Origin: Nitrospirota bacterium
GTDB taxonomy: Bacteria > Nitrospirota > Thermodesulfovibrionia > Thermodesulfovibrionales > UBA6898
NCBI GenBank assembly: GCA_016215155.1
Contig: JACRLQ010000045.1
Coordinates: 1 to 50,696 of the forward strand
Reading direction: 5' to 3'
DNA: 50,696 nucleotides
Below the pieces are notes generated by a model. It saw only the letters and a program-made list of their open reading frames with translations, ran no database searches and was not told the DNA's origin. Below, piece by piece: positions 1 to 50,696 of this stretch. Both the position numbers and the translations under genes were made by a program. Position 1 is the first letter of the stretch; each line of letters opens with the position of its first letter.

Positions 1-25
1 TATATGGAATACTCTTTCTTTCGTC

Positions 26-66
26 ATTCCCGCGCACCGACAGTAGGTGCCTTAAGCAGCGGGAAT
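26..66. repeat. REP-like imperfect palindrome
   Basis: Arms ATTCCCGC (26-33) and GCGGGAAT (59-66) are perfect reverse complements and enclose a second small stem, CACC (35-38) with GGTG (46-49). The type TCATTCCCGC...GCGGGAATCCA is a common dispersed palindrome in many bacterial genomes. A partial echo (TTCGTCATTCC) occurs near 3176-3186 on the other side of the subtilase gene. The small open frame that covers this element is not convincing as a gene. Confidence 0.45.
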
Positions 67-223
67 CCACTGTTTTCATGGCCCAAATACGAAAGACATC
101 TTTCTTATTATATCCATAATCTCGCCGCGTTGTGCTTTTTTATATCCACAGCTACAATATATATAGTTATATGTCTAAAAAATAAGCCTTTCCCGGACAT
201 GGAAAATTAAGGAGAAAGACGGC

Positions 224-3100
224 TTGAGATATAGCATTAAAAAGGTCTCAACGATATCATTGCCCCTGGTTCTGGTCTTCTTCCTTTTCGGCGCCTCGAC
301 CGCACAGCCCGAAAAAAAATCGAATGATAAAATATTGTCCCGCGGCGGGCACCAGTCCCTTTCGGCAAAGACAGGCCGGGGGGAGAACGTGCGCGTAATC
401 GTCAAGGTTACTGCGCCGTTCAAGCCAATGGCTGAAACTGCCTCTCCTCAGTCCAGACAACAGATGGGCCGTATCGCATCAACTCAGGATGCCCTTCTCT
501 CCGAACTCTCCACAAAAAAAATGCCGCGCGCCCATCACAAATACAGATATGTCCCGTATATTTTTATGGAGGTCGATGGCCCGGCGTTAGAGGCGTTGAT
601 CGCATCACCGCTGGTCGAATATATCCATGAAGATACGCCAAAGAAGGCGCACCTGGGCCAGAGCGTTCCCAGAATAGGCGCTCCAACTATGTGGTCATCG
701 GGATATACCGGCTCCGGAAGGGCTGTTGCGATACTTGATACAGGAGTCGATAAAAACCACCCTTTTTTGGCCGGTGCGGTAGTGTCCGAGGCCTGTTTTT
801 CATCAACATCCACGACTTCGACCTGTGCGAATCCCGGCGATCCTTTTTATCCCTGTGAAAGCACTTCTCATCCATGGACTGTCGAATCAATATGCCCGGG
901 CGGGGTAACAAGCTCAACAGCAAATGGCTCTGCGATGCCCTATGGCGGGACCTGTCCTTTAGATCCTGATCATATTCCTCCAATACAGGAGTGCGACCAC
1001 GGGACCCATGTCTCCGGGATCATAGCCGGCAGGCAGAATGTTACCGGGTCCTCCGGTCCGGGAGGCGCTCCCGGCGCCGGCATCATCGCAATACAGGTCT
1101 TCTCGCGGTTCAACCTTGACGCCGATTGCGGCGGAGCAGGCTCTGCTCCATGTGTCATGGCATATGATTCCGATATTATCAAGGGCCTGGACAGGGTCTA
1201 TGAATTAAGCTCGACAATATCAAACATAGCTGCGGTTAATCTTAGCATTGGAGGCGGCCAGTATTTCAGCGCCGCTGAATGTGATACTAACGAAGGGCCG
1301 ACAAAAGCCGCTATCGACAATCTTAAGATGGCCGGCATAGCAACTGTGGCATCCTCAGGCAACGACGGCTATTGTGATTCCATGGAAGCTCCGGCCTGCA
1401 TATCATCTGTCGTCAGTGTAGGCGCAACTACTGACTCTGATACAGTAGCCCCCGATTCCAACAGTGCGTCTTTTTTGAGCCTGCTTGCGCCCGGTTCTTT
1501 AATCACCTCTTCAGTGCCCGGAGGCGGCTATGAGGAGAAAAGCGGGACCTCGATGGCTGCCCCACACGTTTCGGGCGCGTGGGCACTGATAAAACATGCC
1601 AGGCCTTTCGCATCCGTTGACCAGGTCCTGGCATCTCTCACCTCTACCGGACTTCCCGTCACGAATTCAAAGTGCGGACAAGTAACGAAAAAGCGCATCA
1701 TCATAAATCAGGCCTTAAACACCCTTAACTCAGGCGCGCCCCTCGTAAAGACCGAAGCGGCAGACGGCATAGGCAACGACTCCGCCACCCTTCACGGGAC
1801 GGTGAATGCAAACGGAAATAATAACACAACCGTAACGTTCGAGTACGGCACGACTCCGGCATATGGAAACACGGTATCAGCGGCTCCGGGGACGGTCTCC
1901 GGCAATGTCAATACCCCTTTAAGCGCAGCCGTTACCGGTCTGGCACCGAACACCTTTTATCACTTTCGTGTAAAGGCAACCACCCCCGGGATCGGGACCT
2001 CGTATGACAACGAGATGACCTTTTCCACCTCCGGGCCCTGCGGAAGCATCGCTGACGGGAGTTTTGAAGAAAGCCTTTCCCCTTCCCCGGCGTGGGACGA
2101 GCACCTCTCATCCTTGAGCCCATTGTGCGATGTCACGGACTGCGGCACGGACAATGATACCGCAGGCCCGAGGACCGGCAACTGGTGGGCGTGGTTTGGG
2201 GGAACGTCTGCCACTGAGTACGGCTCGCTTATTCAGGACATAATTATTCCGTCAGGCAGCGCCCCGAGACTTGAGTTCCATCTCTGGAACGGCAGGTCCA
2301 GCGGCAACGGCACAGACGTCTTCAGCGTTATGATCGACGACACGGAGATATTCTCAAGTCTTGAAGGTAATCCCTTGTTTACGGGAGGATATACACTTGC
2401 CAGCCTTGACCTGTCTCCCTTTGCGGACGATAATTCCCATACGCTTGTCCTTCAGTCATCCACGAACGCTATCAACTGGACAAACTTTTCCGTTGACGAT
2501 GTCTCGATGTCCTGTGTGACAGGGGCGGTACCAGCGGTCGCCACAGGGCCCGCCGTTTCCGTCCCCGGAACAGGCGCGACGATATACGGCTCCGTGCTTC
2601 CCTATGGGACGGACGCCTACGTGATATTCGATTATGGGACCACGACGCAATACGGGAGTACCGTCACGGCAACGCCGGGAACAGTTGGGGGAAACACACT
2701 CACGGCAGTAAGTGCGGCTCTTACGGGTCTGGACCCGGGGGTCACCTATCACTACAGGATAAGGGGGCAAAATGCAGTCGGCATCGCGTACGGCGTTGAC
2801 GGGACATTCCCTTCGACATGCCCTGCGGCGGAGGCCAAAATCGGGGGCACGAACTATACGGATATCGAGTTAGCGGTAAGCACAGCGATCGACGGCGACG
2901 AAATAAGGATGAACACCGCTCTTTTCAGCGGGCCGGGCTCCACTCCGGTAAATCCGGTCTTCGCGGGCAATGGCACTGTGACACTTAAAGGCGGCTATGA
3001 TTGCGCTTTTTCCCAAAACCCTAATTTTTCCACGATAATCGGCAAGATCACCTTCGGCGGCGGCAAGACCGTCATTATCGAAAATATTGTCATTCAGTAA
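224..3100 (+). CDS. Secreted subtilisin-like serine protease (S8) with C-terminal accessory domains
   Basis: Predicted secreted endopeptidase of family S8. TTG start at 224 is chosen because GGAGA lies 8 bases upstream and a signal peptide follows (about residues 1-27, ending ASTA|QP). Residues ~50-140 look like an inhibitor-I9-type propeptide ending VEYIHED. The catalytic triad is visible: Asp172 in ILDTGVD, His259 in DHGTHVSG, Ser443 in SGTSMAAPHVSG, with the oxyanion Asn in ASSGNDG. After about residue 515 there is a fibronectin-III-like domain, a jelly-roll-like stretch (~615-780), a second FnIII-like domain (~785-870) and a C-terminal module with a GGYDCAF motif of a kind I associate with secreted deltaproteobacterial and Nitrospirota proteins. 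At 958 residues it is far longer than a minimal subtilase (~275-residue catalytic domain). It lies upstream of the T2SS genes, so export by that system is a reasonable inference, not shown. The catalytic assignment is very secure; the accessory domains are by eye. Confidence 0.93.
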   Translation: MRYSIKKVSTISLPLVLVFFLFGASTAQPEKKSNDKILSRGGHQSLSAKTGRGENVRVIVKVTAPFKPMAETASPQSRQQMGRIASTQDALLSELSTKKMPRAHHKYRYVPYIFMEVDGPALEALIASPLVEYIHEDTPKKAHLGQSVPRIGAPTMWSSGYTGSGRAVAILDTGVDKNHPFLAGAVVSEACFSSTSTTSTCANPGDPFYPCESTSHPWTVESICPGGVTSSTANGSAMPYGGTCPLDPDHIPPIQECDHGTHVSGIIAGRQNVTGSSGPGGAPGAGIIAIQVFSRFNLDADCGGAGSAPCVMAYDSDIIKGLDRVYELSSTISNIAAVNLSIGGGQYFSAAECDTNEGPTKAAIDNLKMAGIATVASSGNDGYCDSMEAPACISSVVSVGATTDSDTVAPDSNSASFLSLLAPGSLITSSVPGGGYEEKSGTSMAAPHVSGAWALIKHARPFASVDQVLASLTSTGLPVTNSKCGQVTKKRIIINQALNTLNSGAPLVKTEAADGIGNDSATLHGTVNANGNNNTTVTFEYGTTPAYGNTVSAAPGTVSGNVNTPLSAAVTGLAPNTFYHFRVKATTPGIGTSYDNEMTFSTSGPCGSIADGSFEESLSPSPAWDEHLSSLSPLCDVTDCGTDNDTAGPRTGNWWAWFGGTSATEYGSLIQDIIIPSGSAPRLEFHLWNGRSSGNGTDVFSVMIDDTEIFSSLEGNPLFTGGYTLASLDLSPFADDNSHTLVLQSSTNAINWTNFSVDDVSMSCVTGAVPAVATGPAVSVPGTGATIYGSVLPYGTDAYVIFDYGTTTQYGSTVTATPGTVGGNTLTAVSAALTGLDPGVTYHYRIRGQNAVGIAYGVDGTFPSTCPAAEAKIGGTNYTDIELAVSTAIDGDEIRMNTALFSGPGSTPVNPVFAGNGTVTLKGGYDCAFSQNPNFSTIIGKITFGGGKTVIIENIVIQ

Positions 3101-3121
3101 TTTCTGAAACCCACCCCTGCA

Positions 3122-3137
3122 CCCCTCCCAAGAGGGG
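3122..3137. other. Short hairpin after the subtilase gene
   Basis: CCCCTC and GAGGGG form a 6-bp stem with a 4-base loop, 22 bases after the subtilase stop codon. No T-run follows on the plus strand, so it is not a canonical intrinsic terminator. It may be an mRNA 3' end structure or part of a dispersed repeat. The rest of 3101-3348 holds the promoter and operator described next. Confidence 0.3.
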
Positions 3138-3210
3138 ACTTAACAGGATATTGAAAAAGTGTTTCAGATGGTTTTTCGTCATTCCTATGCCGGCCTGCAA
3201 CCGTTTCCGG

Positions 3211-3240
3211 TTGACAAAAAGCAGACCGCTTGCTTATATT
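3211..3240 (+). promoter_or_regulatory. Sigma-70-type promoter of the TolC-family gene
   Basis: Perfect -35 TTGACA at 3211-3216 and -10 TATATT at 3235-3240, spacer 18 bp. Transcription would start around 3247, inside the palindrome at 3241-3266, and give a leader of about 100 bases before the ATG at 3349. Confidence 0.7.
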
Positions 3241-3266
3241 TTAATGTAAGTGAACGCTAACATTAA
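3241..3266. promoter_or_regulatory. 26-bp palindrome, probable repressor operator
   Basis: Inverted repeat with outer arms TTAATGT and ACATTAA and matching inner positions (AG.G / C.CT). It abuts the -10 box and covers the predicted start point of transcription, the position expected for a repressor site. The pattern resembles operators of TetR-family regulators that control efflux genes, but no TetR gene is in this window, so the regulator is unknown. Confidence 0.6.
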
Positions 3267-3348
3267 TTTTGGGGAACGAAGTGCGCGGAAGGTGCTAATA
3301 TATAGTCAGCATTTTTACGCGTATTATCGACAGATTTCAGGAGGCACT

Positions 3349-4662
3349 ATGAAAATAATATTGGTTTTTGCCGCGCTCTTCACATCCCTCTTTGCCCCGA
3401 GCGTCGGGGCCGAGGAGATAATCAAAACAGGGGAGGTGCTCAATCTCGAAAGGGCGGTCGAAATAGCCCTCAGGAAACACCCTAACATATCGGCTTCGCA
3501 GGGCAGCGTATCCGCATTTTTAAGCAGGGTAAAGCAGGCCGAGGCGGGTTACTATCCCCAGATAGACCTTTCCGCGGGCTACAACAGGATAAAGCCTTCC
3601 GGATCATCGTCAGTATCATTGGACTCCTCGTCCGTCGTTTTAACTGCCGACCGCGGTTCCTTTGATCAGTATATGGCCAGCCTGTCGCTGAAACAGACGA
3701 TATTCGATTTCGGGAAGACGAAAGCGCAGGTGGACATCCAGGGACTGAACCTTGAGGCCTCACAGGAGGACTTAAGCGGCGTGACCGATGTCGTGGTATT
3801 TAATGTCAAACAGTCATATTTCGGCTTACTGAGGGCAAAGAGAAACAGGGAAGTCGCCGAGGAGACGGTAAGACAGTATGTCAAACATCTGGACCAGGCC
3901 AAGGGGTTTTTTGAAGTCGGCACAAAGCCTAAGTTCGACGTGACCAAGGCAGAAGTCGACTTAAGTAACGCAAGGCTCAACTTTATAAAAGCCGAAAACG
4001 CGCTGAGGGTCGCGGTGGTGACCCTTAACAATTCCATGGGACTGCCCGATGCGCCCGCGGGCTACATGGTCGAGGACAACCTGTCCTTTCAGAAATATCC
4101 GATGACCTTCGAAGAGGCGCTCGATAAGGCCTATAAAAACCGTCCCGACCTCAGGGCGCTTGCGGCCAGGAAGGCGGCGGCGGAAAAAACGATACAACTT
4201 CTCACTAAGGGCTATTATCCCTTTGTGACGGGCAGCGCGGCCTATAGCCGCTCAGGAGAAAGCTTCCCCCTTCAATCCGGCTGGAGCGTGGGCGCGACCC
4301 TTTCTTTTCCGATCTTCAGCGGGTTTCTGACTAAAAACCAGATAGAGGAGGCGAGGGCTAACCTCGACATCATAAAATCGAACGAAGAAGCTCTAAGGCA
4401 GAGCGTACTGCTTGAGATCCAGCAGGACTACCTTGCCTTAAATGAAGCTCAAGAGAGGATAGCCGCCGCGGAGCTCGCGGTCAGGCAGGCGACGGAGAAT
4501 TTCGAGATCGCAAACGGAAGATATTCAGCCGGGGTCGGAAATCCCATCGAGGTGACCGACGCGGAGGTATCTTTAGCAAATGCGAAGGCCGCGCATATAC
4601 AGGCCCTTTACGACTACAAAATCTCCAGGGCGGCGATAGAGAAGGCCACGGGATCGAGATAA
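3349..4662 (+). CDS. TolC-family outer-membrane channel protein
   Basis: Outer-membrane efflux protein with two OEP repeats (about residues 30-220 and 240-430 of 437), which in this family form a trimeric beta-barrel plus periplasmic alpha-tunnel serving RND pumps or type I secretion. The ATG at 3349 is preferred over an in-frame upstream start at 3250 because GGAGG lies just ahead and a classical signal peptide begins there (cleavage near SVGA|EE). Upstream in-frame codons overlap the promoter and operator. Typical features include alternating long amphipathic helices and the repeated pattern of Tyr-Tyr-Pro (GYYPQIDLSAGY and GYYPFVTGSAAY). No pump or membrane-fusion protein is adjacent: the next gene is gspC, 61 bases on. 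It is therefore an orphan channel, regulated separately through the palindrome. Confidence 0.9.
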   Translation: MKIILVFAALFTSLFAPSVGAEEIIKTGEVLNLERAVEIALRKHPNISASQGSVSAFLSRVKQAEAGYYPQIDLSAGYNRIKPSGSSSVSLDSSSVVLTADRGSFDQYMASLSLKQTIFDFGKTKAQVDIQGLNLEASQEDLSGVTDVVVFNVKQSYFGLLRAKRNREVAEETVRQYVKHLDQAKGFFEVGTKPKFDVTKAEVDLSNARLNFIKAENALRVAVVTLNNSMGLPDAPAGYMVEDNLSFQKYPMTFEEALDKAYKNRPDLRALAARKAAAEKTIQLLTKGYYPFVTGSAAYSRSGESFPLQSGWSVGATLSFPIFSGFLTKNQIEEARANLDIIKSNEEALRQSVLLEIQQDYLALNEAQERIAAAELAVRQATENFEIANGRYSAGVGNPIEVTDAEVSLANAKAAHIQALYDYKISRAAIEKATGSR

Positions 4663-4686
4663 GCGGCTTTTTATGATATATGCATG

Positions 4687-4715
4687 TTGACAACCGGTCG
4701 AAACTCTGGTAAGTT
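4687..4715 (+). promoter_or_regulatory. Weak candidate promoter for gspC
   Basis: TTGACA at 4687-4692 with a 17-bp spacer to TAAGTT (4710-4715). The -35 is perfect, the -10 poor. The -10 ends 8 bases before the gspC ATG, so the message would be leaderless; there is no clear Shine-Dalgarno ahead of gspC. Confidence 0.35.
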
Positions 4716-4723
4716 CACGTAAA

Positions 4724-5602
4724 ATGAAAATCGAAAGGATAACAGACCTTCTGGCACGGAAGAGGACAATAACCGCCCTGAATATGGCGCTCGTTCTGAT
4801 GTTGACCATCGCTGTTTTTTTCCTTATAAGGGACATCATATCCATCGCCGCGCCGGTCAGGGACAAAACCGGGAAGCCGGTCCAAAAAACCGGCGCCGTC
4901 TCAAGGAAGGTCCTTCAGGACTACGCGCCTGTTGTCGCCAATAACCCGTTCGGGTTTCAGGCCGGGGAACTGAAGCCTATCACGGGCGCATCCGGCCCTG
5001 CAGCGGCCCACGTTGACCTGATATTGATCGGGACCGTTTCAGGCAGAAAGGACTTAAGTTATGCGATCTTTGCCGACAAGACGGGACAGCAGAATGTGTT
5101 CCGGGCCGGCGAACAGGTCTTCGGCCAGGGCAGGCTTTCGAGGGTCGAAAAGACCAGGGTATTCATTACTTCAAACGGTAAAGACACGGAGATCAAACTC
5201 AAGGACATAACTGACATCAGGGAGATAAAGCCCCCTGACGCACAGGCCCCTTCTTCGGCATCCTTTGGCAGGAGAATCGGGGAATCGACCTATCAGATCG
5301 ACCAGCAGAGGGTGCAGCAGGCGATCGAAAAGCCCGATCAGATCCTCACTGACGCGCGTTTTGTGCCGAACATAATCGACGGCAGGCAGCAGGGCTTCGT
5401 GCTCCGGGAAGTAAAGGCCGGCGGCATCTATAGCAGCCTGGGCCTCCAAAACGGGGACGTCCTTCTGAAGGTCAATGACTTCAGCATCACCAACCCCGAG
5501 ACGGCGCTCCAGGCCTTCACGGCGCTGAGGGGCATAGACAGGGCGCAGCTCGACGTCATCAGAAACGGGGCGAAGATGACGATGACCTACCAGATAAGAT
5601 AG
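4724..5602 (+). CDS. gspC: T2SS inner-membrane protein GspC (HR and PDZ domains)
   Basis: GspC links the inner-membrane platform to the secretin and helps select substrates. Residues ~17-38 are a single membrane anchor, followed by a periplasmic homology region (~65-155) that includes NNPFG and ILIGTVSGR, the family's HR signature. The C-terminal ~100 residues form a PDZ domain (VLREVKAGGIYSSLGLQNGD, then LLKVNDFSI). Length 292 is normal for GspC. It is separated from gspD by an oppositely oriented YHS gene, unusual because gspC and gspD are normally adjacent. Confidence 0.93.
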   Translation: MKIERITDLLARKRTITALNMALVLMLTIAVFFLIRDIISIAAPVRDKTGKPVQKTGAVSRKVLQDYAPVVANNPFGFQAGELKPITGASGPAAAHVDLILIGTVSGRKDLSYAIFADKTGQQNVFRAGEQVFGQGRLSRVEKTRVFITSNGKDTEIKLKDITDIREIKPPDAQAPSSASFGRRIGESTYQIDQQRVQQAIEKPDQILTDARFVPNIIDGRQQGFVLREVKAGGIYSSLGLQNGDVLLKVNDFSITNPETALQAFTALRGIDRAQLDVIRNGAKMTMTYQIR

Positions 5603-5661
5603 CGCGAAAAATCAGGACCCCGGCCTCTCCGGAAAAGACCCGGGAGGGGAAAAGATGACGA

Positions 5662-6123
5662 TCACTTTCCCCCGGATAATTTGGACCAGTTCATATCGGC
5701 TTTTTTGATGTTGCCGGGGATGTCCCTGCTCCATTTTTCATACGCTTCCTTGCTGCAATTAAGGTACAGCTTCCCGTCAACGATCGTCCATACCTCAGGG
5801 TCGGTAACCGCCTTCCGCTCCTCCGTCAAGGCCCAGGCACAGTAACCGTCGTATTGAGGGGCGTATTTCTCAGGACTGGCCGAAAACAGCTCCCTGTTTT
5901 CGCCGGACAGGAAATACCAGGTCATGTTATGCCAATCAAAGGAGAATGCCTCGCTGCCTTTTATCGCCTTGCCGTCCTTGAAATACGCGACAGTATCGTA
6001 TCCCTTTATGGCTATAACTCTCACGGGAGAATGCCCGGAGGCCATAACGCCCGCCCCTGCAAACAGCAATGATGCAAAAGACAAACACATCAGGGTCCAC
6101 TCGGTTGATTTCAGTGATATCAT
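5662..6123 (-). CDS. Secreted YHS-domain protein
   Basis: A 153-residue protein with an N-terminal signal peptide or anchor (about residues 8-28) and a YHS domain: KGYDTVAYF, the WYF and YAPQYDGYCAWA segments and the LYLNCS motif are characteristic. Members of this family are small, probably metal-associated periplasmic proteins of unknown reaction; a single Cys in each of GYCAW and YLNCS is kept here. GGAGG lies about 10 bases ahead of the ATG. It lies backwards between gspC and gspD, convergent with gspC (60 bases between stops) and divergent from gspD across 263 bases. It interrupts the T2SS order and is likely a later insertion with its own promoter. Confidence 0.85.
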   Translation of the reverse strand: MISLKSTEWTLMCLSFASLLFAGAGVMASGHSPVRVIAIKGYDTVAYFKDGKAIKGSEAFSFDWHNMTWYFLSGENRELFSASPEKYAPQYDGYCAWALTEERKAVTDPEVWTIVDGKLYLNCSKEAYEKWSRDIPGNIKKADMNWSKLSGGK

Positions 6124-6348
6124 TTACGTCCACCTCCTATATCAATTATTCCTGAAAAAACCGTCATGTCAATGAATTTTCTCGATATTTTCAGCCGACA
6201 GGGGTAGCCGGTCCATAACATGGCTTTCTTTACTTATAGGCAAACGAGAGGCGGTGCAATTCTAAGGATCATCCTGCGGACGGCCGCGGAATGCGCGGCA
6301 GTTATATCGGATACGGGGGCGTAACGGCCCGAGAGAGCCCGAATTATA

Positions 6349-6377
6349 TTGACCTCACCGTCTTTTTTTAATAATAT
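6349..6377 (+). promoter_or_regulatory. Candidate promoter for gspD
   Basis: TTGACC at 6349-6354, 17-bp spacer, TAATAT at 6372-6377. The -10 ends 9 bases before the first ATG of gspD (6387), which would give a nearly leaderless message. A second ATG at 6405 has a weak AGG ahead of it and would have a ~20-base leader. This promoter would drive gspD onward, independently of gspC. The rest of the 6124-6386 gap holds nothing I can name. Confidence 0.5.
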
Positions 6378-6386
6378 ACTAACACT

Positions 6387-8579
6387 ATGAAAAAACAGGT
6401 ACTTATGCAGAAAAATGCCCCGTATCGTTTTTACCTTCTAATTGTTCTGTCTTTATTTTTATTGTCGCTGTCTCCGGGTTTCTCCGTCTCCGACCTTTCA
6501 GCCGAAACAAAAAAATCGAACAACGTCACCTTCAACTTCGTCGATGTGGAACTGCCCGCGGTCACCAAGTTCATAAGCGAGATAACGGGCAAGAATTTCC
6601 TGTTCGACGAGAGGGTCAAGGGCAAGATAACGATCATCGCGCCCACGAAGCTTTCCGCCGACGATGCCTTCAATCTCTTCACCTCGGTGCTGGAGATCAA
6701 AGGGTTCACACTCGTCTCCTCGGGAGTCGACGCGTATAAAATAATCCCGTCGTCCGAGGCAAAACAGCGCGGACTTAAGATTTCCACGGAAGATATGCCG
6801 CTCAATGAAGGCTATATCGCCCGGCTTCTGGCCCTCAAACATATATCCGCCGAGGAATCGCTTAAATTCCTCCAGCCGCTTATCTCGAAAGACGGTCATA
6901 TCTCGGTGTTCGGCCCCGGGAACCTGCTTTTGGCCGTCGACTCCGGGTTAAACGTCGAAAAGATCATGTCCCTGGTGGAACTTATAGATAAGCCCTCCAC
7001 GACGGAAACGCCCGAACTTGTCCTGCTTAAGTACTCAAGTTCCGAAACCGTGGCTAAGATACTAAACGACGGGCTCGGAAGGGCAAGGACGCGCGGCGTG
7101 CCCGGCCAGCAGGCCGGCGGCGATACCGCTACGGCCTTGAGCGACCAGAGGCTCAATGCGGTCATCCTCTTTGGGGACAGGTCTGTCAGGGAGTCCATGA
7201 AGGCCCTTGTCCGCGTGATCGACACCCCTTCGCCTGAGGCCCAGGGCAGGATAAACGTCTATTTCCTAGAAAATGCCGACGCCACGGAGATCTCTAAGGT
7301 CCTTGAGGGGATGATAAAGGGCATGCAGTCTCCAAGGCCTGCCACGCCGGGAGTCCAGCAGCCGCAGGCGTCGCCGTTTGAGTCGGCTGGAGGCATAACG
7401 ATCACCCCTGACAAGGCCACGAACTCGCTGGTGATAGTCGCCTCGCCCGCAGACTATCAGAACCTCTCCCAGATACTAAGGCAGCTGGACAAACGGAGAC
7501 GCCAGGTATTCGTCGAGGCGATGATCGTTGAGGCGACGATCGATAAACTGGTGGATATCGGCGCAAAATGGCGGGCCATAGCAAAACACAAAGGCGACCC
7601 GGTTGTAATCGGCGGGGTCGGACAGATCGATTCAGCCGCCCTACAGTCTGTAGTTACAGGCCTTGCGGGCATGACCATGGGAGGCATGGGAAATTTCATG
7701 AATATCCCTCTTACCTCGATTATAAACGGTGAAGCCAAAGAGTCAAACCTGAACGTGCCGGGGTTCGCCGCGCTTTTCAGCCTGAGCGAGTTCAAGGACT
7801 CCATAAACGTGCTTTCGACCCCCCAGATCCTCACCTCGGACAATAAAGAGGCCGAGATCGTAGTCGGGGAGAACGTCCCTTTTATAGGGAAAAGGGAACG
7901 GGACCTGACGACCTCAAGCACCATCTTAAGTTCGATCGAAAGGAAGGACGTCGGCATCACGCTCAGGCTTACGCCCCAGATCACCGAGGGGAATTACGTC
8001 AAACTGGATATTTTTCAGGAGATCTCCTCTTTAAAGGAAGACTCCGAAAACATACTTACGTCCATCGGACCGAGCACCACAAAGCGCTCTACCAAGACCT
8101 CCGTTGTCGTCAAAGACAACAGCACCGTCGTAATCGGCGGGCTCATGCAGGAAAGGGACGACGTCAACGTCACGAAGGTCCCGGTGCTCGGGGACATACC
8201 TGTACTTGGGTATTTATTCAAACAAAAGAGCGTCGGCAAGAAAAAGACAAACCTGCTTGTATTTCTTACCCCTCATATAATCAGGGAAGAGGCGGTCCTC
8301 ACGGGCATAACCGCCGCCAGACAGAGAGAGTTCGCCGTTGCCCAAAACAGGTATGTCCAGGGTGAACTCATCCTTCGCTTCAGGGCCGGAACTACCGATG
8401 ATACGGCGCGCGGAATTATCACGTCGAGGGGGGCGACCGTCATCCGTCTGACGGACAAGCCGATGACCTACCGTATCAAACTCAGGGAGAGACAGTCGGT
8501 CGAAGAGGCGCTTCCTGAATTCAGCGCGGTCCCCGAGGTCGAGGGCGCCGAACCTGACTACATTACCGTCATGAAATAG
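6387..8579 (+). CDS. gspD: T2SS secretin GspD with a subtilase-propeptide-like C-terminal domain
   Basis: Outer-membrane secretin, the exit channel of the T2SS. A signal peptide (~1-35) is followed by N0 (~45-120, FNFVDVELPAVTKFISEITG), N1, N2 and N3 (to ~390) and the secretin barrel (~440-635, with VGENVPFIGKRER, GITLRLTPQI and the late VPVLGDIPVLGYLFK and LLVFLTPHIIR motifs). After about residue 658, where GspD normally ends or carries a pilotin-binding S domain, there is an ~73-residue module: GELILRFRAGTTDD, then RGATVIRL, then SVEEALPEF and VEGAEPDYITV. This is the pattern of fervidolysin/inhibitor-I9-type subtilase propeptides. The secretin call is certain; the identity of the tail is by eye. 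gspE begins 7 bases after its stop. Start may be 6387 or 6405. Confidence 0.95.
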   Translation: MKKQVLMQKNAPYRFYLLIVLSLFLLSLSPGFSVSDLSAETKKSNNVTFNFVDVELPAVTKFISEITGKNFLFDERVKGKITIIAPTKLSADDAFNLFTSVLEIKGFTLVSSGVDAYKIIPSSEAKQRGLKISTEDMPLNEGYIARLLALKHISAEESLKFLQPLISKDGHISVFGPGNLLLAVDSGLNVEKIMSLVELIDKPSTTETPELVLLKYSSSETVAKILNDGLGRARTRGVPGQQAGGDTATALSDQRLNAVILFGDRSVRESMKALVRVIDTPSPEAQGRINVYFLENADATEISKVLEGMIKGMQSPRPATPGVQQPQASPFESAGGITITPDKATNSLVIVASPADYQNLSQILRQLDKRRRQVFVEAMIVEATIDKLVDIGAKWRAIAKHKGDPVVIGGVGQIDSAALQSVVTGLAGMTMGGMGNFMNIPLTSIINGEAKESNLNVPGFAALFSLSEFKDSINVLSTPQILTSDNKEAEIVVGENVPFIGKRERDLTTSSTILSSIERKDVGITLRLTPQITEGNYVKLDIFQEISSLKEDSENILTSIGPSTTKRSTKTSVVVKDNSTVVIGGLMQERDDVNVTKVPVLGDIPVLGYLFKQKSVGKKKTNLLVFLTPHIIREEAVLTGITAARQREFAVAQNRYVQGELILRFRAGTTDDTARGIITSRGATVIRLTDKPMTYRIKLRERQSVEEALPEFSAVPEVEGAEPDYITVMK

Positions 8580-8586
8580 GCCCCCG

Positions 8587-10119
8587 ATGGAGACCCTCGA
8601 CGTCATAAAAGATGAACTGGTCGAGCACTCACTGATCAGGGAAGTCCCCCTCGCCTTCGCCAAAGGGAACCTCGTCATGCCGCTTCGGAAGGAAGACGGC
8701 CTCCTCAAGGCGGCTGTCGCCGACGAAAAAGGCCTGCTGGCGTTGAGGGAATTGTCCATGCATATGGGGCTTGCGCCGGGTCCTGTAATGACATCGTCCG
8801 GCGCGGTGCTGGACGCCATCAACAGGTTTTACGGGCAGGTCGGCTCGGCCGAAGAGGTGATGGACAACATCACGGGCGAAGACCTGACCTCGGTTGCCAC
8901 GGAGTTTGAAAGGCCGAAGGACATACTCGAACTTACCGAAGAAGCGCCGATAATCCGGCTCTTAAACGCCATCCTCCAGCAGGCCGTGAAAGAGAGGGCG
9001 AGCGATATCCATATCGAGCCTTACGAAAAGGAACTCGATATCAGGATGCGCGTAGACGGCATCCTTCGACGGGTGCTTACTCCCCCAAAGATCATACAGG
9101 ACGCCCTTATCAGCCGCATAAAAATAATGGCCAACCTCGATATCGCCGAAAAGCGTCTGCCTCAGGACGGACGGATAAGACTTTTGATCGGCGGCAGGGA
9201 CGTGGACATAAGGGTCTCGATAATACCCGCCACCCACGGAGAGAGGGCGGTCCTGAGGCTGCTCGACAGAAAACAGGGCGTGATCGGGCTCTGGGAGGTC
9301 GGGTTGAACAAAAGGGACATCGCGAGGACCGAAGAACAGTTAAACAGAACGAGCGGGATCATCCTCGTTACGGGCCCTACCGGAAGCGGCAAGACGACCA
9401 CCCTTTACGCCGCATTAAACAGGGTCCACTCCGAAGAAAAAAATATCATTACTGTAGAAGACCCTGTCGAATACCAGATGAAAGGCATCGGCCAGGTCCA
9501 GGTAAATCCGAGGATAGGGCTGACATTCGCCACAGGGCTCAGGTCCATCCTGAGACAGGACCCCGACGTTATCATGGTCGGGGAGATAAGGGACGTGGAG
9601 ACCGCGGAGATAGCCATTCAGGCCTCTCTCACCGGGCACCTTGTCCTGAGCACCCTGCATACAAACGACGCGCCTTCCGCGGTCATAAGGCTGATAGACA
9701 TGGGGGTGGAGCCCTTCCTCGTGGCCTCTTCCCTGGCAGGGGTCCTCGCCCAGAGGCTGGTAAGGGTGGTGTGTCCCCACTGCAGGGAGGCCTACGAACC
9801 CTCCGTATCCGAGAGAAAATACTTCGAAGAACTGCCCGGCGGAAAGTCGGACAATTTTCTCCTTTACAGGGGCGGGGGCTGCGATAAATGTAACGGCCAG
9901 GGATATCTCGGGAGGACCGGCATATTCGAACTTCTGGTGATGGACGGCAATTGCCGGAAGCTTATCACGGAGAGGCCCGATGCCAGGCTCCTCAGAGACG
10001 CGGCCATCGCCTCCGGCATGTCCACCCTTCGGGCCGACGGTTTTGAAAAGGCCCTCGGGGGCATCACCACGCTGGAGGAAGTCCTGCGTGTCACACGGAA
10101 GGATGCGGCTGATTTATAG
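8587..10119 (+). CDS. gspE: T2SS assembly ATPase GspE
   Basis: Cytoplasmic hexameric ATPase that powers the pseudopilus. An N-terminal MshEN-like domain (~1-110) binds GspL in the family. The core has RASDIHIEPYE, Walker A GPTGSGKT (263-270, Lys269), Asp box ITVEDPVEYQ, Walker B with MVGEIRD (Glu333) and the His box LSTLHTNDAPSA. A zinc-binding tetracysteine is complete: Cys396, Cys399, Cys432 and Cys435. Length 510 is normal. It starts 7 bases after gspD and reads on to gspF after 35 bases. Confidence 0.97.
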   Translation: METLDVIKDELVEHSLIREVPLAFAKGNLVMPLRKEDGLLKAAVADEKGLLALRELSMHMGLAPGPVMTSSGAVLDAINRFYGQVGSAEEVMDNITGEDLTSVATEFERPKDILELTEEAPIIRLLNAILQQAVKERASDIHIEPYEKELDIRMRVDGILRRVLTPPKIIQDALISRIKIMANLDIAEKRLPQDGRIRLLIGGRDVDIRVSIIPATHGERAVLRLLDRKQGVIGLWEVGLNKRDIARTEEQLNRTSGIILVTGPTGSGKTTTLYAALNRVHSEEKNIITVEDPVEYQMKGIGQVQVNPRIGLTFATGLRSILRQDPDVIMVGEIRDVETAEIAIQASLTGHLVLSTLHTNDAPSAVIRLIDMGVEPFLVASSLAGVLAQRLVRVVCPHCREAYEPSVSERKYFEELPGGKSDNFLLYRGGGCDKCNGQGYLGRTGIFELLVMDGNCRKLITERPDARLLRDAAIASGMSTLRADGFEKALGGITTLEEVLRVTRKDAADL

Positions 10120-10154
10120 CATAACGGTCCTCCAAAGGGTAAGGCGCTGACCAT

Positions 10155-11330
10155 ATGCCTGTTTTTCAATATACCGGATACAGACCTGACGGTTCTGAAG
10201 CGGCCGGGACTATTGAGGCCGAGGGGCTTCAGGACGCGCTCTCCCAGGTCAGGGCGCTGGGCATTTACCCCAGAGATGTTCACGCCCGGACCTATCGCGA
10301 AAAAAGATGGCGGCTGAAGAAAAACGAGAAGTCCTCTCTGCCGCATGTCACCAGACAGCTTTCGATACTTCTTTCCGCCGGGGTCCCGCTCCTTGACGCG
10401 CTCAGATCGCTCTCGGGGGAAAACCGCGGTTACTGGCAGGGACTGCTGACCGGCATAAAAGACAGTGTCTCGGGCGGTTCGAGTCTCTCCCGTTCGCTTG
10501 AGGCCGAAAGAGACATGTTCCCTGAATTCTATATCAACATGGTATCCGCCGGGGAGCAGAGCGGAAGGCTCAACCTGGTCCTTGAGATGCTGGCCGGCTT
10601 CCTCGAAAAGCAGGAGGCCCTGAAATCAAAGGTCCGGACCGCCATGATATACCCTTTGTTTATGATGTCCGTCGGGTTTGTCGTCCTGTCGTTTCTTTTC
10701 ACTTTTGTCGTGCCGAAAATCGTGAAGATCTTCGAAAACACTAAAAGCGCCCTTCCTTTCATCACAGTGTTGCTTATCGCGATAAGCAACTTCTTCGTCA
10801 ACTTCTGGTGGGCCATACTCATTGCGGCAGCAGCGATGTACCTCGGCGCAGGGAAACTGCGCGACAGAAACAGGATGTCCCTCGATAAAATCAAACTTGG
10901 ACTTCCGGGCGGAGTGCTGCAGAGCCTTTATCTCGGACGCTTCAGCCGCACGACCGCTTTTCTGCTCGAAGGGGGTCTTCCGCTTCTTAAAGCGCTCGAG
11001 CTGTCGTCAAAGTCCGTAGGCAACGTCGTTATTGAGCAAAAAATAAAAAATGCGGCCAAGATGGTTGCCGAGGGTGCGCGCCTGTCCCAATCTCTGGAGG
11101 GGCTGCCTTCAGTGCTTCTGCAGCTCATATCGACAGGCGAAAAAACCGGCACTCTGGCTGAGGTGCTCAACAGGGCGGCCGATTCGTATGAGGAGGATTT
11201 CGAGCGGAAGGTGCAGAAGGCCCTCTCGCTCCTTGAGCCTTCGATGATACTTGTCATGGGCCTTGTTGTGGGTTTTATCGTGCTCGCCATACTCCTTCCC
11301 ATGTTCCAGCTGAACCAACTCGTAAAATAG
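10155..11330 (+). CDS. gspF: T2SS inner-membrane platform protein GspF
   Basis: Polytopic platform protein contacting GspE. It begins with the family's MPVFQYTGY and carries two T2SSF domains (about residues 60-185 and 260-385), each a helical cytoplasmic bundle followed by a membrane segment, with three membrane spans in all (near 162-185, 205-230 and 365-390). The characteristic LLSAGVPLLDAL and FLLEGGLPLLKALE repeats mark the two halves. 391 residues is the usual size. It is followed by 66 non-coding bases before the metalloprotease gene. Confidence 0.95.
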   Translation: MPVFQYTGYRPDGSEAAGTIEAEGLQDALSQVRALGIYPRDVHARTYREKRWRLKKNEKSSLPHVTRQLSILLSAGVPLLDALRSLSGENRGYWQGLLTGIKDSVSGGSSLSRSLEAERDMFPEFYINMVSAGEQSGRLNLVLEMLAGFLEKQEALKSKVRTAMIYPLFMMSVGFVVLSFLFTFVVPKIVKIFENTKSALPFITVLLIAISNFFVNFWWAILIAAAAMYLGAGKLRDRNRMSLDKIKLGLPGGVLQSLYLGRFSRTTAFLLEGGLPLLKALELSSKSVGNVVIEQKIKNAAKMVAEGARLSQSLEGLPSVLLQLISTGEKTGTLAEVLNRAADSYEEDFERKVQKALSLLEPSMILVMGLVVGFIVLAILLPMFQLNQLVK

Positions 11331-11362
11331 CCCGGTTATTGTCCATGAAATGTTACTGCCTT

Positions 11363-11391
11363 TTGTTCATAAACTGTTAGAATTGTATATA
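11363..11391 (+). promoter_or_regulatory. Weak candidate promoter inside the T2SS operon
   Basis: TTGTTC at 11363-11368, 17-bp spacer, TATATA at 11386-11391. Only 5 bases separate the -10 from the next ATG, and that gene has no Shine-Dalgarno. The -35 is poor; the -10 box is reasonable. Confidence 0.3.
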
Positions 11392-11396
11392 CCGAG

Positions 11397-13265
11397 ATGA
11401 AGAAATATTTACTTGTCATAGTCCTGCTGCTGGTCCCGATTGGTTTGTCCGGCGCGGAGTTCAGGCCGGAATCAATAAATCAGCATATCGACGAGCTTTT
11501 TGGAAGGACCGGTCTCTACAGGCAGGGCACGGATGGAGCCGACCGTACATTCTACAAGTCGGGCACCCCTGTCGTTCTCAGGGCCAAGCTGTATCCTGAC
11601 AGCGTGGCCGACGAAAACAGGTTCATCCTCAGGCGGCCGGCCGACATCAATGACACGGACTTTTACGGGGCCGGAGTAATCGTCCTCTCATATGACTCCC
11701 CCGGGGGCCATTTCAGGGTCCACTATACGGAGGACAACAGTCGCGGGGACGCGGTAACGGGATCTGACGGAAACCCGGCGACGGTCCCTCAGTTTGTGAC
11801 GGATACCGGTTCGGCCTTCGAGAACTCCTACAGCCATATTATCGGGCTTGGCTACGCCGCGCTCCCCGGGGACGGAGTCCGCGGGGGCGACAGCAGGCTC
11901 GACGTCTATATATTAAATCTCCCCGGCAGCTTCGGGTATACATCTTTTGACAGAATACCTTCTGAGGCGTACATAGTGATCGACAACGACTTCGCCTCGG
12001 CCCCTGCCAACCTCGACCCGGCGGGGGCCAAAAAGGGCGATATAAAAGTGACCGCTGCCCATGAACTCTTTCATGCCTTCCAGTTTCAAATAACTATCGA
12101 CGTGGTCAATAACGGCTGGTGGATGGAGGCCTCCTCTACCTGGATGGAAGATGAGATATATCCTGAGGTAAAGGACTACCTCAACTACATCGGACTGAGA
12201 TACGACGATATCAACGACAACGGGAAATGGAACACGGGGGAGCCGTATTACAACGTTGCGGGGACCAGGGCGGGAACGGTCCTGAGGACTGACCGATGGT
12301 TTGACAAACCGGATTCGCCGCTGGATACCTATAACGGCAGTTATGAATACGGCAGCATCATCTGGGTCAAATATCTCTCCGAGACCATGGGAGTCAACAC
12401 AATAAAGAACATCTGGGCGCGGATAGGCGGTCCCAAAACCGCGATAACAGCCATATCGGACGAACTCCCGGCAACAGGGGGGACGCTTTCGTCCGCTCTG
12501 AGAGATTTCAGGAAAAAGCTCCTGACGCTCGAGTTTGCGGACAAGACCTTCTATCCGCAGGTCAAAATGGCCGCCGCCTTCAGCGAAGTCCCTCAGGAAC
12601 TCTCGGGAAGCCTTGACCATCTCTCCGCGGTATATTATCTGTTCAAGGCCGACAATGTGAGCAAGCCCCTTACCTTCAAACTTGCCGATATGAATACAGC
12701 CGGTATCGACGCCCTGCTTATGATGAAAAAAGAAGACGGCAGTTATGACAGATTCGATATCGTGTTGAACAGCCCTGAGATAAAGCTGACCGTCCCGGGC
12801 TTCGGAGTCAACTCCATATACAGGAAAGTAGTGCTTATAATCATGAATAATTCCGCGGCGGCGGACTCTCTGCCTTATTCCGTTGAGGTGACCAATGACC
12901 CGCCGCAGCAACACCAGGGGGGCGGTGGCGGATGCTTCATAGCCACGGCGGCCTTCGGCAGCGCTCTCGCCCCTGAGGTCGAGACACTCCGCGGATTCAG
13001 GGACGATCATCTTCTCACGAATGCCTTGGGCAGACGGGTAGTCGGCCTGTACTACCGGCTCTCACCCCCTGTAGCGGAATATATCGCGGACAGTGAAGGC
13101 CTTAGGGCGCTGGCCCGTGCCGGACTCTACCCGGTCATTTATGCTGTAAAGCACCCCTATTATTTTCTGCTTCTGGCGGGCATCCCCATTTTCACGGTTC
13201 TAATTTCAGGGACGAAAAGGTCACAGATAAAACATGCACGGAGGACAAATGAAAAAAGAAAGTAG
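11397..13265 (+). CDS. MXAN_6640-like HExxH metalloprotease with CFI-box C-terminal domain
   Basis: Predicted secreted zinc metalloprotease. A signal peptide (~1-19) precedes a long catalytic region with HELFH at residues 222-226 (His222, Glu223, His226) and a following Trp/Glu-rich [12 protein letters not shown] that probably supplies the third metal ligand, as I recall for the MXAN_6640 family. Residues 508-512 are a poly-Gly linker leading into [11 protein letters not shown] (Cys513), the CFI-box C-terminal domain, which ends with a hydrophobic segment (~590-610) and a basic tail, the layout of a sorting or anchoring signal. It lies between gspF and gspG, and its end overlaps gspG by 17 bases, so it is co-expressed with the secretion machine. 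A role as T2SS cargo or as a processing protease of the system is inference. Confidence 0.85.
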
Positions 13266-13692
13266 AAAGGAAGCGGGGTTTACGCTCCTTGAGATCATAG
13301 TGGTGGTATTTATCCTTTCCCTCCTTGCGGCAATCGTCGCCCCCAAGATCATAGGCAGGACGGACGATGCCCGCATCGCGGACGCGAAGGTACAGATAAA
13401 AAACCTGGAGACCGCGCTGAAACTCTTCAGAATGGACAACGGCGCGTATCCGGACAGCGAGCAGGGGCTTGAGGCCCTCATAAGTAAGCCCTCGACGGGG
13501 AAAATACCTTCGAAGTACAGGGAGGGCGGATATCTTGAACAAAGACGGATACCCGCCGATCCCTGGGGCAACCCCTATCTTTATGTCTCGCCGGGGCTTC
13601 ACGGGGACTTCGATATCATAAGCTACGGCGCCGACGGCAAGGAAGGCGGAAGCGGCAAGGATGCGGACATTACAAGCTGGGACATGCAGTAA
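13249..13692 (+). CDS. gspG: Major pseudopilin GspG
   Basis: Main subunit of the T2SS pseudopilus. The prepilin signal [15 protein letters not shown] is cleaved after Gly10 by a prepilin peptidase (not in this window); Glu+5 is present. The C-terminal globular domain carries the family's calcium-site region ([18 protein letters not shown]) and the PADPWGNPY motif. I use the ATG at 13249 rather than 13234 because GGAGG lies just ahead of it and it gives a normal short leader. It overlaps the metalloprotease gene by 17 bases. Confidence 0.96.
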
Positions 13693-13783
13693 AGGCAGGC
13701 TGAAGGTTGAGGCGTTTAGGGACAAAGCAGGCTCAGACCGATGAAACATCCAACTTCAGAGACAGCCGTGCAGACGACAGCAA

Positions 13784-14266
13784 ATGATTGACCCTTCAGC
13801 CGCGGGTCCTGGGCCTAAAGGCCTGAACAGGATTTCGGGGTTTACCCTCCTTGAACTGATCGTCGTCCTCTTCATTATATCCCTGCTCTCGGCGGTCACA
13901 CTGCCTTCATTTTTCGGGACCGCGGCGGATTCGATAAAGACGGATGCAAAAAAAATCGCGTCTCTTGTGCGGTATCTCAATGACAGCGCTATTTATTCAA
14001 AAAAAACCTACCTGCTCCAGTTCGACCTGAAGGAAAGAGCGATCGCGTGGAGCGGCCCTGAGGGCGACAAGACGGAAAAGTTCCTGACGCTCTCGGGGCT
14101 GAATCTCCAGTCGAGGGGCACGGTAACCGACGGGCAGGTCACCGTCTTTTTCAGTCCTATGGGGCTCAGGGAAAACCTCGATATTTTCCTCAGGGAGGCG
14201 GACAAAGGCTCAAAGGTGATATTCAACTCCCTAAGCGGAAGGGTGAAGATTGAAAACGATGAGTAA
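13784..14266 (+). CDS. gspH: Minor pseudopilin GspH
   Basis: Prepilin-like protein with cleavage expected at RISG|FTLLELIVV (Gly19, Glu+5 present), a long hydrophobic helix to about residue 41 and a beta-rich C-terminal domain typical of GspH. 91 bases separate it from gspG and no clear Shine-Dalgarno precedes it. A 16-codon open frame (13741-13791, no known function) ends 8 bases inside gspH and might couple its translation. gspH itself overlaps gspI by 17 bases. Assignment as GspH rests on order (G-H-I-J-K) and size. Confidence 0.88.
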   Translation: MIDPSAAGPGPKGLNRISGFTLLELIVVLFIISLLSAVTLPSFFGTAADSIKTDAKKIASLVRYLNDSAIYSKKTYLLQFDLKERAIAWSGPEGDKTEKFLTLSGLNLQSRGTVTDGQVTVFFSPMGLRENLDIFLREADKGSKVIFNSLSGRVKIENDE

Positions 14267-14615
14267 AAAAAGACCATCACATAGCGGCGGGTTTACCCTC
14301 CTTGAGATCATGGTTTCCCTGGCCATAATCGGAGGGCTGCTGGTCACCCTTATATATTCACTTAACTACAACCTCGGCATAGCGGAAAGACATGAGTTCA
14401 TAACCATCGGGTCCATGCTCGCCAAAAGCAAACTTACCGAACTTGAAACAAACCCCGCCAGCGCAAAAGGGAATTTCCCCGAGCCTTACGCCTCATATGA
14501 ATTTTCGGCCGAGGTAAAACAGTATCCCCTGCCCGGAATTTCAGAGGTCTCAGTCACGGTAAGCAGGGGCAAGGACGAGGTAAAGTTCAGCGACCTGATC
14601 GGCTCAAAAAAATGA
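14250..14615 (+). CDS. gspI: Minor pseudopilin GspI
   Basis: Pseudopilin tip component. Cleavage is expected at HSGG|FTLLEIMVSLAI with Glu+5; the hydrophobic helix runs to about residue 37. The region MLAKSKLTELE is typical of GspI. The start is TTG 14250 or ATG 14259; both lie within the end of gspH. It overlaps gspJ by 4 bases (ATGA). Confidence 0.9.
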   Translation: MKTMSKKRPSHSGGFTLLEIMVSLAIIGGLLVTLIYSLNYNLGIAERHEFITIGSMLAKSKLTELETNPASAKGNFPEPYASYEFSAEVKQYPLPGISEVSVTVSRGKDEVKFSDLIGSKK

Positions 14616-15226
14616 ACGGGCGCATTGGCTGCAGTAAAGGGTTTACACTGATAGAGCTTCTGATTTCGATGGTCATGCTTAGCATCATACTGGGGGCGCT
14701 CTACAGCACTTTTTTTCTTTCCCACAGGGCCGTCACCGGGATGGATGAGTCGCTTCTCAAGCTTCAGGAGATGCGGATGTTCCTCGATACGATGAGCAGG
14801 GAACTGGATTCGTTCTCCGGCGCGGAGAATAAAAATTCCGTATTTAAGATCGAAGACAGGGACATATACGGCAAGCATGCCTCCAGGATAAAGTTCACGT
14901 CGTTTTCGCCGGGCAGACCGGGGCTGTCGTTAATCACATACTATATCGAGGACCGGTCCGGAAGCCGCACACTCTTCAAAAAGACCGCCGGCGCCTACGC
15001 CAGGGATGATGATGAAAAAAACGATACCAATACCGCCGGGATGATCGAAGGGGTCGAGGCCTTCACTGTTGAGGTAATGAGCGGCAAAAAATGGATAAAG
15101 ACATGGGACACGGCAGAGACAAAAAATACGCCTCAGGAGATCAGGGTGACGATATCCGCCATGATAAAGGACAGGCCGGTCAGCATGTATGAAACAATAA
15201 GGCCGAGGATAGGAAAGCCGCTATGA
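14612..15226 (+). CDS. gspJ: Minor pseudopilin GspJ
   Basis: Tip pseudopilin with signal MNGRIGCSKG|FTLIELLIS (Gly10, Glu+5). After the helix the KLQEMRMFLDTMSRELDSF segment and the long beta-rich domain with RIKFTSF and ITYYIE are as expected of GspJ. Length 204 is usual. It begins in an ATGA overlap with gspI and ends in an ATGA overlap with gspK, indicating translational coupling. Confidence 0.93.
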   Translation: MNGRIGCSKGFTLIELLISMVMLSIILGALYSTFFLSHRAVTGMDESLLKLQEMRMFLDTMSRELDSFSGAENKNSVFKIEDRDIYGKHASRIKFTSFSPGRPGLSLITYYIEDRSGSRTLFKKTAGAYARDDDEKNDTNTAGMIEGVEAFTVEVMSGKKWIKTWDTAETKNTPQEIRVTISAMIKDRPVSMYETIRPRIGKPL

Positions 15227-16095
15227 GGCATATGAACAATCGCGGAATGGCCCTTATATTGACGCTGATGGTGGTCGCCATAATAACTGCCATGGTGGTC
15301 GAATTCGCCTACGGCGTCTATGTAAGCACAAGCGCCCTCAATAACTGGCAGACGTCGCAGAGGCTCTCCCTTCTGGCACGGTCGACCACTCAACTCGGGG
15401 CGATGCTGATTAAAGAGAAGTTGCGGCAGCCCTATACATATCCCGGGGTCTTTGAAACATCACAGAAGGCGCCTGTCGGTGAGATCGAAAGCACCATAAC
15501 CCTGAGGATAGAAGATGAAAATTCAAAGTTCAATCTCAATACACTTAAGATTAGCGGCACATCGTCTTCTGACTCAGACCCACATGATGATTTTGTAAAA
15601 CTCCTTGATTATCTTCAAATTAACGCAGACATAGCGGACAGAATATGTTACTGGATTGATTCGACGACATCCCATAGACCTACAGATGCAAAGAGTGAGA
15701 CGAAGAACTCTCAGCTCGACAGCCTCGATGAACTGCTTTTGATCCCCGGCATCGACAGGGGTAGTTATGAGAAGCTTCTACCCTATGTTACAATATACGG
15801 GAACAATTATATCAATATCAATGGGGCTGGAATGCCCGTTTTATTGATGATTCCCAAAATAACCAGGGAAAATGCAGAGAAAATAGTTAGGCAGAGGGAG
15901 ATCATGCCGTTTGACGACAAAAGTAATACACTAGCTAACCTGATAGGCGTCCATCTCAGTGGCACCATTACCAAAGGAACCGCCTTCCACATTAGTGCCG
16001 TTGCCTCCTCGGGAAATGTGACGAGGGTCATAGATACTATTATCTATACGGGAGATGGATCTTCCAGAAAAGTTTTATATTGGAAAGAATTTTAG
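15223..16095 (+). CDS. gspK: Minor pseudopilin GspK
   Basis: Largest tip pseudopilin, which caps the I-J-K complex. The signal is MRHMNNRG|MALILTLMVV; Leu rather than Glu stands at +5, which is normal for GspK. The rest has the expected ENSKFNLN segment, two helical SAM-like parts (DELLLIPGID) and a C-terminal HISAVA region. From about 15535 to the end the base composition falls to roughly 35-55% GC per 60-base line (most near 40%) against 50-58% around it, with different codon choice, so the C-terminal two thirds may have a different history. It stops 3 bases before gspL. Confidence 0.93.
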   Translation: MRHMNNRGMALILTLMVVAIITAMVVEFAYGVYVSTSALNNWQTSQRLSLLARSTTQLGAMLIKEKLRQPYTYPGVFETSQKAPVGEIESTITLRIEDENSKFNLNTLKISGTSSSDSDPHDDFVKLLDYLQINADIADRICYWIDSTTSHRPTDAKSETKNSQLDSLDELLLIPGIDRGSYEKLLPYVTIYGNNYININGAGMPVLLMIPKITRENAEKIVRQREIMPFDDKSNTLANLIGVHLSGTITKGTAFHISAVASSGNVTRVIDTIIYTGDGSSRKVLYWKEF

Positions 16096-16098
16096 TCA

Positions 16099-16857
16099 AT
16101 GGCCGCCATAACCGTATTCGATCTCAAAACTGATGGTCTTTCGATTTATGGTCTCGACAAAAAAAAAGGGACCGTCCTGTCCCGTGAAAATATAGCCCTC
16201 AGTCCCGGAGACGTTTTCCCCCGTGACATAAAAAAGTCTTTTGGTTCCAGTGACGACTGCTATGTCAGTCTGCCCGCATCTCTTCTTAATTTCAGGATAC
16301 TTGAACTGCCGTTTCCGGACCCCAAAAAAATACGCGATCTCCTTCCCTATGAACTCGACGGCCTGGTGTTAAACGGATCGGCGTCGATAGTCTTCGATGC
16401 CTTCGTTATAGGCGGGGAGGCGGGCGCGTATAAAGTCCTCGTGGCATATCTGCCGAAATCGGCGCTCAGGGATATTTTAACGAGACTTAAGGCCATAGAT
16501 ATCGACCCGAAGGCGGTCCTCTCTGTTGAACTTGCTCACGCTGTTACGCTTGGGTCTGAAAGAGAGGTTGCGGACTTCCTCCTTGGGTCTTCTTTGCTGT
16601 CCGAGGATGAACGGGCAAAAACATGCGCCAAGCAGATCAAGTCCCCCTCCTTCGACTTCAGGCGGGACGAGTTTGCCTTTACGGCCGACACCGCAAAAAA
16701 AGACAAGGCGCTTAAGACCGCCGCGGCGCTTTTAATGCTGCTTGTCCTCGTAGTGCTTGCCGAAGGCCTCTTTCTCGGGAGTCTCCGCCCTCCGGACTCT
16801 TATGGACCTCACGAAGATCAGCAGGCCGGGCCTGTCACTGACCGAGGTGACCGTTGA
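16099..16857 (+). CDS. gspL: GspL, N-terminal part (gene frameshifted)
   Basis: GspL couples the ATPase GspE to the inner-membrane complex. Residues 1-~200 form the actin-like cytoplasmic domain (ITVFDLKTDGLSIYGL, LPASLLNFRILELPF, and RRDEFAFTAD just before the membrane) and ~210-227 are the single membrane helix. Straight after it the frame runs into an unrelated tail that begins LRPPDSYGPHED. The proper periplasmic domain continues in the +1 frame from about 16785 (SALRTLMDL). Besides the frame change, the linker of roughly 50-60 residues usual in this family between the membrane helix and the ferredoxin-like domain is missing. An internal deletion leaving a frameshift, an assembly error, or a +1 ribosomal shift are all possible. 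Confidence 0.82.
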   Translation: MAAITVFDLKTDGLSIYGLDKKKGTVLSRENIALSPGDVFPRDIKKSFGSSDDCYVSLPASLLNFRILELPFPDPKKIRDLLPYELDGLVLNGSASIVFDAFVIGGEAGAYKVLVAYLPKSALRDILTRLKAIDIDPKAVLSVELAHAVTLGSEREVADFLLGSSLLSEDERAKTCAKQIKSPSFDFRRDEFAFTADTAKKDKALKTAAALLMLLVLVVLAEGLFLGSLRPPDSYGPHEDQQAGPVTDRGDR

Positions 16858-17023
16858 AAGGGACCTCGTGCTTATAAAAGGCGAATGCCCGTCCATGACC
16901 GACGTACAGAGGACCAAGACCGAACTCGAACCCGTATTTGGCGAGGTCAATATATCAGATACCAGGCCGTCATCCCAGGGCCGCACGCAATTTACCATCA
17001 GGGCGAAGGTCAAAAAGGGATGA
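16757..17023 (+). pseudogene. gspL: GspL, C-terminal periplasmic domain in the +1 frame
   Basis: Open frame encoding a ferredoxin-like domain: SALRTLMDL helix, LTEVTVERDLVLIKGE strands, SMTDVQRTKTELEP helix and a final strand before KKG. This matches the C-terminal domain of GspL. The frame has only a TTG (16757) or ATG (16802) to start from and no signal or membrane segment, so alone it could not reach the periplasm. Its stop overlaps the gspM start as ATGA, exactly as an intact gspL would, which suggests the domain was translated as part of GspL until recently or still is. Confidence 0.75.
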
Positions 17024-17520
17024 CTATACCGTACGACAAAAAGTTCTATGCGGTTGCGGCGGCCATTATCGGTGTCATTGCCTGCATCGCGATGGCGATT
17101 ACGGCGCGCTCACTCAGGACCGAAAACGCCGGTCTCAAGGCCCGTCAGACCGAGCTTATGGCCTTGAAGGACGAAGCCTTAAAGCTCAGGGAGGCAGTCG
17201 GATCAGTCACGGAGAAAAAGTCCGTCACCCGGGTCGAAGGAGTCGTGCAGGCGGCGGATGAGATCTTCAAGTCGCTCGGTATAAGCCAGAAGGTCAGATC
17301 CGTGAAGCCTTCCGGCTCCGGTGAAAGACAATACGGCATTGAAGAAGAGGCGGAGGTCCAGCTCGAAAAACTGACCATGAACGAGTTGGTCAACCTGTTA
17401 TACAGGGTCGAAAACGCCCCTATGGTCCTTACCTCAAAAAAGGCGTCAATGAAGACGGCCTTCGATAACCCAACTTTGCTCAACGTAACGATGGTGATCA
17501 CCCTCATCAAACCAAAGTGA
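17020..17520 (+). CDS. gspM: T2SS inner-membrane protein GspM
   Basis: GspM pairs with GspL in the inner membrane. The 166-residue protein has a short cytoplasmic N-terminus, one membrane helix (~9-27), a coiled-coil stretch (~30-65) and a ferredoxin-like periplasmic domain (to 166) containing KLTMNELVNLLYRVENA, a family signature. ATG 17020 overlaps the gspL-C stop as ATGA; a longer in-frame reading from 16885 only shadows gspL. It overlaps gspN by 4 bases. Confidence 0.9.
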   Translation: MTIPYDKKFYAVAAAIIGVIACIAMAITARSLRTENAGLKARQTELMALKDEALKLREAVGSVTEKKSVTRVEGVVQAADEIFKSLGISQKVRSVKPSGSGERQYGIEEEAEVQLEKLTMNELVNLLYRVENAPMVLTSKKASMKTAFDNPTLLNVTMVITLIKPK

Positions 17521-18299
17521 AATATCTTCTTGCCGCCTGCCTCTTCTTTTTTGTGCTGGTCCTCTGCATATGGAACATTTTGGTCCCCCTTGAGAGGATC
17601 CCCGACCTCGTTGATCGCTCTTTGGAAGGTAGTTCCATAAAGGCTGAATTTGACGGGCTGAAAAAAGGCTTTTTTTATAACTTCACCGCCGAAAAAATAA
17701 GGTTTAAAAAAAATGAGACGACACTGCTTGTTGTCGAAAATATATCAGGCAGGATCGAACTGCTCCGGCTCCTGGGCCTCAGGCTTCCCGTCAATGTCAG
17801 GGGAGACTTTGGCGGAGGGTCGATGACGGCCCGGGTTGACCTGATTGGAAGCGACCGCGGCATGGCCCTGAGTGTCAGCAATGCGTCTACCGACCTGATC
17901 CCCCTTTTTTCTTTATCGGGAATAAAGGGAAGAGGACTGTTATCAGGAGAACTGCTCCTTAAAAACAATGCGGGTGATGCAAGGTTCGATATATCCGACG
18001 CAAAGTTCACCTCCGCGACATTCGGCGGCATCCCGGTCCCCCTCGGTATCTTCCGGAGCGCCAGGGCGGCGCTGAGTATCGACGGCAGGACGGTGAAGGT
18101 CGTCTCTTTTTCGATGGAGGGGGAAGATATTTACGCAAGGGTCAAAGGCGACATCACCGGCGGCAGGCCGGACCTTTCTCTTGAACTCATGCCTGAAAAG
18201 ACCTTTACGGAAAAAAATCCGGCATTTATGCTCCTCGAAAAATACAGGGTCTCACCGGGGTATTATTCGGTGCCGCTGACTATTGGGCCTGACTTCTGA
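17517..18299 (+). CDS. gspN: T2SS protein GspN
   Basis: Bitopic inner-membrane protein with one N-terminal helix (~3-24) and a periplasmic beta-rich domain. GspN is an accessory T2SS component of unclear role. The DLVDRSLEGSSIKAEFDGLK and FFYNFTAEKI segments and the repeated beta pattern (INGRVKV-like stretches) fit the family, as does the length of 260. GTG start at 17517 overlaps the gspM stop (GTGA). Position after gspM is the classic one. Confidence 0.85.
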   Translation: MKYLLAACLFFFVLVLCIWNILVPLERIPDLVDRSLEGSSIKAEFDGLKKGFFYNFTAEKIRFKKNETTLLVVENISGRIELLRLLGLRLPVNVRGDFGGGSMTARVDLIGSDRGMALSVSNASTDLIPLFSLSGIKGRGLLSGELLLKNNAGDARFDISDAKFTSATFGGIPVPLGIFRSARAALSIDGRTVKVVSFSMEGEDIYARVKGDITGGRPDLSLELMPEKTFTEKNPAFMLLEKYRVSPGYYSVPLTIGPDF

Positions 18300-18323
18300 T
18301 AGAATAAACATCAGGTAATACAC

Positions 18324-19049
18324 ATGTTCAACTTGAGATATGCATTAAAAAATCTGAACGTCATTAACATCATCCTTGCCTTTGCCGTTGCCATGTTTGC
18401 CGTCTATGCCGTTTTGCCGCTGAGGTTTAAAAACGCCGCCTATACGCCTGCCGCGGTAAAAAGCCCGTCGTCCGCCGCTACGGACACCGGCCAGAAGCAT
18501 GAGGAGGTCAAGCCGCCTTCGCCGAATGATTACACGGTCATCGCGGAGCAGAACCTGTTCCATCCTGACAGAAAGATACCCGTGCCGCTTCCGCCGCCGC
18601 CGCCGCCTCTTCCCAAGCCGGATTTTGTTTTATACGGCACTATTATGACCGACGGGGCGCATATAGCCTATATGGAAGACAGAAAGGCCCCGAAAACGAC
18701 CCAGGGCAGAGGCAAGAGACAGACACCTGTCAGACTTGGAGATTCGCTCTCCGGATTCGTGATGAAAGAGGTGTCTGTCGATAAAGTAGTGATGGTAAGA
18801 GGAGACGAGACTATCGTAGTCCAGCTTTACGATAAATCAAAGCCCAGGGACGGCAGTCAGGCCGCCGCGCCTGCTGCTCCGGGACCCCCAGCGGCTGCAT
18901 CTTCCCCCGCGCCTGCCGTACAGAAGCAGGCGCCTGCTGAAACCCCTGCTTCCTTGTTAAAAGGGGCCATGCCGGGTTCAGACGCGGGGCCGGGCAAGAC
19001 CAGACCCGCCGACAGGAAAAGGCGCGGACTGTTCGGGACCGGCGGCTGA
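18324..19049 (+). CDS. Second GspC-like (HR-domain) inner-membrane protein
   Basis: A membrane helix at ~13-33 is followed by a periplasmic HR domain (~68-165) with YTVIAEQNLFHPDRK and DFVLYGTIM, the signature shared by GspC and PilP-like proteins. A run of seven prolines (around residues 90-97) lies within it. After residue ~170 the protein is Ala/Pro-rich and ends in a basic tail (KTRPADRKRRGLF). There is no PDZ domain. It follows gspN by 24 bases and ends the operon. It may replace or modulate GspC at the secretin; which one is the working partner cannot be told from sequence. Confidence 0.8.
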   Translation: MFNLRYALKNLNVINIILAFAVAMFAVYAVLPLRFKNAAYTPAAVKSPSSAATDTGQKHEEVKPPSPNDYTVIAEQNLFHPDRKIPVPLPPPPPPLPKPDFVLYGTIMTDGAHIAYMEDRKAPKTTQGRGKRQTPVRLGDSLSGFVMKEVSVDKVVMVRGDETIVVQLYDKSKPRDGSQAAAPAAPGPPAAASSPAPAVQKQAPAETPASLLKGAMPGSDAGPGKTRPADRKRRGLFGTGG

Positions 19050-19059
19050 CAGGGGGGGC

Positions 19060-19989
19060 TTACCTCTTCTTAATTTTCCCCGATATTTTGTCGAAGAGTG
19101 TTCTTCTGAAACTGCCCGAAGGAAGCGCGAGGTCCCTCACGCGATAATATTTCACTGCCGCACGCCATGCCGCTGAATCCGTTATAAGGCCGAGCCTGGT
19201 CCGAAGTGCGCCGATCTCCGAGTCCTTGCGGGAGATGACCTCCCCGTATGCGGCGGCGTCTAATCCATATGTGGCCCACCGCAGGAGGCTGAAGACGTCA
19301 GCCGGCCCTGAAACGACCCAGAAAGCCTCGTAACTCTCATCTTTCAGCGTGTATAACATTCTGTATCTGTTAAACCCTTTAATGGCCTCACGACACAGCC
19401 CGGGCTTGCCCTGAAGGCTCAGGGCATATGACATAATCGCGTTATCCTTGATTCCGCCGACGCTTGAAATATTGACCAGTCTGTTAAAACGGACCGTGCC
19501 GTAGACCTCATAAAAGGCGATCGTTACGTCCTTCTCTTTAAGCAGTTTTATGGCCACGCGGGAGACCGCTATATGGTCCGGATGATAGTCCGTCGGTGAC
19601 GGTGAAAAAATTATATCGGGCTTTATTGACTCGACCAATTCAGATATCATCACCGACATCTCATCCTCACGCCCCTGCAGCGCTCCGTCGGGAAGATCGA
19701 GGAAGTGGACCTCCCTGACCCCCAGAATGGCCGCCGCGGCATGGGCTTCCCGCTTTCGCGCCGCAACCAGTTCATCACCGCGCACGGGGTCCGCCGTATC
19801 GACCTTGGACCCGTCGGACATTACCGCCACATGTATTTCAGCGCCCGTAGCGGCCATAAGGGCGATCGTCCCGCCGCAGCCGAGTGTTTCGTCGTCAGCA
19901 TGGGGAGACAGGACCAGTGCCCTGCTGAAACCGGTCATTCCCGACACAGCATCAATCACGTCCCGTCCGATATCAGAACTTGGCGGCAT
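19060..19989 (-). CDS. PIG-L family deacetylase
   Basis: Zinc-dependent N-acetyl-sugar deacetylase of the LmbE/PIG-L family. The metal motif is at residues 28-34 (SPHADDE: His30, Asp32/Asp33) with GCGG behind it, and the second motif DYHPDHIAVS supplies the other ligand. The substrate is unknown; in glycan clusters such enzymes deacetylate N-acetylhexosamines. It is convergent with the end of the T2SS operon (10 bases between stops) and divergent from the ABC-exporter operon. The ATG at 19989 has no Shine-Dalgarno and sits 7 bases after a good -10 box. Confidence 0.9.
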   Translation of the reverse strand: MPPSSDIGRDVIDAVSGMTGFSRALVLSPHADDETLGCGGTIALMAATGAEIHVAVMSDGSKVDTADPVRGDELVAARKREAHAAAAILGVREVHFLDLPDGALQGREDEMSVMISELVESIKPDIIFSPSPTDYHPDHIAVSRVAIKLLKEKDVTIAFYEVYGTVRFNRLVNISSVGGIKDNAIMSYALSLQGKPGLCREAIKGFNRYRMLYTLKDESYEAFWVVSGPADVFSLLRWATYGLDAAAYGEVISRKDSEIGALRTRLGLITDSAAWRAAVKYYRVRDLALPSGSFRRTLFDKISGKIKKR

Positions 19990-19996
19990 AATTTAG

Positions 19997-20025
19997 GGTA
20001 TAAATGAGGGTCCGGACCATGACAA
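19997..20025 (-). promoter_or_regulatory. Promoter of the PIG-L deacetylase gene
   Basis: On the minus strand TTGTCA (20025-20020), 17-bp spacer, TATACC (20002-19997). Transcription would start at about the A of the ATG, making the transcript leaderless. Confidence 0.5.
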
Positions 20026-20054
20026 TTATAATAAGCTTATATCCGGACTGTCAT
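20011..20054. promoter_or_regulatory. Shared divergent promoter/operator region
   Basis: TCCGGA occurs at 20011-20016 and 20042-20047, and ATGACA (20019-20024) is mirrored by TGTCAT (20049-20054). Between them lies a perfect -10 TATAAT (20027-20032) reading towards wzm, without a good -35. The arrangement suggests one regulator acting on both the deacetylase and the exporter operon; no regulator is identified. Confidence 0.4.
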
Positions 20055-20151
20055 CAAGTTAAATATGATAAGCCGGCAGTTGCCCTTCAGTCCGGTTTAC
20101 AATTATCCGTCCGATAGCTTAAAATATGCGAAATGGAAGCGATCAGCACGG

Positions 20152-20979
20152 ATGAGCTTGCGTTATATTAAAGAGATCTCCGCATCTCCGTTCCTCGTAC
20201 TTAGCAACCTCTATCATTACAGACATATCCTGTCCCAGATGGTGCTGCGGGAAGTAAAGGGACGGTTTGCGGGTTCCATAGGCGGCCTGTTCTGGCATTT
20301 TGTACACCCGGTCATTATGGTCCTCATCTATCTTTTTGTCTTTGTCTATATCTTCAAGCTCCGGATAGGCATGGGCGGGGAAAGAGTTTCCTCCGCAATC
20401 TACATTATGTCCGGGATCTTCCCCTGGGTCATCCTGTCGGAGGGGCTCTCCCGCGGGACCTCCTCTCTCATCGAAAATGCAAACCTGATACAAAAGACCT
20501 ATTTCCCGACGGAGATACTGCCGACGAAGGCGGTGATAGCGCCTCTGATAAACTATGGGGTGGCGCTCCTTCTGCTTGCGGCCTTTCAGATGGCGGCCCA
20601 TGGTCTTTGGAAGATAGCGCTGATATTGCCATTGCTCGTGCTCGTGCAGATTTATTTCACCCTGGGCATCGTTTTTTTCAGCGCCACGCTCTCCGTTTTT
20701 TTCAGGGACGTCCTGCAGCTGGTAAATATCGTTGTAGGCTTCTGGATATATGTGACCCCTATATTTTATCCCACTGAAATGCTCCCTGAGTGGGCGCAGA
20801 CCGCCATGTATATCAACCCGCTGTTTCCTTTCGTCTCGATGTACCATTCGCTTTTTCTCGAGGGGTCCATCGGGCCATGGCATATGCCAGTCCTGGCGGT
20901 CTGCTGGACCGCCTTCTTCTTTCTGTCCGGTTCTTTTGTGTTCAGCAAACTCAAACCCGAGTTTGCCGACTGGCTATGA
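20152..20979 (+). CDS. wzm: ABC-2 polysaccharide exporter permease (Wzm/KpsM/TagG type)
   Basis: Six-span inner-membrane permease that moves a finished, lipid-linked glycan across the inner membrane. The amphipathic N-terminus (LVLREVKGRFAGSIGG-type segment, here MVLREVKGRFAGS) and FWHFVHPVIMVLIYLFVF, GIFPWVILSEGL and YVTPIFYPTEMLPEW are family hallmarks. The ATG at 20152 gives 275 residues, the usual size; the frame is open from an earlier ATG at 20065 (304 residues) and neither has a clear Shine-Dalgarno. It overlaps wzt by 4 bases. Confidence 0.93.
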   Translation: MSLRYIKEISASPFLVLSNLYHYRHILSQMVLREVKGRFAGSIGGLFWHFVHPVIMVLIYLFVFVYIFKLRIGMGGERVSSAIYIMSGIFPWVILSEGLSRGTSSLIENANLIQKTYFPTEILPTKAVIAPLINYGVALLLLAAFQMAAHGLWKIALILPLLVLVQIYFTLGIVFFSATLSVFFRDVLQLVNIVVGFWIYVTPIFYPTEMLPEWAQTAMYINPLFPFVSMYHSLFLEGSIGPWHMPVLAVCWTAFFFLSGSFVFSKLKPEFADWL

Positions 20980-22187
20980 TCGCTATCGATGTCAGAGGCC
21001 TTGGGAAGACTTACAAAGTCTATCGTTCCCCCGTTGACCGGCTGAAGGAAATAGTCCTCAGACGACCCTTTCATACCGACTTTGTTGCGCTCGATAATGT
21101 CGGTTTTTCGGTCTTTAGCGGGGCGACATTCGGGGTCATCGGTGAAAACGGCGCAGGCAAGAGCACCCTCCTGAAAATACTGTCACGGACGCTGAACCCC
21201 ACCTCCGGACATCTGTCGATAAACGGCAGGGTTGCGGCATTGCTGGAACTCGGGGCGGGCTTTAATCACGACCTGACGGGAGAAGAAAACATCTACCTCA
21301 ATGCCTATTTGCTGGGCCTTTCGAAAAAGGAGATCGACGAGAGACGCCAGGACATCATCGATTTTTCGGAACTTGGTGATTTTATCAAAAGACCGGTCAA
21401 GACATATTCCTCCGGCATGTATGTGCGTCTGGCCTTTTCAATTGCAACCTCGGTGAATCCGGACATCCTGATTATCGACGAGGCGCTTTCGGTGGGGGAC
21501 GAGTATTTCCAGAAGAAATGCGTAGACCGCATGATGCATTTCAGGAAGGTTGGCAAGACGATTCTTTTTTGCAGTCACAATATGTATTTCGTCCAGGAAC
21601 TCTGTCAAAAAGCGGTCTGGATCCACAAGGGCGGCATTAAGGCGATTGGAGAGACGGGTAAAGTCATCCTGGAGTATCAAAATCACCAGCGGCACAAGAG
21701 TGCAGCACTGAAGGAGAAGACGGACGACGCACTCGGCGCTGCTGGTGCCGGCTGTGACAAGCCCGTCAGTATTTCGGGAACAATGATCATGAATGAGCAG
21801 GGCTGCGAGACAGAGGTCCTGCGGACGGGCGAAAACGCCCTCTTTTCTTTTACAGTAAGATGCTCTCAGAAAAATGTCAGGGGGCATATCGGATTTGCTG
21901 TTGTAAGGAACGACGAACTGATGTGTTTTGGCACAACAACCCATTTCGACGGACTTTCACCCGTTGAATTCAAAGACGGCCGGGAGTACCTGATAAGGAT
22001 GCCTGCACTGCCTCTTCTCCCGGGCATGTATTACTTTCTCATCTACGTTGCGGACGAGTTCGCCATGCACGCGTACGACAGCGCGAGGACGCCGTCTTTT
22101 TCTATCGCGTCAGGAAAAAAAGAATTCGGTCTTTCCTATATGGACCATGAATGGGTCCTCGAAGGTAGTGGAGGTACAGCGGAATAA
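20976..22187 (+). CDS. wzt: ABC exporter ATPase with substrate-recognition domain (Wzt)
   Basis: ATPase subunit of the glycan exporter. Walker A GENGAGKST at 56-64 (Lys62), signature YSSGMYVRLAFS, Walker B ILIIDEALSVGDE and the switch His in FCSHNM are all intact. Residues ~265-403 form an immunoglobulin-like C-terminal domain (ENALFSFTVRC, PGMYYFLIYVADE) of the kind that in Wzt binds the capped end of the polysaccharide, implying a modified terminus. The ATG overlaps the wzm stop (ATGA); a longer in-frame reading from 20790 is spurious. The last base is shared with the next gene's ATG. Confidence 0.94.
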   Translation: MIAIDVRGLGKTYKVYRSPVDRLKEIVLRRPFHTDFVALDNVGFSVFSGATFGVIGENGAGKSTLLKILSRTLNPTSGHLSINGRVAALLELGAGFNHDLTGEENIYLNAYLLGLSKKEIDERRQDIIDFSELGDFIKRPVKTYSSGMYVRLAFSIATSVNPDILIIDEALSVGDEYFQKKCVDRMMHFRKVGKTILFCSHNMYFVQELCQKAVWIHKGGIKAIGETGKVILEYQNHQRHKSAALKEKTDDALGAAGAGCDKPVSISGTMIMNEQGCETEVLRTGENALFSFTVRCSQKNVRGHIGFAVVRNDELMCFGTTTHFDGLSPVEFKDGREYLIRMPALPLLPGMYYFLIYVADEFAMHAYDSARTPSFSIASGKKEFGLSYMDHEWVLEGSGGTAE

Positions 22188-23137
22188 TGCAGGGCCTCCC
22201 GGCTTTATGCCTTACAAAACTCCGGATTCTTAAGACCCTTCTGTGGTTTAGAATTATGCTGCCGCTCCTTGCAACACTCGGGCCACGGCCCGGGTGGCCG
22301 ATAGCATCGGTAATCGGCAGATGGTGGGCGAGGGATTACTTGCCTGAAACGGTGGTAACCGGTAATCTTTCGGGCAGGCCGTTTCAAGTGAGCACCGTCT
22401 ATGAGGAAATGTGCCGGCAGTGGGCAGTGGCAAGTGTGATAAATTATTCATTCCCGCAGTGGGACCTGGCATATATCGATGCAAACATGGAAATCAGGGG
22501 GGGGGGCAGGGACGTACTCCGGTCGCATTCCGATGGCCCTGCTTTTTTCCTCAGCGGGCATTGCTTTTTGATGTACGCCATCGTAACGCTGCTGGGCGTA
22601 AAAGGACGCACAGTTTACGCCGTGTCTTTAGACCCTCACATGACGGTGCCTCAGTACCTGCGCTTTGTGCCGGACCGCATCATAGCCGAGTCCACAGCGC
22701 TTTTGCACGGAGGAGGTTATCTGTACACGACACTGGAGGGTAAATACAACAGAAACATCGCCCCTCTTATGCAGAAAAAAACGGTCTATGCGGCCGTCGA
22801 TTTTCCCAAAAACGACTTCAAGGGTGAATGGGAAACAGTCGGCTTTATGGGCGATTGCATCGAAATACCGTCGCGGCTCTTTAAGTTCATTATAAGACAC
22901 CGGATTCCCGCCTTCTTCATACATATGAGGTGGGACGGTTCTGTTAATAAAATCGTGTGCGACGTAGAAAAACTCAGTTTCGGGGCGGACGCCACCATCA
23001 AGAGTTCCTGCTTGCTCTTTGCCCATGCACTCGAACAGCGGGTCATCGCCTATCCTGGCTCATGGGAGGGATGGAAGTGGGCAAACGTCCTTAAGAGCCC
23101 TCAGGGGGACAGAGAAGCGCATGCTGAATCCGCGTAA
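22187..23137 (+). CDS. Probable acyltransferase of the LPLAT/HtrB superfamily (divergent)
   Basis: A 316-residue protein with a hydrophobic N-terminal stretch. The arrangement PAFFLSGHCFLMYAI, then YAAVDFP, then EIPSRLFKFIIRHRIPAFFI and a final PGSWEGWKW follows the pattern of LpxL/HtrB-type acyltransferases, in which an HxxxxE/D motif is catalytic. Here the His is present but the acidic residue five places on is not obvious, so activity is uncertain. It begins within the wzt stop (TAATG) and overlaps the next gene by 17 bases, so it belongs to the exporter operon and may acylate the glycan or its lipid carrier. The family call is by eye. Confidence 0.5.
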   Translation: MQGLPALCLTKLRILKTLLWFRIMLPLLATLGPRPGWPIASVIGRWWARDYLPETVVTGNLSGRPFQVSTVYEEMCRQWAVASVINYSFPQWDLAYIDANMEIRGGGRDVLRSHSDGPAFFLSGHCFLMYAIVTLLGVKGRTVYAVSLDPHMTVPQYLRFVPDRIIAESTALLHGGGYLYTTLEGKYNRNIAPLMQKKTVYAAVDFPKNDFKGEWETVGFMGDCIEIPSRLFKFIIRHRIPAFFIHMRWDGSVNKIVCDVEKLSFGADATIKSSCLLFAHALEQRVIAYPGSWEGWKWANVLKSPQGDREAHAESA

Positions 23138-24086
23138 AAACCAGTCCGGCAGCCTGTTCTCTACAGAAAACCCTGCGGCCCTGAAGCGCGAACTCGGGAT
23201 CAATGACGATGACAGGGTGCTCGACGTCGGTTCCGGGGGAAGCCCTCTTCCGTGGGCCCAGTGTCACCTCGACAACGACCTGAAACTTGGCCACCATCGC
23301 GATGGCAGGGAGATCCCCTCGTGGGCAAATATGGTGCAAGGGGATATCTGCTCCATCCCGTTTGGTGACAAGTCTTTTGACTGGGCCTGTTGCATACATG
23401 TTCTGGAACACGTTGCCTCCCCCGATAAGGCCTGTGCAGAACTCATACGGGTCGCGAGACGGGGATTTATCGAGACCCCATGGAAAGGCTCCGAGATCTT
23501 CGGGGGCTATCCTTCCCATAGATGGCTGATATCGCTTGAGTCTGACACGTTGGTCTTTGAGCCGAGAACTTATATAGAACATCCCTTTGAAAACTTTATG
23601 ATGGCCCAGGCCCAGAGCAACCCCATTTTCAGACATCTCTGTGTCGATGTCCAGCGCAATCTGACCTGTGTCCAGCTTGTGTGGGAAGATTGCTTCACTT
23701 ACGAAATAAGGGACGCCATAGGGGCTGAAGTCTTCGATTATGGGAATCCCGACCATGCCTGCCGCTCACATGCCTCCTACGCTCTCAATGTGCTTCGGCA
23801 CGGAACCCAAACGGCGACCGCGACTTTTCATGTCGAGCATGCCCTCCGGTTGCTTCCAGGTTCCATCCGGGCTGCCCACATAGCGGCCATCATTTACAGC
23901 GTGGCGGGCCGGCCGGACAGGGTGGACGAATTCACCGGACGGCTCCAGCCATATGCGGACTGTGATGAAGCTCTGAACATAAATATACCTCTGCTGCTTT
24001 CCGGGCAGCGGCCTGATCTCACAAAGCTTGTGGTCCCGGGTAACCCCGCAGAATTATTGTTCTATGAAAAGACGGACCAGGCATGA
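23121..24086 (+). CDS. Class I SAM-dependent methyltransferase
   Basis: A 321-residue protein with a Rossmann-fold SAM-binding motif VLDVGSGGSPLPW near residues 35-48 and the downstream DWACCIHVLEHV segment typical of small-molecule methyltransferases. The stretch RGFIETPWKGSEIFGGYPSHRW is seen in methyltransferases of polysaccharide clusters. The C-terminal third has no recognised domain. The ATG at 23121 is chosen for the GGGGGACAGAG upstream; an in-frame start at 23019 would lie deep in the previous gene. It overlaps the next gene by 4 bases (ATGA). Confidence 0.82.
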   Translation: MLNPRKNQSGSLFSTENPAALKRELGINDDDRVLDVGSGGSPLPWAQCHLDNDLKLGHHRDGREIPSWANMVQGDICSIPFGDKSFDWACCIHVLEHVASPDKACAELIRVARRGFIETPWKGSEIFGGYPSHRWLISLESDTLVFEPRTYIEHPFENFMMAQAQSNPIFRHLCVDVQRNLTCVQLVWEDCFTYEIRDAIGAEVFDYGNPDHACRSHASYALNVLRHGTQTATATFHVEHALRLLPGSIRAAHIAAIIYSVAGRPDRVDEFTGRLQPYADCDEALNINIPLLLSGQRPDLTKLVVPGNPAELLFYEKTDQA

Positions 24087-25909
24087 CAGATTATTCCAAT
24101 GAAATTGCCGGCAATTCAGGGGACGGAGATGCAGGAGATAAGAGTCTTCTGGAGAACCTGCCCCAGCCTTTTGGTTTTTACCGTTACATCCTGGGGGGAG
24201 ACCATCTCCACTTCGGCCTCTGGCCTGATGACGAGCCGGGGTTGACGATGGAAGAGGCCCAGGAAAGGATGTTCGAGCGGCTCTTGTCATTCCTCCCGCC
24301 GGCGCCTGCGAAGATCCTCGATGTCGGCTGCGGCCTGGGATATTCAGCCCACCTGCTCTCAGAGAAAGGTTACGCTGTGACCGCCATAGCGCCTGCAGCC
24401 GGACTTATTGCATATGCCCGACGGACATATGAAAGCAAAAACGTTCGGTTCATTGAGACAGGATTTTTCGGTGATCACCCGGTCCTGGTCGAAGGCCTTT
24501 TCGATGTCCTCTTCTTCCAGGAGTCCATGCAATATCTTTTCCCCCTGTCGGCTGTTATGGAGAGGGGCAGGAAACTCCTTTCTGAAAAGGGAGTGCTGGT
24601 CATGGGCGATGAGGTCTGCTACAGCAGCGGGATCAGACACCTGACTGCTGTTCATACGGCAGAGGATTTTACAGTTGCTCTTTCTGAAAATGGATTTAAA
24701 ATCGCCGAACGGGTAAGGATTGGAGGGCAGGTCTCACCTACCTGCCGGTTTATCGTTGAAGCTTTCACCAGCAACTTCGACGCGCTCGTTGCCGGGGGAG
24801 GCAAGGAGGCGGAAGATCAGCTCCTTCATTATCTCGAGGGATGGAAAAACCAGCAGATGTGGTATGAAGACGGGCGGATGGGATATGAGTTAATCGCGGC
24901 CAAAAAAGACCCCTTTTTCATAAGGCCATATACCGACGGAGACGAAAAGACGGTCCTCCCTATGTTCAATCAAATATTTCATGTAAACAGGAGCATTGGG
25001 CACTGGCACTGGAAGTTCAGAGACAACCCATACGGCTCATACAGAATCGCCCTGGCCTTCTCTGACTCCGTGCCTGTGGCAGCCCACTATGCGGGATATC
25101 CGGTCCCTTTTTTCTCTTACGAAGACTCGCCTTCTGATTTCCTGTCTTTTCAGATAGGAGATACAATGACCAGCCCCGAGGTTAGGAACATCGGTCTCGG
25201 GAAAACAGGACTTCTCGCAAGGACATCCGAGTATTTTTATGCGAAATTTTGCGAGGGAAGAGTGCCTTTCATCTATGGCTTTAACACGGGCCATATCAGG
25301 AAACTGGGGATGCGGTATCTTGGATATGTCTATATCAGCCCCGTAACCTATTGGACAAGGGACCTGACAAAAAGCCCCCTGCAGCATCCTCCTCTTCTTC
25401 AAAGGCTCCTCGCAGGCTTTACGGTCGAAGAAGTCACTACGGTCGATGCCGGATGGGATGATTTTTTCAGCCGCGTCGGCCCTTCATATCGACTGCTTGT
25501 CAGGAGGGGCTCGGAATATCTGAAGTGGAGGTATCTCGATTGCCCTGACAAGGTCCACAGGGTCTTCTCCATAAAAAAAAGAGGCGTCCTGACAGGCTGG
25601 TCAGTCTTCACCCTCCGCGAAAATAAGCTGCTATGGGGAGACGCTCTCTTTGACAGGCAGTTACCCGAATCAGTATCATACCTGCTCCATACGGTTGTCC
25701 AACGTTTTTTCCCGGATGCAAACACTGTCGAGGGATGGTTCTCTCGCCACCCGGATTGGTGGAGCGGGCTCCTTGAAACAACCGGATTCAAAGTTGTCCC
25801 CGAGCCGAACGAGCTCACCCCGTGTTTCGTCATATTTGGCGGCAAGGTAAACAGAGACAAGCTGGAAGATACCCTCTACTATACCTGGGGCGACAGCGAC
25901 TTGTTTTAG
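24083..25909 (+). CDS. Methyltransferase / GNAT acyltransferase fusion
   Basis: Two-domain enzyme of 608 residues. Residues ~20-270 are a class I methyltransferase of the sterol/tocopherol-like type (GFYRYILGGDHLHFGLWPDD, then ILDVGCGLGYSAHLLSEKGY). Residues ~285-605 resemble a long GNAT-type acyltransferase: FFIRPYTDGDEKTVLPMFNQ, WHWKFRDNPYG, then IGLGKTGLLARTS, which would hold the acyl-CoA site, and GFNTGHIRKLGMRYLGY. Both reactions could modify the same sugar before export. It closes the wzm-wzt operon; the next gene is convergent 38 bases away with no clear terminator between them. Confidence 0.78.
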   Translation: MTDYSNEIAGNSGDGDAGDKSLLENLPQPFGFYRYILGGDHLHFGLWPDDEPGLTMEEAQERMFERLLSFLPPAPAKILDVGCGLGYSAHLLSEKGYAVTAIAPAAGLIAYARRTYESKNVRFIETGFFGDHPVLVEGLFDVLFFQESMQYLFPLSAVMERGRKLLSEKGVLVMGDEVCYSSGIRHLTAVHTAEDFTVALSENGFKIAERVRIGGQVSPTCRFIVEAFTSNFDALVAGGGKEAEDQLLHYLEGWKNQQMWYEDGRMGYELIAAKKDPFFIRPYTDGDEKTVLPMFNQIFHVNRSIGHWHWKFRDNPYGSYRIALAFSDSVPVAAHYAGYPVPFFSYEDSPSDFLSFQIGDTMTSPEVRNIGLGKTGLLARTSEYFYAKFCEGRVPFIYGFNTGHIRKLGMRYLGYVYISPVTYWTRDLTKSPLQHPPLLQRLLAGFTVEEVTTVDAGWDDFFSRVGPSYRLLVRRGSEYLKWRYLDCPDKVHRVFSIKKRGVLTGWSVFTLRENKLLWGDALFDRQLPESVSYLLHTVVQRFFPDANTVEGWFSRHPDWWSGLLETTGFKVVPEPNELTPCFVIFGGKVNRDKLEDTLYYTWGDSDLF

Positions 25910-25947
25910 CATGCGACAAAGACGCCTTGTTCATACTGTTTAACCAC

Positions 25948-26823
25948 CTATTTCGGCAGGCGTTCAGGATAAATTTCGACCTTTTCTTCCGCCATTCTTT
26001 TTTCCACATACTCTTTCACCTTGTTCATTGTAGTTTCTTTCAGTATTTTTTCCTTTATACCCGTCTTCACTTCCTCGAAAGGTAAAATACCCTGGGCCCT
26101 CATCTCTTCACATTTGATAATATGATAGCCGAACCTGGTCTCGACGATATCGCTGACGTCCCCGGGTTTCAACTGGTAAGCCGCCTTTTCGAATTCCGGG
26201 GCCATCTTCCCCTTAGGGATAAAGCCGAGGTCTCCGCCCTTGGCTGAACTGCCCTTGTCATCCGACGCCTCTTCGGCCACTTTGGCGAAATCCTCTCCGG
26301 CCCTTATTCTTTTGAGTAACGACTCCGCCTTTTCACGGGCGGACTGCCTTATTTCCGCGTTCGCCCCTCTGCCCGTCTTCACTAGGATATGCCTGGCCCG
26401 CACCGTCCCGGGGTCCTTGAAATCCTCCTTGTGGAGCTGGTGATAAATAAGCGCCTCCGAGTCGCTGACGCTGATCTTATCAGCCACTTCTCTTTTGATC
26501 AACTCAGCGGCCAACAGGTTATTGACAAGGACCTCCACCTGCTCCCTGACCGCGGGGTCTTTGTCTATCCCCTGCTTTTTTGCGTCAGCCGTCAGTATCC
26601 TCTCCTGCATAAGTTTGCGAAGCAATTTCAGTCTGTTTTCAGGAGATGACTTTATGGCCACCTGCTGATCGGGCGAATAATATCCGATGACCCTGTTAAG
26701 GTCGGAAAGCGTGATGGTGGTATCTCCTATTTTGCCGAGGACCGTATCTTCGGCAGCTGTTGCCGCCACGGCGCCCAGCATAATAAAAATAATGGTCAAG
26801 CAAAACAATCCTGTCTTTTTCAA
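25948..26823 (-). CDS. Secreted parvulin-type peptidyl-prolyl isomerase (PrsA/SurA-like)
   Basis: Periplasmic foldase. Signal peptide (~1-24, ATAA|ED), an N-terminal SurA/PrsA-like helical chaperone part (~25-130) and one rotamase domain (~140-235) with VRARHILVKTG, GGDLGFIPKG and VETRFGYHIIK, all parvulin signatures. The start is a TTG with AAGGAGGT just upstream. It is downstream of two secreted-protein genes on the same strand, so a role in folding them is plausible. Confidence 0.93.
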   Translation of the reverse strand: MKKTGLFCLTIIFIMLGAVAATAAEDTVLGKIGDTTITLSDLNRVIGYYSPDQQVAIKSSPENRLKLLRKLMQERILTADAKKQGIDKDPAVREQVEVLVNNLLAAELIKREVADKISVSDSEALIYHQLHKEDFKDPGTVRARHILVKTGRGANAEIRQSAREKAESLLKRIRAGEDFAKVAEEASDDKGSSAKGGDLGFIPKGKMAPEFEKAAYQLKPGDVSDIVETRFGYHIIKCEEMRAQGILPFEEVKTGIKEKILKETTMNKVKEYVEKRMAEEKVEIYPERLPK

Positions 26824-27010
26824 GGGACCTCCTTATTTTTGGGACTGACATTCATCTTCCGGGAAAAAGCCTGTTTTGGGGGTATTAGATACCGCCTCAG
26901 AACGGCGCCGGACCCATAGTGTCCAGGTTTTTTACGCATATCGTGAGCGTCGTTAATTATACATCGTTTGATGATTCGAATTCAAAGTGCGGCTTTTTCT
27001 GAAGAGATGG

Positions 27011-27058
27011 CCCGCTCTTCCGGGCGGCATCCTGAGGACGCCGTCCGGAAGAGCGGGG
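27011..27058 (-). terminator. Strong hairpin after the Ig-repeat gene
   Basis: CCCGCTCTTCCGG (27011-27023) pairs with CCGGAAGAGCGGG (27045-27057), and the 21 bases between fold again (CGGC-TCC with GGA-GCCG, one mismatch). It begins 11 bases after the stop at 27069 when read on the minus strand. No clean T-run follows, so it may act with Rho or as an mRNA 3' end stabiliser. The rest of 26824-27068 shows no gene. Confidence 0.5.
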
Positions 27059-27068
27059 TCACCTATAT

Positions 27069-27647
27069 TTACTGAATATCCGTAAACAGGACATCGTATG
27101 AAGCGGTTGTGCTTGAATCCGTATTGAATATAAACATATAGTAGCATCCGATCGGACTGCCTGACATATTCACAGCCTCGTTCTGCCCGCCAATACCATA
27201 GTAGAAGTCATAATCGTTGAATTTCTTTCCACCGAACTGATAATAACCACCTGTTCTGGCGATATCGGCCATTATGGCGTTGTAATCATTTATGTCCGGG
27301 ACCCTCTGTCCGCAGGCCGCGCCGGAATACATGACGATCATGTCGCAGTCAGTCGCCCAGTCTCTGGTCATAAGGCTGAACGCGGCCTTCGTCCCTTTAT
27401 GGTCGGCGCTGTATATCTTGGACTTCTTTGGTCCAAGCGTTTCCATTCTTCTGGTCACGGCGCTGGTAAGCGACGTGACACCTTCCTGCGGCGCACTAGT
27501 GACGGTAAGCTGGACCGGCAGGGTCACTGCGGGGAATGCCGTATTGTCGGGTTTGACCTCGATGCAGGCCTTGTAGCTCCCTACCGTTGCCTGTGTAAAA
27601 CTGAGGTTGAGCCTCGAGGCGTCCGACGCGGACCTGACCACACTCAT
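27069..27647 (-). pseudogene. 3' part of the frameshifted Ig-repeat secreted protein
   Basis: Continuation of the gene at 27496-29229 in another frame. It reads on through the end of the last repeat (LNLSFTQATVGSYKACIEV, then PAVTLPVQLTVTSAP) and then a ~120-residue C-terminal domain of unknown type (DWATDCDMIVMYSGAACGQR, ending YDVLFTDIQ). The ATG used to open it here (27647) lies in the middle of a repeat and is not a natural start. The shift needs one extra base, or two lost, near 27650-27658. Confidence 0.75.
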
Positions 27648-29229
27648 CCAGACCGGGATAGGTAAATGTATATGTGGTGTACGCCTTACTGCAGTCGTCC
27701 CTCACGCCGACCGTCTGGGAGAGGATACCCGAGGTCGTTCCCGAAACGGACAGGGACGATATCGCCCCGCCTGAGGTGTCATAAAGCTTGACTTTGGTGG
27801 GCGTAGTGCATGCCGGGCCGGTAGGCATCGCGGTCACATTAAAAGAGTATGTCACGCCGTCAACTCTCAGGCTGATCGACCCGGTCGTGGTGACGGACGG
27901 CATCGAATTAACGGTGACGTCAAACTTGCCCGTCCCGCTCGTGGGGTTTACGCTAATCCAACCGGCCGACGGTGCGACCGAGGAAAAGCTTTTTATATTG
28001 CCGCAGGAATCACTGACCGCGACCGTCTGCGAAGAGGTGACTGTGCCCGCGGCCCCGCCGAATGAGAGTTCCGGGAAACTGACGGAACAGGTTTGGGGTT
28101 CGGACCCGGAAACAACCAGTGTTACCGGTATATTAAGCGACGCGCCGGCCGCCGTCACCGTAACAGTGCCTCTAAACGTGCCGGTCCCACCCACCCCCGA
28201 GCCGTTTACTGAGACGGAAAGAGAGCCGTCGAGCGCGTTCCTGGCCGCCGATAACCAGCCTTTGCTGGCGGTGTCTATCGTCACGCCTAAGCTTCCGGGA
28301 ACATTGCCGTTGCAATCGGTCACTGCTACCGCGGCAGGACTGTTACTGACGCTCACGACCGGGAAGATCGAGCTTTTGGAACCCGTAAAGTTTACCTGTC
28401 CGGGATTGGCCGCAAGCGCGCATGTCGTGGATTTCGGCAGCACGGTGAGCGAGGTGGTGATAAAGTCGGTAGCTCCGCCTGAACTGGTTACCAGTATTTT
28501 TCCGATATAGGGTTCACTCCTGGAGGACAGGCCTGCCGAGTTATATGTCAGGGTTATGGTGTTTTCCACGCTCTGCGGCGAGAGCCATTCTCCCCCGCTT
28601 TGTACCGATACGGTAAACGCGCTGCTGTTACAGGAATCGCTCACCGCAATCGTCTCGGACTGGACATTCGTCCCCGCGGTTATGGTCTTGGTAGGGATGA
28701 CTTTTGGCGAAAGCGACAACACGCACGCCGGTTTTTCAACATGGATAGTCATCGTCCCGCAGGCCGACTCAGCTGCGTTCAGACTGCCGTCCATGTTTAT
28801 GTCGATGCAGACCGTCAAGACTGTGTCCCCGTCCGCAAGCACGGAAGAGTCATTGAAGGCCGTCCAGAGCAGGTTGGCGAAGGAAGGGAGATGGAGGCCC
28901 TGATAATCGGGCATTCCGGATGAGATGAGGGGCTGCAGCGGATGCTGACTGTCGTAGGCGTTCCATGCCAGATCACTTCCCAGGTATGTCCCCGAGCCCT
29001 CTCCCGTAAATATATATAGTTCAAAAGGTTTGTCGACCCATTGTCCGGCAAGTATAAACGTCATAATATGGACCGGGTCGGGCTTCTTCACGGACAGTGG
29101 GCCGGGCAGGTCGTTCATATATACTGCCGGAGCCATGGTATTTTCGTCGGCCGCCTCACTTCCGGAATATACCGCCAATACCGCTATCATCAGAGCAATC
29201 AGTATAGTTGTCACTCTTTTTGTCGCCAT
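27496..29229 (-). CDS. Secreted Ig-like (BACON-type) repeat protein, 5' part, frameshifted
   Basis: Surface or extracellular protein. The ATG at 29229 (GGAGG 10 bases upstream) is preferred over the ATG at 29274; it begins a signal peptide ending near GSEA|ADEN. After a ~110-residue N-terminal domain come four repeats of about 90-100 residues, each opening with a Cys (CVLSLSP, CALAANP, CSVSFPE, CTTPTKV) and holding a second Cys in a V-[ST/R]-D-[SD]-C type turn (VSDSC, VTDC, VSDSC, VRDDC), as in BACON/Ig-like adhesion modules. After TFTYPG the frame turns into an unrelated tail; the true continuation is in the next frame (27069-27647). Function unknown. Confidence 0.82.
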   Translation of the reverse strand: MATKRVTTILIALMIAVLAVYSGSEAADENTMAPAVYMNDLPGPLSVKKPDPVHIMTFILAGQWVDKPFELYIFTGEGSGTYLGSDLAWNAYDSQHPLQPLISSGMPDYQGLHLPSFANLLWTAFNDSSVLADGDTVLTVCIDINMDGSLNAAESACGTMTIHVEKPACVLSLSPKVIPTKTITAGTNVQSETIAVSDSCNSSAFTVSVQSGGEWLSPQSVENTITLTYNSAGLSSRSEPYIGKILVTSSGGATDFITTSLTVLPKSTTCALAANPGQVNFTGSKSSIFPVVSVSNSPAAVAVTDCNGNVPGSLGVTIDTASKGWLSAARNALDGSLSVSVNGSGVGGTGTFRGTVTVTAAGASLNIPVTLVVSGSEPQTCSVSFPELSFGGAAGTVTSSQTVAVSDSCGNIKSFSSVAPSAGWISVNPTSGTGKFDVTVNSMPSVTTTGSISLRVDGVTYSFNVTAMPTGPACTTPTKVKLYDTSGGAISSLSVSGTTSGILSQTVGVRDDCSKAYTTYTFTYPGLDECGQVRVGRLEAQPQFYTGNGRELQGLHRGQTRQYGIPRSDPAGPAYRH

Positions 29230-29439
29230 TTTCCCTGAACCTCCGTTTCTATAATCTCTCATGCCTCTGATCACCAGAGTAATGGGCCTGCTGTCATCGT
29301 ACTACGTAATATAGTAATGCACGGTCTGTGCCAGATTTATGCGGGACACTTCTGCGGGTGCGCAGTTGATTGCCATCCTTATCGTCCTAAATCTCCCGGC
29401 TCAAAAAAAAATCCTGCAATATTGATGGGCCATACGTGA

Positions 29440-29469
29440 ATTGTATTGTAATCATGGTAAAAATGTCAA
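29440..29469 (-). promoter_or_regulatory. Promoter of the Ig-repeat protein gene
   Basis: Minus strand: perfect TTGACA (29469-29464), 18-bp spacer, TACAAT (29445-29440). The resulting leader would be about 200 bases, from ~29433 to the ATG at 29229. The leader includes an A/T homopolymer at 29402-29411 and a small GCAC/GTGC stem; I do not recognise a riboswitch class in it. Confidence 0.6.
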
Positions 29470-29610
29470 CGTTTACGAATATTTATGAACGGAATTTAAT
29501 CGTTGCGCCTGGTTATATCGTCGCGCGCGTAGCGCCAGGTGTTGACTAATTGACACAAATTGTGCGTAAGATGACGCAAATCGTCAGGCGGGAGTCGTCG
29601 GCATGACTGA
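29470..29610. promoter_or_regulatory. Non-coding stretch with clustered small palindromes
   Basis: Within the 440 bases without a gene (29230-29669) this part holds CACAAATTGTG (29554-29564) and TGACG-CAAAT-CGTCA (29572-29586), both perfect inverted repeats, plus TTGACTAATTGACA nearby. They lie roughly 85-120 bases upstream of the promoter above and could be activator or repressor sites. No regulator is assigned. Confidence 0.35.
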
Positions 29611-29652
29611 AAAAAATAAAAAAAAGGGGGAAGATGCAGAGCATCTTCCCCC
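29611..29652 (-). terminator. Very strong intrinsic terminator
   Basis: On the minus strand a perfect 12-bp stem (GGGGGAAGATGC with GCATCTTCCCCC, 29626-29637 and 29641-29652) with a 3-base loop is followed by a T-run of nine, then more T (29625-29611). It starts 18 bases after the stop of the 461-residue protein gene, marking the end of a probably abundant transcript. Confidence 0.92.
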
Positions 29653-29669
29653 GAAAAAACTACTTGCTC

Positions 29670-31055
29670 TTACTGCCTTCCAGGTGCAACCTGATTGAAT
29701 CTGATGTACGAATTGTACTGCGTGGAATCCATCGCGCCCATTTCGCCGATGAAACGATTCAGCACGAAACCGAGCGAAGGAAGTCCTACAGACTCAACTG
29801 CGCCTGCGTCGCGGCAGGTCGAATTACCGGTTGCGCAGCTGATCGTGCCGGTATTAAGGCCGATCCTGACCCAACCAAGACCTGTAAACGGAGTTACGCC
29901 GCTTACGTTGAACTGTGCGCCGACCTTTGTATTGAGAAGGTCGCTCTTTTCGATCTTGATCACATTGACCTCGTTGCAGAGCTCAGGCTGAGCAGGGTTG
30001 CCGCTCGGCGAGAAGTCCGTAGTCGAGGTGGAGGTGTTTTCGAGATCGTTGTAGATGTTGATATCAACAGGCTCGCAGTTTGAAGAGGAGACCGTGTCGA
30101 AAGGCTTGGTCCAGGGACCAACGCCGTGCAGTGACTTTGTCGGGAAGTTGATGATCACTTCCGTCTCCGCGCCGTCCCACTCTTCCAGATTGTACATTGC
30201 GATATGGTTGACCTTTGTGAGAGCATAATCCACACCGGAAAGACCGTTGAAGCAATTGGTCCAGACCGGGAACTCAGCTGACAGATCGAAATCCTGTGTT
30301 ATATCGCAGTCTGCGATAGCGGCGGCATTGTATGAATAGAGGCCGCTGCCCTGTACGGGCCTGAATACTATGACATCGGCATTACCAGCCAGCACGTTGG
30401 GAACTTCATTTACAGGTGACTGGATATTGATACACTGAGAAGCTGTAAAATTAACATGTGAATCATTGGTGTCAACGCCACCGTCAGAACCGGCTAAAAG
30501 GGTTGTTACACCGATGATCTCGAAGTAACCTTCCTTCGTGTCATCAGCGGTTACACCAGCCAGACCTGCAGGACCTGTGGCCGAATACTTGAAAGCCTGA
30601 CCATTTGCCGAAATTGCAGGGGCGGTGATGGTCTTCATTGCTGCGGTTACTGAATCCGGGGGCTCTAAGCCGCCGTCAGTCGGAAGGATAATAGCGGGAC
30701 CTGCTGCGGTCGGGCTGAATATCCATGCGGACCACTGGTCCTTGTTGCTGAGGCAGATGTTGAAGTCGAGGATTTCCTTACTCCTCTTGGCCTCTCTGAA
30801 CCTCACCCTGGCCTTTATAGCCTCTGTAGTGGAGGTATTTACAACGCGGAAGAACGTGAAGGCGTCCCTTGCATTATAGTACCCATAAATAAGACCGTCA
30901 CCCAGACCACCCGGGTTTACAGACACATCGAGGTCAACGGGCAGAACCGGTCCCGTGCCGCTTACCATGCCGTCAACCTGATTCGCGGACGCGATGCCTG
31001 CGAATGCGATCAGCAGCATTGTAGCAAAAACCATTAAGACTGCTTTCTTTAACAT
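29670..31055 (-). CDS. Secreted protein of unknown function (461 residues)
   Basis: Signal peptide at ~1-24 (IASA|NQ), no other membrane segment. The body is beta-rich and Asn/Thr/Gly-rich with repeated Cys residues (ICLSNK, QCINIQ, DCDITQ, NCFNG, NCEPVD, CATGNSTCRD), which suggests disulfide-stabilised extracellular folds. I do not recognise the family. An almost ideal Shine-Dalgarno (AGGAGG, 7 bases before the ATG) and the very strong terminator suggest high expression, as for a surface-layer or major secreted protein; that is inference. It lies between a lipoprotein/secretin pair and the Ig-repeat gene, all on the minus strand. Confidence 0.85.
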   Translation of the reverse strand: MLKKAVLMVFATMLLIAFAGIASANQVDGMVSGTGPVLPVDLDVSVNPGGLGDGLIYGYYNARDAFTFFRVVNTSTTEAIKARVRFREAKRSKEILDFNICLSNKDQWSAWIFSPTAAGPAIILPTDGGLEPPDSVTAAMKTITAPAISANGQAFKYSATGPAGLAGVTADDTKEGYFEIIGVTTLLAGSDGGVDTNDSHVNFTASQCINIQSPVNEVPNVLAGNADVIVFRPVQGSGLYSYNAAAIADCDITQDFDLSAEFPVWTNCFNGLSGVDYALTKVNHIAMYNLEEWDGAETEVIINFPTKSLHGVGPWTKPFDTVSSSNCEPVDINIYNDLENTSTSTTDFSPSGNPAQPELCNEVNVIKIEKSDLLNTKVGAQFNVSGVTPFTGLGWVRIGLNTGTISCATGNSTCRDAGAVESVGLPSLGFVLNRFIGEMGAMDSTQYNSYIRFNQVAPGRQ

Positions 31056-31135
31056 TTACTTTCCTCCTTTTTAGGAATTCTCAAGATAATTTTACTTATA
31101 AAGCTACGTCTATCGTGTCTATTTTATTAACCGAC

Positions 31136-31180
31136 TTATTTGCCGGATCTTTTTCCCGAAATCACCTCCTCCTTTTTCAT
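31136..31180 (-). other. 14-codon open frame with a strong ribosome-binding sequence inside it
   Basis: ATG at 31180 opens a short frame, MKKEEVISGKRSGK, ending at 31136 in the leader region of the 461-residue protein. The DNA encoding KEEV is AGGAGGAGGTGAT, close to a perfect anti-16S sequence. Either it is a leader peptide, or the Shine-Dalgarno is a remnant of a lost gene start, or it is chance. The rest of 31056-31226 shows no further feature. Confidence 0.2.
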
Positions 31181-31226
31181 TTTCGACTTGGGCTTAGTCT
31201 TAATGCCCGTCAGAACATCAACCTGC

Positions 31227-31706
31227 CTATTTTTTATCACCGGATAAGGCCGACTGCTCTCCGATGACATGATACCACACTCCTTCAATCCTGCCCCACC
31301 TGTCATTTCTGTCAGTTTCCACTTTAAGAGGCTTGCGCGCGCCAGGCGCCCTTATTTCTATTTTCATGCTGAGGTCGACACTGGCATCATGGTCCTCAAC
31401 CTTCAAACCGGCTACCTTCACTTCCTTAAGCCTGACCGGATCAATCCCGAACTTCTTAATATAAGTAACGACGGAATGGCTCTTCCTGTATATCGGGTCC
31501 TCGAATTCGTACGACTTGTCAAATTCCTGTTTCACCCTGTGGTCCCAGTATGCCATTACCCTCTCCCTTAAGATTTCCTCATCCGTGCCGATTTTAATAG
31601 CTTCTTTTTTAACACATCCTATCGAAATAATCAAGAATAAAAACAACAATAAAATTACTGATGTCCTTCTCAACAACACTCTCGTTCTCAATTCCATAAT
31701 CTTCAT
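31227..31706 (-). CDS. Small lipoprotein, NTF2-like domain possible
   Basis: The ATG at 31706 starts a basic, hydrophobic signal (RRTSVILLLFLFLII) ending in a lipobox, ISIGC, so the mature protein begins with a lipid-modified Cys (residue ~27). The remaining ~133 residues (ERVMAYWDHRVKQEFDKSYE, then WGRIEGVWYHV at the end) look like an NTF2/SnoaL-type alpha+beta fold, by eye. The frame is open further upstream to 31790 but that would bury the signal. It lies 283 bases after the orphan secretin. A pilotin-like role for that secretin is a guess from position only. Confidence 0.72.
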   Translation of the reverse strand: MKIMELRTRVLLRRTSVILLLFLFLIISIGCVKKEAIKIGTDEEILRERVMAYWDHRVKQEFDKSYEFEDPIYRKSHSVVTYIKKFGIDPVRLKEVKVAGLKVEDHDASVDLSMKIEIRAPGARKPLKVETDRNDRWGRIEGVWYHVIGEQSALSGDKK

Positions 31707-31989
31707 GTCACAGAGCGATATGCAGTTATCGGCCAACATACTAAACGCACTGTAACCGTAAATGCTTATGCAAGAAGCAGGCCAGGGCATTATAACAGGG
31801 GAATGATGAATTTTCCTTTGTTTTAGGCCTAGTTCCCGCCATCACTCTTTCATTTCTCCTCTCAAATGTGTTTAACTATAGACAGCAAGTGTATTTTATT
31901 TACTACACCTTGCGTCAATCCGGCAATACAATATCCGTTTATTGGCTGTCCCTTGAAGGGCCTTATCTCATGTCTCACGTTAAATAATG

Positions 31990-34248
31990 TCACTGAGGGG
32001 CCTTTTTGTCGTCTTCGGGCTGGTTCCCGCTTCTGATGCTTCTGTCTTTCATGAAGTCATCAATGCCCTTGTCCTTGCTGTATCCCCTATATCTGTCCAG
32101 ATAATCTTTTGTAAGGTCCCCCGCTTCTTTGAGGTTTCTCATGACGTGCGGCGTAAGCAGTATTATGAGTTCGGTCCTGGTACTGTCATCAGTTGTGTTG
32201 CCGAAAAGGTTTCCAATGAGAGGTATTTTACTCAAAAGCGGAACGCTGTCTTTCCCCTTTGTGGAGTCTTCTCTTATGAGGCCGCCGATGATTATCGTCT
32301 CTCCGTCCTTGGCGACAAGGTTGGAGGTCGCCTCGATTTTATCGATCGTGATATTTTTGAGCCCGCCTACATCCACCGTAATGTCCCCTATCGAAGAGAT
32401 TTCCTGGGCCAGCTCGAGGAAAATAAGGCCGCTGTCGTTTACCTGCGGCTTCACCTTGAGTATTATCCCGATGTCTTTATACTGGACGGTACTGGTTATC
32501 GAAGGCACGGTCCCGGTCGCCGCGGTGGTGGATGTTTGTGAAGTCGTCAGCGGGACCTGGGACCCAACCTGCATCCTCGCCTCACGATTGTCCGACACAA
32601 GCAGGTGCGGTGACGCCAGGACCTTGGCCTTGGACTCCTCCGCCAGCGCGGAAAGCACCGCCCTCACCGTCCCCGAGGGGTCTTTGCCCACAAAAGTGAA
32701 ACCCTTTGCAGGGAGATTTGCCGCCGCGGTCGAAGGGCTGCTGATATTTATCGGGCCTTTGATATTCACACTGTTTTTAAACCCCTGCCAATCCGTTAAA
32801 TTCAACCCGGCCTCCATGGACCATGAAACCCCGAAGCTCAGGTTGTCCTTCAGCTTCACCTGCACAATAAGCCCCTCAATCATGACCTGCCGTGGAACGA
32901 CGTCTATTTTAAGCAGGGTATCGTAGATCAGCATATAATCTTCGGGAGAGGCAAGGATTATAATCGAGTTCGTGATTTCATCAGCGATTATCCTGGTGCC
33001 TTCCGAGATGAGAGCTCCGGTGCCGGCCTGCCCTCCCGCCACCACCTGGGGCTGCTGTTGGGGGCCCCCCTGTGGCTGGGGCGGCTGTCCCGGAGCGGGC
33101 TGCGCAGGCGTTCTGGGGGCAGTGGCCGCCGAAGGCTGGGGTGGCCTTGCCCCAAGGAATATCTGCTGCAGGATCGAAGAAACGTCCTTTGCCTTGCTGT
33201 TTTGAACGGGATAGACAAAAACCTTCGGCGTGACCTGCTTTAACTGAACATTGTCAAAGACATCCACAAGCTGAAGCAGTCTCTTTATATTGGCGTCAGT
33301 GTCGACAATAATAATATAGTTGCTCTTGGGTATGTCGATTATCAGCGCATTTTTTGACAGAAACGGCGTGAGCACACGGGTCAATTCGGATGACTGACTG
33401 TAAAGCACAGGCACAACCTGCACCCTGGACTGCCCGGTCAGCTTCACCTTTTCCGGGTCCCTCCCGATTTCGACAGGCGCCGGCTCTTTGGATATGTCGC
33501 CTATGGGGATGATCCTGTAAAGCCCGCTTTCTTCAACAACAGCTATGCCGTTGAGCCTTAAAATAACCTCCATGAGAGGGAACACGTCTTCCCTGGCAAC
33601 CGGGCTGACTGACCTGAAGTTGACCCTGCCTTTGACATTGGGGTCCATGATATAATTGACCTTCATTACATCCCCGAAGATCGTCTGGATAACAGAAAAA
33701 ACATCCGCGTCATCGAAGTTAAAACTCACGTCCCCGGCCTTTGCCGGCGGCTTCTTTACCGCAGCTGCCTGGGGCTTTACCGCAAGAGGAAGCTGCTCGG
33801 AAGACTTCTGGACAACGGCAGGCTGGGACTGGGCCTGAACAGGAGTCTGCGCGTCCGCGGCCGGCGCCTGCATCACCGCGGGGTTGGTTTGAGTAGTAAC
33901 GGGGACCGGAACAAAATAGTTTGTGGGCATGGCCTCTGACGCCGCGGACTGTGATTTATTCTGAGGCACAGGGACCGACTCAGTCGCCGTTACGGGCCGG
34001 TCCTGCGCTCCGGAAGCAGGCGTCGTCGTTGTGGTCGTGGTGGTAGTTACCGTGGTAGTCTGCTGGGAGTCACTCCGGACGTCGGCCGGGGACTGGTCCT
34101 TCTCAAGCGCCTGCTCCGCAGCCTTCTGTCTTTTTGAAAGTCTTTCAAGGCCTTTAGCTCCGAAAAAAGCATTTGAGATTACGGCATCGCCAAGCATCAG
34201 GCCTGATACACAGGCGAATATCATGATTGCCGCTAGTTTTTTTCGCAT
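31990..34248 (-). CDS. Orphan GspD/PilQ-type secretin
   Basis: Second outer-membrane secretin of the window, with no other secretion gene beside it. ATG 34248 (GAGGT 10 bases upstream) gives a signal peptide; ATG 34257 is also in frame. A Thr-rich run (nine Thr in a row within TTTVTTTTTTTTT) and a Pro/Gln/Ala-rich region precede N0-N1 (~170-320; FNFDDADVFSVIQTIFGD), two further N domains split by a Pro/Gln-rich linker (~395-425), and the secretin barrel (~500-720; VGSQVPLTTSQ, GIILKVKPQV, VPLLSKIPLIGNLF, LIILLTPHVM). It ends without the propeptide-like tail seen in the operon GspD. It could serve a T4P, T2SS or a one-gene export route. Confidence 0.92.
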   Translation of the reverse strand: MRKKLAAIMIFACVSGLMLGDAVISNAFFGAKGLERLSKRQKAAEQALEKDQSPADVRSDSQQTTTVTTTTTTTTTPASGAQDRPVTATESVPVPQNKSQSAASEAMPTNYFVPVPVTTQTNPAVMQAPAADAQTPVQAQSQPAVVQKSSEQLPLAVKPQAAAVKKPPAKAGDVSFNFDDADVFSVIQTIFGDVMKVNYIMDPNVKGRVNFRSVSPVAREDVFPLMEVILRLNGIAVVEESGLYRIIPIGDISKEPAPVEIGRDPEKVKLTGQSRVQVVPVLYSQSSELTRVLTPFLSKNALIIDIPKSNYIIIVDTDANIKRLLQLVDVFDNVQLKQVTPKVFVYPVQNSKAKDVSSILQQIFLGARPPQPSAATAPRTPAQPAPGQPPQPQGGPQQQPQVVAGGQAGTGALISEGTRIIADEITNSIIILASPEDYMLIYDTLLKIDVVPRQVMIEGLIVQVKLKDNLSFGVSWSMEAGLNLTDWQGFKNSVNIKGPINISSPSTAAANLPAKGFTFVGKDPSGTVRAVLSALAEESKAKVLASPHLLVSDNREARMQVGSQVPLTTSQTSTTAATGTVPSITSTVQYKDIGIILKVKPQVNDSGLIFLELAQEISSIGDITVDVGGLKNITIDKIEATSNLVAKDGETIIIGGLIREDSTKGKDSVPLLSKIPLIGNLFGNTTDDSTRTELIILLTPHVMRNLKEAGDLTKDYLDRYRGYSKDKGIDDFMKDRSIRSGNQPEDDKKAPQ

Positions 34249-34286
34249 TAAATACATACCTCGACCCTTAATTTCAAACTTAAAAT

Positions 34287-34315
34287 AAGATAATGTATTT
34301 AGTAAGTGATGTCAA
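34287..34315 (-). promoter_or_regulatory. Promoter of the orphan secretin
   Basis: Minus strand: perfect TTGACA (34315-34310), 17-bp spacer, TATCTT (34292-34287). The leader would be about 32 bases to the ATG at 34248 and includes GAGGT. Confidence 0.65.
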
Positions 34316-34336
34316 GGAACCCGTCTGCGTGCCGCG

Positions 34337-35389
34337 TCACGATCGGCCCCCCCCGCTGACAATGCCCCGGAAGATCCTGTATTTTCTTTGCAGCCGGAGA
34401 TGAAGGGAAGGGGAAACGGCGGCGGCGATAACCAGCGTCGTTCTTCTCCCCAGCCTGTAAAGGGGCCCATCTTCAGGTAAAAAGTCGTTGAAGCGCAACG
34501 CGGCGGTAAACGCCGCCCACCTTTGACCCCTGGCCCTCAGGATATAAATGCCGTATATTTTCGACATCGCCTGCAGGCGCTGTATCAAAAACCGGCAGTC
34601 GAGGCCGAGCGACCCCGCGAGACTTTCAACATGGACCATATTCCTCAATATGATGTCCCGCTCCCTGCCAAGTTTCTCAGCGGTAAGCAGATTGCCGCCC
34701 GATAAATTACCGCCGTGCATACGGTAGTATCCAAGGGATTTCTTGATTACGGACATTCCCCTTATGTAGAAAGGGAGCATATAATGCATATGAATATCCG
34801 CAAATACTCTGAACTCTTCTGCCAGCGGCATGATTCTCTCCAGGCAGGCTTTCCTGAAGGACATTCCGGATGTCGGAGAAAAAACAGGCAGGCGCCCCCG
34901 AAGATACGCCTCCAGAAAATCTCCGGACCCGAAATCCGGAAAGGACAGCCGGTCGATGAGGTTGCGGTCATTGTCAACGACATCCATATAATGGTATACA
35001 AAATCGACCGACGGGGACCTCCTGAATTCCCCCGATATCTCAAAAAGCTTCGAAGGATGCCAGTAATCGTCTGAATCGAGAAAGGCGATGATCTCTCCCC
35101 TGGCCGCCGCAAAACCCGCATTTAGCGCGGATGCCTGCCCGCCGTTTTCCTTGAAAATATATACGATACTGTCCGCGTATTTTTTTGTCCTGACGGAGGT
35201 ATCATCCGTCGATCCGTCATCGACCACAATGATCTCTATTTCATCGAGGGGGAATCTCTGGGCGAGGACGCTGTCTATCGCCTCTTCGATGAAGCGGCCA
35301 TAGTTGTACGAATTGATAATGACGGAAAAAAAAGGTTTACCCCGCACGGCCGCTCTTATGATGCCGTCCCCGGGTGAACAGGTCTGCAA
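34337..35389 (-). CDS. Family 2 glycosyltransferase
   Basis: GT-A fold enzyme of family GT2: FFSVIINSYNYGRFIEEAIDSV opens the nucleotide-sugar domain, followed by IIVVDDGSTDDTS and the DXD-type FLDSDDYW. The last ~100 residues are basic and lack membrane spans. The most upstream start (TTG 35389) overlaps the previous gene by 53 bases; a GTG at 35347 would overlap by 11 bases and is equally possible. It is the last gene of the minus-strand glycan cluster; no terminator is evident in the 21 bases before the secretin promoter. Confidence 0.88.
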   Translation of the reverse strand: MQTCSPGDGIIRAAVRGKPFFSVIINSYNYGRFIEEAIDSVLAQRFPLDEIEIIVVDDGSTDDTSVRTKKYADSIVYIFKENGGQASALNAGFAAARGEIIAFLDSDDYWHPSKLFEISGEFRRSPSVDFVYHYMDVVDNDRNLIDRLSFPDFGSGDFLEAYLRGRLPVFSPTSGMSFRKACLERIMPLAEEFRVFADIHMHYMLPFYIRGMSVIKKSLGYYRMHGGNLSGGNLLTAEKLGRERDIILRNMVHVESLAGSLGLDCRFLIQRLQAMSKIYGIYILRARGQRWAAFTAALRFNDFLPEDGPLYRLGRRTTLVIAAAVSPSLHLRLQRKYRIFRGIVSGGGRS

Positions 35390-36329
35390 GCAGGTCCAGC
35401 TGCTGGGTCAGATAGTTATACGTCTTTTCCCTTTTGGCCCTGTCTTGCCGTCTCAGCACGTCACAAAAAAAAGAGATGGAGGCGGACATTACCTGTAACG
35501 CCGTGATAGTCAGACCTCTCAAGGTCCCTATGTTTTTTCTGAAAAAAAGCAGCATGCTCCTGCCGAACACCTCCGGCCTGTTGTCCATCGGCGAGGCCGA
35601 CCCCCAATGCACGACCCTTGCCGAAGGGACATACCATATTTCAAGCCCCCCCCTCCATGCGCGATAACACCAGTCTTGTTCTTCGAAATACATGAAGTAG
35701 TCCTCCGGTAAACCGCCCGTGACGTTCAGTGCGTCTTTTCGGACGATCATGCAGCAGCCGTGCAGAAAATCGACCTTGGTGGTCTGGTCCTCGTCCCAGT
35801 ATAGCCCGGGGAACAGTCGCGCGCGCAGTTTCGGGCCCAGGAGCCTGTCAATTCCAAACAGGAAAAGGAGAGAACCCTTGATTGAAGGGAAGCAAAAGCC
35901 TTTGTTCTGCAGCGTACCGTCAGTATTGAGAATTTTCGGGCCGGCCGCCGCTGCGCGGGGATGGTCTTCCATAAACCGGATGAGCGTTTCAACCGACTGC
36001 TCCTCGATAAAGGCGTCGCTGTTGAGCAGAAGCAGATATCTGCCGCCCGCGGTTTTCATGGCCTGGTTGTTGGCGGCGGCAAATCCAAGGTTCAGAGGGT
36101 TTTTTATAAGTGTAACTCCCGGGAACCCCTGCTCAACCATTTCCGCGCTGCCGTCGGTGGAAGCATTGTCAACTACAATGATTTCATAATTGTTTTTCGG
36201 GCCGAAACGCAGCAGAGCTCCGATGTTCTGATTAAGCAACACGGAGGTATTGAACGAGACAATGATAATGGAAAGCCTCGCCTCGGAAACTCCGGAAAAC
36301 CGGGCCGCAAAAAAACCGTCAGATGTCAC
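35337..36329 (-). CDS. Family 2 glycosyltransferase, rhamnosyltransferase-like
   Basis: GT2 enzyme with LSIIIVSFNTSVLL, IIVVDNASTDGSAEM, LNLGFAAANNQAMK and the LLNSDAF metal-site region, then GGLPEDYFMYFEEQDWCYRA, a motif of the WcaE/rhamnosyltransferase-like group. Residues ~300-330 are basic. Which sugar is transferred cannot be said. It lies 61 bases after the epimerase gene. Confidence 0.9.
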   Translation of the reverse strand: MTSDGFFAARFSGVSEARLSIIIVSFNTSVLLNQNIGALLRFGPKNNYEIIVVDNASTDGSAEMVEQGFPGVTLIKNPLNLGFAAANNQAMKTAGGRYLLLLNSDAFIEEQSVETLIRFMEDHPRAAAAGPKILNTDGTLQNKGFCFPSIKGSLLFLFGIDRLLGPKLRARLFPGLYWDEDQTTKVDFLHGCCMIVRKDALNVTGGLPEDYFMYFEEQDWCYRAWRGGLEIWYVPSARVVHWGSASPMDNRPEVFGRSMLLFFRKNIGTLRGLTITALQVMSASISFFCDVLRRQDRAKREKTYNYLTQQLDLLADLFTRGRHHKSGRAG

Positions 36330-36390
36330 GTCTCATTTTATAGATATGCGGCGGTATTATGCAATATATCCCGGCTGCAAAACCTGGACA

Positions 36391-37335
36391 TTATGAGACA
36401 GCCGGGTCTTTGCCGATATTGCGCAAATATTCCATTGTGGCGCGCAGTCCGTCAGTCAGGTCCACCCGGGGGCCCCAGCCGAGGGTGTCCCTTGCCAACG
36501 CGATATCAAGGATATTTGCCGGAACATCGAAGGGACGACAGGAAGTGTACCGGACATTCGGCGCCAGTCCCGTAACTTTTTGTATTTCCGCGAGAAGGGC
36601 ATTCAGCGACATCCCGATTCCGCTGCCGATATTAAGAATTTTTTTCGGCAGCCGCGCCTCCGTCATCATGACCGCCGCGCGCGCAACATCAGAGATATGC
36701 AGGTAATCCCTGACAACCGATCCGTCGCCCCAAATTTCTATGGTTTCGCCATGCATGACCTTACTAAGGAAAATGGGGACCACCCCCTGGTTCCCGGTTT
36801 GACGCTGCCGCTCGCCGTAAGGATTCGAGATCCGCATGACCGCAAAATCGAGCCCATATAATTTATGATATAAAAACAAGTATTTCTCGATCATCAGCTT
36901 ATGAATACCATAGGAGCAGATCGGCTCTGTCGGATGCTCCTCTGATATGGGAATTTTACGGGGGATACCGTAAACTGTTCCCCCCGAAGAGGACAGTATT
37001 ATCTTGCGGACCCCGGCGGACCTGGCCGCCTCGAGCAGGTGGAGGGTGGGAATAATATTCGATGTAATGTCATACACGGGATTATCGTTGGAATCCCGGG
37101 GGATTGTGGCGCTGATCAAGTGGAATATTATCTCCGCGTCTTTTACAGCGCCGCGCAAACAGTCCGGATTCAAAAAATCCCCCTCCATCCATTCTATTTT
37201 TTCGTGCAGGTGAAGGACATTGGCTTTGGATAACCCCACTTTCTCGAACACCCTGACTTCGTGGCCTGCCGCAACCAGGTGATCACATATATGCGATCCG
37301 ATAAATCCTCCGCCGCCCAATACGAGACATTTCAT
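36391..37335 (-). CDS. NAD-dependent sugar epimerase/dehydratase
   Basis: Short-chain dehydrogenase of the extended type acting on nucleotide sugars. NAD-binding GGGGFIGSH at residues 7-15, SSSGGTVYG before the catalytic Tyr-x3-Lys in SYGIHK, and a typical RISNPYGERQRQ substrate region followed by WGDGSVVRDYLHISD. Closest in style to UDP-glucose 4-epimerase or related C4 epimerases. It follows the GT2-methyltransferase gene by 36 bases. Confidence 0.9.
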   Translation of the reverse strand: MKCLVLGGGGFIGSHICDHLVAAGHEVRVFEKVGLSKANVLHLHEKIEWMEGDFLNPDCLRGAVKDAEIIFHLISATIPRDSNDNPVYDITSNIIPTLHLLEAARSAGVRKIILSSSGGTVYGIPRKIPISEEHPTEPICSYGIHKLMIEKYLFLYHKLYGLDFAVMRISNPYGERQRQTGNQGVVPIFLSKVMHGETIEIWGDGSVVRDYLHISDVARAAVMMTEARLPKKILNIGSGIGMSLNALLAEIQKVTGLAPNVRYTSCRPFDVPANILDIALARDTLGWGPRVDLTDGLRATMEYLRNIGKDPAVS

Positions 37336-37371
37336 TTTTTATCTTCCCATCGTATGCTTAGATAAAGATAC

Positions 37372-38481
37372 CTATGGTTTTTCCGGCGCGTCGCTGCGGG
37401 CCAGTAATAATATCTGGTAGCCCAGCAACCCCGGGAAAACGGATGTAAAAAAAGCCAGTATCCGGGTCGCCGCCCGCATCACCCCGCTGCCGGCCGGGAG
37501 CCCCAAGGCAAGCTCAACCGGCATTACCGTCATCACTGTCGAAAGGACTTGATACCCGGTCTCCGCGAGCAGTTTACGCGCTGTCTTTCTTGTATAAAAC
37601 CTGAGATGAGTCCTGTCCAGTATCCCTCTTTCACTGTATTCGAACTTGCCGAAAAGGAGGGAAAGACGCACGGAAATATTCGCGACGTTCGGCACCGAGA
37701 CAAGCAGACGGCCATGGGGTTTAAGCAGGTGATTACAATCCGACAGCAATTGCGCCGGGTTTCCCACATGTTCCAGTATGTCCTGGAGCAGTATGCGGTC
37801 AAAGGTTTTACCCGACAAGTCGGCCACGCATTTGTCAAGACCGTTACTCAAATCCGAGCAGAGATATTTTTGGAGGCTTTCCCTGCATTTCGGATCAGGC
37901 AACATATCCACGCCGACCACCACATTGTTGTCCTCCGCCAATTTTTTGGCAAAAAAACCCTCCCCGCACCCGAGGTCAAGGACACACTGATTTTGGCCCA
38001 CCCACCGCTTAAAGTAATAATAACTTGAGTAATTGCTTTCCTTCATGGGATAATGGACGAAGTATTCAGAGTATTCGGGATACCTCTCCAGCGCCCGTAC
38101 GGTCCTTTTATAATGGACAACGGACGTGAACACGTCCCAGGCGTATTTCATCCCGTTGACGTAGCAGATTTCATTTCCGTAGTATGTGGGAATCGGGACT
38201 TCTTTTATGCGGAACCCCTGGTGGTTGAGTTTGATGATGATTTGCGTATCAAAATGAAAGTCGTCGGTCATCCTCGTCATATCTATCCGTCTCAACACAT
38301 CCAGACTATAGGCCCGGTACCCGCTGTGAAACTCAGACAGGTCCAACCCCAGGGCGTAGTTTTCGATATAGGTGAGTATGCGGTTACCCACGAATTTGTA
38401 TAAAGGCATCCCCCCTTTGAGCGGCCCCCCGTGCTCAGGCATCATGCGGGACCCGAACACCGCATCGGCTTCCCCCTTCAC
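37372..38481 (-). CDS. GT2-methyltransferase fusion, main part after an in-frame stop
   Basis: Main body of a two-domain gene that really begins at 38856. Residues here start inside the dolichyl-phosphate-mannose-synthase-like GT2 domain (EADAVFGSRMM, FHSGYRAYS, IKLNHQGFRIKEVPIPTYY), then from ~165 a class I methyltransferase (VLDLGCGEGFFAKKLAED, ILLQDILEHVGNP, LVSVPNVANI) and a hydrophobic C-terminus. The frame is open from the TAA at 38602-38604 down to the end, and 40 codons between that stop and the GTG at 38481 still read as good GT2 sequence (GYSYFIEKGFDIVILLHGDG). The domain pair is known from glycan clusters. A re-start at 38481 would give a GT2 lacking its nucleotide-binding half. 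Confidence 0.8.
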   Translation of the reverse strand: MKGEADAVFGSRMMPEHGGPLKGGMPLYKFVGNRILTYIENYALGLDLSEFHSGYRAYSLDVLRRIDMTRMTDDFHFDTQIIIKLNHQGFRIKEVPIPTYYGNEICYVNGMKYAWDVFTSVVHYKRTVRALERYPEYSEYFVHYPMKESNYSSYYYFKRWVGQNQCVLDLGCGEGFFAKKLAEDNNVVVGVDMLPDPKCRESLQKYLCSDLSNGLDKCVADLSGKTFDRILLQDILEHVGNPAQLLSDCNHLLKPHGRLLVSVPNVANISVRLSLLFGKFEYSERGILDRTHLRFYTRKTARKLLAETGYQVLSTVMTVMPVELALGLPAGSGVMRAATRILAFFTSVFPGLLGYQILLLARSDAPEKP

Positions 38482-38601
38482 AAGGGGAGCGTACAGATGA
38501 GCAAGGATTTCGGGGGCGTATTGGCCGTCTCCATGCAGCAGGATGACAATATCGAACCCCTTCTCTATAAAATAGCTGTACCCCAGTTTTTGTTTTTTTC
38601 T

Positions 38602-38856
38602 TTATCCAAGATTATTTTCGTTTTTCAAGACTGTAAGCTTGTCGAGATTCGACAGCATTTTCAAACCGACTGCCAGCTCATAGGTGTGGTCGTGGCTGGC
38701 GTCATCAAAAATCACCACTTCCTCCACGTTGTTCCAGACATCCGAGGGGATACGTTTGAGGACTTGTCCAATAGTGGTGACGGCATTATAGGCGACAATC
38801 AGGATCCCGATTCTCTTGCCCTTGTTGTCCGGTGAAATAATATCTTTCTGACTCAT
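38602..38856 (-). pseudogene. N-terminal part of the GT2-methyltransferase, cut by a stop codon
   Basis: 84 codons with the GT2 start IGILIVAYNAVTTIGQVLKRI and VVIFDDASHDHT, ending ENNLG then TAA at 38604-38602. The next codons are in the same frame as the gene at 37372, so this is a nonsense change and not a frameshift. The family normally reads GYGGNQK here; the DNA is TAA AGA AAA AAA CAA AAA, so four consecutive codons are altered towards A while both flanks are intact. Confidence 0.78.
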
Positions 38857-38945
38857 TATATTGATCCTGCTTCCCTAACTCCTGTTAGTAACATTTTTTC
38901 CAGACGCAAACAAACCTTTTTCAGCCGCGCCTGCGCCGGGCTCCG

Positions 38946-41162
38946 TCAGTTCTTCGGCACCGGGACTATCACCCTGCGGTTGTCCCAATCACGCGTGCCG
39001 GAGTCGGCATGAAAAAACGCGGACGACGGCGGGTTGTATACCCCGAAAGCCAAAGACCTTAAACCGGCATCGCCAATGCTGGGGAACCTGACTGTATCAA
39101 ACTGGATCTTACGATCCTTTTGCAGAGGCACGCGGTCCGCCAAAAGGACTTGCTTCTGGTACAAAATCGTCCCCTTATCGTCCAAAAGGTGGCAGAAAAG
39201 ATACCAGTCCTTGTCCCCGTCGTTTTGTATTTGCTCCCACCAGACCTTGACCAGGACATCCTCTTTTGTTCGCGCCAAAGAAAGCGCATGCACCTTATAC
39301 CGCGGGCTATAAAGGACGTCCCTTATGGCCACATCGTCCGACCTTCTCAGCAGTTCGGCAAGATCACCCTGGCTCAGCCACCGGTCGGCATTGGCCCCCT
39401 CAAAGACAGGCCGCCAGGAGTAGTCTTTCAGTTTCTCTCTAAGAGAGACGGCAAGCCTCTGTCTATCCACGATCTTGAGCAGCCGGACCTCGGTTTCAGA
39501 AACAACTTCCACGCCATCTTTCCCGGTAAGGTCGGTAAACAGACCGAGGAAAAGACGCTGTTCCTGCCAATAGTCCCGCGGAGACTTCTGCGCCAGCGCC
39601 GCCTCTTTTTCTTCAGCTTTTCTTATCGGAGTGAAAATGACATATTTTGACGTCAGGATATCATCCAGTTTTATTACCGCCGGTCCTTGCCAATCGACGG
39701 GCAATCTGGTCAGAAATACGGGCTTCGCCGGATTCATGACCGCTTCGAAGGCCCCCACCCCTTCGAACGCGGACGTGGCGGCATCAGAATGAAGAGAATA
39801 AAGAAAGACATTTTTCCCTCCGCTGCTTAAATCCTGGACCAAACGTTTCGCCTGTTCTACCTCCTCCCGGTGTATGCCGGTTGAGAGGTTCACTCCAGTC
39901 CATCTCTGCCACGCGCTTGATGGGGCGGAGTTCAGGAGCAATAGTATATTAAGCGCGGGGACCAGCAGCATAAGCCTCACAAGGACCCTTCCCCTCGACG
40001 GCAGGTTCTTGACGATCAAGAGCAATAAAGGCACAACCGCAATGGCCGCCATAAGGGGGAAGGGGAAAAAATAACGGACCTGGGTTACCCCGCCTGAAAC
40101 AACGATCCAGAACCATGCGCCCACGGCAATATAGAGGAATGAGACCGCGGCAAGGAAAAAAAACGCCCCTCTCGTCAAAAGACTCCCGGACAAATCAATT
40201 CTTCTGCCATACCCCAGGGCAGCGCTCCACGCAAACAAAAATAAAAGTGGGAGCGTCTCTCCGAAACTGATATGTATCATTTTCAGCAGCAGAGCGGGAG
40301 TAAGCTTCATTTCATCGTGCATCACCTTTATCGCGGCCTTCCCGAAGGAGAGATTTTCCAACGATAAATACCGGGAAAAGACCGACATGCCGACGACCGC
40401 CCCGTATATCAGACCCATGGCAAGCACTCCCCGGATAAGCAGCCCTGTTTTCTGCTTCCTGGCGCCGGGATCTTCGGTCCCGAAAATACCAAAGAGCATC
40501 CCCCCCACCCAGGTTGCGCCGGTCAGGGCCATGACGAGTGAACCAGAGGGTTTAATCAGCAGACAGAAACCAGAAAGGGCCGCGGCCGCAAGCAACCACC
40601 TCATCGATGAATACATTATGCTGCGAAGACAAAACGCCACGCCGAGGGCGGCCGAGCCCGCAAGAAAGCTGTCCACCAGCCCCCATATTACGGGAGAGGG
40701 GATTCCCGTCACCCTCTCAAAATGGTAGAACATGGGTATCGATGAAAGGAACATGGCAAAACAAGTGACATCCCATTTTTCAGAATTGCTCATTATTTTC
40801 GAATAGCCGGAGGTGTATACCGCCAAAACCAGGCAGAGGACAGGGAAAAAAACGGACCTGAAATAAAACGTCCGGTAATCCGCGCTGAACCCGAAAGGAT
40901 ATGACATGACGACCGTCCCGGGCGGACGGAAAGTCGGCGCTGCATTAAACGGATTGACAAGCTTGCCTTCATATATCGCGGTCCATATATTCCTGGCCTT
41001 CTGGAAGTATGTCAGCGAATCGTAGATCGGCGGCTGCGCCGCCTTGGCTGCATGCTGCCATATCCCCGCCCCAATCAGGACAAGCCAGACGCCGAGAAGA
41101 ACATGAGGGAGAAATTTTGCAAAGGACGGCGTGGGAATATCTATGTTGATCTCAATTTTCAT
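38946..41162 (-). CDS. Membrane glycosyltransferase (GT-C / GT39-like)
   Basis: A 738-residue polytopic membrane protein with roughly 11-12 spans in residues ~15-430 and a soluble ~300-residue C-terminal part. An early acidic region YDSLTYFQKARNIW after the first span is the DxD-like motif typical of lipid-phosphate-sugar glycosyltransferases, and PTFRPPGTVVMSYPFGF resembles the conserved loop. Such enzymes transfer sugars from polyprenyl phosphates on the outer side of the inner membrane; acceptor unknown. The C-terminal domain (YKVHALSLARTKEDVLVKVW, VYNPPSS) is beta-rich. The ATG at 41162 is chosen over 41180. The following gap (41163-41324) shows only an AT-rich stretch. Confidence 0.82.
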   Translation of the reverse strand: MKIEINIDIPTPSFAKFLPHVLLGVWLVLIGAGIWQHAAKAAQPPIYDSLTYFQKARNIWTAIYEGKLVNPFNAAPTFRPPGTVVMSYPFGFSADYRTFYFRSVFFPVLCLVLAVYTSGYSKIMSNSEKWDVTCFAMFLSSIPMFYHFERVTGIPSPVIWGLVDSFLAGSAALGVAFCLRSIMYSSMRWLLAAAALSGFCLLIKPSGSLVMALTGATWVGGMLFGIFGTEDPGARKQKTGLLIRGVLAMGLIYGAVVGMSVFSRYLSLENLSFGKAAIKVMHDEMKLTPALLLKMIHISFGETLPLLFLFAWSAALGYGRRIDLSGSLLTRGAFFFLAAVSFLYIAVGAWFWIVVSGGVTQVRYFFPFPLMAAIAVVPLLLLIVKNLPSRGRVLVRLMLLVPALNILLLLNSAPSSAWQRWTGVNLSTGIHREEVEQAKRLVQDLSSGGKNVFLYSLHSDAATSAFEGVGAFEAVMNPAKPVFLTRLPVDWQGPAVIKLDDILTSKYVIFTPIRKAEEKEAALAQKSPRDYWQEQRLFLGLFTDLTGKDGVEVVSETEVRLLKIVDRQRLAVSLREKLKDYSWRPVFEGANADRWLSQGDLAELLRRSDDVAIRDVLYSPRYKVHALSLARTKEDVLVKVWWEQIQNDGDKDWYLFCHLLDDKGTILYQKQVLLADRVPLQKDRKIQFDTVRFPSIGDAGLRSLAFGVYNPPSSAFFHADSGTRDWDNRRVIVPVPKN

Positions 41163-41324
41163 ATGTCTGCATGTCCGCAACCCCTGTCCCTTTCTTCGTC
41201 AGTCCGTAAGCGCCATCCGGGCAGAGAACCCGGGGAGCCCTTTTGACGAAAATTACAAAATAATATATATACCCTCGTGAAACAAATGCAACCTCGCCCA
41301 TTATTATATTGCATACAACTGAGT

Positions 41325-42674
41325 TTATTCATTCACAGTCCCGCGGATTACAGCGTTGTATACAGCCAAAACATCCTCAGCCATCATCCTGGTTGTTCTC
41401 GCATATTCCGTAGTTGCCGTCATCGCCAGCGCTTTTTCAGGGTCGGCAATGATCCTTCGCAGGACCCTTTCCAGATCATCGACACCGCCACGGGAGAATA
41501 TATATCCATTCCTTCCTTCTTCCAGAAACTCCGTCATCCCCTCAACATCGGAGACGATCACCGGGGTATGGCTCGCAAGCGCATTGAGAAGCACAAGCGG
41601 ACTGTTTTCATACCATATCGACGGGATACAGAGAAAATCCATATCGGAAAGCACCTCCGCCATTTTCTCCTTCGGAAAAGTCCCATGATAAAAAATCCGG
41701 CGGCCTGCCGACTTTTCCTTAAGTCTCGTAAAATATTCCGGCGACATGTCCTCCGGCCCGTAAATATGGAGTTCGGAGGCCCCTTCCGGAAGTCTGCAGA
41801 ACGCCTCAACCAGCAGCCCTGTACCCTTATGCGCCGCAATCTGCCCGATAAAGCCGAGCTTGACCGGCAGTTTTTTTCCCTTCTGCTTTTTAGGGAGGCG
41901 AGGCAGATCAACGCCGAATCTTATTATATGGACAGGGGCCGTCAAACCGTTTGCGATATAACTGTCTCCCAGAAATTTTGTCGCAGCAATAACCGCGCCG
42001 TATTTAGAATAACGGTGCAGCAGCAGGTCTGGTCTCCGTATTACATCGAGCACAATGCCCGCAATTTTACCCTTTCGAAAATAAGGCACGCGCCGCAAGG
42101 CATTCAGCGCATGGGCCGCGATAAAAGGATATTTTCCTGCCAGGCGTTTGCTGAACGTATCGGGAGAAAATTGGGCCACCGCCTTCAAAAAACAGGCAAG
42201 ACAGTTTGTCCGGCCCCTGTTGGGACCGCTGCAAAGCGAACCATCCGCCGCTTCGAGCTTATTGTTATAACAGAAACCAAAAAAATCCGTGCATGACGCG
42301 ACAATTGGGAGGGCAAGGTCTTCGGCCGCGTCGAGCAGCACGGCGGTATGATTAATCAGATGCGTTACGTGAACGATATCGGGCTTTATGTCCGTAAGCA
42401 CATCCTTGAGCACACCATACATTTCGGGCCGGTAATAGCCGTCCTTTACCCTGGTATCCGGCAGATAATTCTTATCTATGCAATAAACAGGAATATCTTC
42501 GTATTCGTAATAAGTAACCATCTTGTCTTTCATGGGCTCCCCCGGAAATACCGCGGTGACCACCACCGCCTCATGCCCCAGTTCGCGCAGATTACGCGCC
42601 AGCTCCAGAGTATAAGTCTCCGTTCCATAAAAGTGGTCCGGGAAAAAACAATGTACAAAAAGGGCGACTTTCAT
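41325..42674 (-). CDS. Family 4 glycosyltransferase
   Basis: GT-B fold retaining enzyme. N-terminal domain starts MKVALFVHCFFPDHFYGTET; the C-terminal domain has LGFIGQIAAHKGTGLLVEAF, IYGPEDM and the EX7E-type ENSPLVLLNALASHTPVIVSD. A cysteine-rich insertion (ASCTDFFGFC, then GPNRGRTNCLACFLK, about residues 125-165) is seen in a subset of GT4 enzymes and may bind a metal. It lies between the tandem sulfotransferase and the GT-C gene. Confidence 0.9.
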   Translation of the reverse strand: MKVALFVHCFFPDHFYGTETYTLELARNLRELGHEAVVVTAVFPGEPMKDKMVTYYEYEDIPVYCIDKNYLPDTRVKDGYYRPEMYGVLKDVLTDIKPDIVHVTHLINHTAVLLDAAEDLALPIVASCTDFFGFCYNNKLEAADGSLCSGPNRGRTNCLACFLKAVAQFSPDTFSKRLAGKYPFIAAHALNALRRVPYFRKGKIAGIVLDVIRRPDLLLHRYSKYGAVIAATKFLGDSYIANGLTAPVHIIRFGVDLPRLPKKQKGKKLPVKLGFIGQIAAHKGTGLLVEAFCRLPEGASELHIYGPEDMSPEYFTRLKEKSAGRRIFYHGTFPKEKMAEVLSDMDFLCIPSIWYENSPLVLLNALASHTPVIVSDVEGMTEFLEEGRNGYIFSRGGVDDLERVLRRIIADPEKALAMTATTEYARTTRMMAEDVLAVYNAVIRGTVNE

Positions 42675-42733
42675 GACGCTTTATTAATGACTATGCCGGA
42701 ATGTGTTAGTGTCACGCTCTACCCCGCCGCACT

Positions 42734-44992
42734 TTAGCCTCCATTTGCCGGCCCCGCAACCCGCCTGAGCCGGGCCTTTATTCTTCTCATCCAGTATGCC
42801 GCGGTCCTTCTTTCATATAAACGCCTGTACATATTTGAGGTTTTTCTGCAGCTCTCGAATTGTTCGGTAAGATGCGCTATATCTTTGATCTTTTCCTCCG
42901 CGGTATACTGCAGGCTCTCGATACGCGCCGCCACATCCGCAATGAAATATTGTTTCATCTCAGGGCCCCTGTGGAATGAATATCCGTATTTTGTCCCTCT
43001 TTCGCCGCATATGCCGAGGAAAAGATCCCGTTCGAGTCCGCTCCAATCCGTATCCTCCAGGAATTTCTCTTCATAATCTAACAAATTATAGAAAAGGACC
43101 TCGCGCCTGTGTTTGCGCCTGTCATCACTAACGTCAACATATAAGGATGGGGGTATCCGGCCCAGTGTAAACTCAGGCCGCTCGGTCGTAAGGTAAGCCA
43201 TGGTCCGCCGGCGCTCTTCCTCTTCAAACGGAATCAACTTCCTGAGACGCTCTACGACGCGCACGGTGTCCCGCGTCAGGTCTCTTTGATCAAACTCCTC
43301 GAACTGACCTTCCCGCAACAAGGTCCGGGCTTTTTCCCACGCATCGATGCATTTTGCCCATACGACAAAAGACACGATAGGTGGTTCCTGGAATTTTCTC
43401 CGGCGTGAGAGCGCCAACGGGACAGGGTTGCGCCGAAGAAAGATAAACCGTCCGTGAGGAAACAAATGAAGCAGAAGATCAACGCAATGGACCATCCGGT
43501 CATCGGGTGTTTTATCCATCCATACATAATTCTGAATATCTTTTTTGCTCTGAAGCACGATCTTCTTCACAACGGCATCGAGCATATCATACATAATGTT
43601 TTCGGGAAACCATGGCGGCCTTTTATTTGTTGAATCACCCGGCAAAGAAGGCCCCGCGACCTCACGCCACTTCTCAAAGAGCTTATAGAGCAATTGGCGC
43701 AGTAGTGGAAAAACATGGCCCTCGTGCCATCCGGAAATATTCAAGCCGTCCATGAGGGCCCCGGTCATCGCGCTGGTTGCTGACCTGCCGGCGCCCAGGA
43801 CAAAAATCGGTTTTTCCTCGGGGAAACCCGTTAATTTCTCCAATCGGAACTCATATCGGTCCCGCGGGGATTCCCGGGATGCCAGGCGCTCATCCCCTCC
43901 GTAGAGATTATCCGGCGAAACGACCTCCGCCCCGCTGCTTGCCGCCTGTCGACGAAGCGAAACCACGAATAGTTCGCGTTGCGCGCCATTCATTTTCATG
44001 AAATCCGCCAGAGGCGCCGGACATGATTTAACGTCAGAAGTGAAATAACTTTCGTCCAGTTCAAGATATTGATCGTCATCAAGACTTTTTTTAACGGAAC
44101 CCCAAACACCGGAAAAGGCCGGGACCTCATTGGCTTCAGCCGGGCGCTCCGCGCGGCCCCCCGCTGGTCCTTCCCGGGTCACGCAAATGAATCTTGCTCC
44201 GGGATAACACCCCTTGATAAGCGGAACGAGCCGCAAGCCCGCCACCCCCGGCAATACGTCAATCCGGACACTTGAAACAACCTGCCGGTCATAGACGTCA
44301 CAAAAGAATTTACGAATTTCATTTATTATTTCGTAGATATCCAGGTGACCAATGCCATATAACCCGAGCATATCCCCAAGATGAGCGAAGTACCCCTTTA
44401 TTTCGTCATCCCACGTATTCTTTGTCACAGTCACGAGATCGGCCAATAATTGAAAATGCTGAAGCGCGGGGAAATGTTTGGTTTCGAAAGCGCACTGGAG
44501 CGCCGAAACCGGCGCAGTGAAAAACTCAGTGTGTTCCCCTATGACAAAAACGGGTCCAAGGGTCGATAGGGATGACAGTCTGGCGTTATCAAACTCCTCA
44601 GGATAGCTGAGCGATCCAAGGCCCGCCAGGATGCCCTCTTCCGCTTCAGCGGACACAAGGAGTCTCACTGTTTTTTTCGCCAGCTCGCATCTGCTTTCAT
44701 CGCGCAACTCTGCCTCAAGGGAAATTTCCATGTTCCCGCCGGCAGGGGGCACGGGCAATTCCGCCTTAAACCCTGAATGTAACGCACCGGGAATCCCCGG
44801 ATATGCAGCTTTTACGTCGGGGCGCTCCTTTCGGCATTCACAAGGGGCCGTATGACCGTCGGAGCTCCGGACCATGAGCCGGCTAATTTGGTTGCCCGGA
44901 TCTACGACCCACCCATAGATGTCCAATTTCATGACCGAACGGCAGTCAACAAGGGGGGGCACCTCGATATTACAAAAAATATGCGTCTTCAT
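42734..44992 (-). CDS. Sulfotransferase with a second, degenerate sulfotransferase-like domain
   Basis: A 752-residue enzyme expected to use PAPS. The C-terminal domain (~395-690) has an intact 5'-phosphosulfate loop FVLGAGRSATSAMTGAL and the 3'-phosphate-binding segment GRFIFLRRNPVPLALSRRR. The N-terminal ~100 residues are an Ig-like module (LDIYGWVVDPGNQISRLMV, then PDVKAAYPGIPGALHSGF) common in glycan enzymes. Between them (~140-370) a similar pattern recurs in worn form: FVIGEHTEFFTAPVSAL at the loop and GCYPGARFICVTREGP at the second site, without the Gly-Arg-Ser core. The C-terminus has a coiled-coil and a basic tail. ATG 44992 overlaps the stop of the upstream gene as ATGA. Confidence 0.82.
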   Translation of the reverse strand: MKTHIFCNIEVPPLVDCRSVMKLDIYGWVVDPGNQISRLMVRSSDGHTAPCECRKERPDVKAAYPGIPGALHSGFKAELPVPPAGGNMEISLEAELRDESRCELAKKTVRLLVSAEAEEGILAGLGSLSYPEEFDNARLSSLSTLGPVFVIGEHTEFFTAPVSALQCAFETKHFPALQHFQLLADLVTVTKNTWDDEIKGYFAHLGDMLGLYGIGHLDIYEIINEIRKFFCDVYDRQVVSSVRIDVLPGVAGLRLVPLIKGCYPGARFICVTREGPAGGRAERPAEANEVPAFSGVWGSVKKSLDDDQYLELDESYFTSDVKSCPAPLADFMKMNGAQRELFVVSLRRQAASSGAEVVSPDNLYGGDERLASRESPRDRYEFRLEKLTGFPEEKPIFVLGAGRSATSAMTGALMDGLNISGWHEGHVFPLLRQLLYKLFEKWREVAGPSLPGDSTNKRPPWFPENIMYDMLDAVVKKIVLQSKKDIQNYVWMDKTPDDRMVHCVDLLLHLFPHGRFIFLRRNPVPLALSRRRKFQEPPIVSFVVWAKCIDAWEKARTLLREGQFEEFDQRDLTRDTVRVVERLRKLIPFEEEERRRTMAYLTTERPEFTLGRIPPSLYVDVSDDRRKHRREVLFYNLLDYEEKFLEDTDWSGLERDLFLGICGERGTKYGYSFHRGPEMKQYFIADVAARIESLQYTAEEKIKDIAHLTEQFESCRKTSNMYRRLYERRTAAYWMRRIKARLRRVAGPANGG

Positions 44993-47790
44993 TTGGCCGG
45001 ACCCGGGGCGTCTGTACAACGGCCTGCCGTTAAATCTTTATATATCGATGCATAGCGCTCCACCATCGCTTCTACCGAAAAAGAGTCCTGAGCGCGTTTC
45101 CGGTTAAGCTTTCCTATGGATAAGCGCTTTGCCCTATCGTTCAAAAGGCCGATGACAATCTCGACCAGGCGATCGCTGTCACCCGGAGGAGCCAGCAACT
45201 CCTCATTCCCGAGGATCTCGGAGAGCGCACCCACATTATATCCCGCTACCGGGATTCCCATATTCATGGCAAAGGAGCTCACCTGTCCGAAACTTTCATT
45301 CCAAACCGGCGCTACAAAAATGCTCATCCGTTCATAATATTTCGGTAAACTGTTATAGGGGACATATTTCGTGAAAACAAATGATCTACTGACTCCGGCC
45401 TCATGGACCGCTTTCCTGTATATTTCAAGGAAAGTCCCGCCGCCGACAATCAGGACCTTAGTGCCGGGGCGGCGCTGGGCAACTTTAATAAACACCTCAA
45501 TGGCCTTCTCATCAAGCTTGTCGGACTCAAGCCGATAGACCATTCCAATACACTCATCCGGGATATCTTCCTTTTGCCTGACAAACAGCTCAAAATCACT
45601 TCCGGGGTACACAATAGAACTATTCCTTTCAGAATGGCCGAACGTTTCATACACATATTTACTGACATAGACATAATGAGAAACGGCATCGCTGATATAG
45701 GGCTCAACGGGAGTATTTATATTTTCCACTATCTTGCATCCGGTCTTCTCCGCGGCCTGGAAAACTTCATGATACCAATTATAATCGCAGTCTCCCCAGT
45801 AATGTATGTGGATTATATCCGGCTTGAATTTTCTAAAGTAGGCGAGGATGTCGTTATGGTTTCCTCTGTCTCGAAATTCATGCACTGTCGCGCCGCTGTA
45901 GGCCGGCGGGTCCGGGACGTAGCTGGTGATTATCTCCTGCTCATATAAATGGCCCAGGTGTTCAATCAGGTCAATGACTAAACGCGATGAACCTCCCGTC
46001 ATGAAATTCGCAAGGGCATGCGCAATCCTGGGCCGGTCATTATTGTACGGCCTCAGTTTGCGCACCTTATATGGTTTATTGACAATTCTCGGTCTCAACT
46101 TTGAGAGCAGTGCTTCCGTCATCTTCCCGATTGATCTCACCGCCGTCCGGAAAAATACAGTTGTCCGCCAGCCGCCGGAATTAAATATCTCATGTATTTG
46201 TTCCTTGTGACGAACAAGGGACTTATTCAATTCCACGAGTTGCGCGGCATTCGCGGCGAGCTGCCGGTCCCGTTCGGCGAGTTTATCGTTCTTCTCTTTA
46301 AGCTCCTTGCGACATTCCTCCGTTTGTTCCCTGTGACGAACAAGGGACTTATTCAATTCCACGAGTTGCGCGGCACTCGCGGCGAGCTGCTGGTCCCGTT
46401 CGGCGAGCTGCTGGTCCCGTTCGGCGAGCTGCTGGTCCCGTTCGGCGAGCTGCTGGTCCCGTTCGGCGAGTTTATCATTTTTCTCTTCAAGCTCATTGCG
46501 AAATTCCTCCGTTTGTTCCCCGTGACGAACAAGGGACTGATTCAATTCCACGAGTTGCGCGGCATTCGCGGCGAGTTGTTGGTCCTGTTCTGCGATTGTC
46601 AGCCCGCGAGAAGCGGCGACGTTTTCCCAGGCAGCACGCAGGAGTTCCAGCCACAGGAGTTTTGCGGTAACATCGGCATTGACTTCGGGACGGAACTCGC
46701 CAGCCGGGGACTCCGGTTTTTTCGAGTAACGGGCTGAGGCGGAAGTCCTCGTGGTCATGGCCAGCGCGGCAGAAATCTCCTGCAACTCAGACTCCGGACT
46801 CAGAGCGGGACATGCAACAGCCCCATGCGTCCTCAGGCCCTTAAGCAGCTCCTTCAACGATGTCTGCCAGACTGACTCGTGTTGAAGATATGCACACGTC
46901 CCGGATGACGAAGTATATTTCATCATATCCTCGAAGTCCCGAAATTCCCTCGAATAATCCAGCAGGAGGTTTATCACGAAATTCCGTTGAGCAACATCGA
47001 CAGGATAATTTTCCTGGCAAATCATATTTCTAATTGCCCTGATAATCAGGTCAGGTCGGTTGATCATAATTAAATAGGGGAACAGGAGCCTCGAATAAAT
47101 ATAGACCGTTTCCCAATATTTTCGGGAAGGATCTTTGTGGGTAATGTTTTCACCGTGATATCTATAGAAGGTAAGCCTCTCGGGCATCATGGCGAACTTA
47201 GCCCCATGACAGAAGAACCTTATCCAGTTATACCAGTCCGGGGTATACGTCAAACCACAATCATAGTCCCAAAGCTGAGCGGCCAGCGCCTTTTTCATCA
47301 AAACGGAAGAATGACAGATATGATTGCCCCAAATCCATGTTTCAGCATTGTTTAGATCTATGTCTTCATTAAACCATAGTTCGTGGACGGCATTTTCAGG
47401 GAAATTGCCGGCGCCGTCAACCTCAGTGACATGTGTGGCCACCAGGTCAACATCGGGATTAGACTCCATGAAGTCCACCTGTTTTTCCAGCTTATCGGGG
47501 GCAAAATAGTCATCTGAATCGAGTGAACAGAAATATTTACCCCTGCACATGGGCCTTACTTTTTTTGATGAAGCGGCGGCCCCGATATTTACCTCGTTTA
47601 TAAGCAGATGGATTCGGTCATCTTTGAACGAATTTATTATCTCCACGGAATTGTCTCGTGATGAGTCATCCACAATAATAATTTCAAAATTCCGATATGT
47701 TTGACTCAACACCGATTCAATCGTCCGGGCAAGATATACGCCGTAATTATAGGATGTAATTTTTATTGATACTAGTGGTGTCGAAGCCAT
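44989..47790 (-). CDS. GT2-coiled-coil-GT4 bifunctional glycosyltransferase
   Basis: A 933-residue protein with two glycosyltransferases joined by a heptad-repeat coil. Residues 1-~280 are GT2 (LVSIKITSYNYGVYLARTI, IIIVDDSSRDNSVEI, CSLDSDDYFA). Residues ~397-530 consist of repeats rich in LAERDQQ and LVELNKSLVRH. Residues ~590-925 are GT4: GGSSRLVIDLIEHLG, GMVYRLESDKLDEKAIEV and the EX7E-type WNESFGQVSSFAMNMGIPV. The coil may set distance between active sites or oligomerise the protein, as for chain-length-measuring coils in polymer synthases; that is inference. AGGGG lies 6 bases before the ATG. Probable early gene of the minus-strand operon. Confidence 0.9.
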   Translation of the reverse strand: MASTPLVSIKITSYNYGVYLARTIESVLSQTYRNFEIIIVDDSSRDNSVEIINSFKDDRIHLLINEVNIGAAASSKKVRPMCRGKYFCSLDSDDYFAPDKLEKQVDFMESNPDVDLVATHVTEVDGAGNFPENAVHELWFNEDIDLNNAETWIWGNHICHSSVLMKKALAAQLWDYDCGLTYTPDWYNWIRFFCHGAKFAMMPERLTFYRYHGENITHKDPSRKYWETVYIYSRLLFPYLIMINRPDLIIRAIRNMICQENYPVDVAQRNFVINLLLDYSREFRDFEDMMKYTSSSGTCAYLQHESVWQTSLKELLKGLRTHGAVACPALSPESELQEISAALAMTTRTSASARYSKKPESPAGEFRPEVNADVTAKLLWLELLRAAWENVAASRGLTIAEQDQQLAANAAQLVELNQSLVRHGEQTEEFRNELEEKNDKLAERDQQLAERDQQLAERDQQLAERDQQLAASAAQLVELNKSLVRHREQTEECRKELKEKNDKLAERDRQLAANAAQLVELNKSLVRHKEQIHEIFNSGGWRTTVFFRTAVRSIGKMTEALLSKLRPRIVNKPYKVRKLRPYNNDRPRIAHALANFMTGGSSRLVIDLIEHLGHLYEQEIITSYVPDPPAYSGATVHEFRDRGNHNDILAYFRKFKPDIIHIHYWGDCDYNWYHEVFQAAEKTGCKIVENINTPVEPYISDAVSHYVYVSKYVYETFGHSERNSSIVYPGSDFELFVRQKEDIPDECIGMVYRLESDKLDEKAIEVFIKVAQRRPGTKVLIVGGGTFLEIYRKAVHEAGVSRSFVFTKYVPYNSLPKYYERMSIFVAPVWNESFGQVSSFAMNMGIPVAGYNVGALSEILGNEELLAPPGDSDRLVEIVIGLLNDRAKRLSIGKLNRKRAQDSFSVEAMVERYASIYKDLTAGRCTDAPGPAK
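46201..46600 (-). repeat. Tandem 126-bp repeats encoding six heptads each
   Basis: Three copies of one unit start at 46201, 46327 and 46516 (plus-strand coordinates). The first is 126 bp; the second is 189 bp because it contains the 21-bp expansion at 46387-46470; the third is partial. Identity between copies is very high, with scattered substitutions. Each unit equals 42 residues, six heptads, so gain or loss keeps the coil register. Confidence 0.9.
46387..46470 (-). repeat. Four perfect 21-bp tandem repeats
   Basis: The 21-base unit CTGCTGGTCCCGTTCGGCGA followed by G (plus strand) is repeated four times without a mismatch. It encodes LAERDQQ, exactly one heptad, at about residues 441-468 of the glycosyltransferase. 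Perfect identity points to recent expansion by slippage or recombination. Confidence 0.95.
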
Positions 47791-47852
47791 TCAATCCCCT
47801 AATGGATATGTCAACCGCATGATTTTACCCTTTTCGTCAGCGATTGATTAAC

Positions 47853-48989
47853 TTATTTTTTTGCATTTGTCATTATACCACAAATTTTTTCGATATCTCC
47901 CGCGGTCAAAGCGCCATATAATGGCAACGATAAGACCTCCAAGGAGATCCTATTCGCATAAGGCAGATTGATGACGGAAGACGACTTATTATCTCTATAG
48001 CACGCATAGTTACTGCAAAGAGGATAGAAATATTTTCTCGCAAAAACATTATATTTCTTAAGCTCCTCATAAACCCGGTCCCTGGAGCATCCGAAAAGGT
48101 CCTTGTCGATTCTGACTACAAAATATTGATTACTCATCGTTACGTCGGAAATATTCTCCGGAGGCAGCGTAAGACCGTCGCAGCCGCTTAATAACTCCCG
48201 ATACACATCGGACAAGTACTTTCTTTTATTCTGTTCCTCTCCAATACAGGAAAGCACCTCAAGGCCCAGTGCAGCCTGCAGCTCATTCATCTTCCCGTTT
48301 ATGCCCACATCGACGACCTCTTCTTCATTCCTGATGCCAAAATTTTTAAGAAGATCGACTTTTTCTTTGAACCGCTCATTTGAAAACGTCAGAGCCCCCC
48401 CCTCCGCCGTATGAAAAAGTTTCGTGGCATGAAAACTGAACATCGAAATGTCCCCATAATTACCAATCCCATTCCCGTCGATTTCAACTCCAAAAGCATG
48501 CGCGGCATCGTAGACTACCTTCAATCCGTAACGGTCGGCAATATTCTGAATATTCTTTACGTCGCAGGGAACTCCAAACACATGCACGGCCAGTATTCCT
48601 GTTGTTCTCGGTGTGATCAATTCCTCTATTTTAGAGGCGTCGATATTCATGGTGGATGAAGTGATGTCGCAAAATACGGGGGTAATATTGTTCCACGCTA
48701 ATGCGTGCGGCGTAGCTGGAAATGTAAACGGAGTGGTGATAACTTCGCCTTTTAGCCCCAAAGTTTTACAGGCCGTCAGAAGCGCGATCGTGCCGTTGTT
48801 AAACAGTGACAGGAACGGGACCTTAAGTTCCTGACGCAATGTTCTCTCCAGCAGCTTGTGCATATCCCCGTTATTTGTGAGTTTCTGAGACTCCCAGACT
48901 TCCTTGAGGCGCATCGTGTAGGCGTCTAACTCCGGGAAGATCGGTCTGGTGATATATATCGGGTTTTTAAAAGGTTTTATGCTTTTCAT
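47853..48989 (-). CDS. DegT/DnrJ/EryC1/StrS sugar aminotransferase
   Basis: PLP-dependent enzyme that aminates a keto-sugar nucleotide to make an amino-deoxy sugar. Hallmarks: FNNGTIALLTACKTLGLKG, TTPFTFPATPHAL, VYDAAHAFG and the Lys of SFHATKLFHTAEGG that carries PLP, then INGKMNELQAALGL. Length 378 is typical. The exact sugar is not determinable; the rest of its pathway (dehydratase, isomerase) is not seen here apart from the epimerase. Start codon overlaps the sulfotransferase stop as ATGA. Low GC (about 30-48% by line). Confidence 0.93.
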   Translation of the reverse strand: MKSIKPFKNPIYITRPIFPELDAYTMRLKEVWESQKLTNNGDMHKLLERTLRQELKVPFLSLFNNGTIALLTACKTLGLKGEVITTPFTFPATPHALAWNNITPVFCDITSSTMNIDASKIEELITPRTTGILAVHVFGVPCDVKNIQNIADRYGLKVVYDAAHAFGVEIDGNGIGNYGDISMFSFHATKLFHTAEGGALTFSNERFKEKVDLLKNFGIRNEEEVVDVGINGKMNELQAALGLEVLSCIGEEQNKRKYLSDVYRELLSGCDGLTLPPENISDVTMSNQYFVVRIDKDLFGCSRDRVYEELKKYNVFARKYFYPLCSNYACYRDNKSSSVINLPYANRISLEVLSLPLYGALTAGDIEKICGIMTNAKK

Positions 48990-49984
48990 ACCGTAACATC
49001 CGATCCTGAAAATTTTCTATAGGCGTCAATAATCAGCCTCACCTCTTCCTGAGTTACATTGATGTGGTTCATATGAGCGAATTTTGCCGGTCCGGGATAT
49101 ATCAGACTCCGTTCAAATCCCTGCGAAGATAACTTACTCCTTATGGCTTCAAAAAATCTTTCCGGCGACTCGCAAAACTCCTCATAATCAACTGTCAGAA
49201 CCCTGGACGCCCCGACCTTTTCCAGACCTTTTTCGATAGCTTCGTTTGTATAGTAGATTTGACCGCTGACCTGCTCATAGGGGGTCAGATCTTTTAAGCT
49301 TTCATATTCCGGCGGCTTGAATGAATACCAGCCGTCGAAACTGCCGTAATAATCGAGTCTGGCATTCAGCAGCGACTGGATATTATAAAACGGCCTTCTC
49401 TTAATATGCACAAACAGGACCTTTTCAAGTATATTAGCTAGAAACGGTATGTTCCAGTTTGCAATCATCCCTTTCATCGCACATGGCTTGTCAAATACCG
49501 ATTCCATTGCCGCGAGTTCTGAAACAAAGGTCTCGTGATCAACCGTCTTCAATGCGTCAGCCTCCAGTATCTGGATTTCGCCATAGTTAAAAAAGCGCCT
49601 CCAGAAATACCAGAACTCATTCGGCGCAAGGGCTCCTTTTGTTTTACCCAGCCGTGAGCTGAACGGAACAGTCTCGTTAAAATCGAAAATCTCGTTATTG
49701 AAGTCGTGTTTTGTCAGCATGAGCTGGATTTTGGCCCCTATGTATGGCGCTCCATAGAACCGGGAGAGAATATTCGTCGGGTAGCAAAAATGGCCGAGAC
49801 TGGCCAGCCATTGCAGAAACAGCGTCGTGCCGCTACGCGGACAGCCCATAATCAGAATGAGCGGATATTTACTCTTCGTGAATGCCTTGATGGAGCCGAT
49901 CTCAGACGGCAGCAAAAGGTCATTAACGTCCCTGAGCAGTTCTTCAAGTCTCGGATTTTTTTCGTGCGGCTGTCGTCTTTTCAT
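48986..49984 (-). CDS. Sulfotransferase
   Basis: A 332-residue PAPS-dependent sulfotransferase. The 5'-phosphosulfate-binding loop LIMGCPRSGTTLFLQWL is at ~42-58; the 3'-phosphate site is in the region KVLFVHIKRRPFYNIQSLL. The rest resembles enzymes acting on glycan hydroxyls. The ATG at 49984 is chosen because GGAGGCGAAGGAG lies directly ahead; the frame is open to 50047 but would overlap the previous gene. It is 17 bases from that gene's stop. Confidence 0.88.
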   Translation of the reverse strand: MKRRQPHEKNPRLEELLRDVNDLLLPSEIGSIKAFTKSKYPLILIMGCPRSGTTLFLQWLASLGHFCYPTNILSRFYGAPYIGAKIQLMLTKHDFNNEIFDFNETVPFSSRLGKTKGALAPNEFWYFWRRFFNYGEIQILEADALKTVDHETFVSELAAMESVFDKPCAMKGMIANWNIPFLANILEKVLFVHIKRRPFYNIQSLLNARLDYYGSFDGWYSFKPPEYESLKDLTPYEQVSGQIYYTNEAIEKGLEKVGASRVLTVDYEEFCESPERFFEAIRSKLSSQGFERSLIYPGPAKFAHMNHINVTQEEVRLIIDAYRKFSGSDVTV

Positions 49985-50000
49985 CTCCTTCGCCTCCCAG

Positions 50001-50696
50001 TTATCGGCACACCAGGTCGTATGCATCGAGCAGGACCTTGAGCTCATCGGGCGAATTAAACATCATCGCATCAATAATCGATAGATTAGGCACAAATGCG
50101 CCTGAAAACTGCCGGTACCTTACATCTTTGCTTCTAAGAAAGCTGAGTGTTATGTTATGTTGCCTGAATGTTTCGGAATTGTACAGGGATACCCCTCCTA
50201 TCGAATTGATATACTCGCTCGTCCGCAGAATTTTGCATATATTGATAACTTTGTCCTGCGCCCGCAGGTCTTTGTCCTTATCTAATTCAGATGAGTAAAT
50301 GATCCGCGTTGATGTCTTCATGTATGCGCATACGGCCTTGATGGAATCAGTCAGATATACAGCCAAATTATCTTCACTGTTCATTACGCATTCCGTGATC
50401 ACCGGGAAGACATCCCGGAACTGCGGCGCTCTGCGATACGCATACTCAATTGACTTGAGGATTTTAGCTCTGTTATTGCCCACGGTGAGATGGTTAATCA
50501 GTGCATACGAACCGGCATTATTAAGTCTCAGCGTAATCCTCTTTGCCTCACCGTTAATCAATATGGAGTTCCGGCTGATATATCCCTGTTTAATGTACGT
50601 CACATCGTCGTACACAACAAAGATATCCGCTGCCCGTATAAGCTGCCAATACCCTAAATAAGGGAAAAAGTAGGGTTGCATAATCGCAACCTTCAT
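50001..50696 (-). CDS. WbqC-like family protein
   Basis: WbqC family member of 231 residues, a group found in O-antigen clusters and near amino-sugar aminotransferases, with no settled reaction. MKVAIMQPYFFPYLGYWQLI at the start, FVVYDDVTYIKQGYISRN and the late LSIIDAMMFNSP are family features. The gene begins at the last base of the window, so its promoter and anything upstream lie outside; the Met at 50696 fits the family start. Confidence 0.9.
   Translation of the reverse strand: MKVAIMQPYFFPYLGYWQLIRAADIFVVYDDVTYIKQGYISRNSILINGEAKRITLRLNNAGSYALINHLTVGNNRAKILKSIEYAYRRAPQFRDVFPVITECVMNSEDNLAVYLTDSIKAVCAYMKTSTRIIYSSELDKDKDLRAQDKVINICKILRTSEYINSIGGVSLYNSETFRQHNITLSFLRSKDVRYRQFSGAFVPNLSIIDAMMFNSPDELKVLLDAYDLVCR

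Follow-up and report, generated by a model that had tools for sequence, protein, structure and literature searches.

T2SS secretins such as PulD, EpsD and ExeD (GspD; TIGR02517) carry N0-N3 and secretin domains and an S-domain-type helix after the barrel, and finish in a short, often disordered or pilotin-binding end. In pilotin-dependent S-domains, helix alpha-11 is followed by a pilotin-binding helix, alpha-12, with an Ala-Phe motif (PMC6532946). Solved secretin structures show the S-domain helix packed against the adjacent monomer, after which the chain continues into the pilotin-binding segment; the pilotin lies on the outside of the ring, and the upper rim alone enters the membrane (PMC6532946, PMC6882859). 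The prodomains of fervidolysin and subtilisin (PF22148; 1r6v, 1spb, 1scj) stand at the N-terminus of a protease, and the same fold acts in trans in POIA1 (1v5i) and Aeromonas ORF2 (3wqb), apart from the protease chain.

The window (the whole 50,696-nucleotide stretch of Nitrospirota DNA that was analysed) encodes a GspD with the same domains, operon context and S-domain-type helix as PulD, EpsD and ExeD, but with a folded PF22148 domain at its end. This tail has its sequence family, its fold and the GELLVKFK and EPNY motifs in common with the fervidolysin and subtilisin prodomains; unlike them, it is C-terminal in a secretin and has no catalytic domain, and it departs from cis prodomains at Tyr695, at Glu717 and in its phi-[KR]-phi-Q terminal strand. 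Whereas POIA1 and ORF2 are separate proteins, the tail is a covalent part of a secretion channel, and any inhibition by it is only putative. It occupies the same place in the chain, just past the S-domain helix, as the segment that works with the pilotins PulS and AspS/EpsS; in those systems, however, a short helix is bound by a lipoprotein, whereas the window GspD has a folded domain in cis.

The window secretin and its C-terminal domain

The window gspD lies in a T2SS operon, where gspC was identified by profile and gspE, gspF, gspG and others from their translations. The features, all on the forward strand, are as follows.

224..3100, +: S8 peptidase with fn3-type repeats, possible T2SS cargo (PF00082, 114 bits, residues 163-476)
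4724..5602, +: gspC with a PDZ-like C-terminus (PF11356 T2SSC, 47.2 bits)
6387..8579, +: gspD, T2SS secretin, 730 aa (TIGR02517, PF00263, PF03958, PF21305)
8289..8342, +: S-domain-type helix, residues 635-652, between barrel and tail (full-length AlphaFold model, moderate confidence)
8319..8558, +: Fervidolysin_NPro-like match (PF22148), residues 645-724 (43.8 bits; fold by AlphaFold and VIA-align)
8550..8576, +: terminal strand EPDY-ITVMK (class consensus EPNY-x-phi-[KR]-phi-Q)
8587..10119, +: gspE-type ATPase (translation reading, GPTGSGKTTT motif)
10155..11330, +: gspF-like gene (translation reading)
11397..13265, +: DUF6055 protein with a C-terminal box of 10 residues, letters not shown (PF19527, 38.2 bits; translation)
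13234..18299, +: gspG-like and further pseudopilin and platform genes, same operon as gspD (translation reading)

The TIGR02517 profile (NCBIfam) matches residues 49-641 of the window GspD at 526.5 bits, against a curated cutoff of 351.35, and Pfam finds N0, three Secretin_N stretches and Secretin. Judged by these profiles, the protein is an ordinary T2SS secretin up to its tail. The C-terminus of GspC matches PF00595 (PDZ) at 21.3 bits, slightly below the cutoff of 23.2. The S8 gene ends about 3.3 kb upstream of gspD, not 6 kb away as originally described; its N-terminal region is matched by no Pfam propeptide model and looks prodomain-like by eye. The DUF6055 gene lies between gspF and gspG, which is the slot of CFI-box S8 peptidases in genomes G041 and G052. 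Its product is a possible T2SS cargo, and its C-terminal box may be a sorting signal for such cargo.

The tail is a Fervidolysin_NPro-like (PF22148) propeptide domain, which confirms the original prediction of a subtilase-propeptide-like domain at 8358-8576, coordinates included. PF22148 matches the full-length protein with an E-value of 3.4e-11 (gathering cutoff 21 bits) and the excised tail with 2.5e-12 (47.4 bits), scores that place the match far above chance level. All 34 aligned orthologue tails are matched at E<=0.01, the best at 2.3e-22. The profile hit is to PF22148 rather than to a standard pilotin-binding S tail, as anticipated. A search of PDB sequences with the single window tail gave no match; with the 34-row tail profile, fervidolysin 1r6v came out best (E 2.7e-4).

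The structural models agree with this assignment. AlphaFold on the 34 orthologous tails gives the beta-alpha-beta-beta-alpha-beta order of the subtilase-prodomain fold, the outcome that had been proposed as a check. In particular, the model contains a low-confidence helix (10-19) followed by E25-34, H40-49, E53-58, E63-67, H74-82 and E87-94; its pLDDT is about 85-91 across most of the domain and below 50 in the last three residues. In the window GspD, the structured domain spans residues 656-725 plus the short terminal strand. The top ranks in VIA-align are the prodomains of prosubtilisin, PC1/3, BPN', subtilisin E and PCSK9 (Z from 9.8 to 8.5, rmsd 1.6-2.6, 68-77 residues); fervidolysin follows at Z 7.7, and unrelated ferredoxin-like folds appear from Z of about 8.3. 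Foldseek found no match in the PDB at E<=0.001, and the top of its list was mostly subtilase prodomains. A cis-acting propeptide precedes its own protease; here, the chain is a secretin that ends after the tail and has no S8 catalytic domain.

In the full-length AlphaFold model (pTM 0.34, moderate confidence), the tail begins about three residues after the helix at 635-652, and the chain passes from this helix directly into the propeptide fold. Since the S-domain helix lies outside the ring in solved secretins, the expected place of the tail is outside the secretin ring, in the periplasm, and not in the lumen. In one sublineage, a linker and then a SPOR domain come after the tail. SPOR domains bind peptidoglycan, so this arrangement points to a periplasmic GspD C-terminus. 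A long linker with a SPOR-like domain follows the tail in L060, L064, L065, L073, L082, L085, L090, L100, L105 and L110; PF05036 matches L110 at 22.2 bits (cutoff 21) and L065 at 18.2 bits, below cutoff.

Distribution, selection and motifs of the tail

The survey of GspD C-termini called for by the original prediction covered Nitrospirota and Desulfobacterota. Among 395 Nitrospirota genomes scanned, full-length tail-GspD matches occur in about 98 members of the host's class, Thermodesulfovibrionia, and the tail is present in GspD orthologues of most families (60 relatives). GspDs from outside this class, among the matches listed, stop at model positions 132-140 and are tail-less. A scan of genome contigs with the single window tail as query gave no match; with an 11-row tail profile, it returned 80 loci, most of whose carriers are named Thermodesulfovibrionales, Thermodesulfovibrionia or other Nitrospirota. 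Within the class, genus g5, genome G277 and families f14 and f20 are tail-less. The g5 GspDs have a short C-terminal tail, ...EPDVKVKDQ, which may be a remnant of the propeptide tail. Only 2 of the 345 sampled Desulfobacterota genomes are carriers (G404, labelled Syntrophaceae UBA2188, and G639), making transfer or misbinned contigs possible there. No paper describing a secretin with such a tail was found in the open-access literature, in line with what had been supposed; the class-wide architecture is real and apparently undescribed.

The tail is under purifying selection, with a constraint weaker than that on the barrel. Across 15 pairs (Nei-Gojobori, pairwise), its dN/dS is 0.06-0.30, a range raised by some pairs with C-terminal extensions, versus 0.00-0.13 for the secretin part; in genera without S8 peptidases, it is 0.15-0.21. 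That the tail might be a neutral, functionless leftover of a fusion is therefore highly improbable: its evolution is faster than that of the barrel and some lineages are tail-less, but the selection signal, with dN/dS well below 1, contradicts neutrality, as do about 98 carrier genomes from independent assemblies and the retention of the fold motifs.

These motifs carry several features of their own. EPNY is conserved in GspD tails to the same degree as in S8 prodomains. The terminal strand x-phi-[KR]-phi-Q is specific to GspD; it stands in place of the cis prodomain pattern and is kept even where the chain goes on, as would be expected of a packing strand. At GspD position 695, the tails and the four stand-alone prodomain ORFs described below tend to Tyr or Phe, and at 717 to Glu; the matching positions of cis prodomains hold Glu, Gln or His and Asp or Asn, respectively. 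In 26 of 78 tails, the chain stops exactly five residues past EPxY, and about half stop within ten; in VIA-align, the C-terminal residue of GspD falls opposite the final residue of the cleaved BPN' prosegment, at a model end whose pLDDT is below 50.

The Glu of EPNY, which we take to be the helix-capping Glu of subtilisin propeptides, is replaced by Lys, Arg, Thr or Ser in seven genomes that form one clade of family f4 (SH-aLRT 97). This clade comprises the S8-less genera g39 and g58 plus g13, where S8 and gspD lie on different contigs. An association between loss of this Glu and absence of S8 (Fisher p 0.002) was rejected, as the change is a single event on the GspD tree; moreover, the underlying table scored G366 and G259 as Glu-less, and both of their insertion-bearing tails carry the Glu. 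The insertion in these tails (L205, L206) is a two-cysteine segment of about 30 residues between the third strand and the second helix.

S8 peptidases and stand-alone prodomains

The tail is not restricted to genomes with an S8 partner. At E<=0.01, there is no S8 match in 19 of the 98 tail-bearing genomes, eleven of which are at least 95% complete, and eight S8-poor genomes yielded no domain of this type other than the GspD tail. S8 status requires 13 changes on the aligned GspD tree, and the S8-less state of tail-bearing genomes corresponds to about 12 independent losses. S8 peptidases are present in 79 of 98 tail-bearing genomes, in 5 of 7 tail-less genomes with a GspD match, and in 6 of 19 class members without one; thus, their presence tracks the T2SS and not the tail. 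The S8-less genomes keep a constrained tail, which indicates that its main function does not require S8 and that its role at the gate is probably not only S8 handling. Where S8 peptidases are present, the tail may still make an S8-related contribution.

S8 genes near tail-bearing gspD are nonetheless more frequent than expected. They are found within or close to the T2SS cluster in G000, G036, G041, G052, G057, G180, G196, G210, G244, G289, G295, G329, G340 and G364, against one or two cases expected by a rough estimate (from about two S8 genes in a genome of 2-3 Mb). Most S8 peptidases examined, including most of the T2SS-linked ones, have their own PF22148-type cis prodomain. In G052, a single ORF (L133:14031-16823) encodes a prodomain, S8, fn3 and a CFI-box, followed by N_methyl and T2SSG (GspG), as if an exoprotease were fused to the major pseudopilin; a Met just before the pilin part makes it possible that a stop codon is missing from the assembly. 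Several T2SS-linked S8 peptidases in L128-L131 have a lipobox-like start and end in GGGGC[SA]IG, a hydrophobic stretch and an Arg tail, resembling MYXO-CTERM-type sorting signals.

In a propeptide tree of 126 domains, a branch with SH-aLRT 95 separates all 47 cis S8 prodomains from the GspD tails, which lie together with four short stand-alone prodomain ORFs, each directly upstream of, or overlapping, an S8 gene.

L116:519-917: stand-alone prodomain ORF, lipobox-like N-terminus by eye
L118:5039-5887: stand-alone prodomain ORF, lipobox-like N-terminus by eye
L120:5650-6246: stand-alone prodomain ORF
L122:5577-6086: stand-alone prodomain ORF, lipobox-like N-terminus by eye

Two of the four stop five residues past EPNY. 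The ORFs in L116, L118 and L122 are possible intermolecular chaperones or inhibitors; those in L120 and L122 may reflect frameshifts, since they overlap or adjoin S8 reading frames. Further candidates of 80 aa, in L046 and L081 (G006), proved to be gspD pieces at contig edges. A secreted stand-alone propeptide ORF ending in EPDYNVKIQK (L184:1306-1737) also occurs in G008, of a genus with tail-less GspD, and the S8 gene that follows it after about 50 bp encodes a prodomain of its own. Overall, the tree suggests that the tail may have arisen when gspD acquired a trans-type prodomain gene that neighboured a secreted subtilase; the alignment of 98 columns leaves most forks poorly separated, so the evidence on origin is only suggestive.

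Possible functions of the tail

Our preferred reading, to which we give an even chance of being right, is that the tail is an S8-independent rim, assembly or anchoring module. A PF22148 propeptide fold would have been fused to the GspD C-terminus early in Thermodesulfovibrionia and retained by purifying selection. It would occupy the place of the flexible pilotin-binding segment of other GspDs, right after the S-domain helix, and about 15 copies, as judged from solved secretins, would surround the ring on its periplasmic outer side, beneath the outer membrane. As a rim module, it could aid secretin assembly, arrival at the outer membrane or anchoring, doing in cis the work of pilotins or accessory proteins elsewhere. 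The identity of the domain, its fold, its place in the chain, its conservation, the selection on it and its retention in S8-less genomes are demonstrated; its location on the ring and its pilotin-like or anchoring role we infer. Two observations count against it, namely the conservation of EPNY at the level of S8 prodomains and the enrichment of S8 genes near gspD.

These same observations feed the main rival, which we consider doubtful: a tethered, trans-acting propeptide that serves as periplasmic foldase or inhibitor of S8 exoproteases, which would shield the secretin and hold the cargo inactive until it is exported. Such logic resembles that of membrane-anchored lipase foldases and of the ORF2 chaperone of an Aeromonas serine protease. 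Structurally, the tail matches S8 prodomains best, and the structures of some of these include the bound protease; the tails group with stand-alone ORFs adjoining S8 genes, some S8 genes lie within T2SS clusters, and EPNY is retained. The alignment of the GspD C-terminus with the end of the cleaved BPN' prosegment, and the tails that stop five residues past EPxY, also fit. Within family f4, all three genomes with S8 beside gspD retain the Glu, and the clade that lost it contains S8-less genera, but that loss is a single event and 13 other S8-less genomes retain the residue. Moreover, a trans-acting propeptide should have an S8 partner in every tail-bearing genome, and 19 of 98 have none; S8 occurs in 5 of 7 tail-less T2SS-positive genomes, most T2SS-linked S8 peptidases already have a cis prodomain, and the tail is expected outside the lumen. 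The fuller proposal, in which about 15 propeptide domains per gate, drawn from stand-alone prodomain genes beside subtilases, would capture S8 exoproteases in the periplasm, fold or inhibit them until export and shield the machine, seems to us rather improbable. The GELLVKFK sheet-face pattern and EPNY are conserved in tails even without S8, and would also be compatible with the old propeptide surface docking or sorting putative non-S8 partners, for example GspC, other cargo or peptidoglycan-associated proteins; we regard this as unlikely. Among the three roles originally suggested, a recruited structural module fits best, whereas docking, chaperoning or inhibition of S8 peptidases at the gate has only partial support.

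The tail is a class-wide, selected and folded domain, added to a T2SS secretin where pilotins normally act, and an example of a protease propeptide fold that is retained without its protease. It provides a handle on secretin assembly in bacteria beyond the Pseudomonadota models, and a testable case for the question of whether proteases can be chaperoned or restrained by the channel that exports them.
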